From a virus: a stretch of 63,559 nt of DNA. The DNA lies in the IMG/VR virus record IMGVR_UViG_3300044776_000025, positions 1-63,559 of that record; one strand, 5' to 3'. The position numbers were made by a program, and so were the translations under genes. Positions 1-63,559 of this stretch are shown here, one piece after another. Every line of letters starts with the position of its first letter. Position 1 is the first letter of the stretch. The notes under the pieces were generated by a model. That model was given only the letters and a program-made list of their open reading frames with translations, made no database searches and was not told the DNA's origin.

Positions 1-2
1 CG

Positions 3-335
3 TCTGGGAAAGTCCTAGGGCCTGCAGTCGCAGGAAAGGCATTGACGAGTGAGGTTCCAAGGTGGTTTAACCTGACATTTAGGCTGGATGCATTACCAGC
101 ACAGCAGGGGAAGCCTGAGAGACACCTTCTATACCTTGGGAATCATGTGGATCTTGGAGCAGGGAATGCAGTTGGGTTAGGTAATACGCGGACACCTTTA
201 GATGGAGGGGATATCAAGGATGAAAGGGGACAATCAATCAGTATCATTGAGCCAGCGAGTATAGTTAGGGCTATTACACTGATTGATAAAGCTAGTGAGG
301 CGGCGTTAGAGATTATTAAAAAGCGTATAGGATAA
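3..335 (+). CDS. C-terminal part of a probable AAA/RecA-fold ATPase (Sak4-like), cut by window edge
   Basis: The frame is open from the left edge, so the N-terminus and any Walker motifs lie outside the window; 110 codons remain. The visible part runs from SGKVLGPAVAGKAL through EVPRWFNLTFRLDA to a glycine-rich stretch and a helical tail. This resembles the C-terminal half of phage AAA/RecA-like ATPases of the Sak4 type, which act with single-strand binding proteins in recombination. That reading is family knowledge applied to a fragment. An internal TTG at 42 could be taken for a start, but the conserved-looking residues before it argue against it. The next gene starts 13 bases on, after an AAGGAG ribosome site. 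Confidence 0.5.
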   Translation, partial: SGKVLGPAVAGKALTSEVPRWFNLTFRLDALPAQQGKPERHLLYLGNHVDLGAGNAVGLGNTRTPLDGGDIKDERGQSISIIEPASIVRAITLIDKASEAALEIIKKRIG

Positions 336-348
336 CAAGGAGAAAAGA

Positions 349-918
349 ATGGCAGACATTTCAGCATTGGGTGAGTTAAAGCCGGTTGAACCGTTGGATC
401 TAGAGAATTATGCAGACAATAAGGAGTTTGCAGGAATTCCTAAGGCTGGACGGTATACGGTGCAGGCACCAGATACGTTTCCACCGACTGCGTTCGGCAG
501 AACTAAAGCTGGTTCATTGTCAGCGCAGATTGATCCGAAAGTTGTGGGTCCAACCAACGAAGGTTTCACCCTCCGATTCACCAAGGTCAGTGCAAAGACC
601 TTCAAGCGAAACGGAATCACTGCTAGTCAGTTAGGGGACTATCTGCGGGCAGTGGGGATTCGTGGTAAGTTCACAGATGAGAAGGAGCTAGTTGACGCAG
701 TTGAGCAGACTGCAAATCGTGTGTATCAGGTAGATGTTGATTGGCGCGCATATAATACAAAGACTGGATATTCGTTGGAGGGTATGGAGCGGTTCCCAAG
801 CGATGGGAATGGTGGGCACCTGCCTTGGACGGAAGATCCTAACGCAAAGGATGACGATGGTAATCCAGTGCGGTTGCGTGCAAATCTGATTGTGACACGG
901 TATGTGCCACAGTCATAA
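349..918 (+). CDS. Unknown 189-residue protein, possibly ssDNA-binding
   Basis: ATG after AAGGAG. The soluble 189-residue product has no signal or membrane segment. A charged N-terminus is followed by a mixed strand/helix centre with TLRFTKVSAKTFKRNG and a C-terminal part rich in Asp, Gly and Trp (DWRAYNTKTGYSLEG, then a DDDGNP turn). I do not recognise the family. It directly follows the ATPase fragment in one operon, and phages often place a single-strand binding protein there, so an ssDNA-binding role is an inference from position only. A strong terminator hairpin lies about 70 bases downstream, so it probably ends its transcript. Confidence 0.65.
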   Translation: MADISALGELKPVEPLDLENYADNKEFAGIPKAGRYTVQAPDTFPPTAFGRTKAGSLSAQIDPKVVGPTNEGFTLRFTKVSAKTFKRNGITASQLGDYLRAVGIRGKFTDEKELVDAVEQTANRVYQVDVDWRAYNTKTGYSLEGMERFPSDGNGGHLPWTEDPNAKDDDGNPVRLRANLIVTRYVPQS

Positions 919-984
919 GATCCAGCTATACCTAGGAAGGTAGCTGTATCGCTGACGCCCTCGGCGAAACTTGGGCCTCTGGAT

Positions 985-1027
985 CTTCGCCGTTCTTCCA
1001 CTACATGACAGAACGGCACCTTTTATT
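985..1027 (+). terminator. Rho-independent terminator
   Basis: An 8-bp perfect stem (GCCGTTCT at 989-996 with AGAACGGC at 1010-1017) encloses a 13-base loop and is followed by ACCTTTTATTT. It closes the ATPase/189-residue-protein transcript. The 240-base gap after that gene has no convincing gene. Confidence 0.75.
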
Positions 1028-1144
1028 TGGCAGAGCGTAAAGGCGTAACTACGATCAATATAACGTACCTGGGAATTCTCGGGCTACTGCTAAAAGCAGT
1101 TATATTGGTACGATAGCCTACTAGGTGGGATTCCTGACCTGCCA
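1028..1144 (+). other. Structured non-coding stretch between operons
   Basis: Several complementary segments nest here: TGGCAG (1028-1033) with CTGCCA (1139-1144), AGGC (1041-1044) with GCCT (1116-1119), GTACC (1065-1069) with GGTAC (1107-1111), and an inner hairpin ACTGC/GCAGT (1086-1100). An alternative pairing GGCTA (1082-1086) with TAGCC (1114-1118) competes with one of these. It ends just before the next ribosome site. It could be a structured leader or small RNA. It is not a tRNA, because it has no T-arm and the spacing is wrong. Confidence 0.4.
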
Positions 1145-1158
1145 CCATATGGAGATAT

Positions 1159-1716
1159 ATGACAATCATTGAATTAATGATAGAAGTTAGGGACCAATAT
1201 CCAGCAGATTGGACTCATGAGGATCGTGGTAAGTATCTAAATCAGGTCGCATGGGAGATGCAGCAAGTGGGATTCCCAACAATGGGACTCCTTGCTAAGC
1301 CAAGTGGGAATAATTGTCCAAGTCCTACTGGAACATTGTGTTCATGTGACTTTCTAGTCGAGCGTAATACCATGAATGGATATGATGTTCTAGTCAATGA
1401 GACTATCCCATTCTGGCCTGGATTTGACCATCCATCTGATAACTTTGCGGGCAGCCCTGAGCGATGGGTAGCACCTGTTGATCCTGGGTCCACACCGCCA
1501 CAACCACCGGAGCCACCAACCATGCCTGATTTAGAGCCTAGAGTTGCAGCGTTAGAGACACTATTTCAAGAAGTTTTACATCAGATTGGTATTCTGAATC
1601 AACAATTAGCGAACCTTACCACTGATGTCAACAGACCACTTGAAGCTGTTGGAAGAACTGGGAGTGCTCTTGGTCATCGTCATGATGTCCAGGTAGATGT
1701 GCGGAGGAAGAGTTAA
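1159..1716 (+). CDS. Unknown protein with Pro-rich linker and C-terminal coiled coil
   Basis: ATG preceded by GGAGATAT. 185 residues in three parts: a compact N-terminal domain of about 110 residues with several Cys (around residues 54-66) and many Trp; a proline linker (PGSTPPQPPEPPTMPD, about 112-127); and a C-terminal leucine-rich segment from about 130 that looks like a coiled coil, ending in a basic tail. This layout is common in proteins that multimerise through the tail. The family is not recognised. It heads a run of tightly overlapped genes: its TAA overlaps the next ATG. Confidence 0.65.
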   Translation: MTIIELMIEVRDQYPADWTHEDRGKYLNQVAWEMQQVGFPTMGLLAKPSGNNCPSPTGTLCSCDFLVERNTMNGYDVLVNETIPFWPGFDHPSDNFAGSPERWVAPVDPGSTPPQPPEPPTMPDLEPRVAALETLFQEVLHQIGILNQQLANLTTDVNRPLEAVGRTGSALGHRHDVQVDVRRKS

Positions 1717-1835
1717 TGGACACCATAGTTATAACCAATTTTGGGTCTATCGCTATTGATGGAATGTCTTTAATAATTGGAGCAATATTGGGTGGCGTAC
1801 TTATGTTTGGAGTTTTCTTTTTGAGGGTGAAGTAA
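1716..1835 (+). CDS. 39-residue single-pass membrane protein
   Basis: Starts in a TAATG overlap with the gene before and ends in a TAATG overlap with the next, which supports real translation. After a polar N-terminus there is one hydrophobic span (SLIIGAILGGVLMFGVFFL) and a short basic end (RVK). Function unknown; size and shape would suit a small holin-like or accessory membrane protein, but nothing shows this. Confidence 0.6.
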   Translation: MDTIVITNFGSIAIDGMSLIIGAILGGVLMFGVFFLRVK

Positions 1836-1924
1836 TGTGGAAACAATTTGGAATATGGTTGCTAAGAAATGTCATCGAGGATGTGGTTAAGGAAATCCTT
1901 GACACTAAGAAAGATAATGAGTAA
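1835..1924 (+). CDS. 29-residue charged microprotein
   Basis: TAATG overlaps at both ends put it in the same operon. The product starts MWKQFGIWLLRN and continues as a strongly charged amphipathic helix ending DTKKDNE. No family recognised. Its exact fit between two overlapping genes is the main support. Confidence 0.5.
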   Translation: MWKQFGIWLLRNVIEDVVKEILDTKKDNE

Positions 1925-2343
1925 TGGCAGGATTCCTAACACCACTTGAGCTTGAATATCTTGATGGTCACTTATGGAAAGTGACCTCTCCGTTTGAATA
2001 TTGTATAGGATCGGCTGATAGCACCATTAAAGTGGTGATTCCAACAGGATTCTTTACTGATTTTGCATCGGTCCCAAGGGTTCTGTGGAGTTTATTTCCA
2101 CCTACTGGTGTATATGGTAAAGCAGCAGTAGTCCATGATTGGTTATACCAGACTCCATCTCTAACTGATTATGATTTTAAAGATCCTGCTGAATCCTGGG
2201 ATATAACACGAAAGGAATGTGATGATATCCTAAAGGAAGCAATGGAAGTCCTAACAGTAGGGTTATGGACATGTAGGATGGTTTATAGTGGGGTTAGAAT
2301 GGGTGGATGGAAGCCTTGGAATGAATATAGGTCGAAAGGATAA
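1924..2343 (+). CDS. DUF1353 family protein
   Basis: 139 residues with the hallmark DUF1353 core: GFFTDFASVPR at about 40-50, an aromatic/proline run (LWSLFPPTGVYGKAA), then VVHDWLYQT and the acidic helix RKECDDILKEAM. DUF1353 proteins are small phage/prophage proteins of unknown biochemical function. The length is normal for the family. It starts in a TAATG overlap; the next gene starts one base after its stop. Confidence 0.85.
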   Translation: MAGFLTPLELEYLDGHLWKVTSPFEYCIGSADSTIKVVIPTGFFTDFASVPRVLWSLFPPTGVYGKAAVVHDWLYQTPSLTDYDFKDPAESWDITRKECDDILKEAMEVLTVGLWTCRMVYSGVRMGGWKPWNEYRSKG

Positions 2344-2344
2344 C

Positions 2345-2614
2345 ATGAGTGAACCAGTCATTACACATGCAACAGCATCTGTGGATGAAATTTTTAATAT
2401 CATATCAGCATTAGAGCCGGTTTTGATGGAAGCTACAACAAATAGGGGACATGCGATTATTGCGTGCTTGTCTATTGCGGTGTCGCTGCAGAATCCTAAT
2501 GTAACTCCTGAGCAGTTGCATGATGCAGTGGATGGAGCTAGTAAGTGGATCTGTTTGTTTTTGAGTGAGCAGGAGCTGGAAGGGGCTGGGATTCCTAAGG
2601 AGAAGTTGAATTAA
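2345..2614 (+). CDS. Unknown 89-residue helical protein
   Basis: ATG one base after the DUF1353 stop (TAACATG); this start is preferred over an in-frame ATG at 2288 that would overlap the previous gene by 56 bases. The product is mainly helical and acidic: a leading EPVITHATASVDEIF, a central GHAIIACLSIAVSL helix, then a second helix and a Lys-ending tail. No family recognised. Confidence 0.65.
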   Translation: MSEPVITHATASVDEIFNIISALEPVLMEATTNRGHAIIACLSIAVSLQNPNVTPEQLHDAVDGASKWICLFLSEQELEGAGIPKEKLN

Positions 2615-2754
2615 TGTTGACAATGGGGCAGCTATTGGCATCAGTTAGACAGCTTAGGATGAAGATCGCATTGAAGCGTAGGGAATTGACTGACCCTAAG
2701 ACTATTGAATTTGTTGATGAAATAGAGCATGATCTTGAGGCGATGGAGGATTAA
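2614..2754 (+). CDS. 46-residue helical microprotein
   Basis: Fits exactly between neighbours with TAATG overlaps on both sides. The product is a basic helix (QLLASVRQLRMKIALKRREL) followed by an acidic helix ending LEAMED. Too short for family recognition; possibly a partner or regulator of an adjacent protein. Confidence 0.55.
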   Translation: MLTMGQLLASVRQLRMKIALKRRELTDPKTIEFVDEIEHDLEAMED

Positions 2755-3224
2755 TGGCTGTTAGTGAAAAATGGGACCGTCGTTTCCTGGAACTTGCAAA
2801 GCATGTATCTACATGGTCAAAAGACCCATCCACAAAGGTTGGAGTGGCTCTTGTTAATGATTTGCAGCAGGTTGTTGGATTGGGGTTTAATGGATTTGCA
2901 AGGGGAATTGCAGATACTGACGAACGGTTGAATGATCGGGAGTTGAAGTATAAACTTGTGGTCCACGCCGAGGTCAATGCGTTATTGCAGGCTGGACATG
3001 CAGCTAGAGGATCGACATTATATATCTATCCATCCTTCATGTTGCCACCTATCTGTCATGACTGTTGCAAGGCTGCGATTCAGGCGGGAGTGAAGGGGAT
3101 TGTAGGATATTATCCTAATGAGAGTGATCCTAGGGTGCAGCGATGGAAGGATTCCATTGCAATTGCTAAAGGAATGTGGGAAGAAGCAGGGAAGTTTACT
3201 AGGGCATATACTGAAGGGCAATAA
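2754..3224 (+). CDS. Deoxycytidylate (dCMP) deaminase
   Basis: 156 residues. The zinc-dependent cytidine/deoxycytidylate deaminase signature is complete: HAEVNALL (H71, E73) and PPICHDC (C101, C104). The N-terminal DPSTKVGVALVN and GFNGFARG stretches are typical of dCMP deaminases rather than free-base deaminases. The reaction converts dCMP to dUMP, feeding dTMP synthesis. No thymidylate synthase is in this window. It lies among DNA modification and polymerase genes, consistent with control of the dNTP pool. It overlaps both neighbours by TAATG. Confidence 0.88.
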   Translation: MAVSEKWDRRFLELAKHVSTWSKDPSTKVGVALVNDLQQVVGLGFNGFARGIADTDERLNDRELKYKLVVHAEVNALLQAGHAARGSTLYIYPSFMLPPICHDCCKAAIQAGVKGIVGYYPNESDPRVQRWKDSIAIAKGMWEEAGKFTRAYTEGQ

Positions 3225-3349
3225 TGACTGATATTAATGTAAATACACCGGATATTGTCAAGGGTTGGCTGCTGTTTGTGGCAGTATCGTTTGGATTCGT
3301 TGCTGGTTTCATGTTTGGAGTATTACTAGTGGTGATTGGTGGCTCCTAA
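3224..3349 (+). CDS. 41-residue single-pass membrane protein
   Basis: Starts in a TAATG overlap with the deaminase gene. A polar 15-residue N-terminus is followed by about 24 hydrophobic residues (GWLLFVAVSFGFVAGFMFGV and on). Its end overlaps the next gene by 14 bases. Function unknown. Confidence 0.6.
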   Translation: MTDINVNTPDIVKGWLLFVAVSFGFVAGFMFGVLLVVIGGS

Positions 3350-3812
3350 ACAGAAGCCGGGACGGTCTAAACAGGATTATTGCACTCCTCCAGACTTTCT
3401 GGAAGCTGTCCAAAAGAGATTACAGGAGGAATTCACCTGGGATCTTGCGGCCTCTAAAGAGAATGCTATAGCTGACCATTTCTATACAGAAGAAGATAAT
3501 TCTTTAATTCAGGATTGGTCTGCATTAGCAGGATGGTTATGGTGTAATCCACCATTCGGACACATTGCTCCTTGGGTTGAGAAGGCTGCATGTAACAGTA
3601 ATGATGGTGCAAAGATTGCAATGTTGGTTCCAGCCTCAGTTGGTGCTAATTGGTGGTTAGAATGGGTTGATGATATTGCATATGTGTTATTTTTGAACGG
3701 CAGATTGACATTTAGTGGGGAAACCACCCCATATCCCAAGGATTGTGCTTTATTATTATACACACCCTTCATTCGACGTGGTTACGACATTTGGAGTTGG
3801 AGTGCTAAATAA
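3336..3812 (+). CDS. Phage Dam-type DNA N6-adenine methyltransferase
   Basis: 158 residues starting at TTG (MVAPKQKPGRSKQDYCTPPDF). The order SKQDYCTPPDF, FTWDLAAS, then WLWCNPPFGHIAPWVEK matches the short phage N6-adenine methyltransferase (Dam) family; NPPF is the catalytic (D/N)PP(Y/F) motif. It methylates adenine N6 in DNA using S-adenosylmethionine, and in phages usually protects against host restriction. The length is normal for this minimal family, which lacks a long target-recognition domain. The TTG start is inferred because it sits at the right distance before the first conserved residues. Confidence 0.85.
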   Translation: MVAPKQKPGRSKQDYCTPPDFLEAVQKRLQEEFTWDLAASKENAIADHFYTEEDNSLIQDWSALAGWLWCNPPFGHIAPWVEKAACNSNDGAKIAMLVPASVGANWWLEWVDDIAYVLFLNGRLTFSGETTPYPKDCALLLYTPFIRRGYDIWSWSAK

Positions 3813-4212
3813 ACCAGAAAGTAAGCACTGGCGTACAATGCGATGTCGGGCTAGAAAGATTTGGGCTGCTATAAACGGTCCGATCCCTAAAGGCTATGTG
3901 ATCCATCATAGGGACGGTGATTTTACAAACAACGATATATCAAATCTATCTTGCATGACTACAAAGGAGCATGGAATCATACACCATGCCGGACCGGAAT
4001 ATCATATTCCCAGACATAATAGACCTAACCGTAAGAAATACATGCAAGAGTATTATAACACAGCTAGAAAGCAACCAGCTATTTGTGTTATTTGCAAGCA
4101 AACTTTCTTAGCGGATAAGTATAATGAACAGCTTACTTGTTCTCATTCATGTGGAACAAAATTGTTCTGGGTTAAAAGGAAAAATGTCTCTAGCGAAACC
4201 AGATTTTTGTAA
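3802..4212 (+). CDS. HNH homing-type endonuclease with zinc motif
   Basis: The GTG at 3802 is chosen: it overlaps the methyltransferase stop and follows GGAGTTGGA. An upstream ATG at 3715 would overlap nearly 100 bases. About 136 residues: an NUMOD/HNH-like core with GYVIHHRDGDFTNND at 31-45 and the second His pair in EHGIIHH, then a basic linker and a Cys pair set (CVICK, TCSHSCG). HNH proteins of this form are free-standing homing endonucleases common in phage genomes. Its position wedged between methyltransferase and polymerase, overlapping both, fits a mobile gene captured in the operon. Confidence 0.8.
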   Translation: MLNKPESKHWRTMRCRARKIWAAINGPIPKGYVIHHRDGDFTNNDISNLSCMTTKEHGIIHHAGPEYHIPRHNRPNRKKYMQEYYNTARKQPAICVICKQTFLADKYNEQLTCSHSCGTKLFWVKRKNVSSETRFL

Positions 4213-6925
4213 GGGCTGTATAGGATATAGTTGGAGTTGTAAGGAATACGTTCCAGCGTCTGGAACTGGGGATAATGGTGTCTTAGTAATCGCGGAGGCA
4301 GCAGGTGAGCATGAAACGAAAGAGGGTATGCCGCTGGTTGGTAAGGCTGGCTACTACCTTTGGCAGAATCTTGCAAGGGTGGGGATTGAACGTGAAGGAT
4401 TCAGAATTCACAACGTCCTAAGTTGTAGACCACCGAACAATAAACTCGCTAAAGAAAGTTATGAAGAAAACGTTATATCGTATTGTAGTCCTTTGCTTGA
4501 TGGAACTATTACAGATCAACAAGAAAGGTGCCGAAAGAGTGGCAAGCACTTTGTCATTGTTACCCTCGGGCGAATAGCGTTCAAACGCATCATGGGAATT
4601 AATGATAAACATCCCATCATGCGACAGGATTACATAGGATATCCATTCTGGAGTGATCAATATAAGTGTTGGGTCCTAGCAGCGGATCATCCCTCTTATT
4701 TAATGAGGGGGAATAATCATCTTATTCCAGTGTTGCAATTCGTGTTCAAAAGGGCACTTGAAATTGCAGATAATGGCCTAGTACTTGATACACATGAGTA
4801 TTTACTTGATCCAGCTCCTGAGACATTTGCACAGTGGGTTCATGATTATGAGCATGCCTGGACAGAGGACCCAAAGAATATAGTTCTATCCTATGATATT
4901 GAGACTCCATATAAGCAAGGGCTAGGGGAGGACGAACTTGCAAAAGAGGATGGTGAGGATTATAACATCCTTAGATGTTCTTTCGCATATAGACCAAATC
5001 AAGCTGTTAGTGTTCCTTGGCGGGCTGAGTATCGACCATATCTTGAGGAATTATTCTCATCCCCAGGAACTAAGGTTGGTTGGAACTCTAGTGCATATGA
5101 TGATCCTCGTATTATCACCCAGATGCCTATCCACGGAGACCGTATGGATGCAATGCTATGCTGGCACGTCCTCAACTCCGCCCTCGATAAGTCTTTGGGA
5201 TTCGTCACGCCATTTTACGTTCAATCTACCAGTCTCTGGAAGCATCTGAGCGATTCAGAGCCTGCGTTCTACAATGCTAAGGATGCGGACATGGCACTTA
5301 GGAACTTCCTTGGGATTCGCAGGGATCTCATTAAGAACAAGTTATGGGATGTTCTTGATAAGCATGTTGTCCAGTTGAATCGAGTGCTAACTTATATGAG
5401 TGAACGGGGTGTCCTGCTTGATGGTGAGATGCGTCGTGAAGCTGAGACGAAGTTGCAGGATTTACTGGATGTAACTGAGATTTGTATGGAAGCAGCAGTG
5501 CCACAGGCTGCTAGGAAGTTGAAGATCTATAAGAAGCAGCCTAAGGATACAACTGGGATGCATGAGGTTCCTGCTGAGACATTTGTTAAGGCTTGTCTCC
5601 TATGTGGTGAACTTAAACCTAAGAAGAATCATGCAGTTCTATGTAATGGAGAACTTGGAAAGGTTGCATTTCCAACCATTCATTGGGCAAAACCTCTAGA
5701 ATTCAAGGTATCAAAGCTAGGATTAAGTAATTATCAGGCAGTCTTGCGGCATCAGGCAATCGTTGATAGGAAGAAGCAGAAAGTGACGTTTGATGAGTCA
5801 GCACTAATGAAGCTGATGAAAACGTATCCTAATGATCCTCTATATCCTAAGATTTTGGAGCACCGTGAGTATCAGAAACTTTTATCAACCTACATTGGAG
5901 TAACTCAAGATAATGGCACGATTAGAGGCGGAATGCCAGTGGGCAGAGATGGAAGAATTCATACACTTTTTACTCACAACCCGTCTACGCTCAGGCTCGC
6001 AAGTCAGAATCCGAATCTCCAAAACTTGCCACGGCCCAAGGGTTCAGATGACTTGGCGACCATCATTCGCAATCTCATCGTCGCACAAGAAGGTTGTACC
6101 TTCACAGCACGAGATTATAGTGGTATCGAAGCAGTCCTAGTTGGATACTTCGCCTGTGCTCCAAAGTACATCAGATTAGCCAAAATTGATGTGCATAGCT
6201 TCTATACAGCTTATGCCTTGAATTCATTGGATGGTAGAGTGGCAACGGCTGATCTTCCAGATGCTACATGGCCAGATGAGAAGCTTATCCCTCACCTTGC
6301 AGCCATTAAGAAGGAATTCAAGAAGGATAGAAATGAGCTTTACAAACATCTAGTGCATGGTGGGAACTTCGCTCAGACTCCAAAGGGGGCTGCGGAGAAA
6401 ATCTTCAAGGAGACTGGAATTGAGTTTCCAGTTAAGAAGATTGCTCATGTTATGGATGTCTATATGGAGCTGTTTCCTGAGATTCGCAGATGGCATCAGA
6501 CATTACTAGCACAAGCGGAGAAGGATGGGTTCTTGAGGAATCCATTTGGGTATGTTCATAGATTCTATAAGGTTTATAGTTATACAAAGGAATATGGTAA
6601 ATGGATTAGGAAGCCAGGAGAAGATGCCAATAGAGTCATTGCATTCCTCCCTCAATCGACGGCGGCAGGAATCATTAAAGAAGCTCTACTCAGACTATAC
6701 TTTAACAGATTCGACGACGCTGGACAGTATCTCAGGTTACAGGTGCATGATGAAATCTTCTCCGAAGTACCTGAGGCGCTGGTTGATTCAGTTGATGGAA
6801 TTAAGAAGCAAGAAATGGAGAAGCCAATCGTTGCCCTACCTCTTCCAGCGAGTTATGGCATGGGACAATACTTGAGTATTGACACCGAATCCAAACAAGG
6901 GTACCGCTGGGGTACCATGAAATGA
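4184..6925 (+). CDS. Uracil-DNA glycosylase / family A DNA polymerase fusion
   Basis: ATG at 4184 after AAAAGGA. 913 residues. The N-terminal ~190 residues look like a family 4/5 uracil-DNA glycosylase: Cys-rich start (CKGCIGYSWSC), VLVIAEAAGEHETKEGMPLVGKAG, HNVLSCRPPNNK and a late HPSYLMRG. Then a 3'-5' exonuclease: exo I SYDIET near 236, KVGWNSSAYDD, and NAKDADMALR. The polymerase has motif A ARDYSGIE near 643, an O-helix region with KHLVHGGNF near 720, and motif C LQVHDEI near 853. No 5'-3' exonuclease domain. It is the replicative polymerase. The glycosylase would scan or repair uracil, which matters next to a dCMP deaminase that makes dUMP. Family A polymerases with such an N-terminal domain occur in some phages. 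Confidence 0.88.
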   Translation: MSLAKPDFCKGCIGYSWSCKEYVPASGTGDNGVLVIAEAAGEHETKEGMPLVGKAGYYLWQNLARVGIEREGFRIHNVLSCRPPNNKLAKESYEENVISYCSPLLDGTITDQQERCRKSGKHFVIVTLGRIAFKRIMGINDKHPIMRQDYIGYPFWSDQYKCWVLAADHPSYLMRGNNHLIPVLQFVFKRALEIADNGLVLDTHEYLLDPAPETFAQWVHDYEHAWTEDPKNIVLSYDIETPYKQGLGEDELAKEDGEDYNILRCSFAYRPNQAVSVPWRAEYRPYLEELFSSPGTKVGWNSSAYDDPRIITQMPIHGDRMDAMLCWHVLNSALDKSLGFVTPFYVQSTSLWKHLSDSEPAFYNAKDADMALRNFLGIRRDLIKNKLWDVLDKHVVQLNRVLTYMSERGVLLDGEMRREAETKLQDLLDVTEICMEAAVPQAARKLKIYKKQPKDTTGMHEVPAETFVKACLLCGELKPKKNHAVLCNGELGKVAFPTIHWAKPLEFKVSKLGLSNYQAVLRHQAIVDRKKQKVTFDESALMKLMKTYPNDPLYPKILEHREYQKLLSTYIGVTQDNGTIRGGMPVGRDGRIHTLFTHNPSTLRLASQNPNLQNLPRPKGSDDLATIIRNLIVAQEGCTFTARDYSGIEAVLVGYFACAPKYIRLAKIDVHSFYTAYALNSLDGRVATADLPDATWPDEKLIPHLAAIKKEFKKDRNELYKHLVHGGNFAQTPKGAAEKIFKETGIEFPVKKIAHVMDVYMELFPEIRRWHQTLLAQAEKDGFLRNPFGYVHRFYKVYSYTKEYGKWIRKPGEDANRVIAFLPQSTAAGIIKEALLRLYFNRFDDAGQYLRLQVHDEIFSEVPEALVDSVDGIKKQEMEKPIVALPLPASYGMGQYLSIDTESKQGYRWGTMK

Positions 6926-7281
6926 TCATTGCTGAATGTCACCCAGAACGCCCAGGATTTGCTCGTAATATGTGTAAACCATGTTATCAAAGATGGTGGC
7001 GTAATGTTAGCAAACCAACATATTATGCCGATATGAATGCCAAGATTAAATATGGTTTATTACCTATAGAGAGGGACCAACTCTTGGCTAATGGCATATG
7101 TAATGCTTGTGGAGCCAAACCCAAAAAGACCAAACTACGTAACTTGGTCATAGATCATGATCATACAACCGGCAAAGTTCGCGGTGTATTATGCAGACGT
7201 TGTAACGTTTTATTAGCGGTTTTTGAGAATCCAAAGTGGCGTAATATATTTACTGATTACCTTGAGGGGAGCATGCATTGA
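6922..7281 (+). CDS. Recombination endonuclease VII (T4 gp49-like)
   Basis: 119 residues, overlapping the polymerase stop by ATGA. It has the endonuclease VII zinc site and His-Me-finger core: C60-x2-C63, then VIDHDHTTGKVRG (77-88) and C91-x2-C94; an extra CHPE...MCKPC cluster lies at the N-terminus. The family resolves branched DNA (Holliday junctions, Y-junctions) before packaging. It is shorter than T4 gp49 because the C-terminal dimer domain is absent; such short versions are common in phages. Confidence 0.88.
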   Translation: MIIAECHPERPGFARNMCKPCYQRWWRNVSKPTYYADMNAKIKYGLLPIERDQLLANGICNACGAKPKKTKLRNLVIDHDHTTGKVRGVLCRRCNVLLAVFENPKWRNIFTDYLEGSMH

Positions 7282-7286
7282 TTAGT

Positions 7287-7424
7287 ATGTCTACGTTTCC
7301 GTATATTGTTGGGATATTAGACTTATGTGCAGCCATTGTTTATGGTATCAATAAGCAATGGGCACTTGCAATGACTTGGTTCTTCTATTGTCTAGCTTGT
7401 TTTGCGCTTGGGAGTGTGAAGTAA
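7287..7424 (+). CDS. 45-residue membrane protein, two hydrophobic segments
   Basis: ATG 5 bases after the endonuclease VII stop, with GAGGGGAGC upstream; ends in a TAATG overlap. Two hydrophobic spans (FPYIVGILDLCAAIVYG and LAMTWFFYCLACFALG) are split by NKQW, giving a small hairpin membrane protein. Unknown function. Confidence 0.6.
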   Translation: MSTFPYIVGILDLCAAIVYGINKQWALAMTWFFYCLACFALGSVK

Positions 7425-7585
7425 TGCCATTATATGAATATGTTTGTAACAAGTGTGTGAAGATTGATGAGAAGTTATTCAAAAAGCTTGAGGTTGCCTC
7501 TAAGACAATTAGGTGTACAGATCCTAAGTGTGATGGTAAGATGTTGAGGCAGGCTCCAACCTGCTCATTTGTGATAAGGAAGTAA
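7424..7585 (+). CDS. FmdB-like zinc ribbon protein
   Basis: 53 residues beginning MPLYEYVCNKC, the signature of the FmdB/putative regulatory zinc-ribbon family, with the second knuckle CTDPKC and a conserved ending. FmdB-type proteins are small, of uncertain function, and bind one zinc. It starts in a TAATG overlap and is part of the replication operon. Confidence 0.8.
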   Translation: MPLYEYVCNKCVKIDEKLFKKLEVASKTIRCTDPKCDGKMLRQAPTCSFVIRK

Positions 7586-7586
7586 G

Positions 7587-7835
7587 ATGCCATACATCAA
7601 ATCCAGCCTGCGGGCGGGGATGTGTAATTGTGGGCACATAATCCCCATTAATGCAGGTGAACTTAACTATGCCATCACCGATTATTGTATTGGATATGTA
7701 AAGGAGAAGGGACTCTCTTATCAAACCATCAATGATATAATGGGGGCGCTGGAGGGGGCGAAGGCAGAGTTCTACAGGCGGGTGGCGGTCCCCTATGAGG
7801 AAACTAAAATCAAGGAGAATGGAGATGTATATTGA
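7587..7835 (+). CDS. DUF6899-like small protein
   Basis: 82 residues. The order MPYIK..., GELNYAITDYCIGYVK, GLSYQTINDIMGALEGAKAE, FYRRVAVPYEE, KIKENGDVY matches the conserved phage/metagenome family I know as DUF6899. Function unknown; it often occurs near MazG and nucleotide metabolism genes, as here. A variant CNCGH replaces the usual N-terminal linker. ATG one base after the FmdB stop. Confidence 0.8.
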   Translation: MPYIKSSLRAGMCNCGHIIPINAGELNYAITDYCIGYVKEKGLSYQTINDIMGALEGAKAEFYRRVAVPYEETKIKENGDVY

Positions 7836-8140
7836 AAGTTAGAAAATATGAGGAATTCGTGGCAGCAGGGGCATTTATGCCTATAGATGATGATGCTTAT
7901 AGTGTTATTGGATTGTGCGGCGAAGCTGGAGAGGTAGCAGAATGGGTGAAGAAAGCTCAGTTCAGGGGGAACAAGAAATTCACCGAGGACATGCTAAAAC
8001 TAGAACTAGGCGACGTACTCCACTACGTGACTCGGATGGCATTAAATCACGATTGGACCCTAAAGGAGCTGATGGATGCCAACAGCGAGAAGCTAATGGG
8101 ACGCAAAGATGTTGCATTATCGGTTGCAGCGAATTCGTAA
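7832..8140 (+). CDS. MazG-like nucleotide pyrophosphohydrolase
   Basis: 102 residues from a TTG that overlaps the previous stop. GLCGEAGEVAEWVKKA supplies the ExxE helix and KLELGDVLHYVTRMA the second ExxD helix of the all-alpha NTP pyrophosphatase fold. These enzymes cleave (d)NTPs to (d)NMP and pyrophosphate; phage versions tune dNTP pools or lower host (p)ppGpp. One compact domain, normal length for phage MazG. Confidence 0.85.
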   Translation: MKVRKYEEFVAAGAFMPIDDDAYSVIGLCGEAGEVAEWVKKAQFRGNKKFTEDMLKLELGDVLHYVTRMALNHDWTLKELMDANSEKLMGRKDVALSVAANS

Positions 8141-8193
8141 ATAACCACCACGCCTATTGTGATGGGTGTTGGAATGAAATGGAGGATATGTAG
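8053..8193 (+). CDS. Possible small zinc-binding protein overlapping mazG
   Basis: A second frame, open across the end of the MazG gene to a stop 2 bases before the next ATG, encodes RCCIIGCSEFVNNHHAYCDGCW, a plausible Cys/His zinc site. The only near start is a TTG at 8053 without a clear ribosome site, so the N-terminus is uncertain. The part beyond 8140 lies only in this frame, which favours it being real. Confidence 0.4.
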   Translation: MDPKGADGCQQREANGTQRCCIIGCSEFVNNHHAYCDGCWNEMEDM

Positions 8194-8195
8194 AT

Positions 8196-8633
8196 ATGCA
8201 GGTATATATTGCGGCACCGTGGGTGAATAAGGCAGATGCCTTGATAGCACAAGAGAAGTTTGAGGCAGCAGGAATTGGGGTTACAAGTCATTGGATCAAG
8301 TATCATTCAGATGCAGTGCTTGGTAATCCTAAGGATGACCAGGAACTTGTAAGCCAGGCAGTAGAGGATGTTGAGGATATAATCAAATCTGATGTCTTTG
8401 TCATATTGAATCTTGGTAAGTCTGAGGGGAAGGCCACTGAACTTGGAATTGCATACGCCCTTGGCATGCCAATCATTCTAGTGGGGAACAGAGACATTAA
8501 TATATTCTACTACTTGCCACATGTCTATCGAACAGATAGCGTTGAGAAGGCAATTGAGGGTATCCTAGAGGCTGAAAAGAAACAGGAGGAGCGAGATCTT
8601 GCGGTCACCCCAACGGGAGTCCTTATCAACTAA
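8196..8633 (+). CDS. Nucleoside 2-deoxyribosyltransferase-like protein
   Basis: 145 residues. The Rossmann-like order MQVYIAAPW, DVEDIIKSDVFVIL and SEGKATELGIAYALGMPIIL matches the nucleoside 2-deoxyribosyltransferase family (the SD and E-x-G-x-A-L elements carry substrate binding and catalysis). The family moves deoxyribose between bases or hydrolyses dNMPs to a base. With the deaminase, MazG and diphosphohydrolase-like gene it forms a nucleotide-pool set. A strong AGGAGG inside its 3' end serves the next small gene. Confidence 0.8.
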   Translation: MQVYIAAPWVNKADALIAQEKFEAAGIGVTSHWIKYHSDAVLGNPKDDQELVSQAVEDVEDIIKSDVFVILNLGKSEGKATELGIAYALGMPIILVGNRDINIFYYLPHVYRTDSVEKAIEGILEAEKKQEERDLAVTPTGVLIN

Positions 8634-8754
8634 TTGTAAGAAATGTGGTAGACCGTTCCATAAGAATAAGGGGAGGCAATCCTCCCCTGAACTATGTGGA
8701 GCATGTTATATATTAAGTGTAGGGGGTAAGGATGCCAACAGGACAGGAAACTAG
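8599..8754 (+). CDS. 51-residue zinc ribbon microprotein
   Basis: TTG at 8599 follows AGGAGG with a 9-base gap, a very good ribosome site, inside the end of the previous gene. The product holds CKKCGRPF and LCGACY, a four-Cys zinc ribbon. It overlaps the next gene by 23 bases. Function unknown; the strong start signal and zinc knuckles make it credible. Confidence 0.65.
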   Translation: MRSPQRESLSTNCKKCGRPFHKNKGRQSSPELCGACYILSVGGKDANRTGN

Positions 8755-9085
8755 GATTGTGGACCCAGTAACTGGAGGGGAAAAGGGTAGTAAATTAGCT
8801 AGGTTTGACCTTGTTCCACCAGAAGCTAGTTGGGCACTGGCAGAGGTCTATGGTAAGGGTAGTCTTAAGTATGCGGAAAGGAATTGGGAAAAGGGGTATA
8901 CTTGGGGATTGTCAGTAGCAGCTCTTGAGCGGCATCTGAATCTGTGGAAGCGGGGGGAACAGATTGATCAGGAAACCGGAGCCTATCATCTAGCTCAGGT
9001 TGCATGGCATGCGTTTGCACTGTTTACTTTTGAGCTTAGGGGACTTGGGTCGGATGATGTTCGACCGAAAGCTCCTCAACTTTAG
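8732..9085 (+). CDS. dATP/dGTP diphosphohydrolase-like protein (DUF5664/MazZ-type)
   Basis: 117 residues. ARFDLVPPEASWALAEVYGKGSLKYAERNWEKG, followed by a helix with ALERHLNLW, EQIDQETGAYHLAQVAWHAFAL, matches the domain annotated as dATP/dGTP diphosphohydrolase N-terminal (formerly DUF5664), related to MazZ of the 2-aminoadenine phages. The run of helices with H and E/D residues suggests metal-dependent dNTP hydrolysis. MazZ works with PurZ to build diaminopurine genomes, but no PurZ-like gene is in this window, so only dNTP control is supported. Its 3' end overlaps the convergent gene by 50 bases. Confidence 0.75.
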   Translation: MPTGQETRIVDPVTGGEKGSKLARFDLVPPEASWALAEVYGKGSLKYAERNWEKGYTWGLSVAALERHLNLWKRGEQIDQETGAYHLAQVAWHAFALFTFELRGLGSDDVRPKAPQL

Positions 9086-9323
9086 TCACCATTCCATGTG
9101 GAATCTTAGTGGGACGACCCCAAGTAATCGTCCCATTATCATTTACAATGTAATCTGCTACAAGAGTAAGATATAATTTAGTATCGCTCTTTATATATCC
9201 TACCGAGACAACCTCGCACACTGCAGCGGCAAAGTCATCAACTTCTTTATCACTGTACCAACTAGTCTCTCCTGGTGGATCTGATGCATCTACCCACGTT
9301 ACCTTGACTAGCCGTTTGTCCAT
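9036..9323 (-). CDS. Unknown 95-residue protein, end of minus operon
   Basis: Soluble product: a beta-rich start (RLVKVTWVDASDPPGET) with Trp residues, an acidic helix (DKEVDDFAAAVCEV), then strands and TWGRPTKIPHGMV. No family named, though such DASDPPGETSW-type small proteins occur in many phages. It overlaps the protease gene stop/start by one base (TAATG type) and converges on the previous operon. Confidence 0.65.
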   Translation of the reverse strand: MDKRLVKVTWVDASDPPGETSWYSDKEVDDFAAAVCEVVSVGYIKSDTKLYLTLVADYIVNDNGTITWGRPTKIPHGMVTKVEELSVEHHPTQVP

Positions 9324-9973
9324 TATCCAATCACTCCAATAACGAATTGTTTCAACACACTGAATGGTGCTGTACCACTCATTGGTTCAAACGCTGGAAA
9401 CCAACCCCATCCTACCTGTACGATTGAGATAATCTCATTATCCTTGTTTAGGACTGCTGATCCACTGTTTCCTGGAGCAATACTTGTCTGAATTAGCATA
9501 TATTGATATCCATCATCCATTACGGATACTGGTGAAGATACCCACCCATGAGCAAATACTATATCTTTGAATCCAAATGGATGTCCCCACACATTTGCCA
9601 CATCCCCATAAGTCGGAACCTTCTTAGCAAACTTAAGCTCTGGTAGGCTATAATCTGGAGTATATAGAATTGCCAAATCTAGCTTAAAGTCAACTTTGAA
9701 CACCTTGACTTCGTGGCGATCAATTCCAAAATATCCAGGTGCAACCGCTGTCATGTCCTGATTCGCAACACAATGTGCTGCTGTTACCCATAAATGACTC
9801 CTCTGAGAAATAGAAGTCACTGTACAAATATTCCTTAGGTAGGGCTCACCATCCTCAGTTTCAGCAACGTTTTGTAAAGTTCTAATACTCTCAGTAACTT
9901 TAGGTCTAAGGTGGGCATTTGCAGGAATGGCTGACAGTAGTACGAGAGCTACCGCCGCTAGAAACTTCTTCAT
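9323..9973 (-). CDS. Secreted trypsin-like serine protease
   Basis: 216 residues with a clear signal peptide (MKKFLAAVALVLLSAIPANA). The chymotrypsin-fold triad is intact: H67 in WVTAAHCV, D99 in KLDLAIL, S170 in APGNSGSAV. GIVQVGW-like strands and the SGSAV turn fit the S1 family (V8/HtrA-like core without PDZ). A Sec-exported protease in a phage genome is unusual; it could act on host envelope or surface proteins, or on phage proteins after export. It lies between an exonuclease and an unknown gene in a short operon with its own promoter. Confidence 0.85.
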   Translation of the reverse strand: MKKFLAAVALVLLSAIPANAHLRPKVTESIRTLQNVAETEDGEPYLRNICTVTSISQRSHLWVTAAHCVANQDMTAVAPGYFGIDRHEVKVFKVDFKLDLAILYTPDYSLPELKFAKKVPTYGDVANVWGHPFGFKDIVFAHGWVSSPVSVMDDGYQYMLIQTSIAPGNSGSAVLNKDNEIISIVQVGWGWFPAFEPMSGTAPFSVLKQFVIGVIG

Positions 9974-9997
9974 GGCGGGGAATCCTTTGGAGTGGGG

Positions 9998-10087
9998 TTA
10001 AGGTTTGGGGCGGTTGACAAGAGCCCACAACTGTTCGTCAGTGTAGGCCCCCGAGATGAAATATAGTAGAGGGAATTCTGTTAACAT
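9998..10087 (-). CDS. Possible 29-residue peptide
   Basis: ATG two bases past the exonuclease stop; product MLTEFPLLYFISGAYTDEQL then a short polar end. It fills most of the 115-base gap before the protease gene. No strong ribosome site is visible, so support is mainly position and plausible composition. Confidence 0.4.
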   Translation of the reverse strand: MLTEFPLLYFISGAYTDEQLWALVNRPKP

Positions 10088-10088
10088 A

Positions 10089-10862
10089 TTATAGTACGCG
10101 GGTTGGGGTGGTAGTGTTTTCGATATTCTTCAATGATCTAAACCATCCACCGCATTTCTGACATTGGAAACGGTTGTAGACGCGGGTAACTGCTCGGTGA
10201 ACACCGCGCGATTGAACCTTTAGACTGCCGCAGCGTGGGCAACCAGATTTACCAAAGAGTTGACGGTTTAAATGGTTAGCTATATAAGGTTGTAACTTCA
10301 AAAACACCCTCTCAAGTAAAGCCACGTCCTGTTTATTGTAGGCTACCATCTCACGGATAGCTGATTTGTCCCCTTGTAACACTCTAAGCCACAGACCATT
10401 AGTTGTAGGCTTCTTCCTACCAACTTCAAGCAAATGACCAAGGTAATCCAGCTTATTTGAATTGAATAGGAACCGAGTCTTAGCAACTTGGTAGGTATCA
10501 ATCATGGGGATAGGGGGAAGTGGTGAGAGCCCATGCATTAACATACGGGTTTCGACATATTTTATGTCGAATTTGTTGCCATTGTGATGCACAATTGCAT
10601 CGGCATTCATAAGAACGTCATGGAGTTTCTTACAGACGAAGAAGTCATCATGTGGATCTTCCTTATAAAGCTTAGGATCATCCAATAGTGACACCGACTC
10701 TATCTTGTTCTCATTCAACAGCTTCCAGGCAGCACAGATAATGTGACGCTCTTGGAGAATGTTCTCTGGTTGAATCCAATCCTGGTTCTGTAGTTGGAAA
10801 ACTGCAACGATATTGTGCGATGTTTCGATATCCCACAAGATAATGCGAGGAGAATCAGCCAT
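10089..10862 (-). CDS. RNase H-like 3'-5' exonuclease with C-terminal zinc ribbon
   Basis: 257 residues. DEDD-type motifs: exo I ILWDIET (D11, E13), exo II around IVHHNGNKFDIKYV, exo III MVAYNKQDVALLERV. These give an RNase H-like/YprB-type exonuclease fold. The last 50 residues hold CPRCGS and CQKCGGW, a zinc ribbon likely for nucleic-acid binding. Substrate (DNA or RNA) is not decided by sequence. The ribosome site AAGGAG precedes ATG and a near-consensus promoter lies directly upstream. Confidence 0.82.
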   Translation of the reverse strand: MADSPRIILWDIETSHNIVAVFQLQNQDWIQPENILQERHIICAAWKLLNENKIESVSLLDDPKLYKEDPHDDFFVCKKLHDVLMNADAIVHHNGNKFDIKYVETRMLMHGLSPLPPIPMIDTYQVAKTRFLFNSNKLDYLGHLLEVGRKKPTTNGLWLRVLQGDKSAIREMVAYNKQDVALLERVFLKLQPYIANHLNRQLFGKSGCPRCGSLKVQSRGVHRAVTRVYNRFQCQKCGGWFRSLKNIENTTTPTRVL

Positions 10863-10890
10863 TTAGCTCCTTATTTAAGTTTGAGCCAAC

Positions 10891-10919
10891 ATTCTACCAC
10901 GTATCGCAGGGATTGTCAA
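10891..10919 (-). promoter_or_regulatory. Sigma70-type promoter for exonuclease/protease operon
   Basis: Read on the minus strand: TTGACA (10914-10919), a 17-base spacer, TAGAAT (10891-10896). The -35 is perfect and the -10 differs at one position. The start would fall about 20 bases before the AAGGAG site of the exonuclease gene. It separates this operon from the virion block. Confidence 0.8.
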
Positions 10920-11096
10920 CTACTGCTTCTTAAGACCAGTTAGGGCCTCATCGGTGTTTAGCCGTTTCCAGGTATCCATAGATTCCTTCAGCGTCTTTAG
11001 AGGGGTTGTACCCTCCTTAGGTAGTCTAGGATCTCTCCTATACTGCTGAGGTAGCTCAATATCCTTTGGTTCTTTCTTAAATGGATTCCAAGACAT
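10920..11096 (-). CDS. 58-residue basic protein
   Basis: ATG overlaps the end of the upstream gene; stop TAG lies beside the downstream promoter. Product begins MSWNPFKKEPKDIELPQQYR and is a charged helix with Lys/Arg and Pro. Last gene of the virion block; possibly structural. Unknown family. Confidence 0.55.
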   Translation of the reverse strand: MSWNPFKKEPKDIELPQQYRRDPRLPKEGTTPLKTLKESMDTWKRLNTDEALTGLKKQ

Positions 11097-11533
11097 TACT
11101 GTGCTCTCCCCATAGTTGACATAATTCTCTTATAAACGGCTTCCATTGGATCAGCCACCTTTTGTACGGCTGGCCGGGTGGCATTATAAGCAGCTTCACC
11201 CCCAACTGGAGCAAATTCAGCACCAGGAGCTACCGTTGCAGTGGCAGCCTTAGGAATAGCCCCTGCAAGGCCCTCAATTGCCCCAGGAACGGCTCCAGCG
11301 AGCTGTCTGGCAGCTATTGCACCCTTCGCAGCCATGCCAGTCCCAGCCAATGCTGCGAGGTTTATGGGACTAGTCTGCTGACGGAGACCTTCTAGGGCTC
11401 CAGAGCCAAAACCCTTAGCCATAGCCCAGGCGGGAGAGTCATTAAGTCCAGGTTGGGCTAGTTTATCAACGGTTTGTGATGGTGGAACTAGGGGTTTATT
11501 GACCCAATTCCATAGATCTTGTGGTCCTGGCAT
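11096..11533 (-). CDS. Ala/Gly-rich protein, probably internal virion
   Basis: 145 residues. N-terminal MPGPQDLWNWVNKPLVPPS, then long Ala/Gly-rich segments able to insert in membranes (LAALAGTGMAAKGAIAARQL, GAIEGLAGAIP), and a charged end (AVYKRIMSTMG). Style and composition match the 1121-residue protein upstream, so it may be another ejected internal protein. The lysozyme gene separates the two. Confidence 0.55.
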   Translation of the reverse strand: MPGPQDLWNWVNKPLVPPSQTVDKLAQPGLNDSPAWAMAKGFGSGALEGLRQQTSPINLAALAGTGMAAKGAIAARQLAGAVPGAIEGLAGAIPKAATATVAPGAEFAPVGGEAAYNATRPAVQKVADPMEAVYKRIMSTMGRAQ

Positions 11534-11538
11534 ATATC

Positions 11539-12021
11539 CTACCTTAAAAATTCCAACGCTCTATTTATCCAACCATTCAACCACTTTAGTTGGCTTGGAT
11601 TTTTGGTGACAATTCGACCAATCATCTTAATTCGGGCGGAAACAAGACGATTGTTAATACCCGGACTATAAATTCCTTCAAGAAGGTGTAAAGTCTGTGG
11701 GCCAAGGATACCATCGACATCTGCTCCAACACATTCCTGTAATTTCATTATGGCAAGCTGCGGACCGCTATTGACCCCAAAGTCCACAAGCTGGGCCTGG
11801 AGTAATGGATCGGCAATCTTGTCAAAACCAGGACCTTTTACATACTTCCTGGTGTAAATTTCTCTAGCTTCTGCTTCGGTAACATGACCATCGGCCCAAG
11901 CCTCTGGATTACTAGTCTCGCTTATACCAAATTTCGTGCGACCACCATGATCATTTGGATCATTCGATGAATCGCCTTCACGTCTGATGATATCATCAAG
12001 TATTGTTTCGATTGACGGCAT
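11539..12021 (-). CDS. Peptidoglycan hydrolase, GH108 type with PG-binding domain
   Basis: 160 residues. IRREGD...DPNDHGGRTKFGIS at about 12-35 is the GH108 (N-acetylmuramidase) signature with catalytic Glu in the REG motif. VDFGVNSGP and VGADVDGILGPQTL match the following peptidoglycan-binding type 3 domain. No signal peptide, so it needs a holin, or acts as a virion enzyme for wall penetration; its place among internal virion genes allows both. It is the only lysis enzyme recognised. Confidence 0.88.
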   Translation of the reverse strand: MPSIETILDDIIRREGDSSNDPNDHGGRTKFGISETSNPEAWADGHVTEAEAREIYTRKYVKGPGFDKIADPLLQAQLVDFGVNSGPQLAIMKLQECVGADVDGILGPQTLHLLEGIYSPGINNRLVSARIKMIGRIVTKNPSQLKWLNGWINRALEFLR

Positions 12022-12030
12022 GGTTAGTCC

Positions 12031-15000
12031 TTATCGTCTGCGCAGTCGTGGTAATCGTTTGGCCGTTGTAACAGCGGGATTTGCTGCATCATACAACTCT
12101 TTGGCAATGGCTGGATAGCTACCGCGTGGTAGTGTAATATCACTAGCAGCGCCTTCACCACTGAGAAAGTTCAACAGTTCCATCCCAGTTTTACCAATAT
12201 CTTGTAATGGTTGAGTAGTTGGTAGAGGTAAGGCATCTAGGGCTGCATTAACAGTGCTAGGTGATAGAGGAGATTTACCTCTCTGAACAGACTGCCCTGC
12301 TGCGAATCCAATACTAGCTGGTAGGCTATACTGACCTGCAGCATTAGATACATAGCGACGTGCAATCTTGGCAGTTTCTGGGTCTAGATTAGCTCCAAGG
12401 ACACCACTACCTACTCCAACTCCAGTGGATATAAGTTGTTGGATTATCTGCTGTCGAATTGGATCAGGATTCTCACGCTGAGCCTGTATTAGGAATCCAA
12501 TTCCAGGCATCCTCTGCAATCCCTGTTCTCCGATATTGCTTGGAGTTCTGGTGAAGGGCGCTAGCATCTGAAGTAGTGGGCTACCCTTTGTAAGATTAGC
12601 TAGTTTTTTGAAACCTGTAAGCTCAGGCTCACTAGTCAATGTGATGCGACGAGCTTCCTCTGAAGAGAACCCTGCTTGTTCAAGTAAACGCCTAGTTGCT
12701 ACGTCCCCTGCGGTCATTGCTACACCGGGAGCAGCGAGTAACTTTTCACCTTTGCTTGCAGCTTCATCATAGGCAACGCCTTCAGCACGACCAATAAGCT
12801 GCCGCGCTTCTTCGAATGATGTTCTATACTCACGGAACCAGTTATCAGGTCTTAGAAGCTTCATTGCCTCTGCACCGCGTGGATCACCTGATAGGATATG
12901 TTCTACTGCACCCATCACTCCAGAACCATAAGGACCAGCCAGAGCGTTTGCGGGCAAACCTACACCACTGGTAAGATAGTTGAATCGTTGTAGCTGTGGT
13001 AGAGTTTGTACAATCTTTTCTGCCGCCTCACGGATACCACCAGGAGCCTGAATTCTCTCAGCGAGATTATGTAAAGCCTCTGGAGCTGCACCTAGACTAT
13101 GGAGAATTTGTGGCATGGAGGCAATACCAATACCAGCCACTCCACCAGCTACAGCACTTTCAAGACGATTGTCAAATGGGTCAACGGCTGCGCCAACTGC
13201 TGCACCACCAAGCCCTAGACCTAGTTTTGCAAGCAAAGTAGGGTCAATTTCACCCTTATTACCTTTTAACTTCTCAAACAGTGCTTCATGTTTCTTGCCA
13301 ACTTTTGGAGGTGTAGCACCTTCGGGAAGTGGAGGTGATTGATTAGCCTTCCGCTTGGCTAGAGCTGCTTCACGAGCCTTAGCAGTTTGGGATAATCCAC
13401 CTGTTGATGATGGTTCAGGTGGTAGAGTTGCTACTCCACCTTTGCCAGGAATTGTTGGTTCAATTGGTGGAGCTACTGGACCCTCAATGGGAGCACCCTT
13501 CCAAGATTCACGCATCTTGCCAGGAGTGAAGAAATCCCTAATCTCTGCCATCTGAGCCTCAGCAGAGCCAGGACCACTTTTAGCCAGAGTTCCAGCATCC
13601 CGCTTCGCAGCGAGATCATCTAGAACTGCATTAACTTCATCTGGATACTTAGCCCTAGCTGCTACAACTTTATCAGCAATTGTAGTAGGGTTTACATTGG
13701 TAGTCTGTAGTTTTGTAAGTTCATCGGGTGTAATTGGACCCTTTGGTGCTCCTAATGCCCCAGGATTTCGCATCCAGCGTTCTAGACTAGTTTCTCGTGG
13801 GATTGTAGGAGCTACTGACCCTTCCATTGCTTTTGCGACTTCAGTTGGCTCTACTGGTGGAGCAACAGGAGGAACTTCTGGCCCAACCTGAGGAGCAGTC
13901 TCACCCTTCAACTTAGCTTCTAGAGCAGCATAGGATTCTTGACGTGCCTGCTGATTTGGGGTCAGGACTTTTTCTAGAGGAGTATTTGGAGTCTTTGGTG
14001 GAGCTGGTGCACCTTTGTCTGCAATAGCCTTTAGACTGATTGCAGAAGTTGATGGTTCCCTATCTGCCAATATATTATCATTAACCGTACGCCGAAGTTC
14101 GGCCACTGGAGACTCTATACCATGGACAATAGGAGATTCAGGCACCGGAAGATATGTCTGTAGTGCCTCCATCTCATCTGCATTTCTAATAGCCTCAGTA
14201 GGACTCAATTTAATGCCGCGCGTATTTGTGGGCATAGGAGACACAACTGGAGGTGTAGATGGTGGAACTGATGGGGCGGCAGTGCCATATGGCGGTGACC
14301 AGTCATCAGGAATCTTAATAGGTTCCCTACGAACAATCTTACCTTTTGAAGGCACACCAAGGACACGGCCTAATTCGCCGCCAATTTCTTCACCCTCTTC
14401 CTCTGGGGCCTTATAACCAATCGACATACTTTCTCTAGCCCCACCCTCACCTGGAGCGGAGACGGAGGTTCTAAAGGTTGGTGGCTGTGGTTCAACACCC
14501 GCAGCCGCCCGTTCCCCTTCAATCCTAGCAAGCTTATCAGCCTCAAGCTTATTCTTAGCTGCCCATTTCTCAACAGCAGCAAGATTCTTCTGATCGCGTA
14601 TCTCTTCACGAGTTGTAGCAATTAGATCACGCTGGGCAGATTTCGCAGCCGGACCACCAGCATACTCATAACTGTATGGAATTTCTGAGCTTTGCCGTCT
14701 ACGACCCATGAACTGCTGAAACTGATCTAGACTTGTTGGCTCTTGAGTAGTAAGAGGCTCAGTTGCTGTAGATTTAATCTTCGGTTGTCGGATTCGTTCC
14801 TTACGGCTGGTTGGTTCAACAACATATTCCGTCGATGGTGCCGCTGGACGCTTACCAAGGATCTTGGCCAAACCACCTGTAATTGCTCCACCAATTCCAG
14901 CGCTAGTCGCAACTGCACTAGGGCTTATATCCTCACCCCTTGCAAACTCCCTACCAGCCTCACCAACACCAGAGTATAAGGCACCTCTAGCTGCCGAAGC

Positions 15001-15396
15001 GATTGGCCGACCTTCCTTCAGCACTGAACCAAATGGAACAGCACCAATTCCAGCCTCTGTTGCAATCCTACCAATTGGAGTCATTGCACCAGCAGCAAAC
15101 CCCTTCAGCTTAGCTTGCCAAGGAGCATCATTGGTATCAACATCAAAAATCGACTGCACTTTTCCTAATGTTGAATTAGGATCAAGCTGAGTTGGCTTGA
15201 AAGCTGAGCCTTCAGCAATCTCCGCAGCGGCTTCACCAGCACCAGATACTAGTGCTCCATATACCCCACCTGGAGCGGAGGCAACGCCTGAGATTGCACG
15301 AATTCCGCTACCAATCACTCCTGGAAGCTTACCAATCCGATCCCATAGAGATGGTTCTGGTGGTAGATCTGGGAGATTCAGTCGTCTAATCGGCAT
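12031..15396 (-). CDS. Large internal virion / DNA-ejection protein
   Basis: 1121 residues. Pro/Ala/Glu-rich low-complexity middle (about 200-720, with many APPVEP-like stretches), flanked by Ala/Gly-rich hydrophobic segments near the start (RAISGVASAPGGVYGAL) and around 740-780 (LGLGGAAVGAAV and AVAGGVAGIGIAS) that could span or disturb a membrane. A helical C-terminus ends TAKRLPRLRRR. No enzymatic motif was seen. Size, composition and position next to lysozyme fit an internal core protein that leaves the capsid with DNA. A tail-length ruler is less likely because long heptad helices are missing. Confidence 0.6.
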   Translation of the reverse strand: MPIRRLNLPDLPPEPSLWDRIGKLPGVIGSGIRAISGVASAPGGVYGALVSGAGEAAAEIAEGSAFKPTQLDPNSTLGKVQSIFDVDTNDAPWQAKLKGFAAGAMTPIGRIATEAGIGAVPFGSVLKEGRPIASAARGALYSGVGEAGREFARGEDISPSAVATSAGIGGAITGGLAKILGKRPAAPSTEYVVEPTSRKERIRQPKIKSTATEPLTTQEPTSLDQFQQFMGRRRQSSEIPYSYEYAGGPAAKSAQRDLIATTREEIRDQKNLAAVEKWAAKNKLEADKLARIEGERAAAGVEPQPPTFRTSVSAPGEGGARESMSIGYKAPEEEGEEIGGELGRVLGVPSKGKIVRREPIKIPDDWSPPYGTAAPSVPPSTPPVVSPMPTNTRGIKLSPTEAIRNADEMEALQTYLPVPESPIVHGIESPVAELRRTVNDNILADREPSTSAISLKAIADKGAPAPPKTPNTPLEKVLTPNQQARQESYAALEAKLKGETAPQVGPEVPPVAPPVEPTEVAKAMEGSVAPTIPRETSLERWMRNPGALGAPKGPITPDELTKLQTTNVNPTTIADKVVAARAKYPDEVNAVLDDLAAKRDAGTLAKSGPGSAEAQMAEIRDFFTPGKMRESWKGAPIEGPVAPPIEPTIPGKGGVATLPPEPSSTGGLSQTAKAREAALAKRKANQSPPLPEGATPPKVGKKHEALFEKLKGNKGEIDPTLLAKLGLGLGGAAVGAAVDPFDNRLESAVAGGVAGIGIASMPQILHSLGAAPEALHNLAERIQAPGGIREAAEKIVQTLPQLQRFNYLTSGVGLPANALAGPYGSGVMGAVEHILSGDPRGAEAMKLLRPDNWFREYRTSFEEARQLIGRAEGVAYDEAASKGEKLLAAPGVAMTAGDVATRRLLEQAGFSSEEARRITLTSEPELTGFKKLANLTKGSPLLQMLAPFTRTPSNIGEQGLQRMPGIGFLIQAQRENPDPIRQQIIQQLISTGVGVGSGVLGANLDPETAKIARRYVSNAAGQYSLPASIGFAAGQSVQRGKSPLSPSTVNAALDALPLPTTQPLQDIGKTGMELLNFLSGEGAASDITLPRGSYPAIAKELYDAANPAVTTAKRLPRLRRR

Positions 15397-16292
15397 TAAA
15401 ATCCACCAATGAGAGTATAGAAGTTACTCAATTCCTGCTGTTCCTGTGGTGACATCTGAGACATGTCAAAGGCTTCTTCTAGCCGTTTACCTTTGTATCT
15501 AGGATCAACTAGAGCTGTAAGGACTTCCTGTTTATCTTCTGGAGATAAATTGAACCTTGCTAGAGCGGACTCTGCTGCTGATCTCAATTGGGCCTCAGCA
15601 ATTGTAGCTGCGTTTCCACCACCGAATGCACCAGATCTCGCCTTTGCAAGGTTCTGTTTAGCAATGGTTACATCCTGATCGACGCCTGCTGGCCTCTGCT
15701 GAGGGGCTCTGAAGCCCATAGCACCTGATTGTGGATTAAAGCTACTTAGATTACTCATTCCTCCACCCTGAATAAGGTCGGAGAATGCTTGATTTCTGGC
15801 TGCGATGCCAGATTGGTTAATATTAGCAACATTCGCAGCACCTCTTGATGCTTCCTCCTGCTGCTGAACATCAAACTGTCCTGCAATCCTTGCAGCCTCA
15901 ACAGGAGCATTAATCTTAGACTCGGCCTGCTTGCGGGTGTATTCATTTGCTTCAGCTACAGGGTCAGTTCCCCTGAATCCTGCTGAAACAGCAGACTGAT
16001 ACTGATTCTCATTCTCTGCACCCTGTGCCATAGCAGCTTGACCAGTGTAGGGATCTTCAGCAATGTCCTTGTTAAGCAATCCTAGAACTGCCTGATTAGG
16101 ATTAGACTGTCCCTGTTCACGACTCACTGCTTCCTGGCGTAGTCTGTATAATTTAATGGCCTCATTCGCAGTGCCAGGACCACTCTGAAGGGTGCCAGCC
16201 GCTTCAGCAGCGTTTGGGATACCAGGAGCAGCGCTAGGACCTTGATATGCCGTTGTTAAACCGCGTAAAGGGCTACGAAAATTCTGTGGCAT
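15396..16292 (-). CDS. Gln/Ala-rich probable internal virion protein
   Basis: 298 residues; starts MPQNFRSPLRGLTTAYQGPS. Helical and rich in Gln, Ala, Asn (AQGAENENQYQSA, FDVQQQEEASRGAANVANINQ) with no membrane span until a weak end (FYTLIGGF). It overlaps both neighbours at start/stop. Likely part of the internal core set with the 1121-residue protein. No named family. Confidence 0.55.
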   Translation of the reverse strand: MPQNFRSPLRGLTTAYQGPSAAPGIPNAAEAAGTLQSGPGTANEAIKLYRLRQEAVSREQGQSNPNQAVLGLLNKDIAEDPYTGQAAMAQGAENENQYQSAVSAGFRGTDPVAEANEYTRKQAESKINAPVEAARIAGQFDVQQQEEASRGAANVANINQSGIAARNQAFSDLIQGGGMSNLSSFNPQSGAMGFRAPQQRPAGVDQDVTIAKQNLAKARSGAFGGGNAATIAEAQLRSAAESALARFNLSPEDKQEVLTALVDPRYKGKRLEEAFDMSQMSPQEQQELSNFYTLIGGF

Positions 16293-16657
16293 TAACCAAC
16301 TCCTGGATACTTCTGTTTGTAGTAGTTATCTGCTTCAATGTCCTGAGCACCCTTAATCATTCTAGGCTTGAATGCTTGTTGAAGACCAGCCAAAGGTGTT
16401 TGAGACTGTGGAGTAGCTGATTGTGGTGTAGCAGACATAAGCTGCCCAGTCTGCAAAGGTTGCATAGATTCCCCACGAATTTGATTACTACCCGCAGCAC
16501 TAGGCCCACCACGAACCTTGTCCGCTCCTGATAAGACATCTAAATATGGTCCCCATGTCTGTTCAATTGCAGGAATCTTACGATCCGCTACCTGTGATTG
16601 ATACATAAGAGCAGGCCACATTCCAAGTCCCTGCATAGCTTGATTATCGAATGGCAT
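16292..16657 (-). CDS. Unknown 121-residue virion-block protein
   Basis: Begins MPFDNQAMQGLGMWPALMYQ; Gln/Ser/Pro-rich centre (SATPQSATPQSQTPLAG shows a short tandem repeat) and a basic end. Overlaps both neighbours by one base. Probably a minor structural protein. Confidence 0.55.
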   Translation of the reverse strand: MPFDNQAMQGLGMWPALMYQSQVADRKIPAIEQTWGPYLDVLSGADKVRGGPSAAGSNQIRGESMQPLQTGQLMSATPQSATPQSQTPLAGLQQAFKPRMIKGAQDIEADNYYKQKYPGVG

Positions 16658-16821
16658 TACTTGTGGTCCTTCAGAAGCTGTTCAATAGTGTTGAGTTTAT
16701 CTTCAATTGGATTGGTTTTACGAGCTGACTTTGATTTACTAATGGATCTAATTGCATCAGCAGCTTCATGCCAGTTCTTGGGATTGGGGGACCTGCCATA
16801 CTCATATGGTTTCTGTTTCAT
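16657..16821 (-). CDS. 54-residue basic helical protein
   Basis: TAATG overlap into the next gene. Product MKQKPYEYGRSPNPKNWHEA followed by a Lys/Ser-rich helix (IRSISKSKSARK) and a leucine-bearing tail. Unknown. Exact packing with its neighbours supports it. Confidence 0.5.
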   Translation of the reverse strand: MKQKPYEYGRSPNPKNWHEAADAIRSISKSKSARKTNPIEDKLNTIEQLLKDHK

Positions 16822-16950
16822 TAGATGACCTGATAGCTGAAGATGAAATACATCGCTCGGTTAGCCGTGTCTACTGCAATCCATTCCATCTGCGCCCGGT
16901 GCTTTGGGTTGCACGGGAGAACCGAATCCGCCTGTGTAGATGGTTGGCAT
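16821..16950 (-). other. Ambiguous small coding stretch, two overlapping frames
   Basis: One frame gives a 29-residue peptide MPTIYTGGFGSPVQPKAPGA... (16861-16950). The frame beside it is open from about 16970 to a TAA at 16821 that overlaps the next ATG, and reads CNPKHRAQMEWIAVDT then ANRAMYFIFSYQVI; its only ATG is at 16889. The second looks more protein-like but lacks a good start. A frameshift, a real overlap or a relic are all possible. Base composition turns GC-rich here. Confidence 0.35.
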
Positions 16951-16981
16951 AGATATTGCTCGCTAGTCTATTATAGCCCGA

Positions 16982-17236
16982 TTACGGTTCCAAAGACCTT
17001 TGGGCCGCGCGTTTACGCTCAAAATCAGCAATTACCTCAGGCGTCCACACAACGGCACAAATATCCCGTATCTTGAGCGGGAACAACTGGACATCCTGTC
17101 CCGGTTCAAGAACTTGACGATGATGTTTTTCTCCAACGACGTCCGTGCCGTCGAGAATGACACGAGTTTTGCGGAGTTCGATTTGCCCATCATCCAACAC
17201 GCCAACGAAAAACTTGGTTTGTTCTGTTAAGGCCAT
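16982..17236 (-). CDS. 84-residue phage protein, fibre-cassette companion
   Basis: MALTEQTKFFVGVLDDGQIELRKTRVILDG..., HHRQVLEPGQDV and VVWTPEVIADFERKR: a common phage small protein that states a quantity by strands and usually sits beside fibre genes; no function known. GC-richer than the genes outside the cassette. One base separates it from the fibre gene upstream. Confidence 0.65.
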   Translation of the reverse strand: MALTEQTKFFVGVLDDGQIELRKTRVILDGTDVVGEKHHRQVLEPGQDVQLFPLKIRDICAVVWTPEVIADFERKRAAQRSLEP

Positions 17237-17237
17237 A

Positions 17238-17852
17238 TTATACTTGGTAAGAAATCGCTCCCACGAGCAACGTCGTGTTGCTCAGGTCTGCCTGGACAAG
17301 AGCTGTGGCATTCGTGGTCGCTGCGGCAGTGGCGCCGCGAATATCTACGACGGTTGTGCTGGTGGAGGTTTGCCCAATGACACTCACCCACGTGGTGGTG
17401 AGGGCAACATACTCAATTAAATTAATAGCCCCTACCGAGGCATTCACTGTAAATGGAAGGCCCTTCACCTGAACATTTCCAGTAATCGTGCCTAATGTGG
17501 ACAACGTCACCACAAACCAGACAGTGACTTGTGATCCTATTTTGACATACAACCCGGTTTGGGTGGTGTAGGCTTGCCCCGATTGTCCACCGCTTCCCCC
17601 AATAGTCGGGGTCCAGCTACCCTCTTCATAATCATCGAGCGTATTGGCATTGGCCGATGCCACCTGCGTGGCGGGGAATTTGATTTGCCCTGGAATGGCC
17701 AGCGTCGTTCCATCGTAGGTAAACGCCGAACTCCCCTCAAGCGTATTGACATCCGTAAAGACGGCAATCTGGTCGTTTGCGGGCGTACCCGTAGTATCCA
17801 CATCGCCCACAATTTTGAGGCGCCCTTGTGTGTCGATAACAGAGAAGGCCAT
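17238..17852 (-). CDS. Tail fibre / receptor-binding-type protein
   Basis: 204 residues from ATG at 17852, preferred because it overlaps the upstream stop. N-terminal FSVIDTQGRLKIVGDVDTTG, central strand repeats, then LDDYEEGSWTPTIGGSGGQ and GLYVKIGSQVTVWFVV: the C-terminal beta-sandwich often found at fibre tips (DDYEEGTWTP-type). Gly/Thr/Ser-rich beta structure. Likely host-recognition or a fibre accessory. Visibly GC-rich. Confidence 0.7.
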   Translation of the reverse strand: MAFSVIDTQGRLKIVGDVDTTGTPANDQIAVFTDVNTLEGSSAFTYDGTTLAIPGQIKFPATQVASANANTLDDYEEGSWTPTIGGSGGQSGQAYTTQTGLYVKIGSQVTVWFVVTLSTLGTITGNVQVKGLPFTVNASVGAINLIEYVALTTTWVSVIGQTSTSTTVVDIRGATAAATTNATALVQADLSNTTLLVGAISYQV

Positions 17853-18556
17853 TACGTCTTTTTCATCGCAACCAAGAAGGACCCCGCCTGCACCGTCGTG
17901 GTCGTGCCATTGCTGGTATTCTGTGCAAACTGCCAGTGGACCGTCCCACCCGAGCCGCCCACAACAAACGAGGCATAAATCTTCGCAATAGCCACGACCG
18001 CCGCACCGAGCCCGCCCGCATTGACCGCCGAGCCAATGGTCGTTCCATTGAAGTGAAGGGTGTTCGGTGTCGTGGTATTGGCGGTTGGATTGCGGAGTCC
18101 ACCATGAATACCCGACCCACTCGGCAGCGTCCAGCCCCACTGGATATCGCCCGTGGTGCCCGCATCGTAGATGAGCCACATATCAACCACCCACGTCTCA
18201 CCGGCCCCCACCGTAAAGAACAGCTCTGAATCATCACTGAGCGCCGCATCAGTTGTGGCGGTATCGGCCGAAGCTTTCACCACTACAATCGTAGATGCCG
18301 AACTCGCGGCCTGGAACGTGGGCAAAGCCCCAGCACCGTTACTCGTGAGTACTTCGCCAGCCGAGCCGACACCAGCAATTGACTGCTGAGCATCTGTGGT
18401 TGTTGTCCCTCCGCAGATAACCGCATAGGCCGTATCAGAGGTGCGCCCAGTCCCGCCATGAGACACCGTGAGTGTGCCCGTCGCTGTGGCGAGATCCACA
18501 GAGGGCGTACTCCCCTCCTTGATCGCGCCTGCGGTGGTTAGAACCTTGAAGCCCAT
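17852..18556 (-). CDS. Fibre protein with collagen-poor beta repeats
   Basis: 234 residues. The N-terminal TGTLTVSHGGTGRTSDTAYAV is the GGTG-type repeat common in long tail fibres, followed by GSAGEVLTSNGAGALPTFQAA and a jelly-roll-like C-terminal half (ETWVVDMWLIYDAG, VHWQFAQNTSNG). The latter resembles decoration/receptor domains. Part of a four-gene GC-rich fibre cassette with start/stop overlaps. Confidence 0.65.
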   Translation of the reverse strand: MGFKVLTTAGAIKEGSTPSVDLATATGTLTVSHGGTGRTSDTAYAVICGGTTTTDAQQSIAGVGSAGEVLTSNGAGALPTFQAASSASTIVVVKASADTATTDAALSDDSELFFTVGAGETWVVDMWLIYDAGTTGDIQWGWTLPSGSGIHGGLRNPTANTTTPNTLHFNGTTIGSAVNAGGLGAAVVAIAKIYASFVVGGSGGTVHWQFAQNTSNGTTTTVQAGSFLVAMKKT

Positions 18557-18903
18557 TAGTCCTCTGACGAGTAGATGAGCGTTTCGCCGGTGGCCAGCGT
18601 CACCTTCGTGATGATATAGAACGTGCCGTTATCATTCTTCCGCACGGTCACATCGGCCGAGACGGTATCATTGTTGTAGACGGAGATGGTTTTCACCACT
18701 CGCGTATGGCTGGCGGCTGGAGCCGCCATGATCGTCACAGCCGTCGTACCATTCGTGACAATATCTGTATTGACGACATCCGACACGGACTGGTCTGTGT
18801 CCAGCAAATCCGTCGCATGGCAGGTCACATCGAGTTGGTTGGTGGTAATGGCCCCCGCCAGCTTGACTTCGAGAGACTTGGTGGTGGAGTCGAGAATAAT
18901 CAT
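18556..18903 (-). CDS. 115-residue beta-rich fibre-cassette protein
   Basis: ATG at 18903 overlaps the upstream stop, preferred over an internal longer frame. MIILDSTTKSLEVKLAGAITTNQLDVT then strands with DVTVRKNDNGTFYIITKVTLATGETLIY: short immunoglobulin-like/beta-sandwich, probably a fibre or decoration domain. Confidence 0.65.
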   Translation of the reverse strand: MIILDSTTKSLEVKLAGAITTNQLDVTCHATDLLDTDQSVSDVVNTDIVTNGTTAVTIMAAPAASHTRVVKTISVYNNDTVSADVTVRKNDNGTFYIITKVTLATGETLIYSSED

Positions 18904-19370
18904 TAGATACCCAGTACTACGCGGGTCATAATTTGCGCCTGCGTTTGTCCGGCCGAGCCCCATGTGGGGGCTCCGGCGCCTCCCGAGAGTAAGGCCTGCC
19001 CGGTCGTCCCCGCCACCGACACCGTAATAGCGGTACCCGTCCCGTAGGCCACCCCGCCCGCTGTGGGTGTTCCGGTGTTGTTCGTACCCCCATTGGCGGT
19101 GGGCAGGGTACCCGTAACATCGGTCGTGAGGCCCACTTTATCCCACTCAGGCACCACGCCATCCGTACGCAGCACCGTGTTCGCCGCCCCAATCGGCAAC
19201 CGCACCACCCGTTCATCATCGCGATACATCGTATCGCCCTCGGTGGTGGTGGGGAAAATGGCATCGTTCCCGATATCGTCGAAGAGGAGCTGGAACATCT
19301 CATCGATGCTCTCAAACTGTTCTGGCGTTAGCGGCCAGGATAAACGATAAGGTTGAGGTCTTGGTGCCAT
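18903..19370 (-). CDS. Fibre-attachment-like protein with GGTN repeats
   Basis: 155 residues. The N-terminal ~60 residues are helical (LTPEQFESIDEMFQLLFDDIG), typical of a virion-anchoring region. Then come TGTLPTANGGTNNTGTPTAGG and AVAGTTGQALLSGGAGAPTWG, which are phage fibre repeats. It is first in the GC-rich cassette, so it may be the base that carries the other fibre parts. Confidence 0.65.
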   Translation of the reverse strand: MAPRPQPYRLSWPLTPEQFESIDEMFQLLFDDIGNDAIFPTTTEGDTMYRDDERVVRLPIGAANTVLRTDGVVPEWDKVGLTTDVTGTLPTANGGTNNTGTPTAGGVAYGTGTAITVSVAGTTGQALLSGGAGAPTWGSAGQTQAQIMTRVVLGI

Positions 19371-19756
19371 TAGTATGTTAGAACTTTTAATCCACTTATA
19401 CCATCAGGTGGACGCCTATTGCCCAACCCTTGGCGCAAACTATTAGGTGCCGATAGTTCAAATCCAGCCACAGGGGTCTGATCTGGAGTTGCTGCCTGCA
19501 ATCCTTCCATAGCCTGAGTTGAAGATTGGGTAGGTTCAGTTGGCATTGGAGGCATTTGCATTCCTCCACCCATCCCACCACCCATATCGAAAGCTGGCAT
19601 AGATCTGGATAATCCAGATGTTGGTGCGGGTGCAACTGGTTCTGGTGATCGTCCTTGTAGATAGCCTGGAGCTATATCCTCTTCATCTGACAACTGCCAG
19701 GGAGTTGTTCCAGGAGCTGCCGCAACCCGATGCGTTGGTGCGTATCCGAATCCCAT
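19370..19756 (-). CDS. Pro/Met-rich virion-block protein
   Basis: 128 residues, MGFGYAPTHRVAAAPGTTPW..., with a glycine/methionine run (MGGGMGGGMQMPPMP) and Gln-rich middle. Disordered. Composition returns to that of the main block, so the GC-rich cassette ends at 19370. Unknown. Confidence 0.5.
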   Translation of the reverse strand: MGFGYAPTHRVAAAPGTTPWQLSDEEDIAPGYLQGRSPEPVAPAPTSGLSRSMPAFDMGGGMGGGMQMPPMPTEPTQSSTQAMEGLQAATPDQTPVAGFELSAPNSLRQGLGNRRPPDGISGLKVLTY

Positions 19757-20466
19757 TAGTATAACAACTGTGAAGAGTTAATAACGCCTAGTAAACCTTC
19801 TTGAGCTGCAGCCTGTCGCTGAGCTTCAAGAGCCCTACGCTGTTGTTCAAGAGATAAATCCTGACCACGCTGGGTAATATCACCCTGGTAACCAATTTCG
19901 GCGAAGCGATTCTGTCGGTTCGCTTCTTGGATGGCCTGTTCACGACTGACGTCCCCAAGACCGCCCGCAGCTTGACCAACGATCCGTGCAGTCTCACCGC
20001 CTTCGATGCCTGACCCAAGCATGCCGCGTCCAGCGAGCGCTCCACGTAGCGATGTAAGTGCAGCCCGCGAATTTTGACCAGCTTTATCCTTGGCACGAGC
20101 AAATACGGCTGCCTGGGCTTCAGAATTATCAGGTAATGCAACACGGGGAATCGACGCTCCACCTGGATAACCGGTTCCATACCCACTGCCAGAAGACGAG
20201 CTAGACCCAAGAAGGTTCAGGCCAGAAGCTTCCTGTAAGGCTTTTAGTGCTTCGCCAGCATTGCGACCCTTCTGGGCACCGGTTCGTTGTGTCCTACCTG
20301 TCTCAGGATTATATAACTCGTTCCCAACCTGAGTGCCAATTGCCGTCTCGGTGAATGGAGTAGGTGCCCCTGCTCCTCCAAACCCACCATACGTTGGCCT
20401 CGGAGCGTACGCAGAATACGGTGTCCTAGATGAGTTACTGCCACCAAATGGATTACCAAATGCCAT
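19756..20466 (-). CDS. Gly/Ala/Gln-rich structural protein
   Basis: 236 residues. Disordered Gly/Pro/Ser start (FGGSNSSRTPYSAYAPRP), then long helices rich in Ala, Arg and Gln (AQAAVFARAKDKAGQNSRAAL, SLEQQRRALEAQRQAAAQEG). Similar in style to the 15396-16292 product; likely an internal or head-tail joining protein. It ends SSQLLY. Confidence 0.5.
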   Translation of the reverse strand: MAFGNPFGGSNSSRTPYSAYAPRPTYGGFGGAGAPTPFTETAIGTQVGNELYNPETGRTQRTGAQKGRNAGEALKALQEASGLNLLGSSSSSGSGYGTGYPGGASIPRVALPDNSEAQAAVFARAKDKAGQNSRAALTSLRGALAGRGMLGSGIEGGETARIVGQAAGGLGDVSREQAIQEANRQNRFAEIGYQGDITQRGQDLSLEQQRRALEAQRQAAAQEGLLGVINSSQLLY

Positions 20467-20468
20467 AA

Positions 20469-23240
20469 TTATCTTCTTCCTACCTCAAAGTATTCGATTT
20501 CATACCCAGTTAAAATGACGTCCTGTCCAGCGGTGTTTTCACGTAGACGGAGTTGTAAGTGTTTGCCGACTCCAATCCTGCGGAGTCGCTGTCTTGCTAG
20601 TGTCAATCTATAGGATAATGGGGTATCCATTGCGGCGTTCAACTCACCCGTACTTGGAGTAATCTGGAGTGTCCCAGCCGCTTGAGCAATCCCAAAGAAT
20701 GTTGGCTGACCCCAATACTTGTCGATATCTGGAGTATCACCAGAATGTCGCATAGTTGTGATGTCGAAATCTATTGCTGTCGATGTTCCATCGGTGCGAG
20801 TTGTTTGATCTTTCCAGAGGAACCCGTTTGTGCTACCAATTAGTGGGATATATCGATCACTAGAACTAGTGCCGAATCCTGCACTAATAGGTGAAAATTC
20901 CCCCGTCTTGTGCGGTCCCCACCAAGTGTCTGTCCCGATGTTGTATTCAACCCAACGGTCCTCAACGCTAGACCCTGCCGATGCAAGAAACAATCGGTAT
21001 GTATTCTGGATTGGGTCCACAGTTGCGAAGGCAAACGAGAACCGATCTCGATTGAAGTAAGTATCCGTATTGAACCACGATCGGACCTTGTTGTCGCTAA
21101 GGGATTTGATACCCTCAGAATTCCACTTATAGACCCCAGTCTTCGCTAGGAAGTATGCTGTATCGTTCCAGATGATTACTGTTTCCTGTGACTCGACACC
21201 AACCGTCTCACTGAGAACAACGTTCCTGAAGTCTTGATTGCTAGTACCTGTGACCTGGTGTAGACTATCTCTACGACCAATACCGAGAGCATCTCTTCGG
21301 GCTAGGAATGCTGTTATACCGCGTGTATCCTGACCTTTCCTACCGATTAGAATACTGTTCGTGTTCGGCCATGCATAGATGACTCCAGCTTCGCTATATC
21401 GTGCGAAGTCTACATCAGCTCTATCGACTCCCCAAATTCGTTCGCGCCACGATGCCACAAGCGAGAGATTCGGGGCTGTCCCAAGTGTGGGAGCCGCCAG
21501 GATCTCTAGCGCGGCATCAGGCGTGTCGTCAGAGACGGAGCTAGTCAAGACATTTCCATCTACCTCAATCCAGGAGAAGTAAGTATCACCATCTGTTGTG
21601 GTACGATAAATATTGCTTCCGGTTACGCTATCATCATCCGGCGATATGTTCAGAGACTCGGCATTCAGGGTATCCGCTGATGCTGCGAATGCGGTCTCCA
21701 TCAATGGGCTATAGTCGGACTCTGTAATGATATTCCCAGTATAATCGCGGACCACAAACGTCTGTAGGGCTTTATAGTTTCCTGTGAGCCCCCCAGCACC
21801 GCCATCATCATCGATAACGATTGAGCGAACTGGAGGCAGCAAGCTTAGAGGATATACGATTCCATCAGCATCGATTAACAGGGGACGACTAGGCGTATTC
21901 ACGACAACCACGAACTTGTCGTAGATCGCGAATCTAGGCGGTCGAGAATTATCCAGTGTGATGCCATCAGGGATGAACAGATCGTTCAGTGTCCCTGCTT
22001 GATTCAGTAGCTGGAGTTCATTATCCCCCTGCAGAACAATGAACGACGATGTGGCTCCAAATGACGATCCGGACCCCGATGCCTTGAAGAAGCCGAATGA
22101 CGATTCGTTAGCGGATGCCGTCGTAAACGACGTCCACGAGGAGCCATCAGCGCTATAGTGACTCTTCGTCTGAGCATACCCAATAGCAAATATCTTACTA
22201 TTCGTAGCATACAAAAGACCAAGACCACCTACTGCCGTTGGTGTATACGTCAGGACTGTCGCCCACGTAGTCCCATCTGACGATCGTCTGATACCGGAAT
22301 CCGTGCCTGTCATGTGGTCCCAGTGTACATACAGCTTACCCTGATAAAAAATTATTGAGTCTGCACCAGAGCTTGCTCCACCTGTATCTACAGCACTATA
22401 TACACCTGCAGTCGATCTCTGGTAAACTTTGCTGGCTGTTACTGATGGGGTATTCTCTGCCATGTACAGCAGACCATTTAACGAGGCTAATCCATCTAAA
22501 CTGTAATCAACTCCACCTGTGTAATCCAAGGTCCATGCAGTTGTTGTAGTCGCGGTATCAAGGCGAATCCGATATATTGTAGATGCACTGCCACTCTTCG
22601 TACATGTTGCGAACAAATCATTCTGATGCAGCAGGAGTTGGTGTGGAATATAACTAGATGGCAGCGCGGCTCCAATCTGTGTAAGCTGTCCAACCGAGTT
22701 TACTGCATAGACAAAACCGTCTGTGCCAATCTGAACTGAAGCGTATAGTGTTCCCTTGGCCACACTGAGCCAGATCATGAACGTAGCGTCGATGTCTGAG
22801 AACAGAGCGTCCTGCACGCCATCGAACACTCGAATCCCTGTTCCTGATGCGTAATATAATCTTCCGTTCAGCATCACGCTGCCAACACCTGCATCGACTG
22901 CCGCTAATGTTGTAATAGTCGCTGATGTACTGAAGCTATTCGTTGACTTGAACCACGAACCCGCAGCATTCGAAAGGTAGTACACGGTAGCATCATCAGT
23001 CCCAGAGCCTGGTCCTGGACCGAGTATCGCGTTCGCAAACCCTAGAATTGAACCGTTCGCTGCAACAGTGTTATGTTTTGTTAGACCGTTCCGCTTCCTG
23101 AGAGCCCCATCATACCCGTGCTGATCTCTACTAGCATTCTGAGCAGACACAAGTTCCCCGTCTTCAAGATGCAACGGAGATTTATCCACATTGACGCCTT
23201 GAGAGCCAAGGTTGAAAACATTTAGTTTGCTATCAGCCAT
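20469..23240 (-). CDS. Large beta-propeller-like tail protein (P22 gp10/nozzle-like)
   Basis: 923 residues. The start NVFNLGSQGVNVDKSPLHLEDGE and KRNGLTKHN matches the N-terminus of phage tail hub/nozzle proteins. The middle has repeated blade-like units with S-A-D-G-S-S-W and Y-x-S-x-A motifs. The C-terminal third holds GIGRRDSLHQVTG, SETVGVESQETVIIWNDTAYFL and TGVYKWNSEGI, the pattern seen in P22 gp10-type head-completion/tail proteins. Probably part of the short tail. Not a recognised enzyme. Confidence 0.6.
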   Translation of the reverse strand: MADSKLNVFNLGSQGVNVDKSPLHLEDGELVSAQNASRDQHGYDGALRKRNGLTKHNTVAANGSILGFANAILGPGPGSGTDDATVYYLSNAAGSWFKSTNSFSTSATITTLAAVDAGVGSVMLNGRLYYASGTGIRVFDGVQDALFSDIDATFMIWLSVAKGTLYASVQIGTDGFVYAVNSVGQLTQIGAALPSSYIPHQLLLHQNDLFATCTKSGSASTIYRIRLDTATTTTAWTLDYTGGVDYSLDGLASLNGLLYMAENTPSVTASKVYQRSTAGVYSAVDTGGASSGADSIIFYQGKLYVHWDHMTGTDSGIRRSSDGTTWATVLTYTPTAVGGLGLLYATNSKIFAIGYAQTKSHYSADGSSWTSFTTASANESSFGFFKASGSGSSFGATSSFIVLQGDNELQLLNQAGTLNDLFIPDGITLDNSRPPRFAIYDKFVVVVNTPSRPLLIDADGIVYPLSLLPPVRSIVIDDDGGAGGLTGNYKALQTFVVRDYTGNIITESDYSPLMETAFAASADTLNAESLNISPDDDSVTGSNIYRTTTDGDTYFSWIEVDGNVLTSSVSDDTPDAALEILAAPTLGTAPNLSLVASWRERIWGVDRADVDFARYSEAGVIYAWPNTNSILIGRKGQDTRGITAFLARRDALGIGRRDSLHQVTGTSNQDFRNVVLSETVGVESQETVIIWNDTAYFLAKTGVYKWNSEGIKSLSDNKVRSWFNTDTYFNRDRFSFAFATVDPIQNTYRLFLASAGSSVEDRWVEYNIGTDTWWGPHKTGEFSPISAGFGTSSSDRYIPLIGSTNGFLWKDQTTRTDGTSTAIDFDITTMRHSGDTPDIDKYWGQPTFFGIAQAAGTLQITPSTGELNAAMDTPLSYRLTLARQRLRRIGVGKHLQLRLRENTAGQDVILTGYEIEYFEVGRR

Positions 23241-23341
23241 TAAGATTTTTGCAGAATTAGGTAGAGCAGTATATAGATTGGTGTAAGAGCAATTATTCCC
23301 ATGCTAACCCAAAAAACGATATACCAAGTATACTGAGACAT
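23240..23341 (-). CDS. 33-residue membrane peptide
   Basis: TAATG-type overlaps at both ends. One hydrophobic helix (WYIVFWVSMGIIALTPIYILLY) then LILQKS. Possible small holin-like membrane protein; it lies far from lysozyme. Function open. Confidence 0.55.
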   Translation of the reverse strand: MSQYTWYIVFWVSMGIIALTPIYILLYLILQKS

Positions 23342-23613
23342 TAGTGCTTCACTACAGTACCATATTCGACCATGAAATCCATCAAGATTCGACTAATTTC
23401 CTTAGCATTGTGGGCTGCATCTTCAGGAGTTGCATCCTTTACTGCCATCTTCAACACTTGATCAAGAGTAGTAAACAATGCCGAGAGAATATCTGCTGTA
23501 GTTGTAACATCAGGAATACATGTTTGCTCGACCGCAGAACTTATTGCCGCGAGTAACTGCCCAACCATTGCTGGGTCAGCTTCTGGCTTCTCATAATTCG
23601 GGTCATTCAACAT
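23341..23613 (-). CDS. 90-residue helical protein
   Basis: ATG at 23613 (TAACATG after the upstream gene) is preferred to a longer frame that overlaps it. Acidic: MLNDPNYEKPEADPAMVGQL, then a helix pair around VEQTCIPDVTTTADILSAL and a second with EDAAHNAKEISRILMDF. Unknown; a small structural or chaperone protein by position. Confidence 0.55.
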   Translation of the reverse strand: MLNDPNYEKPEADPAMVGQLLAAISSAVEQTCIPDVTTTADILSALFTTLDQVLKMAVKDATPEDAAHNAKEISRILMDFMVEYGTVVKH

Positions 23614-23614
23614 G

Positions 23615-24670
23615 TTACCCCCAATAATCTTCCCATACTGCGTCAACGTACGAAGGCTCTTGATCTTCTCTTAGGCCAAGAGATTGTAGAAGGTGTTGCT
23701 TCTCGGTTGCGTAGATTGCTAGCCAACCTGGGTCAGGTGATCTATCTTCTCGTTCCTTAGCTCTAGCAAATGCTACAGCCCAGGCTACAACCGCATTGTC
23801 GGATTCACCTGGAATGGGGTTATTTGAGGCCGAAGTTAGGGCTGCAAGGGTTGGCACGTAAGCGAATGAAATCGCCACTGCTGCTGTCACCTTTGGAGCA
23901 ATGTAAATTACTGGTGCTCCTACTGGTCCACCACCACCTGATATTGAGTAATATAAAACTGCGTTGGATGGATCAATTGCAGCCATTGTCCTAGCTGCCT
24001 GAGTGTAGGGATGATTATAATCCCTTGGAGTAAACTTCAACCCAGCATTACTTTGGTTCTCTCCACCATTAACAGGTTCAATTAGATGAACCTTATGGAT
24101 ATCAGTTGGGAGGCCAGTTAGTGTTCCAGTGTTTGCTGCAAGTGTGACATTTATTGGGTCAACAGTGAAGAAATGTTCACCCTTTAAATCTGTGATGTCC
24201 CGCCAAAGATCTCTAATACCAGTATTGATATGTCCAATCAGTTCAGCAGATGACCAGAATGGTGAATCAAGTCCAGATGTATTAACGGTTGGAGCAGTTG
24301 TGGTATCCCCTGTGAATCCTGTATCGTCGAATGTGGTGACTGCGCCAACGGTTGCGATACGACCGATAGTAGCTGGTGTTCCACCTGATACAGTTCTATA
24401 GATCCAATATCCAATAGCCCCAGTAACTGCTGTCCAAGTTAGACGATTGAAGTTAACTCCAGTTAGAGTTGCATTTCCAGTAGTTGTTGAACCCGCTGCC
24501 CCCGCTTCAGTCGAACCATTAGCATTAAGTGCTACAAGTTTGTATGTCCACGTAGCCGCACCAGGAGTTCCTTGAGGCGATACTGTGATCGCCCCAGGAG
24601 TTGATAGTGCAGCCGATTCCATCAATCGGAATCGTACGAGTGTTTCAATATCAGAGAGAAGTGTTGCCAT
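23615..24670 (-). CDS. Head-tail adaptor-like protein with inserted FN3/Ig-like domain
   Basis: 351 residues. The N-terminal helix LLSDIETLVRFRLME and the later WSSAELIGHINTGIRDLWRDI resemble gp6/adaptor helices that join portal to tail. Between them (about 30-130) sits a Gly/Thr/Val-rich beta domain with WTYKLVALNANGSTEAG and YWIYRTVSGGTP, an FN3/Ig-like insert. C-terminal half: strands, then a helix (DNAVVAWAVAFARAKERED) and WLAIYATEKQHLL. The reading as an adaptor is moderate; the inserted domain is visible. Confidence 0.6.
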   Translation of the reverse strand: MATLLSDIETLVRFRLMESAALSTPGAITVSPQGTPGAATWTYKLVALNANGSTEAGAAGSTTTGNATLTGVNFNRLTWTAVTGAIGYWIYRTVSGGTPATIGRIATVGAVTTFDDTGFTGDTTTAPTVNTSGLDSPFWSSAELIGHINTGIRDLWRDITDLKGEHFFTVDPINVTLAANTGTLTGLPTDIHKVHLIEPVNGGENQSNAGLKFTPRDYNHPYTQAARTMAAIDPSNAVLYYSISGGGGPVGAPVIYIAPKVTAAVAISFAYVPTLAALTSASNNPIPGESDNAVVAWAVAFARAKEREDRSPDPGWLAIYATEKQHLLQSLGLREDQEPSYVDAVWEDYWG

Positions 24671-24701
24671 TATGTTGTAGTTAAGTTAGTGGGGATGCCT
24701 A

Positions 24702-25022
24702 TTATGTTGTGAAGATGCTGCATTGAATCTGTCCAACAAATCCGATATCGACCGTCAGTGTAATACGCTCATTAACACCAAGTGTTATTTGAGTCGGTAT
24801 TCCAAATGTTTGAAAGTTACTATTTTCGGTTGAGAGTGCGACTTGTTGAGTATGAAGATCCGCAGAATTGGTAGCATTTCTATGATGGAGTGTTAACTGA
24901 CAAGCGACCGTTGAATAACACCAAAAGGTTGGAACGAACGGAATTGCCGGTAGAGCACCAGTATCTGCTACAATCTGGCCATTCGTGGGATTAGTTATAA
25001 GTCCTGCTGTTGACCATGCCAT
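24702..25022 (-). CDS. 106-residue beta-rich virion protein
   Basis: MAWSTAGLITNPTNGQIVADTG, Phe/Trp strand (PFVPTFWCYSTVACQL) and ERITLTVDIGFVGQIQ: a small beta-sandwich, probably decoration or spike. Neighbours are two related structural proteins. No family name. Confidence 0.55.
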   Translation of the reverse strand: MAWSTAGLITNPTNGQIVADTGALPAIPFVPTFWCYSTVACQLTLHHRNATNSADLHTQQVALSTENSNFQTFGIPTQITLGVNERITLTVDIGFVGQIQCSIFTT

Positions 25023-25718
25023 TTAGGTTCCTAAAGGAAGCTGAACTTCGTGCCACCAGACTTGACCTACCCCATTAGATCCAGGTATGGCGGCATTATT
25101 TGAACCAACGATTCCAAAAAGACCACCAGGACGAACAATATATCGCCCCTCAAGCGGAACTTCTTTGTGCAAAGTTAAATCTGCTGTATTTGCTGATATC
25201 AACGTTCTTCCAATTAAATGCCAATCAGTAGTAGAGAAATTCCCAAAATTTCCATTAGTTTCTGCTACTGCTAATCCACCATAATTAATTTTCCCGGATA
25301 ATGATTTAATGGGTAATAGTACATCACCAGGTTTAATGCCAAGACCACCGTCTCTAATATCATCTCTTAATGCCCCCCATATCCCCATAACCAACGAAAC
25401 TGGTGTTGTTGGTGCTGTTGTTAAGCGCACGCTTACAGAATCTATTATGTATGATTTCCCACCTGGCTTCTCTAAGTTCCATAGCTTTACAAATAAAACA
25501 CTGGTAGCTATTGGAACAACGGTACGAAACCCATTTGAGACGTTAGTTCCAACTACAGTCCATGAAGATCTAAGTCTATTTAGCTCTGCTATTGGTGGTA
25601 ACGCTTGAACAACACACAACTCTCCTCGATTATTCGTCTGTGGGGAACCTTGTCCAGTATCTCTACTGAATAATGTCGCAACATTCCGAACGAATCCTCG
25701 TGCTCTCCCATTACGCAC
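25023..25718 (-). CDS. Beta-rich structural protein, copy 1 of a tandem pair
   Basis: 231 residues, starting MRNGRARGFVRNVATLFSRD. Shared landmarks with the next protein in the same order: NRGELCVVQALPP, LWNLEKPGGKSYIIDSV, PIKSLSGKINYGG, WHLIGRTLISANTADLTLH, GRYIVRPGGLFGI, VWWHEVQLPLG. The paralogue is at 25722-26372. Likely a virion surface or decoration protein. Three bases separate the two genes. Confidence 0.6.
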   Translation of the reverse strand: MRNGRARGFVRNVATLFSRDTGQGSPQTNNRGELCVVQALPPIAELNRLRSSWTVVGTNVSNGFRTVVPIATSVLFVKLWNLEKPGGKSYIIDSVSVRLTTAPTTPVSLVMGIWGALRDDIRDGGLGIKPGDVLLPIKSLSGKINYGGLAVAETNGNFGNFSTTDWHLIGRTLISANTADLTLHKEVPLEGRYIVRPGGLFGIVGSNNAAIPGSNGVGQVWWHEVQLPLGT

Positions 25719-25721
25719 ATA

Positions 25722-26372
25722 TTATCCAAGAACAAGCTGAACTTCGTGCCAGAAGATGATTGGTGTGCAGACAGCGGTGCCTGCCGCGTTTGCAAGCGAA
25801 GCAAGTGAGAACATGCCCTGTGGCGGAACGATATAGCGACCGTAGACTTGGAACTCAATGTTTAGTGTCAAGTTTGCTGTATTAGCACATACAATCTCAG
25901 TTCCCACTTGATGCCATGCGGAATCGTTTGTAACTGCGGTTGATGCTCGGGTCTGCCCTTTACCGCCATAGAACGCCCTACCGGAGAGTGACTTAATCGC
26001 CAATGCACCAGCAGGATTCGCAATCGGGTTCGTTACGTTCAACTGAGCAGCAAGGCCTAAGTTAATTGCGGCACCAGCAGACGTTGTGATTGACGTTCCA
26101 ACTGCGTCTATGATATAACTTTTGCCGCCTGGATTCTCACCATTCCATAAGGAGAAATGAGCCGTTGTGGTTGGCAATACGGTCACAGGAGCCACTCCTG
26201 TTCCAACCGAAAAATAGCTATTACCAAGTCTTACTAGTTCTGCAGCAGGCGGCAGGGCCTGCACAACACACACCTCACCCCTGGTATTGGCGACAATAGG
26301 ACTATCCGGTCCTTCCGGCCAGTTCGGTGCGGTAAGTCCGCGAATATACGCTAAAATATTAATTTTCGCCAT
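25722..26372 (-). CDS. Beta-rich structural protein, copy 2 of a tandem pair
   Basis: 216 residues. TRGEVCVVQALPP, LWNGENPGGKSYIIDAV, AIKSLSGRAFYGG, WHQVGTEIVCANTANLTLN, GRYIVPPQGMFSL, IFWHEVQLVLG align end to end with the 231-residue protein downstream, so the two arose by duplication and diverged. Starts 14 bases inside the previous gene end. Confidence 0.6.
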   Translation of the reverse strand: MAKINILAYIRGLTAPNWPEGPDSPIVANTRGEVCVVQALPPAAELVRLGNSYFSVGTGVAPVTVLPTTTAHFSLWNGENPGGKSYIIDAVGTSITTSAGAAINLGLAAQLNVTNPIANPAGALAIKSLSGRAFYGGKGQTRASTAVTNDSAWHQVGTEIVCANTANLTLNIEFQVYGRYIVPPQGMFSLASLANAAGTAVCTPIIFWHEVQLVLG

Positions 26373-26565
26373 TCCAAAGGTCCTCTGATTGAAATTCGAA
26401 CTCTAGTTCGAGTAATGTTAAAATCTTCGACAGCGTTTGATGCATGTCTGTCAGTAGTTCGATAACAGTATCATCATGAGTCTTAGCTGCCCCGCCATGT
26501 TTTGTCGGGACAATAGTGATTGGTGTCCCATCCGCACTTGTTAGAGGGTCTACTTCGACGCTCAT
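26359..26565 (-). CDS. 68-residue protein with coiled-coil end
   Basis: Acidic N-terminus (MSVEVDPLTSADGTPITIVPTKHGGAAK) then heptad-like helix HDDTVIELLTDMHQTLSKIL and LLELEFEF. Overlaps both neighbours. Possibly links the beta-rich surface proteins to the particle. Unknown. Confidence 0.55.
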   Translation of the reverse strand: MSVEVDPLTSADGTPITIVPTKHGGAAKTHDDTVIELLTDMHQTLSKILTLLELEFEFQSEDLWNGEN

Positions 26566-27758
26566 TACGTACGCTCCACGGCTGTGACTGTTCCAGATGT
26601 CGGATTAATATTCCACCAACCGTTCATGACTACTGTTGAATCAAATGTATATCTTGCTCGCGGCGGTATCACGGCCACATATGTAATATCTGATGCGGCA
26701 AGACCTTCCATTAGATAAAAAGGAGCATCGGTCTGATTAACTAACATACCCTCTTTACGCGATGCATTCGCTGCAAGTAATGTGATCGACTGACGCCATG
26801 CGGGATTCACTTGGGTTGCTGTGACAGTTGATGGAGGCGTACTTCCCCCAAACGAATTGATGAATGCACCAGCCGATGTGACAAGCTGGACGTATGCTGC
26901 ACCGTAATTAGTGGCTCGCTGAGCAATATTGTCGCCATCCGTCGATGTAACTAAAGCCGGGGTATCAGCTCTAACCATGACCGGCATCGTGCCAGTTGGG
27001 TCGGCTGCAGCAGGCACATCTTCGGTGTATTGGGTTCCACCACCAAATGTATCTACAACAGCGCCGGTGGAAGTACGAATTTGAACATCTAGCGCTTGCC
27101 GATCTGCACTCTGATTTGTCGAAGTTATATCAGCGGCTGTTGTGGCACCTTTTGCTCCACCACGAACGATAGATTTCTGTGTGCCGTCTATTTGTGTTGC
27201 TGAAAGAGCCAATGCAGATGTGTTAAGATTCGTTCCAGCATTTGCAGTAACAGCACCATCAACTGTAATCGAGTTACCGCCATCCTGGATATTTACAGCC
27301 GCAGCGCCCGCGCCATTGTTGACTGTGACATCACCAATGTCTACACCTGGTTGAGTCTGTAGAGCCGATGTAGCAGCTCCTATTGGCAAGGGTAGAGAAG
27401 CGGCACTAATAGGCTGTGTGACATCCGAACCATTGACCCAGAGACGATTCTTGTTATCGACAGTGAGTTCGGTACGGTCTAAGTCAGTGTTGACAAGTGT
27501 GGCTGGGACATCTTGCCTAATAACCCCTGCCATAGTGACGATCTCACCGGCTGTGGAAGGTGTGTCCTCGGCATACTGTGTGCCACCACCGAACGATGTG
27601 ATTGCATCGCCATTGGCATCAACAATCTGGACTGCAAGCGGATTACTATCAGTTAAGTCAAAGACCGTCGCTTCAATGGTCGGATTAACCCCATCCTGGA
27701 TAGGGCCACCTCCACCACTGGAGGAGCCGCCTGCACCACTTAAGATAATATCGCCCAT
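26565..27758 (-). CDS. Repeat-containing decoration/structural protein
   Basis: 397 residues. A Gly/Ser-rich start (SGAGGSSSGGGG) is followed by beta repeats: GGGTQYAEDTPSTAGEIVTM and GGGTQYTEDVPAAADPTGTM share the same arrangement, each followed by a VxxDxPA segment, and the FGG(G/S)T block occurs a third time. Such phage proteins form trimeric spikes or head decorations. C-terminus: YVAVIPPRARYTFDSTVVM. No enzymatic motif. Confidence 0.55.
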   Translation of the reverse strand: MGDIILSGAGGSSSGGGGPIQDGVNPTIEATVFDLTDSNPLAVQIVDANGDAITSFGGGTQYAEDTPSTAGEIVTMAGVIRQDVPATLVNTDLDRTELTVDNKNRLWVNGSDVTQPISAASLPLPIGAATSALQTQPGVDIGDVTVNNGAGAAAVNIQDGGNSITVDGAVTANAGTNLNTSALALSATQIDGTQKSIVRGGAKGATTAADITSTNQSADRQALDVQIRTSTGAVVDTFGGGTQYTEDVPAAADPTGTMPVMVRADTPALVTSTDGDNIAQRATNYGAAYVQLVTSAGAFINSFGGSTPPSTVTATQVNPAWRQSITLLAANASRKEGMLVNQTDAPFYLMEGLAASDITYVAVIPPRARYTFDSTVVMNGWWNINPTSGTVTAVERT

Positions 27759-28028
27759 TTAATCTCTTGCTAACCAGTTCGCTATGCCAGTTCCGGCACT
27801 CATGCGAACATAAATCAGGTTTAATGAAATGATTGGTAAGGTGATTGCTTGTCCTGGGGTAAGAACAATGAACTGGTTGATAACAGTCCCTACAATGAGA
27901 TTCCCAGCATTTGTCGTGTCACTCTGGATCATGACCTCACGACAAGCTTGAGTTGGATGCAACTGAACTGCTGAAGTTGTGATCCCAGTGAGTTGCCCAG
28001 TGAATAAGCGTCCAGAAACGTATGACAT
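27759..28028 (-). CDS. 89-residue beta-sandwich structural protein
   Basis: MSYVSGRLFTGQLTGITTSAVQLHPTQA..., VMIQSDTTNAGNLIVGT, VLTPGQAITLPI, LIYVRMSAGTGIANWLARD: a compact Thr/Gly-rich strand protein of the type used as phage head or tail decoration. TAATG overlap with the upstream gene. Confidence 0.6.
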   Translation of the reverse strand: MSYVSGRLFTGQLTGITTSAVQLHPTQACREVMIQSDTTNAGNLIVGTVINQFIVLTPGQAITLPIISLNLIYVRMSAGTGIANWLARD

Positions 28029-28174
28029 TAGAACCAGTCACTGATAACTGCTAGGATTAATCTGAAATATCGTTTGAGACGTTGCCAGCGGGTGAAATGC
28101 GGTTCCGACAGATGCAGCACGAGTTGATCATCCTCTGAAGCTAATACCCCGGTGGCATCTTCATGAAGCCGCAT
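28028..28174 (-). CDS. 48-residue protein
   Basis: ATG at 28174 sits in the overlap with the upstream stop; the longer in-frame extension lies opposite that gene and is rejected. MRLHEDATGVLASEDDQLVLHLSEP then a basic/aromatic helix (WQRLKRYFRLILAVISDWF) that may contact membrane. Unknown. Confidence 0.5.
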   Translation of the reverse strand: MRLHEDATGVLASEDDQLVLHLSEPHFTRWQRLKRYFRLILAVISDWF

Positions 28175-28617
28175 TATAGCAAATGTTCTGCGCCGATTGA
28201 GAAGGTTAGCGTAGCCGTGCCAACAACAACTGTGATTCGCCATGAAGTGCTGACGAAATCGTTAGCTGTAGTGTTTGTAGTAGCGATACCTGCTACTGCC
28301 GGTAATCCTGGGTAAATAGTAAGCGTTCTTGATTGGTTGCCTGTCCAAGCAGGGCTGACGCCTGTTAGAATGTTGACCCAGTTGTCAGAGTTAGGGTCAC
28401 GAACCTGGACTTGCACAGTCGCAGTTCCAGCACCGGCATCAGCGCTGGAGAAGTATAGCCGAATTCCTTTACAATTCGGATTATAGATTTCATCCGATGT
28501 ATAGGTTGCCTGAATTCTTGCGGCTGAGGCAAAAATAATTCCATCAGGTGTGCCACTACTGACACCAGCAGACGGCTGTGGCGAAGGGACTGGTTGGTTT
28601 TGGTGGCGATCACCCAT
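28174..28617 (-). CDS. 147-residue beta-rich virion protein
   Basis: Gln/Pro/Ser start (QNQPVPSPQPSAG), then strands GIIFASAARIQATYTSDEI, IRLYFSSADAGAGTATVQVQV and WRITVVVGTATLTFSIGAEH. Jelly-roll-like decoration protein by look. A terminator for the gene upstream lies just before it. Confidence 0.55.
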   Translation of the reverse strand: MGDRHQNQPVPSPQPSAGVSSGTPDGIIFASAARIQATYTSDEIYNPNCKGIRLYFSSADAGAGTATVQVQVRDPNSDNWVNILTGVSPAWTGNQSRTLTIYPGLPAVAGIATTNTTANDFVSTSWRITVVVGTATLTFSIGAEHLL

Positions 28618-28629
28618 TGTTATTCCTTA

Positions 28630-28662
28630 AGAAAAGGAAGGGGGATTACTCCCCCATTCCAT
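28630..28662 (-). terminator. Minus-strand terminator
   Basis: Minus strand: stem GGGGG/CCCCC (28651-28655 with 28640-28644), extended by GGAA/TTCC, 6-base loop, then TTCCTTTTCTT. It lies just after the 28662-29264 gene and would lower transcription into the fibre/tail genes. Confidence 0.7.
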
Positions 28663-29264
28663 TAGAGAATCGTTGCAATACCACGGATTGGATACAGTGT
28701 GTATTCCACCGTATATGGAGTAGTTTCCGTTAATGAGCCGGTTGGTTGGAGTTTATATGTTACAATGTTGGCAACAGACACGTCGGCAGTGAATGCAAGC
28801 GTCAAGGTGCCTGCAGAAACCGACTTTGCTTCGTTTGCTGCCACATATGTGATAGCACCAACCACAACAGTCGCCTTAGCTTCAGCGGAGTATGTGAAGA
28901 TGCCAGCGATCACCTGGAAATCGGTTCCATCTGATGCTCGGACAAGGAAATTGCCCGACCCACCAATCATTGTCGAGGCAGCCACTGGGACTGAGAACAA
29001 TGCAGTAGCTGCACCATCAACGATGGTTTTAGCCGCAGAATTCAATAGTACTTTCTGCGTGCCTGCGATATCCACAAGACCAGCACTATCGCCGATGACC
29101 CGGATAGTCCCGTTCGCGTTAATCTTCAGTGTGTTATCTACTTTATCGTAAGCGATGCCTGCAGCATCCGGTAGATTACGGATCTTAGAAGTTCCAGTCG
29201 CGTCGTTTGCGATTGCCGTAGTTGGCGTAGCGCCAAACTCTTTGTCAATAAATCTAATTGCCAT
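28662..29264 (-). CDS. 200-residue beta-repeat head/fibre protein
   Basis: MAIRFIDKEFGATPTTAIANDATGTSKIRNLP, then NTLKINANGTIRVIG, a Val/Ala-rich centre (AEAKATVVVGAITYVAANEAKSVS) and TLTLAFTADVSVANIVTYKL. Its highly regular beta composition suggests a decoration or spike protein made in quantity; it has its own terminators on either side. No family recognised. Confidence 0.55.
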   Translation of the reverse strand: MAIRFIDKEFGATPTTAIANDATGTSKIRNLPDAAGIAYDKVDNTLKINANGTIRVIGDSAGLVDIAGTQKVLLNSAAKTIVDGAATALFSVPVAASTMIGGSGNFLVRASDGTDFQVIAGIFTYSAEAKATVVVGAITYVAANEAKSVSAGTLTLAFTADVSVANIVTYKLQPTGSLTETTPYTVEYTLYPIRGIATIL

Positions 29265-29275
29265 GTAGGGGTGTC

Positions 29276-29309
29276 CTTAAAATGAGAGGGTAGCCCCTGC
29301 CACCCTCTC
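29276..29309 (-). terminator. Minus-strand terminator
   Basis: Minus strand: GAGAGGGT (29302-29309) pairs with ACCCTCTC (29284-29291), 10-base loop, then ATTTTAAGG. It follows the 29325-29828 gene. Confidence 0.75.
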
Positions 29310-29324
29310 GGAGTTTACCGAATA

Positions 29325-29828
29325 TTACGCACCAACGATAATGAAGCCATCTGTTGCATCAGCAGCAGACGATTCAGTTGCACCACCGACAGCAGTTGCT
29401 GCTGAGATAACAACGTCAGTTGCAATCGCCACCCCGTTTGGATGAACGAAAATGAACTGGTTGCCAGTCAACTTGACTAGTGCTGTATCAACAGTCGTAG
29501 TCGTTGCCGAGTTGTCAGCCGCATCGTGGATTGCCTGGAAACTTGCAGTCGTTCCAGATGTTCTACGTGCTTTACCATACCATAGATACAATGTGCAAGC
29601 TCCACCAACTAAGGACGTTCCTAAGTTAGTTACTGCCTGCTCTGCAGTATATGGTAGAAACTGCAGATCTGGGTTATTCTTATTCGCAGCGAGGAACAAG
29701 AAAAACGATTTGATTGCATAGAAATGATATGGACTGACCGTGTTGGTCGTTGTGCCCGTACCAGTGCCATACACCGCGTTGTATGCCTTCTGCCGGACAA
29801 GATTCGCATTCACAAGAGCTAAAGCCAT
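29325..29828 (-). CDS. 167-residue head/decoration protein
   Basis: MALALVNANLVRQKAYNAVYG, Thr/Gly loop, FYAIKSFFLFLAANKNNPDLQFL, then strands and an Ala/Thr-rich end (VVISAATAVGGATESSAADATDGFIIVG). Placed just after the capsid cluster and bounded by hairpins, like highly expressed head proteins. No family named. Confidence 0.55.
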   Translation of the reverse strand: MALALVNANLVRQKAYNAVYGTGTGTTTNTVSPYHFYAIKSFFLFLAANKNNPDLQFLPYTAEQAVTNLGTSLVGGACTLYLWYGKARRTSGTTASFQAIHDAADNSATTTTVDTALVKLTGNQFIFVHPNGVAIATDVVISAATAVGGATESSAADATDGFIIVGA

Positions 29829-29921
29829 TTGAATTACCTAAACCCTCATACACTGAGGGAAGCGTCCCAACAATTTACACTGGTTGAGATCAGCGACCTG
29901 TTGTCAAAGGTAGCAACAGGA
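29829..29921 (-). promoter_or_regulatory. Hairpins between two virion genes
   Basis: Two stems: CCCTCA/TGAGGG just before the 29828 start and CCTGTTG (29897-29903) with CAACAGG (29914-29920). Neither has a clear U-run on the minus strand, so they may be RNA-stability or processing elements rather than terminators. Confidence 0.4.
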
Positions 29922-30398
29922 TTACCTGCCCAGGTCGAAAGTTCCCCTGAGCCCGATCTTTTTATTATAAAGCTTCCAAGCATCCTTGCCTAGGTAGGAT
30001 AAATGCTCGTCCGTTTTCATACGTTTATCGAATTCATTCTTCAAGTCTTGGTCATCAAGATCCTTATTCACCTTGTCAGCCCCACCAAGTCTGTGGGGAG
30101 CACGATTTGCTAACTCCACAAAAAGATATGGGTTGGACCAGTTCGCTGTAGCGAGAATGGTAGTCACCGGGACTAAACTATAAGATGCCAGCATCTGCGA
30201 ATCCGACTGTTTGAACAGTGCATCATTCACAATATTTTCTGGCAGATTTAGCTTTCTCCGCTGAGCAAGACGATATATACAATCCTGACGTGATGGCACA
30301 ACTACCAGAGAGTCATCGAAATCCCATAGTTTAGCTAGCCACCACTTAGGCGGACCAGCCAGATGGAATTTGTTAGTATCTGGTATATAGTTGTTCAT
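29922..30398 (-). CDS. 158-residue unknown virion-block protein
   Basis: MNNYIPDTNKFHLAGPPKWWLAKLWDFDDSL..., CIYRLAQRRKLNLPENIV, and a charged end (KNEFDKRMKTDEHLSYLGKD). Soluble, mixed helix/strand, Trp-rich start. Overlaps the upstream stop. Unknown family. Confidence 0.6.
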   Translation of the reverse strand: MNNYIPDTNKFHLAGPPKWWLAKLWDFDDSLVVVPSRQDCIYRLAQRRKLNLPENIVNDALFKQSDSQMLASYSLVPVTTILATANWSNPYLFVELANRAPHRLGGADKVNKDLDDQDLKNEFDKRMKTDEHLSYLGKDAWKLYNKKIGLRGTFDLGR

Positions 30399-30763
30399 TA
30401 CTTATCGAAGCTCACATCAAGAGGAAGCGTAGTTGTTGCAACGTCCCGAACGCTGTAGATACCATTATCACCAGGAACCACTTCTACTGGCCTAGCATTG
30501 GTCATCTTCGAGCGGTCGATTCGCTGAACCGCATTTGTCTGCTCAATTGGAGAGCAGTCATCCTCTTGTTCCTCGATTCCAACAAGATAACGCATACTAA
30601 GAGTTACTGGATCTTCCGATCCCATAATCGGGTTCTGCCTCTTTGCAGCCTCAGCAACGATTGCTGGAAGCTGATTCTTGCCTGGAGCCAAGGCTGTGCG
30701 CCTACCATCCCAAGTAACGAATAGATTCTTTGACGTACGATTTACGACAGTGAGATATTCCAT
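30398..30763 (-). CDS. 121-residue protein next to capsid gene
   Basis: MEYLTVVNRTSKNLFVTWDGRRTALAPGKNQLPA and AEAAKRQNPIMGSEDP: small beta start with a helix, acidic middle (EEQEDDCSP), C-terminal strand. This NRT-x(4)-L-x-V-x-WDG type protein is common just downstream of phage capsid genes. Function unknown. Confidence 0.6.
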   Translation of the reverse strand: MEYLTVVNRTSKNLFVTWDGRRTALAPGKNQLPAIVAEAAKRQNPIMGSEDPVTLSMRYLVGIEEQEDDCSPIEQTNAVQRIDRSKMTNARPVEVVPGDNGIYSVRDVATTTLPLDVSFDK

Positions 30764-30843
30764 GTGAGTCCTTTGAAAACTGCTGGGGCCAACAGTTTAA
30801 TCTGATGACCCCAAACAGAGCGATTACGATGCTAAACTGATTA

Positions 30844-32145
30844 TTATGAACCAGCAGCTCTCTGCACAACGAGGCTCTGACCAGTGATTCCATCAAGTCT
30901 GGCGCAGAACGCCGGATACTCTAGGAAGTACTGTTTCCGCATACGATACCATGCTTCGAACGCGTCTCGACCGGCAGTTCCGGTTCCAACACGCCACAAC
31001 ACGCTACCATCCTCGTCTACCCACTTGCCAGGCTCAGAGACATATTCCCTAAAGCCAGCATTGCCGAGATCGAGGAACATCATGACATCCAATGGGAAGT
31101 CACGAAGGGCTCGCACAGGAACATCACCGAATGGAATGTCACCCTGCTTGAATGCCACAGTTGCGGGATCAGGCCGCGAAAGCGAAGCACCCATATACCG
31201 ACGATCAGCATCAGTTAACTGAATAACTAGACGCCGAGTGCTGTGATGGCAGATAATGTTACTTACCTTACCATTCAACTTCTGGTCAACGATGTCAGAG
31301 ACACGCTGAATCAGGTCGGTTGAAAGCGCTCCAGTGGAGGCCGTTACGTATGAGCTATAAGCCGGAACCTGAGTTCGGTCCAGACCGAAGTAGCTCGCAC
31401 GATAGGTTCCATCGTCAACAAGTGCCATCAAGCCCCACCAAGCATGCTCGAACGAAGAATCGAGAATGTCGGTGACGGTTGAGTTTGCAACCTGAACGAT
31501 GTAGTCGTTTGCGGTCCAACCTGTGAAGGTTGAGCTATCAGCGGTGAACGTTCCACCAGTTGAAGAAACTGAAAGCACCTTACGAATCGAAGTTCGCAAA
31601 GTTCCGTTTGCTGGGTTCACAGCACCAACGAACATGCCAACCGAAATGAATCGGTTGCCGAAGTTGGTATTGGTGATACCCGCAGGATTGGCAACAGTAA
31701 CCACCGCGCCAGAGGCCGAGGTGAACGTTGCTAGAACGCCACGACCGTCTGAGTTCAAAGCGAACTCATCACGTCGCGCCATGTCGTCAATTAGGTACTG
31801 CATCTCCGACTTACGAGCACTAACGAAAGCGCCCTCACTCGAAGTAGAGTCCTGCATGACTTCCCAAGTCATTCTCAGCCGTGACATCAGCTTGCGCTGA
31901 TCCACGAATAGCCGAGAGTAACCCTGGTTCCCAGCATCGGCAAATGCTGAGTCCTCACCTACGAACATAGGTGAGACGTTACGTGAAGTATGCGCCGCTC
32001 GCACGATCTCACGCCCACGGAAAGGAACACGCTCTGTCTTGATCATGTCCCGCAGTGGGTTTTTGTTGTTTACGCCCTCGGCTACGCCTTCCTCAAAGAC
32101 TTCCTTGAAGATGGCGTCGAGAGCTTGTTTATCTGCACCAGCCAT
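30844..32145 (-). CDS. Major capsid protein (HK97 fold)
   Basis: 433 residues, directly after the scaffold-like gene in transcription order. N-arm helix (ALDAIFKEVFEEGVAEGVNN), E-loop/spine segment with SRLRMTWEVMQDS, then an A-domain with VADE-like beta and a C-terminal DFPLDVMMFLDLGNAGFREYV, EAWYRMRKQYFLEYPAFCARL. This order and length fit an HK97-fold capsid protein. An internal beta insertion (about 150-230: GAVVTVANPAG, TSIRKVLSVSSTGG) may be an extra surface domain. Weak hairpin downstream. Confidence 0.8.
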   Translation of the reverse strand: MAGADKQALDAIFKEVFEEGVAEGVNNKNPLRDMIKTERVPFRGREIVRAAHTSRNVSPMFVGEDSAFADAGNQGYSRLFVDQRKLMSRLRMTWEVMQDSTSSEGAFVSARKSEMQYLIDDMARRDEFALNSDGRGVLATFTSASGAVVTVANPAGITNTNFGNRFISVGMFVGAVNPANGTLRTSIRKVLSVSSTGGTFTADSSTFTGWTANDYIVQVANSTVTDILDSSFEHAWWGLMALVDDGTYRASYFGLDRTQVPAYSSYVTASTGALSTDLIQRVSDIVDQKLNGKVSNIICHHSTRRLVIQLTDADRRYMGASLSRPDPATVAFKQGDIPFGDVPVRALRDFPLDVMMFLDLGNAGFREYVSEPGKWVDEDGSVLWRVGTGTAGRDAFEAWYRMRKQYFLEYPAFCARLDGITGQSLVVQRAAGS

Positions 32146-32178
32146 GTTTGACCTATACTATATTTTGCTCTAACAGGG

Positions 32179-33003
32179 TTACCCCTTGTTAGTGTTCTGT
32201 TGGTATAATGCCCAAGCTGAAGCGGCTCTCTCATCAAGATTAGCAGGTTGTGGGCCTGCTGCTGCACGAGGTGCTCCACTAGGTGTATCCTGTGGTAGTG
32301 ACTGTGCTGCCCGACCTGCTACGGTAGCAGTTGCTGCCCGACGAGAAGGGTCGATAAAGCTGGACGAAAACGCCTTCCAGAAATCCTCAACGATTGTGGG
32401 ATCATTAGCGTACCTTGCAGTCAACTCTGGAGAACTCTGAACGAATCCAACGAATGAACTGTGTAGAACACGTTTCGCTTCATCAGTCAGCGGGGTGCCA
32501 ACTGTGTCCTGAGCGTGTTTAAACAGCGAATCCATTGTCTGTCGCCCATAACTCTGCCAATAATGACTGTTCTGGGACTCTAAATCTCCTGCACGTTCTA
32601 TAAGGCCCATCAGATCATTGGCTCTCTCTTCAAGCTTAGCTAACCCTGGATAGAGCTGACCAAACTGATCTCGAACCGCCGAAACCTGAGGATCTGGAGG
32701 TGGAGTAACGCCGACTAGCCGCTGAAGTTGGTTTCGATAGTGATCCGCTTCTGCTCGAATCTGAGCCTGTTCTGTCTGGAAGCGTTCGTTTGCTTCCCGA
32801 ATTGCAGCCTCACGAGTTTCACGGATACGATACGAAGGAACCCATCCTTCTGGGGCTGCACCTGTCGCTGGTGCCTGCGGTGTGACAGTTGTTGGTATCG
32901 CAGCAACTGCCGGGGCTGCGGGTGCTGCTGGTGTCGCTGCAGCGGGCGCTGGTGCCGATGGTGTCGCTTCGGCGGGCGTTCCTGACACGTTTACGTCTGA
33001 CAT
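32179..33003 (-). CDS. Probable scaffolding protein
   Basis: 274 residues between portal and capsid genes, the usual place. Ala/Pro/Thr-rich disordered start (about 1-55), then long charged helices (REANERFQTEQAQIRAEADHYRNQ starting about 75; LAKLEERANDLMGLIERAGDL) and an Ala/Gln-rich, basic end. This disordered-helix-basic pattern matches phage scaffold proteins that guide capsid assembly and leave. Confidence 0.7.
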   Translation of the reverse strand: MSDVNVSGTPAEATPSAPAPAAATPAAPAAPAVAAIPTTVTPQAPATGAAPEGWVPSYRIRETREAAIREANERFQTEQAQIRAEADHYRNQLQRLVGVTPPPDPQVSAVRDQFGQLYPGLAKLEERANDLMGLIERAGDLESQNSHYWQSYGRQTMDSLFKHAQDTVGTPLTDEAKRVLHSSFVGFVQSSPELTARYANDPTIVEDFWKAFSSSFIDPSRRAATATVAGRAAQSLPQDTPSGAPRAAAGPQPANLDERAASAWALYQQNTNKG

Positions 33004-33023
33004 TCTGCACTCTACCTTTGGTG

Positions 33024-33067
33024 TCGCGGTTAGTTCCGCGAGAGTTGTCCTCTCCTACGCAGAGGAC
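33024..33067 (-). promoter_or_regulatory. Tandem hairpins upstream of scaffold gene
   Basis: TCGCGG/CCGCGA (33024-33041, 6-base loop) and GTCCTCT/AGAGGAC (33047-33067, 7-base loop) lie in the 99-base gap between the membrane protein gene and the scaffold gene. They lack a U-run, so they fit leader structures or processing sites for the scaffold/capsid mRNA. Confidence 0.5.
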
Positions 33068-33102
33068 GGAGTTATAAAACCTGATTTAGGTTGCGAAGGA
33101 AT

Positions 33103-33306
33103 TTATTTTAAAAGCGCTGCTTGTAGTGCTTCAATCCTTTGGTTTGCGATCGTTAGATCGGCTTGAACCTTAGTCATGTTGCTGTTAACCAAGACATGAA
33201 TTCTGTTAGCTTTGATACTATTGATAATACTAACTACTAAAGTTGCTAATGCAACAATAGTTGGAGGAAGAGCAGTGAGAATAATATTTAAAGTTGCATC
33301 AGTCAT
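33103..33306 (-). CDS. 67-residue membrane protein with cytoplasmic coiled coil (holin-like?)
   Basis: One span near the N-terminus (ILTALPPTIVALATLVVSII) then a charged helix with heptads (VNSNMTKVQADLTIANQRIEAL). The layout resembles some small holins and spanin-like accessory proteins; no other holin candidate in the block is better. It lies between portal and scaffold, far from lysozyme, so the role is uncertain. Confidence 0.5.
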   Translation of the reverse strand: MTDATLNIILTALPPTIVALATLVVSIINSIKANRIHVLVNSNMTKVQADLTIANQRIEALQAALLK

Positions 33307-35597
33307 TAAGCAGGCCCAACTTTCTGAGCGCTGGACTGGCCAGTGCCCTTTGGCTGACCTGAAACTGGAGATCCTGAGTTTCTATTCGAATTTGATGCTG
33401 CCTGTCCACCACCTGGAGCATGTGCTCCTGGTTGTTCGACAGGTTTACCATCTGGACCCACCTGTGGAGGTGGGGCCATCAACATTTGAAGCTCAGTTAA
33501 GTTTTGAGTGACTAGCATTTCAACTTCTGGGATTTTCCCAATGATTTCACGCATCTTATCGGTGTTCAACCACTTGACTCGCTGGATAAAGTGAACCTGT
33601 GGGTCCATCCAGGGTTTAACAACAAGTGGTGGTGGTCCCTGAGGAGCTTCAACCCATCGTTCGAAGGCATCCTGCATCTGCATTGCAGATTGGACGTGAT
33701 AATTTAGTGATGGAACGAGATCTGTCAAGCCAAAGTTAGAAAGTAATGCGTATCTCTGGTCTGGATCGCTAGGATCAAGCAATTGTAACTGACTTGCTTG
33801 CTCAATTGCCGCTCTTTTGCCCAAAGCTGTCTTTGGCATGTTGCTTCCATCCTCAATTTGGACAGAAACCTGACCTTGTAGCTGTGCATTCTCGAAATGA
33901 CGGAATGTGTAACCCCTATTTGGACCAATCTGAGCCCAAACACGCTGGTCTGGGCCAAATTGTCGCTCAAGTTCGAGGGCAACCTGGAACCAATCTCGAT
34001 ACATCTCACCGCGAGACTGGAAAACGCTAGTAAATCGTGATTGTGAGCGTTCTACAAGAAGCTGTAGGGCTGAGAATGCCTCTACACCACTTGGTTTCTG
34101 ACCCTTGATGATGTCAAACGCCCCTGAAAGCTCCTCAATATCCTTGATGATCTGTTCTCTGAAGGCAAATAGGGATGATGGGATATCTTGGCCAGGGATT
34201 CTTTCAGGTTTACCCTGTCCACCAGCCGCTAAGACGTTCCATTTCACGATCAAACCGGGTTCACCAGTTAGATTTTCAATCCCTGCATTCTCTGGTATGA
34301 TCCAGACAGGATTTGCCATCCTCTGAACGTTCAACTGAATCAATGAGTCGAGCTGATTGAGCTGATCTTGCTTCTGAATTAGAGGTGATAAGGCAGATCT
34401 ACCATACAATCTACCACCCATGTGCTCATACTGAGAGTGAACGAATGGAAATAGTGGATTTCCTTCGATGTCAGTGTATGGAAGTGGGCCTGGAATACCT
34501 TCCTCTGGAGCTTGTAGAAGGATTGGTCCCTTATCTCCAATGATTCTTAGGACAAGTCCCTTCTCAAATTCAGGTGTAGGACGAAGCCACAGTTCGTACT
34601 CCGTTGCACCTTCGACGGTGTGGGCACCCGCAGCGCCAAGGTACGCGAACTGTGACCCAGTACCGACGTCATTCGTCAATGCAAGAGACTTGAAGATCTG
34701 CATCGATCGATCAGCAGGGGATTTCTCCCATGTGATTCGACTGATTATCTCTGGATGGTTTGCCTCGTAATAGTGTTTATCACGCCAACGCAGTCGGATG
34801 ATATATGGAAGATCATCAAATCGTGTGATATTTGGCGGGAAAGCATATTCAAATGGAGACAGTGCAGTAGTTTTTCCCTTGCCAAATGCAACGAACTCTC
34901 CGATAGGCTTTCCATCAGGTCCCTTAGCCTTTTCTAGAAATGTTCCCCTACATTGTGGGCAATGCTGTCCAGCATCAACGACAGCTTTTGGTGGAACGAC
35001 AGCTCCACAAGTTAAACACTGTTCATGTGGAACAAATACTTTATTAAATCTTACGTCCTTGTTCCAGCTAATCTGTAGACAAGCATTCCCAGTTGTAATG
35101 AGCCAGAAATCAGCCTCTCTCATCACTTGGTCCATATCGTGTTCTGTATGGATTAGTGGAGAGATTTGGTCTGTAATTTCTGCTGCAGCAACGCTCTGGG
35201 CATCGTTTCCAATTGGACGGGCTTTAACTGATAAGTTGATAGCACCAAGATTCGTTCTGATTGACTGAAGTGTTTCAGCCATTTTATTCGTAACGGGTCT
35301 TGGAACCCACTTCTGGAGCCGCTTATCTACCCATTCCCTGCGAGTTGGATGGAACGTGATCCACTGTCTATTTGCAACGTAGTAGAGATCTCGTAACCAC
35401 TCGCGCTCCCAAATCCAGCGATACTCCATTGCTTCACGCTTCAGCTTGTCGAACATGTCAAGAAGCTTCTGCTCATCCCCATAGGGATTCTGAATTATTG
35501 GAGCCTGAAGGCTATAGTCAGGTAGTGGATTCACTCCACCTGGAGCAAGTCCTGGCTGAGCCATGCCGAATGTGTTAGGAGCTGAAGGATAAGCCAT
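33306..35597 (-). CDS. Portal protein (P22-like length) with zinc-ribbon insert
   Basis: 763 residues. The helix FDKLKREAMEYRWIWEREWLRDL, YYVANRQWITF and the later QDQLNQLDSLIQLNVQR and EQIIKDIEELSGAFDII are typical of podovirus portals. It would form the dodecameric DNA port. A four-Cys insert (C194-x2-C197 ... C213-x2-C216; CLTCGAVVP, CPQCRG) is not a usual portal feature. Gly/Gln/Ser-rich, probably disordered C-terminus of about 60 residues. Followed in transcription by the membrane protein and scaffold. Confidence 0.82.
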   Translation of the reverse strand: MAYPSAPNTFGMAQPGLAPGGVNPLPDYSLQAPIIQNPYGDEQKLLDMFDKLKREAMEYRWIWEREWLRDLYYVANRQWITFHPTRREWVDKRLQKWVPRPVTNKMAETLQSIRTNLGAINLSVKARPIGNDAQSVAAAEITDQISPLIHTEHDMDQVMREADFWLITTGNACLQISWNKDVRFNKVFVPHEQCLTCGAVVPPKAVVDAGQHCPQCRGTFLEKAKGPDGKPIGEFVAFGKGKTTALSPFEYAFPPNITRFDDLPYIIRLRWRDKHYYEANHPEIISRITWEKSPADRSMQIFKSLALTNDVGTGSQFAYLGAAGAHTVEGATEYELWLRPTPEFEKGLVLRIIGDKGPILLQAPEEGIPGPLPYTDIEGNPLFPFVHSQYEHMGGRLYGRSALSPLIQKQDQLNQLDSLIQLNVQRMANPVWIIPENAGIENLTGEPGLIVKWNVLAAGGQGKPERIPGQDIPSSLFAFREQIIKDIEELSGAFDIIKGQKPSGVEAFSALQLLVERSQSRFTSVFQSRGEMYRDWFQVALELERQFGPDQRVWAQIGPNRGYTFRHFENAQLQGQVSVQIEDGSNMPKTALGKRAAIEQASQLQLLDPSDPDQRYALLSNFGLTDLVPSLNYHVQSAMQMQDAFERWVEAPQGPPPLVVKPWMDPQVHFIQRVKWLNTDKMREIIGKIPEVEMLVTQNLTELQMLMAPPPQVGPDGKPVEQPGAHAPGGGQAASNSNRNSGSPVSGQPKGTGQSSAQKVGPA

Positions 35598-35932
35598 TAG
35601 TTATTGTAAATTGGTAGTCCGAGTTTCTTTGCTTCCTCGTCGCCCATATCATCGAAGGAGAAACTTTCAATCGGATTGGCTGGAAATACTGGCTGACGCA
35701 CAATCTCAGGGACTGGAATCTTTAGACCGTAAGCTTTCTCAATAAGTTGTGCTCGCTCAACTTCTAAAGTATTAACTCTTATTCGGAGCCAATCGAAATG
35801 ATTCTGACTAGATGCTAGTTGTAATTTGAGAGAATCCCTCTCAGCTCGGATGGCTGATAGTTCTTCCCTCTGAGCATCAACTGTTTGCTTTGAGATATGA
35901 AACCATTCAACGACTGCACTTGGAACCCACAT
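35597..35932 (-). CDS. 111-residue coiled-coil protein
   Basis: After MWVPSAVVEWFHISKQTVDA there is a long heptad helix (REELSAIRAERDSLKLQLAS, NTLEVERAQLIEKAYG) then a Pro-rich end. Between TerL-side genes and portal; may be an assembly factor. Unknown family. Confidence 0.6.
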   Translation of the reverse strand: MWVPSAVVEWFHISKQTVDAQREELSAIRAERDSLKLQLASSQNHFDWLRIRVNTLEVERAQLIEKAYGLKIPVPEIVRQPVFPANPIESFSFDDMGDEEAKKLGLPIYNN

Positions 35933-36342
35933 TACAGGATCCTCATGACGAGTTTACGAAGTTTGAACTTTAGCGCACCGAGTCTCGAACTGAATTTGGG
36001 CAAGGTTGACTTCTTCACATCAATGATGTCACAGTAACGGACAAATGCTTGCTGCACTCGCCATGTCAAATCCGCTTCCGTGATTGGCTTATTGTCCATC
36101 ACCAGACGAATCGGTTTAGTCGAGATATACGGGCCATCTGTTGCCGGATTGAATGGCCCATCAAAGATTTCTCCATCTCGGATATGTTGGATATGCATTG
36201 CCCAAATGGATTCTACCGACTGCTGGCTCTTTCGCCGCTCGACTCGTTTGGCTATACGGTCCACAGCAGCCTGAAACACGTCAACGATGTTGTCGTTTCT
36301 TAGTAATCCGGGACTGATTCCATAGTTTTCGAGATCTGCCAT
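35932..36342 (-). CDS. 136-residue unknown protein between TerL and portal genes
   Basis: MADLENYGISPGLLRNDNIVDVFQAAVDRIAKRVERRK, then a short sandwich with GPYISTKPIRL and a basic C-terminus (RLGALKFKLRKLVMRIL). Overlaps the coiled-coil gene by one base. Not recognised. Confidence 0.6.
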   Translation of the reverse strand: MADLENYGISPGLLRNDNIVDVFQAAVDRIAKRVERRKSQQSVESIWAMHIQHIRDGEIFDGPFNPATDGPYISTKPIRLVMDNKPITEADLTWRVQQAFVRYCDIIDVKKSTLPKFSSRLGALKFKLRKLVMRIL

Positions 36343-36349
36343 ATCGCTT

Positions 36350-37825
36350 TTAACTCCAAAAATCCCCAGTTACGCTATCCGGCTCCTCCGGCTTCCCATC
36401 AATCTTTCGCATCCTAACAATCGACGCTTGTATCTCAAGATCAAGTCCCGATATATCTCTTGGTTTCTCAGTTTCCTCAACATGCTTTGGAAGAGTTGGC
36501 CAGGTCATTACTGCATATCTCAAACAATCTGGTAACTCATCGTTGACTTTGTAGACTTTTTCTTTCCTAGCCTGGCCATCTTTTGGCGAAGTATTCTCTG
36601 CCCAACGATAAGCCTTAAGTTGTTTGATCGTTAGTGGGCAATTCTTCTCGACGAACCAAAGCTGTTTAGCATTCAACCACGATTTTACTCGCTCAGTCCC
36701 TGCTACGATATCGTTCTCAGCAGGCTGACATAACAATCCATGCTGGGCAAGCTCAATCCTTGGCTGTCGTTCGTTCTTATTAATCGCATACCGTGTAGTA
36801 GGATTATGAGCAAGCAATCGGATTGAATTTGCGTGCTGAACGAACATCTTGTCGCGTTCGAGATACTCTCCAACAACAACAAGGCCTTTATCGGTTGAAA
36901 CTAATTTCACCGCCCCGAATGGATGGTCCGCCCCAGAATCGATGCCGACAAGGATTTGTCTCCAGGGTGCAATCTGCGGCCACTCCTCAATAACCGCTCT
37001 GATATCGTCATCCGTACGGAGTACTTGAGGTTCAATAGAGCCGCCGTAAACCGCGCCGGTAAAGATGACGAAATCCGCTTCATATTCCTGGCGATACATC
37101 ACCTCCGACATCTGAGCCTTTTCACGGGCTAGGAATTCTGGGGTAATCCTTGGATTCGCACTCTCAGAAGTCTTTGCGTGACAAGCCCAATATCCAGGAA
37201 CATCATCTTCTGCTGGTTTGTACAACTCCTCATAGACCCAATCGAAACTGCGGGGAGAGGTTGTGAAAAAAGCTACTGTGTCTCCAGCAAGCGAGGGACG
37301 AATTACATCCCAGTGTGCCTTTGTCAGCTCGCAAACCTCATCAATCCAGAGCCAATCAAGTCCCTGGCCTCGTCCTTGGTCAGGATCTTCTAGGGTCTGG
37401 AAGTGGATTAGTGAACCATTCTTAAGGCGTAAATCCTTGAACTCGGAGTTCCAATCCTCAACCCATGAGTTTGGGATGAGTTTCTGGAAAGCCGGAATAA
37501 CGTATCTATGAAGCTTTGGATTTGTTGGAGCGCAAGCCCAGCCAATGGTATTAGCTATACTTGATTCTTCAGCTCCAGCGATTGATCCTACTAACGATTT
37601 GCCCCAACGTCTACCGGCTATGATTGTGAGGCGGTCGAACTTTCTAGTCCCGAGGGTACCACATTTTGGACAATTGCCAGTAGGTGGCTGCGCCAAGTAG
37701 TAGATTTCACGTCTTTTAGCTTTACTACACTTCTTGCAGTACCGTTCCTTATGAGCGTTTAAGAAGGCACTCTGGTCAGGCTGATGGAACAGCTTCTCGG
37801 CCGGGAGTGAAATCCATTTAGCCAT
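36350..37825 (-). CDS. Terminase large subunit
   Basis: 491 residues. ATPase: Walker A AGRRWGKS (70-77), Walker B LDWLWIDEV (WIDE 160-163), coupling motif TTSP near 188. Nuclease: GIDSGADHPFGAV with D296 and acidic residues around NDELPDCLRYAVM. It powers DNA packaging and cuts the concatemer. Before Walker A lies an extra zinc-ribbon-like segment (C30, C33, C52, C55). Overlaps the small gene upstream by 8 bases. Complete and of normal length. Confidence 0.92.
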   Translation of the reverse strand: MAKWISLPAEKLFHQPDQSAFLNAHKERYCKKCSKAKRREIYYLAQPPTGNCPKCGTLGTRKFDRLTIIAGRRWGKSLVGSIAGAEESSIANTIGWACAPTNPKLHRYVIPAFQKLIPNSWVEDWNSEFKDLRLKNGSLIHFQTLEDPDQGRGQGLDWLWIDEVCELTKAHWDVIRPSLAGDTVAFFTTSPRSFDWVYEELYKPAEDDVPGYWACHAKTSESANPRITPEFLAREKAQMSEVMYRQEYEADFVIFTGAVYGGSIEPQVLRTDDDIRAVIEEWPQIAPWRQILVGIDSGADHPFGAVKLVSTDKGLVVVGEYLERDKMFVQHANSIRLLAHNPTTRYAINKNERQPRIELAQHGLLCQPAENDIVAGTERVKSWLNAKQLWFVEKNCPLTIKQLKAYRWAENTSPKDGQARKEKVYKVNDELPDCLRYAVMTWPTLPKHVEETEKPRDISGLDLEIQASIVRMRKIDGKPEEPDSVTGDFWS

Positions 37826-38012
37826 ACTTTGTGCCGATTAACCCCTTAAGAGCTAAGATCCCTTGCGCCCTCTTGGAGTTGTTATCTCCTCCAGGCGGTC
37901 TGGTGAATGGTTGCCCAGTAGGGGCTACAACATTCGAGTAAGGAGCCTGTAACCTTGGCTTATCATTAACCTGCTTCAGAATCGGCTCAAGGGATTGGGT
38001 ATCAGCGGGCAT
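37818..38012 (-). CDS. 64-residue unknown protein beside terminase
   Basis: MPADTQSLEPILKQVNDKPRL, Pro/Thr-rich centre (APTGQPFTRPPGGDNN) and KRAQGILALKGLIGTKYG. Overlaps neighbours at both ends. Unknown. Confidence 0.5.
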   Translation of the reverse strand: MPADTQSLEPILKQVNDKPRLQAPYSNVVAPTGQPFTRPPGGDNNSKRAQGILALKGLIGTKYG

Positions 38013-38200
38013 TAGTCGTTATCGTAGTCCTCGTCGCAGTAGTCATCTGTAACGTTGAACGAGGTAGGTGGATAACGCTTTTTAGGGTCATTTGGGGCAT
38101 TCATAGCCTCATCAAACGACTCACCCTTTTTCTTGTCTGGGAAAGAGTTCTTACCTGGAGCTACGTCGCTCCGGTGTGTTTCAGGATATTTGTCAGCCAT
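38012..38200 (-). CDS. 62-residue acidic protein
   Basis: MADKYPETHRSDVAPGKNSFPDKKKGESF..., ending in an Asp-rich tail (DDYCDEDYDND). Probably disordered. Overlaps both neighbours (TAATG). Unknown. Confidence 0.5.
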   Translation of the reverse strand: MADKYPETHRSDVAPGKNSFPDKKKGESFDEAMNAPNDPKKRYPPTSFNVTDDYCDEDYDND

Positions 38201-38388
38201 TACTTGTGTGCCTTCTTAAGTCCTTCTACAGCTTTGGAGGCGTATTCCTTCTTACCACCCTTAGCTTCTCGTTTCTCTGACATCATGATGGCTATGGCCT
38301 GTTTACGGTTCTTAACCTTGGGACCACTCTTGGACCCAGAGTGCAGCTCACCATGCTTAAATTTATGCATTACTTCATCGTAGGGCAT
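38200..38388 (-). CDS. DUF6496-like basic protein
   Basis: 62 residues: MPYDEVMHKFKHGELHSGSKSGPKVKNRKQAIAIMMSEK and a Lys-rich end. The HGELHSGSKxGPKVKxRKQAIAIMMSEK pattern is the small conserved family known as DUF6496, found in phages and bacteria; function unknown, nucleic-acid contact is likely from charge. Confidence 0.78.
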   Translation of the reverse strand: MPYDEVMHKFKHGELHSGSKSGPKVKNRKQAIAIMMSEKREAKGGKKEYASKAVEGLKKAHK

Positions 38389-38392
38389 TATC

Positions 38393-39037
38393 TTAATCCT
38401 CTGGAACTTCTGTAATTTCTACAATCTTTGGCTTGCCAACGATATGCCCTGTTACGACTTGAACCTTGCTGGGTTCGGCAGATTCGATCTTCAACGCTAA
38501 TACTGTCTGATTCCCGTCACTAATACCTTTAGAATCCTGGAACTGCTTGAAAATGGTGCCCTTAGCAGTTTCAATTGTGACCGTTTTGTCCTTCTTGTCT
38601 AGAAATTCAGAGATATTGTCAATAACTTTCGGGATAATCTCGTATTCAATCCTAGAAATTGGGTCATCATACTTAAGCCAGCCATCCCTTGTGGCCCTGT
38701 AGATAATCGAGTTTAGACCATTAGCAGTAAGTCCAAGCCGTCTTGCTACCTCAGCGTTTTTAATCCCAGGTTCCTGCTGCCTCATCATGATTAACTGGGC
38801 GACTCTATCTCTAGCTGTCCGCCCTGGAATCATCATGGGTGCATCTGCATTAATTACCTCTGCCTGTGCCTTGTCCCTATTCTTGGAACCCAGGCCGTTT
38901 CCTCCAGCTCCATTTGGCCAAGCGAGGGTTTCCGCCTTCCTACGGCGTGCAGTACATGCGTTGCATGGGCACTCTGGATTCTTGTGGAAGGCAGGTCCGC
39001 CAATTCCTTTTTTACGCGGTTTATCTGGGTTTGGCAA
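38393..39037 (-). CDS. Probable terminase small subunit
   Basis: 214 residues from a TTG at 39037 (MPNPDKPRKKGIGG). N-terminal CPCNACTARRRK, a helix-turn-helix around ARDRVAQLIMMRQQEPGIKNAEVARRLGLTANGLNSIIYR (about 85-125), then an acidic/basic C-terminal helix set. DNA-binding plus position as first gene before TerL suggests packaging-site recognition. A second frame (38854-39123, MPPRIETLEILANPLEP...) overlaps its start; a frameshift or upstream start is possible. Confidence 0.65.
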   Translation of the reverse strand: MPNPDKPRKKGIGGPAFHKNPECPCNACTARRRKAETLAWPNGAGGNGLGSKNRDKAQAEVINADAPMMIPGRTARDRVAQLIMMRQQEPGIKNAEVARRLGLTANGLNSIIYRATRDGWLKYDDPISRIEYEIIPKVIDNISEFLDKKDKTVTIETAKGTIFKQFQDSKGISDGNQTVLALKIESAEPSKVQVVTGHIVGKPKIVEITEVPED

Positions 39038-39157
39038 AATATCTCAAATTCATCAAGAGCCGAAGTTGCCGACGGCTCAAGTGGGTTAGCTAAGATTTCG
39101 AGGGTTTCGATACGAGGTGGCATTGCGAGGTTCGATTACGAGGATTTTCATAGGGGG

Positions 39158-39204
39158 GAAAAATGGACGGGGTTTCCGCCTTCTTTCGAATATTCAAACC
39201 CCGT
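39158..39204 (-). terminator. Terminator-like hairpin in terminase leader
   Basis: Minus strand: ACGGGGTTT (39196-39204) pairs with AAACCCCGT (39167-39175), 9 bp perfect, 20-base loop, then CCATTTTT. It lies between the tandem promoters and the terminase genes, so it would attenuate unless read through. It is just after a 13-codon leader frame. Confidence 0.6.
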
Positions 39205-39207
39205 GGC

Positions 39208-39249
39208 CTAAAATTTGTCAGGAATCTCGCCGTGAGGAGGGGACAGCAT
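39208..39249 (-). CDS. Possible 13-residue leader peptide
   Basis: ATG CTG TCC CCT... to TAG at 39208, giving MLSPPHGEIPDKF. No strong ribosome site, but its stop lies 4 bases before the hairpin stem at 39204, the classic arrangement for attenuation. Support is positional only. Confidence 0.3.
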   Translation of the reverse strand: MLSPPHGEIPDKF

Positions 39250-39296
39250 CGGCGGCTACAACTGGGCGGAAAACCTGGAGAACTACTCTCAGTTAC

Positions 39297-39325
39297 ATTA
39301 TAACATAGAAATTGTCGATTGTCAA
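39297..39325 (-). promoter_or_regulatory. Consensus sigma70 promoter, terminase/virion block (proximal)
   Basis: Minus strand: TTGACA (39320-39325), 17-base spacer, TATAAT (39297-39302). A perfect match at both boxes. It reads into the terminase leader. Confidence 0.88.
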
Positions 39326-39454
39326 TAGGGTTGTTGAATTACACGATTTAACGTCTAAATGAGTCTATAAAACCATTAATTATAATTACCCAACCAATCG
39401 CGATTATGATCCCCATCACTACCATTTTGTGGCCCTCCTTGAGCTTAGGAGTGC

Positions 39455-39483
39455 ATTATAACACGACTTGTAGCCTTTGTCAA
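39455..39483 (-). promoter_or_regulatory. Consensus sigma70 promoter, terminase/virion block (distal)
   Basis: Minus strand: TTGACA (39478-39483), 17-base spacer, TATAAT (39455-39460). A second perfect promoter 158 bases upstream of the first, in the same direction. Confidence 0.85.
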
Positions 39484-39539
39484 GTACCCCCCAATATATT
39501 GGTATAGTCTACCCCTTTTAGCCTTAGATGACCTTTTTA

Positions 39540-40045
39540 AAATTTTTGAAAAATGACATAGCAGTTTGGCCTTTAGAATCAACAGTTTGGAGAATTTTTT
39601 GAAAATGACACACCCCTTTTTTAAGCGTGACACACCTGGAAGTTCTTTAGTTGCAACAGTTACCGCTTCTGTGTCACGAAAAAACACGCCCCTATATAGT
39701 ACTAATGACACAGACATAACATAGGCACTAGGGAGAACCCCTTTTAGGGGGGTTCTACCCATAGAACGTGTGCCTTTATGTTCTGCAGATTGAAATTTGA
39801 CATGGGGTGACACAAAAGGTGACACACCATCTATCCTTAATGGAGTCAACATCTTATGGGAAGTTGTGTCAAATCGATTTTGATGACATAGCAAATGACA
39901 TAGCATTGACTTTTTAAAAATTTTTTCTAGCTACCACCCCTCCCCCGAACTGACTCGAACTGACACGAGGGGCCTCCCCCCGCCACGAGCTGACAGCTTA
40001 TGACATCATACACATCTACATACCAATCGAACTGACAACATAGGA
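39540..40045. repeat. TGACA-repeat, AT-tract region; candidate origin/control region
   Basis: About fifteen TGACA copies, most in the plus orientation and often as TGACAYA: for example at 39554, 39606, 39628, 39715, 39807, 39819, 39883, 39895, plus reverse copies in GTGTCA near 39673 and 39866. The motif TTTTTGAAAAATGACA recurs near 39543 and 39594. AT tracts occur at 39535-39560 and 39908-39930. A hairpin AGAACCCC/GGGGTTCT lies at 39734-39756. No gene is convincing here (39330-40160). It divides the two transcription directions. Confidence 0.55.
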
Positions 40046-40161
40046 CAACACCAATGGTAGCAATAAGTTAGAGCAATGGGCCATAGGTTGATAATAGCTC
40101 ACTCAAGGCTTGTGATTCATTGATACAAGTGGTCGAGATCATTAGGCAAAGGGGCAGATAG

Positions 40162-40191
40162 TTGACATGGGATAGGGAGCCATGGTTAGAT
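40162..40191 (+). promoter_or_regulatory. Possible promoter for right-hand plus-strand genes
   Basis: TTGACA (40162-40167), 18-base spacer, TTAGAT (40186-40191). Perfect -35, poor -10. It lies just before the first plus-strand small genes. Confidence 0.4.
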
Positions 40192-40198
40192 CGGCGGC

Positions 40199-40285
40199 AT
40201 GATCAAACTGCTAATCGTCAACGTCATCAATCGCTGGAACGAGTGGCGCAACCGTCCACACTACATCTACATCGGAAGGAGCTAA
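40199..40285 (+). CDS. 28-residue peptide, perhaps a truncated DUF4326-like N-terminus
   Basis: ATG to TAA, then one base later the next ATG. MIKLLIVNVINRWNEW then RNRPHYIYIGRS: the closing HYIYIGR resembles the start of the DUF4326 family, which continues into an SxWGNP loop, but here it stops. It may be a relic or a real microprotein. Low certainty. Confidence 0.4.
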   Translation: MIKLLIVNVINRWNEWRNRPHYIYIGRS

Positions 40286-40357
40286 ATGCAAGCAATCATA
40301 GGCCTAGTGTGCATCGTGCTTATCGTGGCAATGGCCGGAAAGGTAAAGGGACAATGA
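40286..40357 (+). CDS. 23-residue membrane microprotein
   Basis: ATG after GGAAGGAG, a good ribosome site. MQAIIGLVCIVLIVAMAG then KVKGQ, and an ATGA overlap into the next gene. Membrane-inserting; unknown role. Confidence 0.55.
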   Translation: MQAIIGLVCIVLIVAMAGKVKGQ

Positions 40358-40737
40358 CAAGGCTAGAGATGTTCAATCATGCACGTAAGATCGCATTGGA
40401 CAATGGGATAACGGTAGAGACTATCCCATCGTTGTATCGCAAGCATGGCACTCCGGGTCGGAGTAGGCCAGACATACGGGTTATTCAACTAATGTCGCCA
40501 GTATGGTCAGAGTCTATGTATGCGATATTCCTGCACGAAGCTGGACACATACTAAGCCCTACTCAGATTGAACCTGAGATCGCCAATGGCTTGGCATTCT
40601 TGAATGTGTCCAATACGTTCCAGCAGCAGAATGAGATCGACGCGTGGCAATGGGCTGCCAAGAATGCCCTAAGCTGGACACGGCATATGACCGATATGGC
40701 CGTAAAAGCATTACAGACATATGGGATCAAGCTATGA
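40354..40737 (+). CDS. HExxH zinc metallopeptidase-like protein, copy 1
   Basis: 127 residues from the ATG in an ATGA overlap; a longer in-frame extension to TTG is rejected. FLHEAGHIL gives H61, E62, H65, and NEIDAWQWA with E94 can supply the third ligand, as in gluzincin-type compact peptidases. A related gene with the same order (HExxH then DEIAAWNWA, ending with a cWT helix) is at 45113-45472. Substrate unknown. Short for a protease, so it may be a minimal domain or an inactive binding protein. Confidence 0.65.
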   Translation: MTRLEMFNHARKIALDNGITVETIPSLYRKHGTPGRSRPDIRVIQLMSPVWSESMYAIFLHEAGHILSPTQIEPEIANGLAFLNVSNTFQQQNEIDAWQWAAKNALSWTRHMTDMAVKALQTYGIKL

Positions 40738-40982
40738 ATAGTATCGGGATTCGTCAACTGTTAGCAGCAATGGCAATCAATGCCAGAAAGGACACAATGC
40801 CGATCTACCTCGTAGAAGGACAATTCAAGATCGAAGCAGACGACATCGCGCAAGCCGAGAACATCGTCCAAAATGCCGTAGAGGGAACTAGACAGCACAT
40901 TGAGACGGTGGACGTCAACGCCGTAACGGACCTAGACAGCGACGATGACGACCTGTTGACAACCAACCGGCCGGTGGACTAG
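40734..40982 (+). CDS. 82-residue acidic protein
   Basis: ATG in an ATGA overlap with the peptidase-like gene. MNSIGIRQLLAAMAINARKD, then a mixed sheet region, and an Asp-rich end (DLDSDDDDLLTTNRPVD). Unknown; translationally coupled to the HExxH gene, so possibly its partner or inhibitor (inference). Confidence 0.6.
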   Translation: MNSIGIRQLLAAMAINARKDTMPIYLVEGQFKIEADDIAQAENIVQNAVEGTRQHIETVDVNAVTDLDSDDDDLLTTNRPVD

Positions 40983-41072
40983 CGTTAGACATCGAACGAC
41001 AGACCGGCAGGGCATACCGTCCTGTCGGTCACGACAACCGGACCTAGACGGTCCAAAAGGGGAGTAGCGACA

Positions 41073-41621
41073 ATGGAAAATCACGTAGCGGGAGATCTGG
41101 CGCGGACGATGGCAGCCACGCCAACAACGGCAGTGGGCGAAGCCATGAAAGACGCGGCAATCAAAGAGAGCAAGCGAACGGCCACAAAAGGCGCGAAGGA
41201 GGCGAAGGAAAGCAAGTCGGAGAATCCTTTCGTCAAGCTGTTCGGATCGCCCATCTGGACCCTGGGCGATCGCAAGGTCTACGATGATAAGAAAGTCAAG
41301 GGGCGAACCAATTCGACATTGGCGGTCGCGACATTTCCGCTAATCGCGGATGTTCTGGATCTTGAGTGCAAGATCTACCAGTCAGGTGAAATCGTGAAAG
41401 ACTCATCTGGCACCTATGAACAGCAGACGATTACACTCTCATTTCCGAGAGCATTAATCGTGAGCAAAAAGAACGCGGTTGCTCAAGTTCACGTCGAGCA
41501 GTTCAAAAACATCATGCTTGACTCATACGAGGCATGGATCTCGACGGTGGACGATTCAACGCCCGTCACGGCGGCATCGCGCCGCGTGGGACGGACAAAG
41601 CGAGTGCCAGTCACCGAGTAA
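41073..41621 (+). CDS. 182-residue protein with Lys-rich arm
   Basis: ATG after GGGGAG. A Lys/Ala-rich flexible arm (KESKRTATKGAKEAKESKS, about 34-52), then a folded part with FVKLFGSPIWTLGDRKVYDDKKV and LECKIYQSGEIVKDS, ending in an Arg/Lys tail (RRVGRTKRVPVTE). Basic; may bind nucleic acid. GC-richer than flanking genes; strong terminator after it. Family unknown. Confidence 0.65.
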   Translation: MENHVAGDLARTMAATPTTAVGEAMKDAAIKESKRTATKGAKEAKESKSENPFVKLFGSPIWTLGDRKVYDDKKVKGRTNSTLAVATFPLIADVLDLECKIYQSGEIVKDSSGTYEQQTITLSFPRALIVSKKNAVAQVHVEQFKNIMLDSYEAWISTVDDSTPVTAASRRVGRTKRVPVTE

Positions 41622-41639
41622 CAAGTAGCGCCAGCTACG

Positions 41640-41678
41640 GGACAATGGGACATCAAACCATTGTCCTTTCTATTTTCC
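41640..41678 (+). terminator. Rho-independent terminator
   Basis: GGACAATGG (41640-41648) with CCATTGTCC (41658-41666), 9 bp perfect, 9-base loop, then TTTCTATTTTCC. Ends the transcript of the 41073 gene. Confidence 0.85.
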
Positions 41679-42010
41679 TACCATCCTAGACCTACCTCCT
41701 AGCCTGACCCTCCTACGCTGCGTCTAGCCTGACCCTAGCTACCCCACACCTGCCGGGCGTTCGTCGTTCCTACGGCATCCTGACGCGTTCTAGGCCTAAC
41801 CTGCGTTCGGGCCGGAACCTGCAAAAACACGCCAAAAACCGGAGGCTTGACAGGCCTACCCGCCGGGTGTATCGTTCGTGCGTCGGCGGTTATCGGTGGA
41901 CGGCGGCAGGTGCTAAGGCGCTTGCGGCCGTAGTGGTTTGTCTGCCCACCGTAGAATTAAATTCTAATGGTGCAATGTAGAATGCACCTTGGAGAACAGT
42001 TAGAAACTTT
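41679..42010 (+). other. GC-rich gene-free stretch with repeats and leader structures
   Basis: No convincing gene. It holds a direct repeat CTAGCCTGACCCT (about 41699 and 41719), a promoter at 41847, a 7-bp palindrome TAGAATT-A-AATTCTA (41952-41966) that looks like an operator, and a hairpin GGTGCA/TGCACC (41969-41974 with 41983-41988) just before the ribosome site of the 42011 gene. Long GC-rich inverted segments between suggest a structured leader. Confidence 0.5.
41847..41875 (+). promoter_or_regulatory. Probable sigma70 promoter
   Basis: TTGACA (41847-41852), 17-base spacer, TATCGT (41870-41875; four of six match). It precedes a structured leader of about 130 bases and then the small-gene cluster. 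Confidence 0.55.
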
Positions 42011-42577
42011 ATGTCTTTCTTACTTACAGAAAAGGAAAAACTTAGACTTGCTAAGGTTAAGAAAGATTTAGCAGAGAATAAGAATCCATACTCTGAACTT
42101 AGTAAATTGACATTAGGTAATACGCCTCACACGCGTGATGAGGGTCAGAAACCACTATTAAGTCAAAGTAAGAGACTTAGTAAATGGATTGATAATATAG
42201 ACTCTAGACCTAGTAAGAGAATCACTAGAAAAAAGATCAGTGATACTCCTAATGGTCAAGTATGTATGTGTTGTCTAAATCCATTAGATTTAATAACTTC
42301 TACTCTAGGTAAGATTATACTTAGTTTTGATACTAAGAGAGTAGAAGGTAAACAGCACTTTATTAAATCTGATAAATCTCTATTGACTGTCAATACAATA
42401 CAGGATAGTAAATTCCCACGGTATCAACGTGGTAGAGTATGTCCTAATTGTGTTGATAAATTAGATGAGTTTATCATGGTAGATACTGATTACAGCAGAG
42501 AATCTAGCAATGTTCTAATTGAACAGACTTCTACTGCTTCTAGACTTGACCTAGTAATTAGACATAGGAGGAAGTAA
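42011..42577 (+). CDS. 188-residue AT-rich gene, zinc-binding unknown protein
   Basis: ATG after GGAGAACAG. A basic N-terminal half (LTEKEKLRLAKVKKDLAEN; SKRITRKKIS), then CMCC (about residue 85) and a later CPNC, giving a possible zinc site, and a final basic RHRRK. Codon use is distinctly AT-rich (CTTAG, AGTAAA) compared with the GC-rich gene before it, which suggests recent acquisition. Function unknown; DNA or RNA binding possible. Confidence 0.6.
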   Translation: MSFLLTEKEKLRLAKVKKDLAENKNPYSELSKLTLGNTPHTRDEGQKPLLSQSKRLSKWIDNIDSRPSKRITRKKISDTPNGQVCMCCLNPLDLITSTLGKIILSFDTKRVEGKQHFIKSDKSLLTVNTIQDSKFPRYQRGRVCPNCVDKLDEFIMVDTDYSRESSNVLIEQTSTASRLDLVIRHRRK

Positions 42578-42726
42578 TGCCCACTATCGTATTGTCCATT
42601 GATATTGCAGAAGATGTATCAGAAGGTGAATTGGCCTTGATCAGGGCATCCATTCGTCAAACAGTTGAGGACGATGATTCTGGTGCAGTGACTGCAACAG
42701 ATTGGATTGAGATTGGAACCAAATAA
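42577..42726 (+). CDS. 49-residue acidic protein
   Basis: Starts in a TAATG overlap. MPTIVLSIDIAEDVSEGEL then a helix with ASIRQTVEDDDSG and ATDWIEIGTK. Compact strand/helix; unknown. Followed by the first stem-loop element. Confidence 0.55.
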   Translation: MPTIVLSIDIAEDVSEGELALIRASIRQTVEDDDSGAVTATDWIEIGTK

Positions 42727-42743
42727 TTTGGGATGAGGGCAAG

Positions 42744-42847
42744 TTATAGCAATTGAATGGATCACATAACGAATAGGCATACGATTGACGGCCTCATTGA
42801 CTCTGTCGTTATTCTACCAGGTTATGTGATCCATTGAGGTGCTATAA
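42744..42847 (+). promoter_or_regulatory. Stem-loop element 1 (ends on ribosome site of next gene)
   Basis: Perfect 15-bp stem AATGGATCACATAAC (42756-42770) with GTTATGTGATCCATT (42821-42835), 50-base loop. Beyond an internal loop that holds the ribosome site GAGGT, an outer 7-bp helix TTATAGC (42744-42750)/GCTATAA (42841-42847) continues to the A of the start ATG at 42847. Same architecture as elements 2 and, in part, 3. Confidence 0.75.
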
Positions 42848-43026
42848 TGAATATGTCACTGCTTTCTAGACCTTGGGAAGTTGCATGCTTTGAATGGGCG
42901 ATTCAGCACTGCCTAGGACTTGGATATAGGGATGGAGCTAGGATCTATATCCAGATGCTTGACAAATACTACATCAACAACTATCTATCGAATGGTAGAC
43001 TTGTTGCAGTGGTCAAGGTTAAGTAA
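42847..43026 (+). CDS. 59-residue unknown protein
   Basis: ATG at the base of stem-loop element 1. MNMSLLSRPWEVACFEWAIQH, then GARIYIQMLDKYYINNYL and a short basic end. TAATG overlap with the next gene. Translation is likely controlled by the stem-loop (inference). Confidence 0.55.
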   Translation: MNMSLLSRPWEVACFEWAIQHCLGLGYRDGARIYIQMLDKYYINNYLSNGRLVAVVKVK

Positions 43027-43259
43027 TGGTTTCAATCAAGATCCTCAACACTATTAGTGGTAAGATCACTACCATTGAGACGCCATGTGTTGAGGTGAGA
43101 CAAACTCAATCTGGTTGTATAATTGCCTTTAATGACATTGGTAGTGATGCTTGGTTCATGTCTCCATTGTTCAAGTTAGTTGAAGTGAGAACAATGGATG
43201 AGGTAACTCAGTGTAGTTGTAGTCAATGTAGAGCATTTAGAGAGCATGATTATAGTTGA
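43026..43259 (+). CDS. 77-residue Cys-containing protein
   Basis: MVSIKILNTISGKITTIETP, a strand-rich body with SGCIIAFNDIGSDAWF and a C-terminal TQCSCSQCRAFREH that could bind zinc. Its stop lies within the outer helix of stem-loop element 2. Confidence 0.6.
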   Translation: MVSIKILNTISGKITTIETPCVEVRQTQSGCIIAFNDIGSDAWFMSPLFKLVEVRTMDEVTQCSCSQCRAFREHDYS

Positions 43260-43394
43260 CGCTTGAATTGATTGCATACCTCTGATAAATGTGCTGGTAG
43301 AGAGAAGCAGCTACTCAGGGCTGTAACTCAGCAAATCGGGCAGAGGTTGTGAGACACTGAGGCTCCTGAGGTGTGCAATCAATTGAGGTGTCAA
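43256..43394 (+). promoter_or_regulatory. Stem-loop element 2
   Basis: 17-bp stem AATTGATTGCATACCTC (43266-43282) with GAGGTGTGCAATCAATT (43368-43384), one G-U pair, 85-base loop that can fold further. The ribosome site GAGGT follows, then an outer 5-bp helix TTGAC (43256-43260)/GTCAA (43390-43394), whose last base is the A of the ATG at 43394. Confidence 0.75.
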
Positions 43395-43549
43395 TGATTA
43401 AGTATCCTTGGGATCAACATCGTGTGAGGCATTGGTCTGCCAGGTTCATTCCGAAACTTGGAAAGCATATGGGAACCAATCATGGCATTGGTGGAGTATG
43501 GTTCATTACTCCTAATGTCTCAATGAGGCGTAAACGCAGAATGAGATAA
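43394..43549 (+). CDS. 51-residue basic protein
   Basis: ATG at the base of stem-loop element 2. MIKYPWDQHRVRHWSARF, then GKHMGTNHGIGGVWF and a strongly basic end (MRRKRRMR). Very Arg-rich, so nucleic-acid binding is plausible. Unknown. Confidence 0.55.
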   Translation: MIKYPWDQHRVRHWSARFIPKLGKHMGTNHGIGGVWFITPNVSMRRKRRMR

Positions 43550-43591
43550 TGTCTACCTAAATCCATCTGGACTGAAGGTGATGTGACAGTC

Positions 43592-43831
43592 ATGGCCAGT
43601 ACGGTGAACGAGTCAAAAGCGCATAAGCCTAAGAAACATATTAGTATTCGGCAACTTGCTGATGTATTGGAAGGCGGTTACACATATCAAGCAGTCTATA
43701 ATTGGTGTATAACAGGTCAGCTGAGAGTCAAGCGATGTACATATCCTGGTAACGGGAATGCGCATTGGCTCATTCCTTGCACACAACAAAACCTCCGATT
43801 CGTTCTTAGAAAGATCGCCGCTTGCAATTGA
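43592..43831 (+). CDS. Small helix-turn-helix-like DNA-binding protein
   Basis: 79 residues from the ATG at 43592. HISIRQLADVLEGGYTYQAVYNW then CITGQLRVKRC and NAHWLIPCTQQNLR: the order of the excisionase/MerR-type winged helix (recognition helix then wing). Likely a small regulator. Stem-loop element 3 starts directly after its TGA. Confidence 0.6.
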   Translation: MASTVNESKAHKPKKHISIRQLADVLEGGYTYQAVYNWCITGQLRVKRCTYPGNGNAHWLIPCTQQNLRFVLRKIAACN

Positions 43832-43915
43832 TTTGATTGCATATAGCACACAGTTCTTAAAATAATCACTGAGCTAGCGTCTGTGAATGTCTGTGAATGA
43901 CTATATGCAATCAAA
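43832..43915 (+). promoter_or_regulatory. Stem-loop element 3
   Basis: Perfect 15-bp stem TTTGATTGCATATAG (43832-43846) with CTATATGCAATCAAA (43901-43915), 54-base loop containing a tandem GTCTGTGAAT repeat. The ribosome site GAGGTG follows at 43917, then the ATG at 43929. The 5' arm starts one base after the previous stop, and no outer helix is evident. Confidence 0.72.
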
Positions 43916-43928
43916 TGAGGTGCTTTGA

Positions 43929-44105
43929 ATGCTAAGGGTGTTGCCGCTTCCAGACGAATTCATACCTCCTGATGCAATGGCGAGATTCATACTATTGCAA
44001 TGGACTGCGATCTCTGCCAAAGAGGATGGAGACGAGGATACTGCATTGCTTGCTGAGTTCAGCATCGAGTTCATTGTCAAGAATGGTGATTGGCCACGAT
44101 GCTAA
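43929..44105 (+). CDS. 58-residue unknown protein
   Basis: ATG downstream of stem-loop element 3. MLRVLPLPDEFIPPDAMARF..., then an acidic helix (AKEDGDEDTALLAEFSIEF) and VKNGDWPRC. Unknown. Confidence 0.5.
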   Translation: MLRVLPLPDEFIPPDAMARFILLQWTAISAKEDGDEDTALLAEFSIEFIVKNGDWPRC

Positions 44106-44126
44106 TTATTGTAGATGAGGGCGACA

Positions 44127-44372
44127 ATGGGTAAATCAAAGTCACATCCTTGCAAACATCCAACTACTGCTAGGCGTGATTGGGTTGAAGATCCGAACAT
44201 AGCACAATTCATCACATTTCGTTGTGTCAAGTGCGGTCAAAAGGTTGATGCAATAAGTGGTGAGATCATTCATACCATTAGTGTCGGCAAGTCTGTGAAG
44301 CATCGCCGTAGGTGGCCTAGGACCAATCGTCAACATCGGCATGGGCATTACCTTGGAACAGAAAATGGATGA
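44127..44372 (+). CDS. 81-residue basic zinc-site protein
   Basis: ATG at 44127 after GAGGG (spacing 7) is chosen over 44115. HPCKHPTTARRDW and RCVKCGQKVD give Cys/His pairs for zinc; C-terminal part is very basic (KHRRRWPRTNRQHRHGHYL). Ends 8 bases past the next ATG. Confidence 0.55.
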   Translation: MGKSKSHPCKHPTTARRDWVEDPNIAQFITFRCVKCGQKVDAISGEIIHTISVGKSVKHRRRWPRTNRQHRHGHYLGTENG

Positions 44373-44520
44373 GGATCAGCCCGGTCTAAGGATACAAGTT
44401 GGAAAACAGTTTGTGATGTTGATCTATTACCATGATAATTATGATGAGGTAATAGGTCATATACTATTAGAGCTGTGGCCTGCCTTTAAGGTGGAATATG
44501 GCCTGTCGAAGCAAATATAG
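44365..44520 (+). CDS. 51-residue unknown protein
   Basis: Overlaps the gene before by 8 bases. MDEDQPGLRIQVGKQFVML and a helix with HDNYDEVIGHILLELW. Ends inside the next gene. Unknown. Confidence 0.5.
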   Translation: MDEDQPGLRIQVGKQFVMLIYYHDNYDEVIGHILLELWPAFKVEYGLSKQI

Positions 44521-44689
44521 GCCTAGATCCAAATATAAGAAGCTGCCTCCCACAATCATAATCACTAAAATTCTCAGTAGTCCAAAAGATCCATTGTGGA
44601 ACTATGGCCACTTCGAGGACATATACAATAGTGAGGAAACTTTAGTGCCCTGTTGTCTGAAGGCTAAACCATGTTGGGAGTGCTCATGA
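44498..44689 (+). CDS. 63-residue basic protein with C-terminal Cys pair set
   Basis: Basic start (RSKYRPRSKYKKLPP), a mixed centre and VPCCLKAKPCWECS, a likely metal site at the end. Translation couples by ATGA to the next gene. Confidence 0.5.
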   Translation: MACRSKYRPRSKYKKLPPTIIITKILSSPKDPLWNYGHFEDIYNSEETLVPCCLKAKPCWECS

Positions 44690-44862
44690 GAAAAAAGTGT
44701 CACAAGACACCAATCTGTGGGATATGCGAACTTCTAATTCGCAAGTTGTGCGTCTGCAAAGTGCCTTGCACGCAGCAATTCTGTAAGTGTCCATTTCCCA
44801 AGCCGACATATATGTTCTTGGCAATTCGTTACAACCATTCGTTACAACCTAGAAGTGGCTGA
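44686..44862 (+). CDS. 58-residue Cys-rich protein
   Basis: ATG in an ATGA overlap. CHKTPICGICELL and CVCKVPCTQQFCKC make an eight-Cys pattern; zinc or disulfide binding. Unknown function. One of a cluster of Cys-rich microproteins. Confidence 0.5.
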   Translation: MRKKCHKTPICGICELLIRKLCVCKVPCTQQFCKCPFPKPTYMFLAIRYNHSLQPRSG

Positions 44863-44926
44863 TAGAACTGCACAGGACTTTAGTGTCCATTGGCCTAACG
44901 TCATTTGGATTAAAGATGAGGTGTAA
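44855..44926 (+). CDS. Possible 23-residue peptide
   Basis: GTG overlapping the previous stop, ending TAA two bases before the next GTG: MADRTAQDFSVHWPN then VIWIKDEV. Fit with neighbours is the only support. Confidence 0.35.
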   Translation: MADRTAQDFSVHWPNVIWIKDEV

Positions 44927-44927
44927 A

Positions 44928-45113
44928 GTGCAACTCACAAATGCGTTACTCCTAGCTACTGGACTTGCTTGCATATTCCTTGCTTTCAGATCCAACAATG
45001 TCCAGAAGATTGAATACCTTGAGATGAACCCAGAGCGCAGAAGGTTGCTTATCAAGGCTGAGCGGGATGCAAAGATGCAAGATGTTGATCGAGGTATCGA
45101 CGAGGATCTCTAA
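44928..45113 (+). CDS. 61-residue membrane-anchored helical protein
   Basis: GTG after GAGGTG with good spacing is preferred over an ATG in the previous frame. MQLTNALLLATGLACIFLAF spans the membrane; the rest is a charged helix (NPERRRLLIKAERDAKMQD). Its TAA overlaps the next ATG. Confidence 0.55.
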   Translation: MQLTNALLLATGLACIFLAFRSNNVQKIEYLEMNPERRRLLIKAERDAKMQDVDRGIDEDL

Positions 45114-45472
45114 TGCTAGCGTTGAAGCTCAATCGTCACGCAGCACAGTTGAGGGCAGCATATTGTGTTAGGATAAGATACAATCCATTGCTGGTTGGTA
45201 ATGCCCTCGCTTATAGGAATTATCGCATGATAGAGATGCCATTCCCTATCATTGGTGAGCGATCTTATGCAACATTCATGCATGAAATGGGACATATAAT
45301 GGACCATAATCAAAAGTGGTGTTATCCCAATGGTCCTAGTAATATCATCCTAACGGATGAAATAGCTGCATGGAATTGGGCGAAGGAACATGCAATATGT
45401 TGGACCGCTAAGATGGAGAACCTGAGGAATTGGGCTCTTAGCACTTGGTATGTTTCATTATGGGGAGCATAA
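45113..45472 (+). CDS. HExxH zinc metallopeptidase-like protein, copy 2
   Basis: 119 residues. FMHEMGHIMD (H57, E58, H61) and TDEIAAWNWAKEHAICWT (E83) mirror the copy at 40354 in motif order and spacing (HExxH, about 21 residues, then the Glu/Trp helix). The first 40 residues differ. Two paralogues in one phage, both in clusters of tiny genes. Compact enough to be a minimal peptidase, or a zinc-binding regulator. Confidence 0.62.
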   Translation: MLALKLNRHAAQLRAAYCVRIRYNPLLVGNALAYRNYRMIEMPFPIIGERSYATFMHEMGHIMDHNQKWCYPNGPSNIILTDEIAAWNWAKEHAICWTAKMENLRNWALSTWYVSLWGA

Positions 45473-45501
45473 TTGCAGGCTGCACAAGAAAAGGTGAACT
45501 A

Positions 45502-45633
45502 ATGAAGGATAAGCTAATTGCAATGGCACTTGGCTGGTTCCTTGCAACTGCATTGGATGGAGCTGCGATCATCTTCATTGTCGCAGTGACTTTCATGTTT
45601 GGCATCCTACTAGGCCATTATGTTCATCTGTAA
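45502..45633 (+). CDS. 43-residue membrane protein
   Basis: ATG after GGTGAAC. KDKLIAMALGWFLATALDGA and IIFIVAVTFMFGILLGHYVH give two spans. A longer in-frame start exists upstream but overlaps the peptidase-like gene. Unknown. Confidence 0.55.
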   Translation: MKDKLIAMALGWFLATALDGAAIIFIVAVTFMFGILLGHYVHL

Positions 45634-45886
45634 TAACTGCAAGTTGCCATCACAACCTAGGGAACCAATGACAAAGGTTGTAACAAAGATTCGGCAAAAG
45701 CAGTATTATGATGCTGGTGGCAATGTCATCGCCAAGGGTCATGAGACTGTAAAAGAAGTTGGACTTTGCACAGAGTGTGGAGACAATGACCTACGATCAA
45801 GAGCGGTTGCAAAGACAGTTAGAGTTAACCGCTCGGCAAAGAAAGATCATCAAAGCATTCCGCAAGGCTTTATTACGATACATTAG
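45620..45886 (+). CDS. 88-residue zinc-ribbon protein
   Basis: ATG inside the end of the previous gene. MFICNNCKLPSQPREP, a basic strand region, then VGLCTECGDNDL. Four Cys pairs make a zinc ribbon with a linker of about 45 residues. Shares 100 bases with the next gene in another frame. Confidence 0.55.
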   Translation: MFICNNCKLPSQPREPMTKVVTKIRQKQYYDAGGNVIAKGHETVKEVGLCTECGDNDLRSRAVAKTVRVNRSAKKDHQSIPQGFITIH

Positions 45887-46016
45887 TCCTCAGAGGATAC
45901 ATGCAATAAAGCGTGTTGCTGAGGATAGATGTAAGAGGTGTGGAAAGCCAAGGGTGACTGCGTATTGGTGTAGAGGGTGTGCGGATAAGTGGAATGCATA
46001 TCAAAATGGCAAATGA
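45786..46016 (+). CDS. 76-residue zinc-ribbon protein
   Basis: ATG at 45786 is chosen over the TTG upstream. A basic coiled segment (TYDQERLQRQLELTARQRKII) then CKRCGKPRVTAYWCRGCADKW, a clean zinc ribbon. Overlaps the previous gene by about 100 bases in another frame; both have protein-like composition beyond the overlap. Confidence 0.5.
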   Translation: MTYDQERLQRQLELTARQRKIIKAFRKALLRYISPQRIHAIKRVAEDRCKRCGKPRVTAYWCRGCADKWNAYQNGK

Positions 46017-46707
46017 GATCACGGCGCTGATACAGGAATGGCGCACAGAAGCTACAAAAGCCAGGCAGCGAGCCCAAGGCTGTGAACAGCGGAAAATAGA
46101 TTTATTCGAGCTTCGTGCTGAAAGCTTTGAACTATGCGCCGACGAACTCGCCGTCAGACTGAAGGCCCCCGAACCGCCCACGGAGATAGCAATGAGCACA
46201 GTTGACCCATATACAAACGAACAGCTCGCCAACAGGGAATGCGATCAACTCAAGGCCCAGCTCACCGCCGTCGAGGCGCAGCTCCAAGAGGCAAAGGATG
46301 ACGCTGAGTATTGGCAGCTTGTCTCGGACGGCGTGAAGCACTCGCACCTGTGTCCAAACAGCGCGCTCTGTAGAGATCCTGAGCATCGCAGCCCTTGCGA
46401 TCGGTGCCGTGCCGAGACAGCCGAGGCCGAACTAGACACGCTGAAGGCGAGCCTGAGGAGCCTCCGAGACGAAATCGTTGAACATGCCATACGAATACGG
46501 GCAGCCCGCGAAATGTTAGGAGCTGAGAAAGCACGCACGCTCGCGTCAGGAGAACTACTCGGGCTGACGTTCTGTGAAGAGCGGTTGGCGTCCCTAGTTG
46601 CCGTCCCACAAGGGACGTGTGAATGCGGGAGCACCGAGTTTTCACAAGGGCCAAAGAGTCGCCACTGTTTCAAGTGCGGAAAGCTCGCCGTCGAGAAGGG
46701 AAAGTAA
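46006..46707 (+). CDS. 233-residue coiled-coil protein with zinc ribbons
   Basis: From ATG at 46006. The first ~60 residues carry ALIQEWRTEATKARQRA and ELCADELAVRL, a helical unit that recurs in the 46950 gene. Then a long heptad region (KAQLTAVEAQLQEAKDD; LDTLKASLRSLRDEIVEH), an internal CRDPEH...CDRCR site, and a C-terminal ribbon CECGS...CFKCG. GC-richer than neighbours. Unknown; likely an assembly of modules built by duplication. Confidence 0.6.
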   Translation: MANEITALIQEWRTEATKARQRAQGCEQRKIDLFELRAESFELCADELAVRLKAPEPPTEIAMSTVDPYTNEQLANRECDQLKAQLTAVEAQLQEAKDDAEYWQLVSDGVKHSHLCPNSALCRDPEHRSPCDRCRAETAEAELDTLKASLRSLRDEIVEHAIRIRAAREMLGAEKARTLASGELLGLTFCEERLASLVAVPQGTCECGSTEFSQGPKSRHCFKCGKLAVEKGK

Positions 46708-46920
46708 GTGCAGAAAGACAACACGGAAGGCTATGCGTGGGGCATCGTCGCTGCCCTTGGGCTCAGTATTCTACTCGGTGTTCAGCAGCCACCGTGGGCG
46801 GGTATGTGGCTCATTGTGCTGGCTGTGCTTCGCGGCATGTTACGGGTGATACGTTTCTACCAGCGCAAGGCGGACGCAGTTCTTGCCAAGCTACAGGTGG
46901 CCGTCGAGGAGGAGAAGTAA
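46708..46920 (+). CDS. 70-residue membrane protein with two spans
   Basis: GTG directly after the previous stop. YAWGIVAALGLSILLG and MWLIVLAVLRGML are hydrophobic, followed by a basic/charged helix. GC-rich island gene. Unknown. Confidence 0.5.
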   Translation: MQKDNTEGYAWGIVAALGLSILLGVQQPPWAGMWLIVLAVLRGMLRVIRFYQRKADAVLAKLQVAVEEEK

Positions 46921-46953
46921 ATGGCTGATCACCCCGTGAGAGGACGCCGATGA
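46921..46953 (+). CDS. 10-residue leader-type ORF
   Basis: ATG directly after the previous TAA, product MADHPVRGRR, ending in an ATGA overlap with the next gene's start. Small size and tight coupling suggest a translational leader. Confidence 0.35.
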   Translation: MADHPVRGRR

Positions 46954-47411
46954 CACAAGCTGAGAAAGCGGCAGCGATTGGTGGTGGAGCCCGTCCCGTG
47001 GTGGACGATGACAGCTCCCGTATCTGGGCGTGTGGCTGCTACGAAGACCAAGGCGGTTATCACCTGTGTCTGAAACATCCTGACACCGGAGCCCGTCCAC
47101 CCCAACAGGAATACCGGTGTCCGAATTGCGGGAAGACACTGAAGTTCAACGAATGGAACGGCTCAGTGTGCCCGTATTGCAACTACATCCTTGCAGAGCG
47201 CCGTGCCGAATCTGCCGAGTCCCGCCTGACCCAGCTGCGGGCGCTGATCCAGGAGTGGCGCGATAGGGCGGCTGCTTTTGCACAGGATGCCAAGGCATTC
47301 GCCTCGCTTACCGCTGATGGCCAAAGCAAAACATTGGCGGTGTGTGCTGATGAACTCGACGCGCTCCTGACGGCCAAAACTGATGAGGTTAAACTTAACA
47401 ATGGAGGGTGA
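46950..47411 (+). CDS. 153-residue zinc-ribbon protein with LIQEWR unit
   Basis: N-terminal region with CGCYEDQGG, then YRCPNCGKTL and VCPYCNY (zinc ribbon). The C-terminal half RALIQEWRDRAAAFAQ to AVCADELDALL repeats the helical unit of the 46006 gene. Suggests duplication or shuffling. Unknown function. Confidence 0.6.
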   Translation: MTQAEKAAAIGGGARPVVDDDSSRIWACGCYEDQGGYHLCLKHPDTGARPPQQEYRCPNCGKTLKFNEWNGSVCPYCNYILAERRAESAESRLTQLRALIQEWRDRAAAFAQDAKAFASLTADGQSKTLAVCADELDALLTAKTDEVKLNNGG

Positions 47412-47413
47412 GA

Positions 47414-47959
47414 ATGCAAACGACAACGACAGTCACGGAAGCACTTGCTGAATTGAAAACAATCGGCAAGAGGATCGAGAAGAAACGGCAATACATCAGT
47501 GCATACCTGATGCGACAGGAGGCATTGAAAGATCCATTGGAGAAAGATGGTGGCTCTCCAAAGGTCATCAGTCGTGAGCGGCAGGCTATTGCCGATCTTG
47601 AGAAGCGGCACATCGCTATTCGCCTCGCGATCCAGAAGGCAAATCAAGTGACACCTGTCACCATTGAGGGTTTGACAAAATCCCTCGCCGAGTGGTTGAC
47701 ATGGCGCAAGGAGATTGCACCGGGATTGCAACAGCATCTAGGACAGATTCGCAATCAGATCGAACAGATCCGACGGCAGGCATTGCAGAAGGGTGCAACC
47801 GTCGTGACCGCTGGTGGAACCGCTGAGAAGCCCACTGACGTTGTTGTCAATGTGGATGAGGCGGAATTGGCGAAGGAGACTGAACTTCTTGAGGCAATGT
47901 TGGGTGCCTTGGATGGGCAGTTGAGCCTCAAGAATGCAACCGTCACTATTGACATCTAA
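47414..47959 (+). CDS. 181-residue coiled-coil protein
   Basis: ATG at 47414. Almost fully helical: LAELKTIGKRIEKKRQYIS, RERQAIADLEKRHIAIRL, QQHLGQIRNQIEQIRRQA, with an acidic helix near the end (EAELAKETELLEAMLG). Likely elongated, perhaps a scaffold or fibre-assembly chaperone. Family not recognised. Last gene of the GC-richer island. Confidence 0.6.
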   Translation: MQTTTTVTEALAELKTIGKRIEKKRQYISAYLMRQEALKDPLEKDGGSPKVISRERQAIADLEKRHIAIRLAIQKANQVTPVTIEGLTKSLAEWLTWRKEIAPGLQQHLGQIRNQIEQIRRQALQKGATVVTAGGTAEKPTDVVVNVDEAELAKETELLEAMLGALDGQLSLKNATVTIDI

Positions 47960-48372
47960 GGAATTTGGGGGTTGAGGGGACCGCACAGCCGCATCTTTGG
48001 GTGCGCGTAATAGGCCACTTCATACGATGTGCCCCAAGTGTAAGTTGTGTCCAGATTGCGATGATGGAGAGTAATTAGAGTTAAAGAGTGCCTTCGGCGT
48101 CGAAGTGAGAGAATGCACGAGACAAAAAATGACGCTTATTAAACAGCATTGGCCTTGGAGCCAATAAAATCCTCAGAAGCTTAGAGTTTAGAGCTGAAAC
48201 TCGCAAACTCTGATAAACTGAAGTATTAGAGCTGATAAGCTGTTAAAAACCCATCGTTTCTCTGACCATAGCAGTAATGTTATGGGCATCCAACTTGTGT
48301 AGGATGTTCTCAGGAGGGTGGCTGTCGTGCGGAGGCATCGTCTTTCTATAAATCTGTTGTGGAGGTTGAGCA
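47960..48372 (+). other. 413-base gap with hairpins and a possible 15-residue peptide
   Basis: No gene of normal size. An ATG at 48027 gives MCPKCKLCPDCDDGE, a tiny zinc-knuckle-like peptide. Inverted segments: ATTGGC/GCCAAT (about 48153-48170), AGAGTTT/AAACTCT (about 48185-48213), and AACAGC/GCTGTT enclosing about 100 bases; a CTGATAA repeat lies within. It looks like an RNA leader before the 48373 gene (ribosome site GTGGAGG). Confidence 0.4.
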
Positions 48373-49134
48373 ATGCCGATACCGAATTTTCGTGAGAGTT
48401 GGCCGACATTCAATTCAGGTTCGCCATATGTCATTACCAATGAGGAACCAGAGTTGCTATCGAATCTGCTCGGCAAGAGACGGTTCAACAAAGCGGCTGG
48501 TATTCTCTCTGGTGGCGAGGTTCTATTTGGGGTGATGCTACCACGATGCAAGGAAGTCATTGCTGTGGATCACAGCTATGGTTCCCTTGCTGCAGCATAC
48601 ATGAAGGCAATTCTGCTTGACATGCTGGGTGTCAAGGCATTGAAAGAGTTGTTCATTGAGGGCAGCTATGATCAATTGTTCCCACATTTGAAAGCTGCTG
48701 TTGTTCATATGCCTCATGAGTTGACGAAGTATGTCAACATTCTGGAGAAGCAATCCGGTGGTTACTATGGCAGCAGTTTGTTTGCTAATGACCTAATAGG
48801 CTTGAGGCGGGAATGGTTCTACATGAAGGACTCTACATTGGAGCGAGCAAGACGTAGACTTGACAAAGTGATTGTCATTCATGGGGATCTGATGGATCTT
48901 GGCAACTTTGGACAGTTTGAATTGTTGTACATCTCCAATGCAATGGAACATGCCAATAGGAACGCTAAGACACCGCAGCTATTGGAGATGGCAAAGTTGG
49001 TTACAGGGGACGGGCTACTCCTCACCACATCCAATGGTGGCCCTGTGAAGACAAATACACAAGAATGGGAACTTGTCAAGTCCATTAGAGGCTTCAGGAC
49101 TTCTTGGTCGCATAATCTTTACAAGAGGCTATAA
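48373..49134 (+). CDS. Rossmann/SAM-fold methyltransferase-like protein
   Basis: 253 residues. SGGEVLFGVMLPRCKEVIAVDHSYGSLAAAYMKAI looks like the glycine-bearing SAM-binding loop with an acidic residue at the end of strand 2 (VDHS); then VIVIHGDLMDL and a late FELLYISNAMEH and GDGLLLTTSNGG strand set. This matches class I-like SAM-dependent enzymes; similarity to aminocarboxypropyl transferase (BtaA-like) folds is possible but not firm. Followed at 49141 by a truncated second SAM-like gene. Confidence 0.6.
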   Translation: MPIPNFRESWPTFNSGSPYVITNEEPELLSNLLGKRRFNKAAGILSGGEVLFGVMLPRCKEVIAVDHSYGSLAAAYMKAILLDMLGVKALKELFIEGSYDQLFPHLKAAVVHMPHELTKYVNILEKQSGGYYGSSLFANDLIGLRREWFYMKDSTLERARRRLDKVIVIHGDLMDLGNFGQFELLYISNAMEHANRNAKTPQLLEMAKLVTGDGLLLTTSNGGPVKTNTQEWELVKSIRGFRTSWSHNLYKRL

Positions 49135-49140
49135 CCTTCA

Positions 49141-49488
49141 ATGCATCATAAGGTTAACATTCCCACCGCAATCTCAGATAGAGAGGCGAGATTCCTCCGC
49201 GAGGTTGCAAGAGACAAAAGTGTGATTGAGTTCGGGGCATTACTCGGATTCTCCACTGTCATATTAGCTGAGGTAGCAGGGGATCTCACCTCAATTGACC
49301 GTCACAACGGTTACACAGGTCCTACGCTGAATCAGTTAATTTCTAACTTGTACCGCTATGGTGCTAATGGGAAGGTGAGGGTCGTTACGCTGAAGTACGA
49401 TTTACAGGAAGTGCGGACAGCGGAAAAAGGTGAAAAATGGCAAATAAGAGTGAATCGGGTTTCAAAGCTGAGCAGAAGAAAAAGTTGA
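49141..49488 (+). CDS. Short SAM-methyltransferase-like N-terminal domain
   Basis: 115 residues. REARFLREVARDKSVIEFGALLGFSTVILAEVAG and LTSIDRHNGYT match the first half of class I O-methyltransferases (E-x-G-x-x-x-G-F-S loop and acidic strand 2 end), but the catalytic C-terminal half is missing; the end (VNRVSKLSRRKS) overlaps the next gene by 52 bases. Looks truncated, or a stand-alone half domain acting with the 48373 protein. Confidence 0.55.
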   Translation: MHHKVNIPTAISDREARFLREVARDKSVIEFGALLGFSTVILAEVAGDLTSIDRHNGYTGPTLNQLISNLYRYGANGKVRVVTLKYDLQEVRTAEKGEKWQIRVNRVSKLSRRKS

Positions 49489-50702
49489 ACACCGAGCGTA
49501 CCTCCCAGACTATCATAAAGCGTGTGGTGTTTGGAGATGCCCTTGTTTGCCTCTACCGGGCAATACAAAAGCTGGGACTTGAAACCACTGAAGTCTCAAT
49601 GATTATTCCAACGCCATTTGGAGTGATTGAAGCGCCTTTTGTCCACCACACTACAGATGAGGGTGTGATGATCCCATATGGGGCATATCAGATTGATGGA
49701 TTGGGTAAGGTAACTCCATCTGATAGCAAAACCATAGTGCCGGAGCTGACTTTATCTGTCACGTTCGAGCGTGGGGCAAATGAGAAGATTTGGGACAAGT
49801 TATTGGAGCATCTATATGATGAGTTAAAAACTCATGAATCCATGTTCCGTGGTAGGGCATTGAGGATTATGGCCCCAACGGACATGGTGGTGCCACAATA
49901 CATTGATCTCACCAATGAGATCCCATTGTTTCTCAATGAGGAAGTTGAGAAGGATGTCGAGACAAATATCTTCTTCCCAATTACCCATGCGGAGGAACTT
50001 AAGGAAATGGGATTGTCAGGATATAGAGGTATCCTATTACATGGCAATTATGGCACCGGCAAGTCTCTCATTGCTTATGAGACTGCAAGGCGTAGTATTG
50101 CCAAGGGTAGGACATTTATCCTTTGCAGTAGCAACATGCTAAGGGAGGCCATTGCTATAAGTAGGTTTATGGAACCCTCATCACTGTTTGTGGAGGACAT
50201 GGATTCTGTTAGCATGGGTTACTCGAATCTATCGGCATTGAGGAATACCCTTAGTGGCATTGAGTCTAAGAAAGGGTTTGATGTGGTCCTTATTCTTACC
50301 ACAAACCTGTTGAGTGAGGTTGAGAAGATGGATAGATCGCTACTACGACCGGACAGGATTGATGCCATCGTTGAGATTCCACCTCCCAATGTTAACACTG
50401 TAGCGAGGATCATTCAGTTCCATGGTAAGGGTTGGTTGGATAACAATGCCAGTTGGGACTCGATCTATGCTTCCACCGCACAATCGAGATGCACACCAGC
50501 AATCATAGTTGACGTATTGAAACGGTCCAAGATTGTCTCCCTTGGGAACAATAGGGTGATAACTCCTGAAATTATGTCTAAGCAGTTGGCTAAGATGACT
50601 CGACAGATTGAGTTGTCTGAGCCTAAGAAGCCATTGCCAATCAGCACAGCTACACAACTTGCAGAGTCCATAAAGCAGATTGCATACTATGGGAATGACT
50701 AA
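49437..50702 (+). CDS. AAA+ ATPase, Cdc48/FtsH-like clade
   Basis: 421 residues. An N-terminal beta domain (about 25-150), then the AAA+ core: Walker A HGNYGTGKS (203-210), Walker B SLFVEDMDS (250-256; an Asp-Met-Asp variant), sensor LILTTN (285-290), SRH-like RSLLRPDRIDA (300-310). The classic clade unfolds or remodels proteins or complexes. No protease domain is joined. Partner genes upstream are SAM-fold; downstream is a small conserved gene. Substrate unknown. Confidence 0.82.
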   Translation: MANKSESGFKAEQKKKLNTERTSQTIIKRVVFGDALVCLYRAIQKLGLETTEVSMIIPTPFGVIEAPFVHHTTDEGVMIPYGAYQIDGLGKVTPSDSKTIVPELTLSVTFERGANEKIWDKLLEHLYDELKTHESMFRGRALRIMAPTDMVVPQYIDLTNEIPLFLNEEVEKDVETNIFFPITHAEELKEMGLSGYRGILLHGNYGTGKSLIAYETARRSIAKGRTFILCSSNMLREAIAISRFMEPSSLFVEDMDSVSMGYSNLSALRNTLSGIESKKGFDVVLILTTNLLSEVEKMDRSLLRPDRIDAIVEIPPPNVNTVARIIQFHGKGWLDNNASWDSIYASTAQSRCTPAIIVDVLKRSKIVSLGNNRVITPEIMSKQLAKMTRQIELSEPKKPLPISTATQLAESIKQIAYYGND

Positions 50703-50711
50703 GGAGGACAT

Positions 50712-50903
50712 ATGAAAGCGTTGACTTTGAAGCGGGATGTGACACAAAAGGAATGTCCTTGGCTGGATGCTGATCTGCCAAAGGGGACTCAAGTATGGAT
50801 CTATGATGGTCCTACTTATGGGGTTGTGACTTCCAATGGAATTGCCGTGACTGCGAAGGTAGATGAAACACCATTCTTTGAGATTCCTCAGAACGCGGTT
50901 TAA
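50712..50903 (+). CDS. 63-residue conserved phage small protein
   Basis: MKALTLKRDVTQKECPWLDADLPKGTQVW then a strand pair (YGVVTSNGIAVTAK) and PFFEIPQNAV. I have the impression of a common phage family starting MKALTLxRDVTxxECPWL; no known function. Ribosome site AAGGAGG is strong. Confidence 0.65.
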   Translation: MKALTLKRDVTQKECPWLDADLPKGTQVWIYDGPTYGVVTSNGIAVTAKVDETPFFEIPQNAV

Positions 50904-50918
50904 AAAGGAGAGTTTGAA

Positions 50919-51071
50919 ATGTCTTGGTCTACTGCCTTTGCTATCGGTGCCTTGCTTGGACTTCCATTATCATACTATATCAATGGGTACGTCACTGGGT
51001 TCTCGTATGTGTGGGCTATAGGTTGGACATTTGTGGCCACATCCTTACTTTATAGGAGGTATCGTCAATGA
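50919..51071 (+). CDS. 50-residue membrane protein
   Basis: ATG after AAAGGAG. FAIGALLGLPLSYYI and FSYVWAIGWTFVATSLLY are two spans. ATGA overlap with the next gene. Unknown. Confidence 0.6.
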   Translation: MSWSTAFAIGALLGLPLSYYINGYVTGFSYVWAIGWTFVATSLLYRRYRQ

Positions 51072-51466
51072 TCAAGGTGGAACTTCCAACGAGAACATTG
51101 GGAATTTGCTTCATATACAAGGATATGATGGTCCCCATCATTGAAGGATTCAAACTCAGTGGACCCACGCATCGTGAGGAACGTGCAACGAAATGTGAGA
51201 TTGTTGAGGTTGATCCCAAGATCGCTAGGAAGTATACAGTCTTGAGTGATGGGCTTGCTCGCTGTTGCTATAAGGACAACTTCAAGAAGGATATTGGCAG
51301 GAAGATTGCCCTCTCCCGAGCTATTAAGAAGCTAGACTTCTCAAAGTTTGAGAGGACAATGATCTGGGAATCCTATCTCAATAGAGCAGTGGAAGGCACA
51401 GTTCTTGAGATAGAGAAGATCATGCGGGAGGAAGTTGAGTATATCCCTGAGACATTACAGGAGTGA
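51068..51466 (+). CDS. 132-residue unknown protein
   Basis: MIKVELPTRTLGICFIYKDM, a central part with CEIVEVDPKIARKY and a helical end (LNRAVEGTVLEIEKIMREE). Ends 3 bases before the next ATG, whose ribosome site it overlaps. Unknown. Confidence 0.6.
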   Translation: MIKVELPTRTLGICFIYKDMMVPIIEGFKLSGPTHREERATKCEIVEVDPKIARKYTVLSDGLARCCYKDNFKKDIGRKIALSRAIKKLDFSKFERTMIWESYLNRAVEGTVLEIEKIMREEVEYIPETLQE

Positions 51467-51468
51467 TT

Positions 51469-51681
51469 ATGGCAGGTAAACAAAAGGGAACAGTTCACAA
51501 AGTAGTAGAAAAACGGCCCTCTAGACAATGGATTGAACTATTTCTAGCCGTGGCTGACTTGGTTGACGGTGGATGGGCAGAAGACTTTGACCAGAATGTT
51601 GTTGATGCCTATCGTGTTATATTCAACAGTCCTGAAGGTAGAAAGATCTACGCTGAGGCTTGTGATGAAGTTTCAGCATAA
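51469..51681 (+). CDS. 70-residue helical protein
   Basis: ATG at 51469 (site GGAG) is preferred over the GTG at 51463. Lys-rich start MAGKQKGTVHKVVEKRPS, then a helical acidic body (LVDGGWAEDFDQNVVDAYR; YAEACDEVSA). Unknown. Confidence 0.55.
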   Translation: MAGKQKGTVHKVVEKRPSRQWIELFLAVADLVDGGWAEDFDQNVVDAYRVIFNSPEGRKIYAEACDEVSA

Positions 51682-51701
51682 TTCCTGAAATCATTGTTGG
51701 A

Positions 51702-51815
51702 ATGAATTACATCATTATACCTAACAGTGAAGGCGGGGATTACTTCTGTCTACTCACGATCAACTATTTGAGTATGATTGGGCTGAGGATTGATCCGGCT
51801 AACAATAAGAATTAG
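51702..51815 (+). CDS. 37-residue protein
   Basis: MNYIIIPNSEGGDYFCLLTI then NYLSMIGLRIDPANNKN. Short sheet-like product between two genes, separated from the next by an AATTAGGAGGAATC ribosome site. Unknown. Confidence 0.45.
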   Translation: MNYIIIPNSEGGDYFCLLTINYLSMIGLRIDPANNKN

Positions 51816-51823
51816 GAGGAATC

Positions 51824-52003
51824 ATGTTTCTACGCGCTGCTGCATCAACAATAACTGTTGGAATTATCATAGGATTAGTCAGGGGAGCAATATTCCTGTT
51901 GAATCAACCCTCTGACCTTGCTTTCATTGGTGGGCTTGCCCTACTGCCATTGATTGCTGGTAGTCTAATGTGGGCATTACAACGGATTTGGAGGATCGAA
52001 TGA
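51824..52003 (+). CDS. 59-residue membrane protein
   Basis: ATG after TTAGGAGGAA, a strong site. FLRAAASTITVGIIIGLVRG and AFIGGLALLPLIAGSLMWAL are two spans. Its end overlaps the start of the Band-7 gene (ATGA), so the two are coupled and may work together at the membrane. Confidence 0.6.
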   Translation: MFLRAAASTITVGIIIGLVRGAIFLLNQPSDLAFIGGLALLPLIAGSLMWALQRIWRIE

Positions 52004-52854
52004 AACGGACGTTCTATGCAGGAATTATCATCGCAGCACTTTTGACAGTCGGTTGCACTCGCGTTGGACCTGGCTATGTTGGTGTCAAAATCAATATGGC
52101 GGGTGACTCAAAGGGCGTTGACAGCGTGCCTGCAGTCACTGGATGGGCCTTTTACAACCCATTCTTGACATCAATCTACGAATATCCAACCTTTGTGCAA
52201 CAGGTCGTTTGGACGGAAAGTGCTGCTGAGGGTCGTCCCGCTAATGAGGAAATCACCTTCACTACTGCTGACCAGATGAAAGTTGCAGTTGACGTGAGTC
52301 TTGCATATCACATTAAGCCTGAAATGGTGCCAGCATTCTACGTGAAGTTTAGGAACGATGACCTGACAGCATTCACGTATGGATATTTGCATTCTCTTGC
52401 GAGGGACCATTTCAACAACACAGCAGGGAAGTATCATATCGAGCAGATTATGGGCGATAATGGTCCTTTCATTGCGGATGTAAAGGCTTCCCTGCAAAAG
52501 GATCTAACACCTCTTGGTGTTGAACTGGAGTCACAGTTTGGCATCATTGGAGCGCCTAGGCCGCCTGATGCTGTGATTGCTTCAATCAACGCAAAGGTAC
52601 AGGCTACACAGATTGCTCAGCAGAAACAAAATGAGTTAATTCAGGTGGATGCTGACATGGCAAAGGAGCGTAGTAAGACAGATACGTATGCTAGGAATAC
52701 GTTGACTCTTGCTGAGGCTCAGGCTACGGCGAATAGGAAGCTTGCTGATTCCATTACTCCCAATTTGCTTGATCTAAAGCGATTGGAGAAGTGGAATGGA
52801 GTTCTACCACAGGTTAGCGGTGGTTCGACACCATTCATTAACCTGACAAAGTAA
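52000..52854 (+). CDS. SPFH/Band-7 domain lipoprotein
   Basis: 284 residues, ATG at 52000 in an ATGA overlap. Signal with lipobox ending LLTVGC (C19), so probably lipid-anchored. RVGPGYVGVKINMAGDSKG, TWTESAAE..., FTTADQMKVAVDVSLAYHI, then a helix-rich tail with long heptads (AQQKQNELIQVDADMAKERS). The order is that of the SPFH/Band-7 (prohibitin-like) family. These form membrane scaffolds. Homologues occur in some large phages with unclear role; membrane stability or superinfection are possibilities only. Confidence 0.82.
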   Translation: MKRTFYAGIIIAALLTVGCTRVGPGYVGVKINMAGDSKGVDSVPAVTGWAFYNPFLTSIYEYPTFVQQVVWTESAAEGRPANEEITFTTADQMKVAVDVSLAYHIKPEMVPAFYVKFRNDDLTAFTYGYLHSLARDHFNNTAGKYHIEQIMGDNGPFIADVKASLQKDLTPLGVELESQFGIIGAPRPPDAVIASINAKVQATQIAQQKQNELIQVDADMAKERSKTDTYARNTLTLAEAQATANRKLADSITPNLLDLKRLEKWNGVLPQVSGGSTPFINLTK

Positions 52855-52861
52855 TCCAGTT

Positions 52862-52938
52862 TGGGGGTTAGCTCATACATCGTTTAGAGCAACCGATTTA
52901 TAATCGGAAGGTGGCGGCCTGGCGACCCGCACCCCCAA
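52862..52938 (+). tRNA. Atypical tRNA-like element, anticodon UAU (Ile-like)
   Basis: Cloverleaf geometry is exact: acceptor TGGGGGT (52862-52868) with ACCCCCA (52931-52937), D-stem GCTC/GAGC, anticodon stem CCGA/TCGG, 7-base loop TTTATAA with anticodon TAT (52899-52901), 5-base variable arm, T-stem GCGG/CCGC. The D loop lacks GG and the T loop is CTGGCGA, not TTCRA, so the normal elbow contact is missing, and CCA is not encoded. It may be a degenerate or divergent tRNA(Ile, AUA) or a tRNA mimic. Confidence 0.5.
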
Positions 52939-52956
52939 TTCAAATTCGGAGTCATC

Positions 52957-53040
52957 GTGACAATTCAAGCGTTTGTTTACTGCATCAGTGTATGCATACT
53001 GTTGTTGTTTGTGGTTTTTGTCTGTGATGGTGATAAGTGA
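52957..53040 (+). CDS. 27-residue membrane peptide
   Basis: GTG at 52957. MTIQAFVYCISVCILLLFVV then FVCDGDK; stop overlaps the start of the next gene. Little to say beyond a membrane span. Confidence 0.4.
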   Translation: MTIQAFVYCISVCILLLFVVFVCDGDK

Positions 53041-53648
53041 CACAACTACTTCATAGTGCATATCGTTCTTTGACACCTGTTACATTCCCAACATATCAGG
53101 GACGACAGAAACGGTATCATATATTTGATCTCTCCCATCCAGTAATGCCACAAGGATTTGAGGACTATCAAGAGTTAGTAACTTCGGTGTGTAACGAAGC
53201 GGGTGCAATCAATGGCGAAGCGTATCTAACTGTGGATGAAAAAATTGTCGAAGCCGGAATGAGCCAGCGTCGTCCACGGCCACATGTTGATGGATGTTTT
53301 CGACAAGACGGTGCTAGTATGTCTTGGGGAGGTGGCGGCGGAAGTTGGCTCCATTACTGCAACGATGTTGGGGCGTCACCAATTGGGCGTATGGCAGTTA
53401 TTGTTGCTGCATCTATTGCTGGTTGTCGTGCATGGAAGGGAAAGTTTGTAGGTCGCCCTGCGAAGGATGGTGATTTGTCACACATTGCTGATCAACTTGG
53501 TGACGGTGAGACGCTGCAAGCCAACATGGGTTATCTCTTATCACCTGATTGTGTCCATGAATCACTGACATTTGATCAGAGAACTATTCGGAGTTTCATT
53601 CGTATTGCTCTGCCGGTATCGTTCGCAGAAGCAAGTGAGTGGGACTAA
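53037..53648 (+). CDS. 2OG-Fe(II) oxygenase-like protein (tentative)
   Basis: 203 residues starting GTG. PHVDGCF (H83, D85) and SPDCVHES (H174) with R185 in RTIRSFIRI give an HxD...H...R spacing like double-stranded beta-helix Fe(II)/2-oxoglutarate oxygenases. Between are SMSWGGGGGSWLHYCND, then VIVAASIAGCRAWKGKFVG, an unusual insert. If right, it would hydroxylate a protein or nucleic acid. An alternative is a cupin-like metal protein. No close family is recalled. Confidence 0.5.
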   Translation: MTQLLHSAYRSLTPVTFPTYQGRQKRYHIFDLSHPVMPQGFEDYQELVTSVCNEAGAINGEAYLTVDEKIVEAGMSQRRPRPHVDGCFRQDGASMSWGGGGGSWLHYCNDVGASPIGRMAVIVAASIAGCRAWKGKFVGRPAKDGDLSHIADQLGDGETLQANMGYLLSPDCVHESLTFDQRTIRSFIRIALPVSFAEASEWD

Positions 53649-53866
53649 TGATTAAATGGTGCAAACGTCAACCTGGAACAAGGATTCCTATTGGGATCTA
53701 TAGGATGATGATAGGAGCCATTGACATTTTGGGTGGATTGACCTGTTTGTTGACCCTTGGACACTACTTGCCTTGCTGGTCCATTCAGTTCTGTCTGTGG
53801 AATTTTGGTAGTAACAGTGAGGATGATCTGTCAGACGACGATGAAGATATTTACTTCGACGATTAA
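53648..53866 (+). CDS. 72-residue membrane protein with acidic tail
   Basis: ATG overlaps the previous stop. MIKWCKRQPGTRIPIGIYRM, one span (GAIDILGGLTCLLTLGHYL), an amphipathic part and a DDLSDDDEDIYFDD tail. Overlaps the next gene by 26 bases. Unknown. Confidence 0.55.
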   Translation: MIKWCKRQPGTRIPIGIYRMMIGAIDILGGLTCLLTLGHYLPCWSIQFCLWNFGSNSEDDLSDDDEDIYFDD

Positions 53867-53987
53867 CTGGCGCAATATTTTGTGGTGGGCTGTGGGATTT
53901 TGGATCTGGTATACATTACCATATTGGACGCAGAGATGGAAAGAAACGCCTTGCAATGCTAGGATTATCTCCTCATGCGAACCGTAG
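53841..53987 (+). CDS. 48-residue membrane protein
   Basis: ATG at 53841 in the end of the previous gene. Trp-rich span (NILWWAVGFWIWYTLPYW) and a short basic/Cys end. Unknown. Confidence 0.45.
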   Translation: MKIFTSTINWRNILWWAVGFWIWYTLPYWTQRWKETPCNARIISSCEP

Positions 53988-54064
53988 CAAATATTCGGCT
54001 GCCAATTTGAGTAATTCAGGGTTATCCTTGAAATAACCAATACCTAAATTAAGGGGATTGTCAA

Positions 54065-54181
54065 ATGTTAAATATTCCATTGTCATTATTGATTGCTCAT
54101 TTCATTGGGGACTTCCTGATGCAGACTGAATGGTTGTCCGATGAACTTCGCGAGACTAGCGGATATCCGGGCGAAGATTGA
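54065..54181 (+). pseudogene. Truncated DUF3307 copy
   Basis: 38 codons: MLNIPLSLLIAHFIGDFLMQTEWLSDE then a divergent tail to TGA. The first 23 residues match the start of the full DUF3307 gene at 54610 (MISIPLSLLLTHFIGDFILQSDW). It ends where the full copy continues, so it is a truncated duplicate; a functional micro-protein is possible. Confidence 0.7.
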
Positions 54182-54190
54182 GGCACAGTT

Positions 54191-54613
54191 ATGAGTATGT
54201 CTTCAATGCCGAGTAGGCCGTCACACTGTTGGTGGAGCTTGAAGGAAGACCTGAAGAAAGCCTGGAGACGTAAAACTGTACACTTGAGATGTGACGAAGG
54301 CTGTAATTGTGGTGGGGAATACCACGCATTACGGGGATTCAGAAGTCTTCCGCGCAGTGTCTTCTATTACTATTTTAACTTGCTACAGAAACTGGATGAT
54401 GCTTTACGTAGAGAGCACGATCGAGTCTTACGGCAGCTCTCGCTGGACCAACAGCGTGGACAGCAGCAATACGAATCATTTCTCTGGGATAGACGATTCG
54501 CTTCTGCCGGGATTTGCTCTGACTGCGGTAAGAGTAAATTGCAGTACCCGTTCCACGGTATTCGGGAATGTATCGGTTGCGGAGTCATAACTTGGAAGGA
54601 GATGGGTAGATGA
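54191..54613 (+). CDS. 140-residue zinc-binding protein
   Basis: MSMSSMPSRPSHCWW, a basic stretch (KEDLKKAWRRKTVHLRCDEGCNCGGEYHALRG), a coiled region (LQKLDDALRREHDRVLRQLS) and a C-terminal ribbon ICSDCGKSKL...ECIGCG. Inserted between the truncated and full DUF3307 genes. Overlaps the next start (ATGA). Unknown. Confidence 0.6.
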   Translation: MSMSSMPSRPSHCWWSLKEDLKKAWRRKTVHLRCDEGCNCGGEYHALRGFRSLPRSVFYYYFNLLQKLDDALRREHDRVLRQLSLDQQRGQQQYESFLWDRRFASAGICSDCGKSKLQYPFHGIRECIGCGVITWKEMGR

Positions 54614-54990
54614 TAAGTATACCGCTTAGTCTACTTCTAACTCATTTCATCGGAGACTTCATCCTACAGTCTGACTGGATGGCCATAAATAAGTCGAAGC
54701 GTTGGGACGCTTTGTTTGGTCATGTCAGTATTTATAGCTTGTTTTTTATCCCTTGGGGCTACAAGTTTGTGCTGGTAACCTTCATTCTCCACTTTATTAC
54801 CGATGCAATAACTAGTAGGATCACGAGTAAGTTGTGGTTCTTCAAGCCTATGCAGATGCATGTCTCCTACAACGGTCCTCCCATTTGTTCCTACGAGGGT
54901 GGTAGCCGTCATTGGTTTTTTGTCATGATCGGCTTCGATCAACTTATTCACTATGTTACATTAGCCCTTACATTGAGGTTGTTGTCATGA
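54610..54990 (+). CDS. DUF3307 membrane protein
   Basis: 126 residues. MISIPLSLLLTHFIGDFILQSDWMAINKSKRWDALFGH..., YKFVLVTFILHFITDAITSR and HWFFVMIGFDQLIHYVTLAL: the DUF3307 pattern, an inner-membrane protein of unknown function common in bacteria and phages, with conserved H, D and Q in the spans. Preceded by a truncated duplicate at 54065. Confidence 0.82.
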   Translation: MISIPLSLLLTHFIGDFILQSDWMAINKSKRWDALFGHVSIYSLFFIPWGYKFVLVTFILHFITDAITSRITSKLWFFKPMQMHVSYNGPPICSYEGGSRHWFFVMIGFDQLIHYVTLALTLRLLS

Positions 54991-55241
54991 AGATTGTTGT
55001 GAATCGCTTAGAACAGTATAAGGCATTGGTATTCAGAAATCATAAACCAGGGGATTGGTTTATTGACAAATCTGGTAGCAAACTTATCCTAGTATTAAAG
55101 AGTGGCAACGTGATACAGTTTCGTACATTCGCAACTATCGATCCGCTTCGTACATTCGCAACTATCGATCCGCTGTTGATGACCATTGCCACCGTCGAAG
55201 GATCATTTGCCCCTTGTGAAGTCAAATTGGAGGTAACATAA
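54987..55241 (+). CDS. 84-residue protein with in-frame 9-residue duplication
   Basis: ATGA overlap with the DUF3307 gene. MKIVVNRLEQYKALVFRNHK, a strand (GSKLILVLKSGNVIQF) and then RTFATIDPL twice. The 27-base tandem repeat keeps the frame. C-terminal TIATVEGSFAPCEVKLEVT. Small beta protein; unknown. Confidence 0.6.
   Translation: MKIVVNRLEQYKALVFRNHKPGDWFIDKSGSKLILVLKSGNVIQFRTFATIDPLRTFATIDPLLMTIATVEGSFAPCEVKLEVT
55121..55174 (+). repeat. 27-bp tandem repeat (2 units) inside a gene
   Basis: 55121-55147 and 55148-55174 are identical and adjacent, starting TCGTACATTCGCAAC. No mismatch, so a recent duplication or assembly artefact. Confidence 0.85.
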
Positions 55242-55245
55242 TTGT

Positions 55246-56394
55246 ATGGCTGAGATAATCTATAGAGCGCCAATCACTTTTGGTTGTGACCCTGAATTCT
55301 TCTTTGCTCAGGGTGGGAAAGTCATTGGGTCGGAGAAGGTATTGCCTAAGAGTGGGAATCTTGGGGTTGCTGCTGGAAGTTACCCTAATCCCAGGGCCTT
55401 TGTGCTAGATGGCGTGCAGGCTGAGCTGAATCCCCACGCAACCAGTTGTCGTGCAGAGCTTGGTGGGCAGATTGCATTGGCATTCAAAACGTTGAAGGAT
55501 CACCTTGGGAATATGGGTAATGTGAAGGCATGCTTCGACGCGGTTATCGAACTTGATAAGGATGAACTTAAGGGCCTTAGTGAGAAATCGCGACAGTTTG
55601 GGTGCGCCCCGAGCGAAAATTTTTATGATAAGGATTGCAAGGTTAAAGCGAATGCTGCAACTTATCGCAAGCGGAGTGCTGGAGGGCATATCCATCTCGG
55701 TCTTGGAGCGCTTTTGAAAGCCCATCGTGAGCGGTTGATTCCCATTATGGACACACTTATTGGCAATACTTGTGTTATGATTGATCGCTGCCCTGATGCT
55801 GCCGAGCGTAGGAAGAACTATGGCAGAGCTGGGGAGTATAGATTGCCACAGCATGGTATCGAATATCGAACTTTGAGCAACTTCTGGCTGCGATCCTACC
55901 CGTTGATGGCGTTTGTGATGGGGCTAGCAAGGTTGAGTGTAGGGATATTGAATACGACGTTGCAAGAGCCTGTGCCAGAGAGGGCGGAGAGAGGTATTGT
56001 ATATCAGACAGCTATCACACCTTGGAATGCTGAATCTGATCTAATCAGACGGGTGAATCTAAATAACATTCGTAAAGCTATCAATACGAATGATTATGAT
56101 CTCGCCAGGCAGAATTGGTTGGCTGTGAAGTCATTCATTTCTGACTATGTTCCATCCACAACTGCATGGAGGCAGGAAGTTGCGCTGGATAGTGGTAACT
56201 TGCTAACATTCGAATATTTCCTTGATCAGGTCAAATTGAAGGGAATTGAACGGTGGTTCCCTGAAGATCCTATTGATCATTGGTGTGGTTTGGTTGATGC
56301 TGGAACGAATAATAGGGGCTGGGAAACTTTTCTACGATTTGTTGTTGAACCACAGAGATTAATGGATTATACTGTGCTGGAGGTGAAGAAATGA
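55246..56394 (+). CDS. phiEco32-like COOH-NH2 ligase type 2 (amidoligase)
   Basis: 382 residues. FGCDPEFFFAQGG (12-24), ELNPHATSCRAELG, SAGGHIHLGLG (145-153) and RAGEYRLPQHGIEYRTLSNFWL in pieces (194-215) are the landmarks of the glutamine-synthetase-like COOH-NH2 ligases of the phiEco32 type. The fold joins a carboxylate to an amine using ATP; Glu and His residues in these motifs bind metal and substrate. Substrate not known. Length typical. First enzyme of a module with a second amidoligase, a glutaminase-type domain and an ATP-grasp protein. Confidence 0.87.
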   Translation: MAEIIYRAPITFGCDPEFFFAQGGKVIGSEKVLPKSGNLGVAAGSYPNPRAFVLDGVQAELNPHATSCRAELGGQIALAFKTLKDHLGNMGNVKACFDAVIELDKDELKGLSEKSRQFGCAPSENFYDKDCKVKANAATYRKRSAGGHIHLGLGALLKAHRERLIPIMDTLIGNTCVMIDRCPDAAERRKNYGRAGEYRLPQHGIEYRTLSNFWLRSYPLMAFVMGLARLSVGILNTTLQEPVPERAERGIVYQTAITPWNAESDLIRRVNLNNIRKAINTNDYDLARQNWLAVKSFISDYVPSTTAWRQEVALDSGNLLTFEYFLDQVKLKGIERWFPEDPIDHWCGLVDAGTNNRGWETFLRFVVEPQRLMDYTVLEVKK

Positions 56395-56960
56395 CCGATC
56401 TCAACGGGCCGCAGATTGCAAGTGTTGTGAAAAGCGGGGAGACTCACATTTGGGTTATGCTGAGTAGATCTGGTAGGAAGCAGGGAGATCCTGCTGATTG
56501 GAAGGGTGGCACTAGAGTGACCGTACGAGCCACTACTAGGGTTGAGGAATTCATGCAAAACCTTGGTGCAGGGGAAGTTGTGGATGTTGCAACCATTGGG
56601 AGGTATTGGCAACCTATAGGTGGAATACCATTGAATGCTTATGTTACTCAGCCCTTCAATCCACATTTTCAGATTGATGATGGATCGTTCATTACACTTG
56701 ATCGCCTTGGACATCCGTTGATTCTACCTTCCCCTGATGGACAACAGGATAGACATTCAACTGTGAATCTGAGTTTTCTAAGATTACGAGGAATAAGTGA
56801 AGGTCTTGGAGTGACATTCGGTATTAAGGGTGTATACTCTCTTGATGAATTGCGGAAAGTGAAGGATCGCATTAGTGCGGCCTCTAGGAGATTCTATGTT
56901 GATTATCTCAGACCTGTTGACTTATTGGTCACAGTTAGTACACAGGAAGTTCAACTGTAG
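56391..56960 (+). CDS. 189-residue unknown protein in the amidoligase module
   Basis: ATGA overlap with the amidoligase gene. MTDLNGPQIASVVKSGETHIWV, TRVTVRATTRVEEFMQNLGAG, PLNAYVTQPFNPHFQIDDGS and a C-terminal helix set (SLDELRKVKDRISAASRRF). Beta-rich then helical, soluble. Possibly the acceptor protein or a helper, by position only. Confidence 0.6.
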   Translation: MTDLNGPQIASVVKSGETHIWVMLSRSGRKQGDPADWKGGTRVTVRATTRVEEFMQNLGAGEVVDVATIGRYWQPIGGIPLNAYVTQPFNPHFQIDDGSFITLDRLGHPLILPSPDGQQDRHSTVNLSFLRLRGISEGLGVTFGIKGVYSLDELRKVKDRISAASRRFYVDYLRPVDLLVTVSTQEVQL

Positions 56961-56970
56961 GGGATGTAAA

Positions 56971-57402
56971 ATGGAAAATAAGGAGATACTGGATAAAATT
57001 AGCATTTCTGGTTATATCACAAGGATTGCATGTTGTGGTATTGCAGAGTTACACAGTATCAAGGGATTGGTGGAGGCATTTGGTCCTGATGGAGTTGCTT
57101 TCAAGGTAGGAAGCTTGTTTGCCACAGGATCATTCAATGGAACCTTCCTAGTATTCTCTGAAGTCAAAGGCAATGGTGGTTATGGTGAGAAATTGCGAGA
57201 TTTTGTGCTTTCCGCTAATCTTGGTGGTGTGACACAGACGACAACTTTGAAGAATCCAAATTCTGGCAATTATCTCACTGCCTACATTTGGGAAGTGGAT
57301 CGCTCAAACTTAAAGATTTGGTATGATAAGCAAGAAGAAATCTTTGCTAAAGCCTGTCCTAAAGTTGAACCGACAGTATCATTTGAGGATAGATATCGCT
57401 AA
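56971..57402 (+). CDS. 143-residue unknown protein, paralogue of the gene at the right edge
   Basis: ATG at 56971 after GGGGATG. SGYITRIACCGIAELHSIKGL, TFLVFSEVKGNGGYGEKL and YIWEVDRSNLKIWYDK correspond in order to the gene at 63138 (STGCCGLKEITNLHDY, LVLFTAVVRHTNG, WLWNPNPKTLKTWYNK). An unrecognised duplicated family that brackets the amidoligase module. Confidence 0.6.
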   Translation: MENKEILDKISISGYITRIACCGIAELHSIKGLVEAFGPDGVAFKVGSLFATGSFNGTFLVFSEVKGNGGYGEKLRDFVLSANLGGVTQTTTLKNPNSGNYLTAYIWEVDRSNLKIWYDKQEEIFAKACPKVEPTVSFEDRYR

Positions 57403-57560
57403 TGGATTTGATTTGGCTACTGCTTGATGCGATTATTGAGTTGATGTGGTGGGTAAGCCTGATCACCATTGGTATCGTTGTTGCAGTAGCAGTTATTGTA
57501 CTTGGATTGGTAGGGTTGTATTCAATTGAGCTTGGGAGGGGCGACGATGAAAGCGACTAG
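57402..57560 (+). CDS. 52-residue membrane protein
   Basis: TAATG overlap. MDLIWLLLDAIIELMWWVSL then ITIGIVVAVAVIVLGLVGLY form long hydrophobic helices; acidic end. Overlaps the next gene by 14 bases. Confidence 0.6.
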   Translation: MDLIWLLLDAIIELMWWVSLITIGIVVAVAVIVLGLVGLYSIELGRGDDESD

Positions 57561-58419
57561 TCCGTTAGATATTACCAATGTCATTGGTAGAGCGAAAAAT
57601 CGTATCTACCGGGTTGGAATTGAACTTGAGGGTGGATGGTCAAAGCTGCCAGAGGGAACCACCCTTGTCCATGATGGTAGCGTGCAAATTGCATCTCCTA
57701 GGGATCAATTGCTGGGTGATGAATTGATCCAGTTGCAGAGGTCTATAGATAGAGCTGATACTAGTGCTGAGCTTCAGCGATTGCGAGCACGATACAGAAT
57801 TATTGAGCAAAAGTATCGTGCAGGGCAGTTACAAACGGGGGAATTGCCAAGTGAACCAATGGAATTGGAGAAACTGCCAATTTGGTTGAAAAAGTACTAC
57901 CCCCAGCAAGTAAATGCAACCTGTGGATTACATATCCATATGAGCTTTAAGTCTGCATTCCACTATCAGAGACTTATGATTCCACAGTATCCACTTACTA
58001 TTGTGGAATATCTATTTCGATGGGCACATAAGGAAGAGTTATCTCAAGATCATCCAATTTGGCCCAGACTTAAAGGGGATAGTGAATTCTGTCAACCAGT
58101 GTTTGATCCAGATCGACAAGCACGTAGAATTAAGAAGGAATACAATCGACATGAACCTGGAAATCGGTATTCTATGATTAACTTCTGTTTTGGGACGCAT
58201 GGAACATTGGAATGTAGGTTGCTTCCTATGATGGATAATGCAGATCAGGGTTTGCGGGCAGTACAGACAGTCATTGACGTCACTAATGCTTGCTTGGTGG
58301 ATAAACGTAGGGAGACTAGACTTGTTAGTGAAGTTGTCATTGATCCTAATGATGATATCATTAGGGAGGAAAAAGCTGAGTTGTTAGAACCATATAGGAT
58401 AACTACGAGGATGGGATAA
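57547..58419 (+). CDS. Amidoligase-like enzyme (Amidoligase_2 type)
   Basis: 290 residues from ATG at 57547. YRVGIELEGGWSKLPEGT, HDGSVQIAS, NATCGLHIHMSFKSA (HIH at 129-131) and MINFCFGTHGTLECRLLPMMDNA (209-232) match the amidoligase enzyme family related to glutamine synthetase/gamma-glutamylcysteine ligase. A helical insert with ADTSAELQRLRARYRI lies in the middle. Expected to form an amide or peptide-type bond using ATP. Second such enzyme next to the COOH-NH2 ligase. Confidence 0.82.
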   Translation: MKATSPLDITNVIGRAKNRIYRVGIELEGGWSKLPEGTTLVHDGSVQIASPRDQLLGDELIQLQRSIDRADTSAELQRLRARYRIIEQKYRAGQLQTGELPSEPMELEKLPIWLKKYYPQQVNATCGLHIHMSFKSAFHYQRLMIPQYPLTIVEYLFRWAHKEELSQDHPIWPRLKGDSEFCQPVFDPDRQARRIKKEYNRHEPGNRYSMINFCFGTHGTLECRLLPMMDNADQGLRAVQTVIDVTNACLVDKRRETRLVSEVVIDPNDDIIREEKAELLEPYRITTRMG

Positions 58420-58526
58420 TGATACTTTTCAAACACAGTTATTGGACATGGCGACCACAGTACTATAAAGCCATTAACTATAGATCCGTGCGGTGGTTGA
58501 ATCTATTTTTTAGCACAGGAGGGTAA
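58419..58526 (+). CDS. 35-residue protein
   Basis: TAATG overlap. MILFKHSYWTWRPQYYKAIN then YRSVRWLNLFFSTGG; aromatic and basic. Its end carries the AGGAGGG ribosome site for the GATase gene. Unknown. Confidence 0.45.
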   Translation: MILFKHSYWTWRPQYYKAINYRSVRWLNLFFSTGG

Positions 58527-58530
58527 TCGA

Positions 58531-59493
58531 GTGTGTGTAATCATGATAGCGGATACGAAAGCTCCAACTGATGAGATGTTGGAGAAGGGTTTTGAGGCAA
58601 ACGATGCTGGAGCTGGTGTTGCATGGCGTGAAAATGGCTATGTATACTGGGAGAAGGGAATACAGAATATTGAGGCAGTTCAAGTGTTGTGCAAGGATCT
58701 GCCATTACCGTTCATTGTTCACTTCAGGATTCCGACAGAAGGCGGGCGAAGGCCTTCGTTGTGTCATCCATTTCCCATTGAAAAGACTACTGACCTTGCC
58801 TTGAAGGGTAGAACAAAGGGTTATGTGTTGTTCCATAATGGGCATTGGAGTGAGTGGCGCAAGTGGGTCCTTGAAACTTCGATTGGCTCTAAGAATCCGG
58901 TCCCTAGCGGGAAGTGGTCAGACACACGGGGAATGGCATTTGTTGCGAGCATCTATGGACTTGGTGTCCTTGATATGATCAATGAAAAGGCTGCCGCGTT
59001 TGGGCCTAATGAAATTGAGATTGTGCCTGGAAGTGGTTGGAGTCTAGAGGATGGCGTTTGGTGTTCCAATATGCTTTGGAAGCGGACATATAATGGACCT
59101 ACATATACTAGTAGAATGTGTAAGGCATCCAAATGCACTCGTTATGATACTGATGACTCAGGATTGTGCCGAGAGCATCAGAAAACGCCAGTTGTTCTTG
59201 AGGGTAATGTCACTGTTAATGCCCATTGCAAGTATAACTACTCAAATGGTACGTGTTTGCGGATTGTAAATCTTGATTCAGATGGATTTTGCCCAGCTCA
59301 TACCAAAAAAGTTACGGGATCTGTTGGAGGTGATCCCACTGAAATCCCTTTCGAGCAGGCGATAACTTTGTTTCAAGAGAAGAAAATCTCCAAAAAGCAG
59401 TTCAAGAAGGCGAGGCGCGTCTACGAAAAATTATTGCGGGATGGGAAGGTGAAGCCCTGGCACCAGGAGGCGTCAAAGGAAGTGACTCACTAG
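58531..59493 (+). CDS. Class II glutamine amidotransferase with zinc fingers
   Basis: 320 residues from GTG, so the product begins MCVIMIADTK: the Cys at position 2 is the Ntn-hydrolase nucleophile. HFRIPTEGGRRPSLCHPF, VLFHNGHWSEW and DTRGMAFVASIYGLGVLD are the further family landmarks. It releases ammonia from glutamine, which amidoligases can use. C-terminal half: two zinc-finger-like Cys3His units (C197, C202, C213, H216; C233, C242, C254, H257), then a Lys-rich helix. The 3' end has an overlapping frame (59457-59702). Confidence 0.85.
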   Translation: MCVIMIADTKAPTDEMLEKGFEANDAGAGVAWRENGYVYWEKGIQNIEAVQVLCKDLPLPFIVHFRIPTEGGRRPSLCHPFPIEKTTDLALKGRTKGYVLFHNGHWSEWRKWVLETSIGSKNPVPSGKWSDTRGMAFVASIYGLGVLDMINEKAAAFGPNEIEIVPGSGWSLEDGVWCSNMLWKRTYNGPTYTSRMCKASKCTRYDTDDSGLCREHQKTPVVLEGNVTVNAHCKYNYSNGTCLRIVNLDSDGFCPAHTKKVTGSVGGDPTEIPFEQAITLFQEKKISKKQFKKARRVYEKLLRDGKVKPWHQEASKEVTH

Positions 59494-59702
59494 ATGAGCC
59501 TGTAGCACTAGTTGAAATTGCTGATGCCGAGCAGGATCAATTTGAATGGGCGGCGGGTATTAACGAATACCCTTTCAAGGGCCGCAGACATAGGTCGCCG
59601 ATTGGGTTCTACTATGATTCTGAAGCTGAGGAGCCAGATGAAATGCGTCGTCGTAGAATTGAAAACGCAAAGAATGGCATTGAGCATGTAGGACCAATTT
59701 AG
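59457..59702 (+). CDS. 81-residue ORF without a canonical start (frameshift or non-AUG)
   Basis: The frame one base back from the GATase gene stays open for at least 20 codons inside that gene and then runs past its stop to TAG at 59702. Product after the overlap: SDSLDEPVALVEIADAEQDQ, FEWAAGINEYPFKGRRHRS, FYYDSEAEEPDEM, credible protein. No ATG/GTG/TTG lies in frame before an ATG at 59652. CTG at 59457 follows GGAAGGTGA. A -1 shift in the GATase gene (near CAAAAAG, 59391-59397) would also produce it. Confidence 0.45.
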   Translation: MAPGGVKGSDSLDEPVALVEIADAEQDQFEWAAGINEYPFKGRRHRSPIGFYYDSEAEEPDEMRRRRIENAKNGIEHVGPI

Positions 59703-59706
59703 GTAT

Positions 59707-59781
59707 GGTGGGCATAGTTTAATGGTAGAACGATTGCCTGTGGAGCAGCAGGCATTGGATCGATATCCATTGTTCACCCCA
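59707..59781 (+). tRNA. tRNA-His (GTG)
   Basis: Acceptor GTGGGCA (59708-59714) with TGTTCAC (59771-59777, two G-U pairs), with the His-specific extra G at 59707 opposite C73 at 59778, and CCA encoded (59779-59781). D arm GTTT AATGGTA GAAC, anticodon loop CTGTGGA with GTG at 59740-59742, T loop ATCGATA. A few weak pairs (A-C in the anticodon stem, G-T near the T loop) show drift, but all landmarks of tRNA-His are present. Confidence 0.86.
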
Positions 59782-59793
59782 AAATGAGTTAAT

Positions 59794-60042
59794 ATGACCT
59801 TGAAAAAATTTGTTAGACGGTATTATAGGGCTAACAGTATTAGAAATCCTTTAGCATCAGAAGTTGATACTTTACTGTCTGCACAGTTAAGTCAATTTAA
59901 AACCTTCTACCTAGAAGGATATATGAGGTATGGTGCAAGTGAATTTCCTACTGGGCAATTGTATGAAGAATGGGTAATGTGTTATCGTATCTATAAAAGC
60001 GTAGTGGAGATAGTAGAGGAGATGGAGGGAAGGAATGCTTAG
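59794..60042 (+). CDS. 82-residue helical protein
   Basis: Follows the tRNA. MTLKKFVRRYYRANSIRNP, then helices (LSAQLSQFKTFYLEGYMRYG; YKSVVEIVEEMEGRN). Overlaps the next gene by 8 bases. Unknown. Confidence 0.55.
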   Translation: MTLKKFVRRYYRANSIRNPLASEVDTLLSAQLSQFKTFYLEGYMRYGASEFPTGQLYEEWVMCYRIYKSVVEIVEEMEGRNA

Positions 60043-61141
60043 GTTTTATCAGCAGTATGCGGAACAGTTGTTGTTGGCACTGATTTATATGAGAGATCGT
60101 ATTGGAAACGATTTTACTGAAGTTTCGCGATATACTCGTAACAATTGGAGGGTTTTTGATGTCAGTAGATATGAATATCAGACACCTGATGTTGTCAATA
60201 GTGTTGCCTTCATTCATGAAACCAATGAAATGGAGTACTCACTGACTGAAATGGTCAATGATCTCCAGCAACAGCTTAGGAATTACCATGATAGGACAGG
60301 TCCTGGTGTTGATGGTGGTAAGCATGATAAGGATCTCATTGATACTATTGTGAGATGTTTACAGTTGCCCTATGCTAGAAATAGACTGTCAGGAGATGTA
60401 TTGGACATCCTTAAGAAGGCATTACTGTTGCCTGAGGAATTGGTCGGGCTCAAGGAACGAATGCAGCGAGAGGAAATGAGTTGCACCCAATGTGGACATA
60501 AATTCCTTACTGGGGAAATTGGTTCATTCCACAAGGAACGGGATAGAACACAGGTATTGTGTACTAATTGTTATCACCCAACAAGATTTTCAGCGGCTTG
60601 TGGGAAGCACAGTATTGAAGTTCCACATGGGGTGCATAAAGTGTTTTCTAAGGAGCATGAAAAGCCGTGTGTGTATTGTGAGGCGGAGGTTAAGGAAAAG
60701 GAATTAGAACAACCGCAGGAGGTTATTCTAACTACTAGAGAGGTGCCACCGGATGATGGGACTGTCGTTCGAGGAGGTCGGTGGGCTGGCCGTGCTGTTA
60801 ATACTGGTATTCTTAATAATGGCAGAGGACCATTTACAACAGCTTATCAGGCTTATCAGCAAACTGCTACGCAACCACAGAGATTTAATACTGAAGGTTT
60901 TGATGTAACAGCACAAGCAAATATTACTATACCACCTCCTGGTATGATTGTCCCTAACCCTGTTGCACAACCTAACGTTGTTACTATCACTGGTGGTGGA
61001 TTAGGTGTGAACGATGATGTGTACCGACAGTATCAGCGTATTATACAGGAAAATAGAGAAGCAGACGTACGACGACTTACTGATGTTTTGGATGGTGATA
61101 CTGAAGAACTGTTAGTTGAGAGAGATGAAGATCATGATTAA
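60035..61141 (+). CDS. 368-residue multi-zinc protein, amidoligase module
   Basis: N-terminal helical domain (about 1-145), then zinc sites CTQCGHKFL, VLCTNCYHP, FSAACGKHSIEVPHG, PCVYCEAEV (about 149-230), then a flexible Gly/Thr/Pro/Gln tail (GGRWAGRAVNTGILNNGRG; NITIPPPGMIVPNP) and an acidic helix end. No enzyme motif. Probably a nucleic-acid or protein scaffold. Unknown family. Confidence 0.6.
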   Translation: MLRFYQQYAEQLLLALIYMRDRIGNDFTEVSRYTRNNWRVFDVSRYEYQTPDVVNSVAFIHETNEMEYSLTEMVNDLQQQLRNYHDRTGPGVDGGKHDKDLIDTIVRCLQLPYARNRLSGDVLDILKKALLLPEELVGLKERMQREEMSCTQCGHKFLTGEIGSFHKERDRTQVLCTNCYHPTRFSAACGKHSIEVPHGVHKVFSKEHEKPCVYCEAEVKEKELEQPQEVILTTREVPPDDGTVVRGGRWAGRAVNTGILNNGRGPFTTAYQAYQQTATQPQRFNTEGFDVTAQANITIPPPGMIVPNPVAQPNVVTITGGGLGVNDDVYRQYQRIIQENREADVRRLTDVLDGDTEELLVERDEDHD

Positions 61142-61520
61142 TTTGGATGATCTCAAATCAGATGCTCAGAAGAAGATTGACGCTGCTGCTAAAGCGGATC
61201 AGGAGAGGGCACATAAGATGCTTCGATCTATGAACACAACCATCTTACCCAATGAAGAGGAGTTTGAGGAAGATGACGATGATACTGATGACTTAAAGGA
61301 ACAGCTCACACATTCATTGTTGTTGATGCACGACATGAACAATTTGTTAACAACATTGAGAGATCCTCTTAGGAATGGTAAAATCAACGTCTACCTAATG
61401 TTGGAGATTGATAGAATTTCGGATGAAGCAACAGCATTCTTAAAAGGTTGTGATCTTGGAAGCGAGAAACCAAAGGATATTGATGAGGTAAATGAAGCAG
61501 ATTTTAACATCTATGACTGA
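61134..61520 (+). CDS. 128-residue acidic helical protein
   Basis: ATG at 61134 inside the previous gene end. MINLDDLKSDAQKKIDAAAK, a highly acidic stretch (NEEEFEEDDDDTDDLKEQL), then helices with HSLLLMHDMNNLLTTLRD. May act as an assembly or inhibitor protein. Unknown. Confidence 0.55.
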   Translation: MINLDDLKSDAQKKIDAAAKADQERAHKMLRSMNTTILPNEEEFEEDDDDTDDLKEQLTHSLLLMHDMNNLLTTLRDPLRNGKINVYLMLEIDRISDEATAFLKGCDLGSEKPKDIDEVNEADFNIYD

Positions 61521-61800
61521 CTGCCAAACCCGCAGAAGTCGTAGACAGCTCGGCGATGAATGCACAACCCGGTCTATGCCGGGTGTCTCATACAGACCTG
61601 CTTGTGCTCAGTCGAGCATTCCCGATGTAGATGCCTTTCGAAGCCCTTCGCTCGTGAGCTGAGCGGATCAGCAGGCTAGGTTAGTAGATTGGCATCCAGC
61701 CCAGTGTCGTCTTACACTGAAGAGCCAAAGCGGGACTAGGTTGAGGTAGGGGTTCGCTGTGAAAAGGCACCCTAGTATAAACTAAAAACCCTACCACCAT
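61521..61800 (+). ncRNA. Strongly structured putative non-coding RNA
   Basis: Gene-free, dense in perfect hairpins: ACCCGG/CCGGGT (61567-61584), GCTC/GAGC around 61607, GCTGA/TCAGC near 61657-61672, CAGTGT/ACACTG within TTGGC/GCCAA (about 61689-61726), and GGTAGGG/CCCTACC (about 61745-61796) ending in ACCA. CTAGGTT repeats at about 61675 and 61736. The closing GGTAGGG stem with ACCA resembles a tRNA acceptor, but there is no tRNA or tmRNA body. It lies between two genes of the amidoligase module. Confidence 0.5.
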
Positions 61801-61824
61801 TTTGGTAACTATTGGAGGATTGTA

Positions 61825-61944
61825 ATGAGTATGTTTGGAAGCTTTGTGCTGATCGTGCTTGGATTGTCATTCTCGGCTGTCGTGGTTGCTGCAGCGATAA
61901 CTGCAGTTATAGCTTTGTTTGGTTTGGTTAGGGAGATACGATAA
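61825..61944 (+). CDS. 39-residue membrane protein
   Basis: ATG after TTGGAGGATTGTA. MSMFGSFVLIVLGLSFSAVV and AAAITAVIALFGLV give one or two hydrophobic helices. TAATG overlap into the ATP-grasp gene, so the two are coupled. Confidence 0.6.
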   Translation: MSMFGSFVLIVLGLSFSAVVVAAAITAVIALFGLVREIR

Positions 61945-62759
61945 TGATTTATGTGTATCGGCGCAGAGCATCGGATAGTGCGCGGGATCTTGCGGAAGCG
62001 ATGAACGTCAATTGCCGACGGTTGAATGACCTTGGACGGGCGCATTTTGGCAATGGTGTGCGAGCGGGGGATGTTGTAATCTGTTGGGGCGAGGCATTGG
62101 CTCCTATCAATGGAGTCAAGATTCTTAATGGTGCAGGCTTGACAAACAAGATGGAAGATGCTAGGCTGCTGAGAGCTGCCAATGTACCAACTGTTGAAGT
62201 GAGTCAGACTAGGCCACCTGCTGTCCCAGCTAATGATTGGGTCGAATTTCAGGCAGCTCGATTGAATCGGGATAATGCCCGACGAGTTATTACGCAGTTG
62301 CAGGCGTTTCTTGCAACGCCTGTTCCAGTGCCAATGACTTGGCTCGCACGTAGGTTCAATCACGTAGGAGGGGCGGATCTGCTTCAGCCACCGCCACAGC
62401 CGGATTACTTTAGCAAAAAGGAGGATCTTCGGGAGGAATATCGCATTCATTGCTTCGACGGGAAGTCCATTAGGGCAGGTGTTAAGGTCCCCCGAGAGGG
62501 AACACAGCCGCATGCGTGGATTCGTAGTCTCGATGGAGGATGGCGGATTCGGTATGATGAATTTGCATCTAAGAAAGCAATGAGAGAGCTGGCTGCACAG
62601 GCGGTGGCTGCATTGGGGTTGCAGTTCGGAGCGGTGGACATTGGGAAGAAGGCAGATAATTCGTTGATTGTGTTGGAAGTGAATCGAGCACCTGGGTTGG
62701 AAGGAAATACAACCACAGTTTATGCGAACGCGATTGAAACGTGGTTGAAGGGGGAATGA
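61944..62759 (+). CDS. ATP-grasp ligase
   Basis: 271 residues. An N-terminal Rossmann-like part (MIYVYRRRASDSARDLAE; DVVICWGEAL), a region with NKMEDARLLRAANVPTVEVS, then EEYRIHCFDGKSIRAGVK (about 164-181) and FGAVDIGKKADNSLIVLEVN (228-247) with D232, E245, N247 as the metal/ATP site, followed by RAPGLEGNTT. This is the ATP-grasp C-lobe signature. Forms an amide or ester via acyl-phosphate. Closest in role to the ATP-grasp enzymes found with amidoligases in phiEco32-like phages. Confidence 0.85.
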   Translation: MIYVYRRRASDSARDLAEAMNVNCRRLNDLGRAHFGNGVRAGDVVICWGEALAPINGVKILNGAGLTNKMEDARLLRAANVPTVEVSQTRPPAVPANDWVEFQAARLNRDNARRVITQLQAFLATPVPVPMTWLARRFNHVGGADLLQPPPQPDYFSKKEDLREEYRIHCFDGKSIRAGVKVPREGTQPHAWIRSLDGGWRIRYDEFASKKAMRELAAQAVAALGLQFGAVDIGKKADNSLIVLEVNRAPGLEGNTTTVYANAIETWLKGE

Positions 62760-62986
62760 TGAAGCTACATGAGATGGTATCGGAGCCGGATCATCCAATA
62801 ATCTGTGATCCTTGTAGGCTGTTGCCTGCTGGGTTGACTCCATTTAAGGAAATCGCTAGGGAAACAATGAACTTCCCTGGTGGGCAGTGTCATGTGCTAC
62901 TTGTGGAGGACGAGGAAACTGGGATTGTTTCTCGACAGTTCATTCGAGCTGATGGACATCTTGGCGCTGTTCGGGATGATTGCTAA
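62759..62986 (+). CDS. 75-residue unknown protein
   Basis: ATG overlaps the ATP-grasp stop. MKLHEMVSEPDHPIICDPC, LLPAGLTPFKEIARE, then GGQCHVLLVEDEETGIVSRQ. Two Cys near the start may bind metal. Overlaps the next gene by TAATG. Part of the amidoligase module by position. Confidence 0.55.
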   Translation: MKLHEMVSEPDHPIICDPCRLLPAGLTPFKEIARETMNFPGGQCHVLLVEDEETGIVSRQFIRADGHLGAVRDDC

Positions 62987-63138
62987 TGGAAATCATTGAA
63001 GATCTATCTGAAATTGCGCGTGATAGCTTCCTAACAATGCATTTGGTCAATTGTGGTGGAGTTATAATCTGGAGTTACCTTGGTAGTGAGCCGGATTATA
63101 GAATTGATAGCGAGCATGAGTGGAAAGAGGAGGAGTGA
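62986..63138 (+). CDS. 50-residue unknown protein
   Basis: TAATG overlap. MEIIEDLSEIARDSFLTMHL, a strand (VNCGGVIIWSYLGSEP), acidic end with AAAGAGGAGGAG ribosome site for the next gene. Unknown. Confidence 0.5.
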   Translation: MEIIEDLSEIARDSFLTMHLVNCGGVIIWSYLGSEPDYRIDSEHEWKEEE

Positions 63139-63559
63139 TGTACATACAATCAACTGGGTGCTGTGGATTAAAGGAGATTACAAATCTCCATGATTATGAT
63201 ACTCCTGCAGAGGCTATGAAGGCTTTCTGTGATAAGATTTGGTCCTTCGAGCGCTATGATTATGATGGTTATGGTTATACGACTGTAACAAACTTAAAGG
63301 CTAAGATCACAGGACTAGTTCTATTTACTGCTGTTGTGAGGCATACCAATGGGACAAAAGTTTATCCCAATCCATACTATGGACCTAGGTTTGCCCATTT
63401 CATCCGGAAGAATAAGCTTGGTAAGATCATGGGCGGTCCATGTGGAGCAAATAGGATCAATCATCCAACCCATGTTGTTAGAGGATGGTTGTGGAATCCT
63501 AATCCTAAAACATTGAAGACATGGTACAATAAGTATAAGAAGGAGGCCAAGAAGAATGG
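63138..63559 (+). CDS. Unknown protein, paralogue of the 56971 gene, cut by window edge
   Basis: Starts in a TGATG overlap after a strong ribosome site and runs past the right edge (140 complete codons seen). STGCCGLKEITNLHDY, ERYDYDGYGYTTVTNLKAK, LVLFTAVVRHTNG and WLWNPNPKTLKTWYNK parallel the 143-residue protein at 56971. Full length unknown. It marks the end of the visible amidoligase module. Confidence 0.6.
   Translation, partial: MYIQSTGCCGLKEITNLHDYDTPAEAMKAFCDKIWSFERYDYDGYGYTTVTNLKAKITGLVLFTAVVRHTNGTKVYPNPYYGPRFAHFIRKNKLGKIMGGPCGANRINHPTHVVRGWLWNPNPKTLKTWYNKYKKEAKKN

Follow-up and report, generated by a model that had tools for sequence, protein, structure and literature searches.

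The window analysed here, the whole 63,559-nucleotide stretch of IMGVR_UViG_3300044776_000025 (positions 1–63,559; one strand, 5' to 3'), is probably best explained as carrying a divergent amidoligase cassette whose glutaminase is decoded two ways by a −1 ribosomal frameshift. By its predicted proteins, the cassette (55246–62759) is a divergent member of the LUZ24/phiEco32-type amidoligase cassettes and thus of a known kind, and its glutaminase gene looks like a programmed −1 frameshift gene.

The cassette belongs to a tailed phage, with all mapped features on the + strand (Table 1), and its four enzyme genes form one operon-like block together with a tRNA-His and membrane microproteins. A sequence-only reading had proposed a COOH-NH2 ligase of the phiEco32 type, a second amidoligase-like enzyme, a class II glutamine amidotransferase with Cys2 and an ATP-grasp ligase, and had likened the set to the phiEco32-type cluster. 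All four genes lie where it had placed them, and known phages carry the same enzyme set in nearly the same order. In this phage the genes run from the ligase through the small protein, amidoligase and glutaminase to the ATP-grasp ligase, and this order recurs almost identically in LUZ24-like and phiEco32-like phages as well as in Vibrio and Zobellviridae phages; by gene-neighbour comparison, UFV-P2 matches it enzyme for enzyme, and 7-11, Vibrio IME234 and KZY1 show minor variations. At least eight IMG/VR phages carry the cassette, complete or partial, and the closer IMG/VR relatives share a longer operon with three additional conserved genes of no recognised function. Active-site residues of the cassette enzymes were invariant across the relatives compared. 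Bacterial genomes and plasmids scanned for glutaminase and amidoligase relatives yielded none, and the profiles of both enzymes gave no match when searched against PDB sequences.

Table 1. Features of the cassette region, with positions in the window.
Feature	Position	Strand	Basis or remark
COOH-NH2 ligase (PF14395, phiEco32 type, GCS/GS superfamily)	55246..56394	+	Pfam, PHROG, residues
189-aa conserved partner gene of second amidoligase	56391..56960	+	no known family
143-aa protein, small family	56971..57402	+	these phages carry several copies, dispersed
52-aa membrane microprotein, one hydrophobic segment	57402..57560	+	sequence
Second amidoligase, GS/GCS fold, near Amidoligase_2	57547..58419	+	profile, structure model, residues
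Class II glutamine amidotransferase, frame-0 product, 320 aa	58531..59493	+	signature residues
GGAGG, Shine-Dalgarno-like putative stimulator	59326..59330	+	15 nt upstream of slippery site
Predicted slippery heptamer C_CCU_UUC	59346..59352	+	heptamer scan, shuffles
Predicted extension in the −1 frame (116 aa and stop; pI 4.8)	59352..59702	+	frame scan, tail comparison
tRNA-His (GUG)	59708..59778	+	Rfam 41 bits; G-1 at 59707, C73
82-aa ORF	59794..60042	+	no detected relatives
368-aa protein, three invariant Cys pairs (C150/153, C176/179, C212/215)	60035..61141	+	
132-aa acidic protein	61122..61520	+	start codon uncertain; listed ORF start TTG 61116
38-aa membrane microprotein abutting ATP-grasp start	61826..61942	+	sequence
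ATP-grasp ligase (phrog_2599, RimK-like)	61944..62759	+	profile, residues

The first ligase matched PF14395 at 60.5 bits (cut-off 25) and phrog_3815 in a profile search (1.1e-31), and it has the metal and ATP residues D15xE17, H148xH150 and E206YR208, with the D-x-E, H-x-H and E-x-R residues invariant in five homologues. The second amidoligase scored under the PF12224 Amidoligase_2 cut-off (11.3 vs 22 bits), and nine of its 11 homologues matched that model at E-values up to 1 (best 1.6e-7). Its assignment was upheld by a profile–profile match to the amidoligases of UFV-P2, 7-11 and a Zobellviridae phage (hhalign 94.8%, E 5e-8), by a fold match, and by the motifs E26xE28, H129xH131 and E222xR224, which were invariant in 11 homologues. 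Its AlphaFold (AF2) model (pLDDT 84) matched phage amidoligases at E 8.6e-6 and glutamine synthetases at a Z of about 9.5 (rmsd 3.4, 165 residues), and all 50 structural matches listed for the model were glutamine synthetases. By modelled fold and active-site motifs, the product is thereby placed in the GS/GCS-fold amidoligase superfamily. The ATP-grasp ligase matched phrog_2599 (2.4e-28) as well as RimK/D-Ala ligase profiles, and fell under the R2K Pfam cut-offs (R2K_3 23.7 vs 26.3 bits, R2K_2 20.9 vs 26.2); it carries K158, E165xR167, D232 and E245xN247, with the ExR, D and ExN residues invariant.

The glutaminase displays the class II signature (C2, HFR, CHPF, HNG, D131), and the catalytic positions C2, R66, H79-P80-F81, N103-G104 and D131 were invariant in nine homologues. 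Pfam GATase models did not match the window protein; GATase_6 was matched by four of the nine homologues (best 6.2e-5). In frame 0 the protein consists of the glutaminase domain, Cys/His zinc-finger-like motifs and a basic tail (pI 10.1). It had been suggested that zinc-finger extensions and additional unrecognised genes could mean a different product. We reject the zinc fingers as a mark of a new product because known cassette glutaminases also end in cysteine-pair zinc motifs: in UFV-P2, Salmonella phage 7-11, Vibrio IME234 and a Zobellviridae phage a two-CxxC motif terminates the glutaminase. A small protein of no recognised function also lies between the two amidoligases in these phages, and the suggestion of a different product is not supported as put forward.

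Beneath the last 49 codons of the window glutaminase gene lies an open −1 frame, overlooked in the sequence-only reading, that continues beyond the stop codon and ends at 59702 in a conserved tail, W....N...KG.R...E...R.RR...A..GI..VG; the predicted −1 fusion product has 390 aa. The heptamer CCCTTT[CT] occurs at the same aligned Pro-Phe codons in the window and in two relatives, L002 and L015 (IMG/VR; about 40% identical), and in each of these genes it is the only X_XXY_YYZ heptamer with a −1 frame running beyond the stop. Only these three glutaminases, among 29 cassette genes tested, had such a heptamer, and no cassette glutaminase of the remaining relatives or of four GenBank phages did; the arrangement of heptamer and tail is known from three genomes, all IMG/VR contigs. 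Under synonymous-codon shuffling, an open −1 frame together with the heptamer arose at rates of 5.5e-4, 1.5e-4 and 2.5e-4 for the three loci. The frame-0 stretch after the heptamer, a tail of 46–73 residues, is conserved as well (PF..A..LF..GK.SK...K..R), and both frames therefore look selected.

Both C_CCU_UUC and C_CCU_UUU are among the high-efficiency slippery heptamers in E. coli, and Shine-Dalgarno-like motifs 6–17 nt upstream stimulate −1 frameshifting (PMC4066793). The upstream motif is GGAGG, GGAGG and GGTGG in the three loci, with a spacing of 15 nt in each, and in the window the GGAGG at 59326 begins a longer match to the 16S rRNA end, GGAGGTGATC. Conservation of GGNGG is not independent evidence, because a conserved Gly-Gly pair forces it. 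In L002 an H-type pseudoknot (7 + 8 bp) lies 6 nt downstream of the heptamer, and 0.5% of shuffles equal it; downstream of the heptamer in the window and L015 we found no convincing stem or pseudoknot, the signal in L015 being weak. A downstream stem-loop or pseudoknot is not obligatory for bacterial −1 frameshifting.

The −1 tails of the three loci are related, with the window tail matched weakly (E 0.21) by an HMM made from the L002 and L015 tails, and in two further relatives, L003 and L017, a similar tail is joined in frame to the glutaminase. These fusions speak against the tail being a separate small gene with its own start, translated by termination-reinitiation without any frameshift. 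We regard that arrangement as unlikely, although coupled genes are common in phages and possible starts exist in L002 (a TTG at 11950, shortly ahead of the stop codon of the glutaminase) and L015 (an ATG that follows the stop codon): such starts are non-homologous between loci, the first ATG, GTG or TTG in the window frame (59643) lies deep within the tail and would yield only 19 aa, and reinitiation would not require the −1 frame to be open, as it is, for 50–88 codons ahead of the stop. The continuous frame of L003 and L017, and the metagenomic origin of the contigs, would also suit an assembly or sequencing error in which one lost base divides a single fused gene, but this is highly improbable since three independent contigs have the same shift direction at the same codons and the frame-0 continuation past the heptamer is itself conserved.

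Under programmed frameshifting, the majority of ribosomes would terminate in frame 0 to give the 320-aa glutaminase with its basic tail, whereas a minority, aided by the upstream GGAGG, would slip −1 on C_CCU_UUC to give the 390-aa form, which would retain the glutaminase and zinc-finger parts and end in the different conserved tail. We infer that each tail brings the shared glutaminase to a different partner, in a ratio fixed by the slip rate. It is possible, if speculative, that the two oppositely charged tails direct a fixed share of ammonia from one glutaminase to each of two amide ligases, to which they dock. The recoding signal points to an exact balance of the two forms that matters, and to a tail domain with a working role in the glutaminase; it is also a short RNA element suited to a standard reporter. 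If the proposal is true, translational recoding would set flux in a biosynthetic pathway.

Other elements of the block that had been noted from the sequence fared variously. The tRNA-His is real, judging by its anticodon, G at −1, C73 and Rfam score, and was not called by ARAGORN. A structured RNA was retained in part: positions 61501–61620 fold with a z of −4.3, but folding of the whole 423-nt gap at 61521–61943 is ordinary (z −0.4), on which ground a structure across the entire gap was rejected, and the gap matched no Rfam family. The 52-aa and 38-aa microproteins each read as a single membrane helix. The 189-aa gene lies upstream of the second amidoligase in L001, L003, L006, L007, L013, L015 and L017 as well; its product gave no profile signal of homology to UFV-P2 gp22 (hhalign probability 0.1). 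The 368-aa Cys-pair protein is conserved between the glutaminase and ATP-grasp genes in L003, L015 and L017, and similar acidic proteins occupy the equivalent position in L002, L003, L015 and L017.

These folds are most naturally read as predicting a role in making or attaching an amide or peptide linkage. From the folds we infer that the class II glutaminase would free ammonia, or transfer a gamma-glutamyl group, from glutamine, and that the two GS/GCS-fold ligases and the ATP-grasp ligase would spend ATP on carboxylate–amine bonds in successive steps on an acceptor. The cassette could plausibly, though by no means surely, equip a host or phage protein with a peptide-like tag or modification and not make a small molecule; its ATP-grasp relatives are RimK-like, and phage R2K ATP-grasp enzymes have been proposed to modify host proteins (PMC4431377). 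Against this, there is no evident target gene, and the adjoining acidic proteins lack a common C-terminus (D, F, V, T and V, with no conserved terminal residue), which argues against a Pup-like carrier, a candidate that we rejected. A role in assembling or trimming gamma-glutamyl amides of a small amine, for instance in modifying nucleotides or DNA bases, is doubtful. Gamma-glutamyl cyclotransferase genes adjoin the cassette in UFV-P2, L003, L007 and L017, but the records of the window, L002 and L015 lack them (PF06094 had no match anywhere in this phage record, which may be incomplete), and among the subset of ORFs scanned, the DNA and nucleotide genes inspected (DNA polymerase, dCMP deaminase and deoxyribosyltransferase-like) gave no pointer to base modification.

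The amidoligase cassette is widespread across several phage groups and known as a sequence prediction, reportedly made by Iyer et al. in 2009; the cassette itself is already known, its family assignments and the conserved layout of the glutaminase frames are shown here, and the new element, on strong grounds, is the predicted regulatory recoding of its glutaminase. The PF14395 ligase, small protein, Amidoligase_2, zinc-motif glutaminase and ATP-grasp follow in that order in UFV-P2 (gp20–gp29), 7-11 (gp105–gp99) and the window, and a Band_7 gene lies upstream of the cassette in both UFV-P2 and the window. Unlike the LUZ24/phiEco32-like cassettes, to which sequence identity is only about 25–32%, the window has a small protein between the amidoligases with no detectable profile relationship to theirs, has no gamma-glutamyl cyclotransferase, and has an additional zinc protein, an acidic protein and the predicted −1 frameshift. 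The window ATP-grasp resembles R2K/RimK-like phage ligases in its whole-length phrog_2599 match and its ExR and ExN motifs, but differs from R2K in scoring under the R2K_2/R2K_3 cut-offs and in lacking the ExGD motif said to mark R2K.3 (Burroughs 2015, PMC4431377).

Like dnaX, IS3/IS911 transposases and lambda-type tail chaperones, the glutaminase gene combines an X_XXY_YYZ heptamer, a Shine-Dalgarno-like stimulator and a predicted second product with another C-terminus; unlike those bacterial −1 frameshift genes, it encodes a glutamine amidotransferase and uses the motif C_CCU_UUY, a combination for which we found no description in the literature. Transposases and tail chaperones dominate the known bacterial −1 frameshift genes, and the predicted frameshift would place a metabolic enzyme among them. 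TrpG/PabA are shared (amphibolic) glutaminase subunits, in which one polypeptide serves two synthases. The window glutaminase would follow the same idea of one glutaminase for two synthases, with two isoforms proposed here in place of the single polypeptide there.

The window is a complete virus record of 63,559 bases and belongs to a tailed phage, for which terminase, portal, capsid, lysozyme and PolA-like genes were read from open reading frames and the terminase was confirmed. All cassette genes were present on the same strand. The first enzyme was assigned to PF14395, the COOH-NH2 ligases, and the last to the phage ATP-grasp family phrog_2599, in both cases by Pfam and PHROGs. The second amidoligase, searched alone, received no Pfam assignment as its sequence is too divergent; its homologues matched Amidoligase_2, and profile comparison linked it with amidoligases from Pseudomonas phage UFV-P2 and Salmonella phage 7-11. 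Its predicted structure (pLDDT 84) matched phage amidoligases, with that of Pseudomonas phage tf ranking first, and in a second alignment, against solved structures, glutamine synthetases made up all 50 of the matches listed (Z up to 9.5). From this model, the enzyme almost certainly adopts a GS/GCS fold. The third enzyme carried the class II glutaminase signature (C2, HFR, CHPF, HNG and D131), with invariant catalytic residues. The amidoligase, glutaminase and ATP-grasp families proposed in the sequence-only reading were upheld by Pfam, PHROGs, profile comparison, predicted structure and active-site signature. The loss of catalytic residues that would have spoken against them was not seen, as metal, ATP and nucleophile residues were complete in the window and in every aligned homologue. 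Judged from the folds, amide ligation is the likely chemistry of the cassette.

What sets the window and three relatives (IMG/VR records L003, L015 and L017) apart from known cassettes is a longer operon common to these four records, whose additional genes are listed in the table below. The minimal triad of partner, amidoligase and glutaminase stood alone in two other relatives (L006 and L013), and probably also in L005, whose partner was not clearly alignable. The window terminase shared 59–67% identity with its counterparts in L003, L015 and L017 and matched none in L001, L002 or L007. Because the COOH-NH2 ligase closest to that of the window was nonetheless found in L002, the cassette seems to move between unrelated phages.

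Several other features were observed around the cassette. A second tRNA-like gene (Rfam, 34.6 bits), which was not reported by ARAGORN, directly followed a Band_7 lipoprotein gene. The non-coding gap ahead of the ATP-grasp gene held a stable RNA fold (z = -4.3) matching no Rfam family; at this position the gap was nearly nil in L003 and L017. A small protein family (CCGI.E...) occurred in several dispersed copies in the window and its relatives, and a 253-aa protein without a known family was conserved in L002, where it also lay near the cassette.

Coordinates of the cassette, the glutaminase reading frames and surrounding features
Feature	Record	Position	Strand	Remark
Cassette	window	55246-62759	+	
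Glutaminase gene, frame 0	window	58531-59493	+	320 aa
Open -1 frame	window	59343-59702	+	predicted fusion form 390 aa
Slippery heptamer	window	59346-59352	+	
189-aa partner	window, L003, L015, L017			longer operon; no relation to UFV-P2 counterpart detected by profile
Three-Cys-pair protein	longer operon			before ATP-grasp gene
Acidic protein	longer operon			before ATP-grasp gene
tRNA-like gene	window	52862-52938	+	
Stable RNA fold	window	61501-61620	+	
Gene with GGGAAAG	window	45979-46707	+	heptamer near 46698
253-aa protein	window	48373-49134	+	
253-aa protein, conserved counterpart	L002	2385-3197		
CCGI.E... family	window	56971-57402		
CCGI.E... family	L002	574-933, 6036-6410		
CCGI.E... 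family	L001	6141-6446		
CCGI.E... family	L003	12885-13262		
CCGI.E... family	L015	14023-14472		
CCGI.E... family	L017	6243-6674		

Directly 3' of the glutaminase stop (59493), we observed a coding-looking frame that lacked a usual start codon. Such a frame could be a separate tail gene translated by termination-reinitiation, or could have been split from the glutaminase by a sequencing error. It was the -1 frame, which in the window was already open within the glutaminase gene; in L002 and L015 this frame was open throughout the 83 and 88 codons ahead of the stop, with a related tail at its end. In all three, the heptamer C_CCU_UU[C/U] lay just within the open stretch, at matching conserved Pro-Phe codons. 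Although each of these glutaminase genes held 2–4 heptamers of the form X_XXY_YYZ, only C_CCU_UU[C/U] led beyond the stop, and among 29 cassette genes from five phages such a site was found in these three alone. When synonymous codons were permuted, keeping protein and codon usage, the open frame and heptamer occurred jointly in 0.055%, 0.015% and 0.025% of shuffles for the three genes. Both variants of this heptamer, C_CCU_UUC and C_CCU_UUU, promote slippage with high efficiency in E. coli (PMC4066793), and the latter is the slippery site of West Nile virus (PMC11507841). The sequences GGAGG, GGAGG and GGTGG were located 15 nt upstream of the three heptamers, a spacing within the stimulating distance of SD-like motifs (PMC4066793); L002 also had a suitably spaced H-type pseudoknot, and L003 and L017 carried a similar tail fused in frame. 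Reinitiation and sequencing error both fit worse than programmed -1 frameshifting, which, given the heptamer, open frame, shuffles, SD-like motif, L002 pseudoknot and fused tails combined, is the best reading of the gene and, on sequence grounds, highly probable.

Elsewhere in the window, another gene had a GGGAAAG heptamer 3 codons ahead of its stop; the -1 frame after it extended for 73 further codons, and its predicted product looked rich in arginine and cysteine.

The predicted frame-0 and -1 forms of the glutaminase have the glutaminase and zinc parts in common. The frame-0 tails were basic (pI 9.6–10.7) and the -1 tails acidic (pI 4.8–5.5); part of this contrast is imposed by the code, since AAR codons shifted back by one base tend toward GAA or similar. 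Tentatively, the predicted tails might choose which ligase the glutaminase feeds by docking to two partners, a proposal to which we give less than even odds. Exactly the three records in which the frameshift is predicted lacked a gamma-glutamyl cyclotransferase gene, while all six other relatives carried one, a pattern that may reflect one common lineage or incomplete records.

The gene order of UFV-P2 (COOH-NH2 ligase, small protein, Amidoligase_2, glutaminase, ATP-grasp) was the same as in the window, and recurred with small variations in 7-11, Vibrio phage IME234 and a Zobellviridae phage. The zinc-finger extensions, together with several unknown genes, had been taken in the sequence-only reading as a hint of a possibly different product; the argument from zinc fingers was discarded, as the glutaminases of all four known phages also close with two Cys pairs. 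Based on this common gene order and the likewise Cys-paired glutaminase ends, we have little doubt that the cassette is of the LUZ24/phiEco32 kind.
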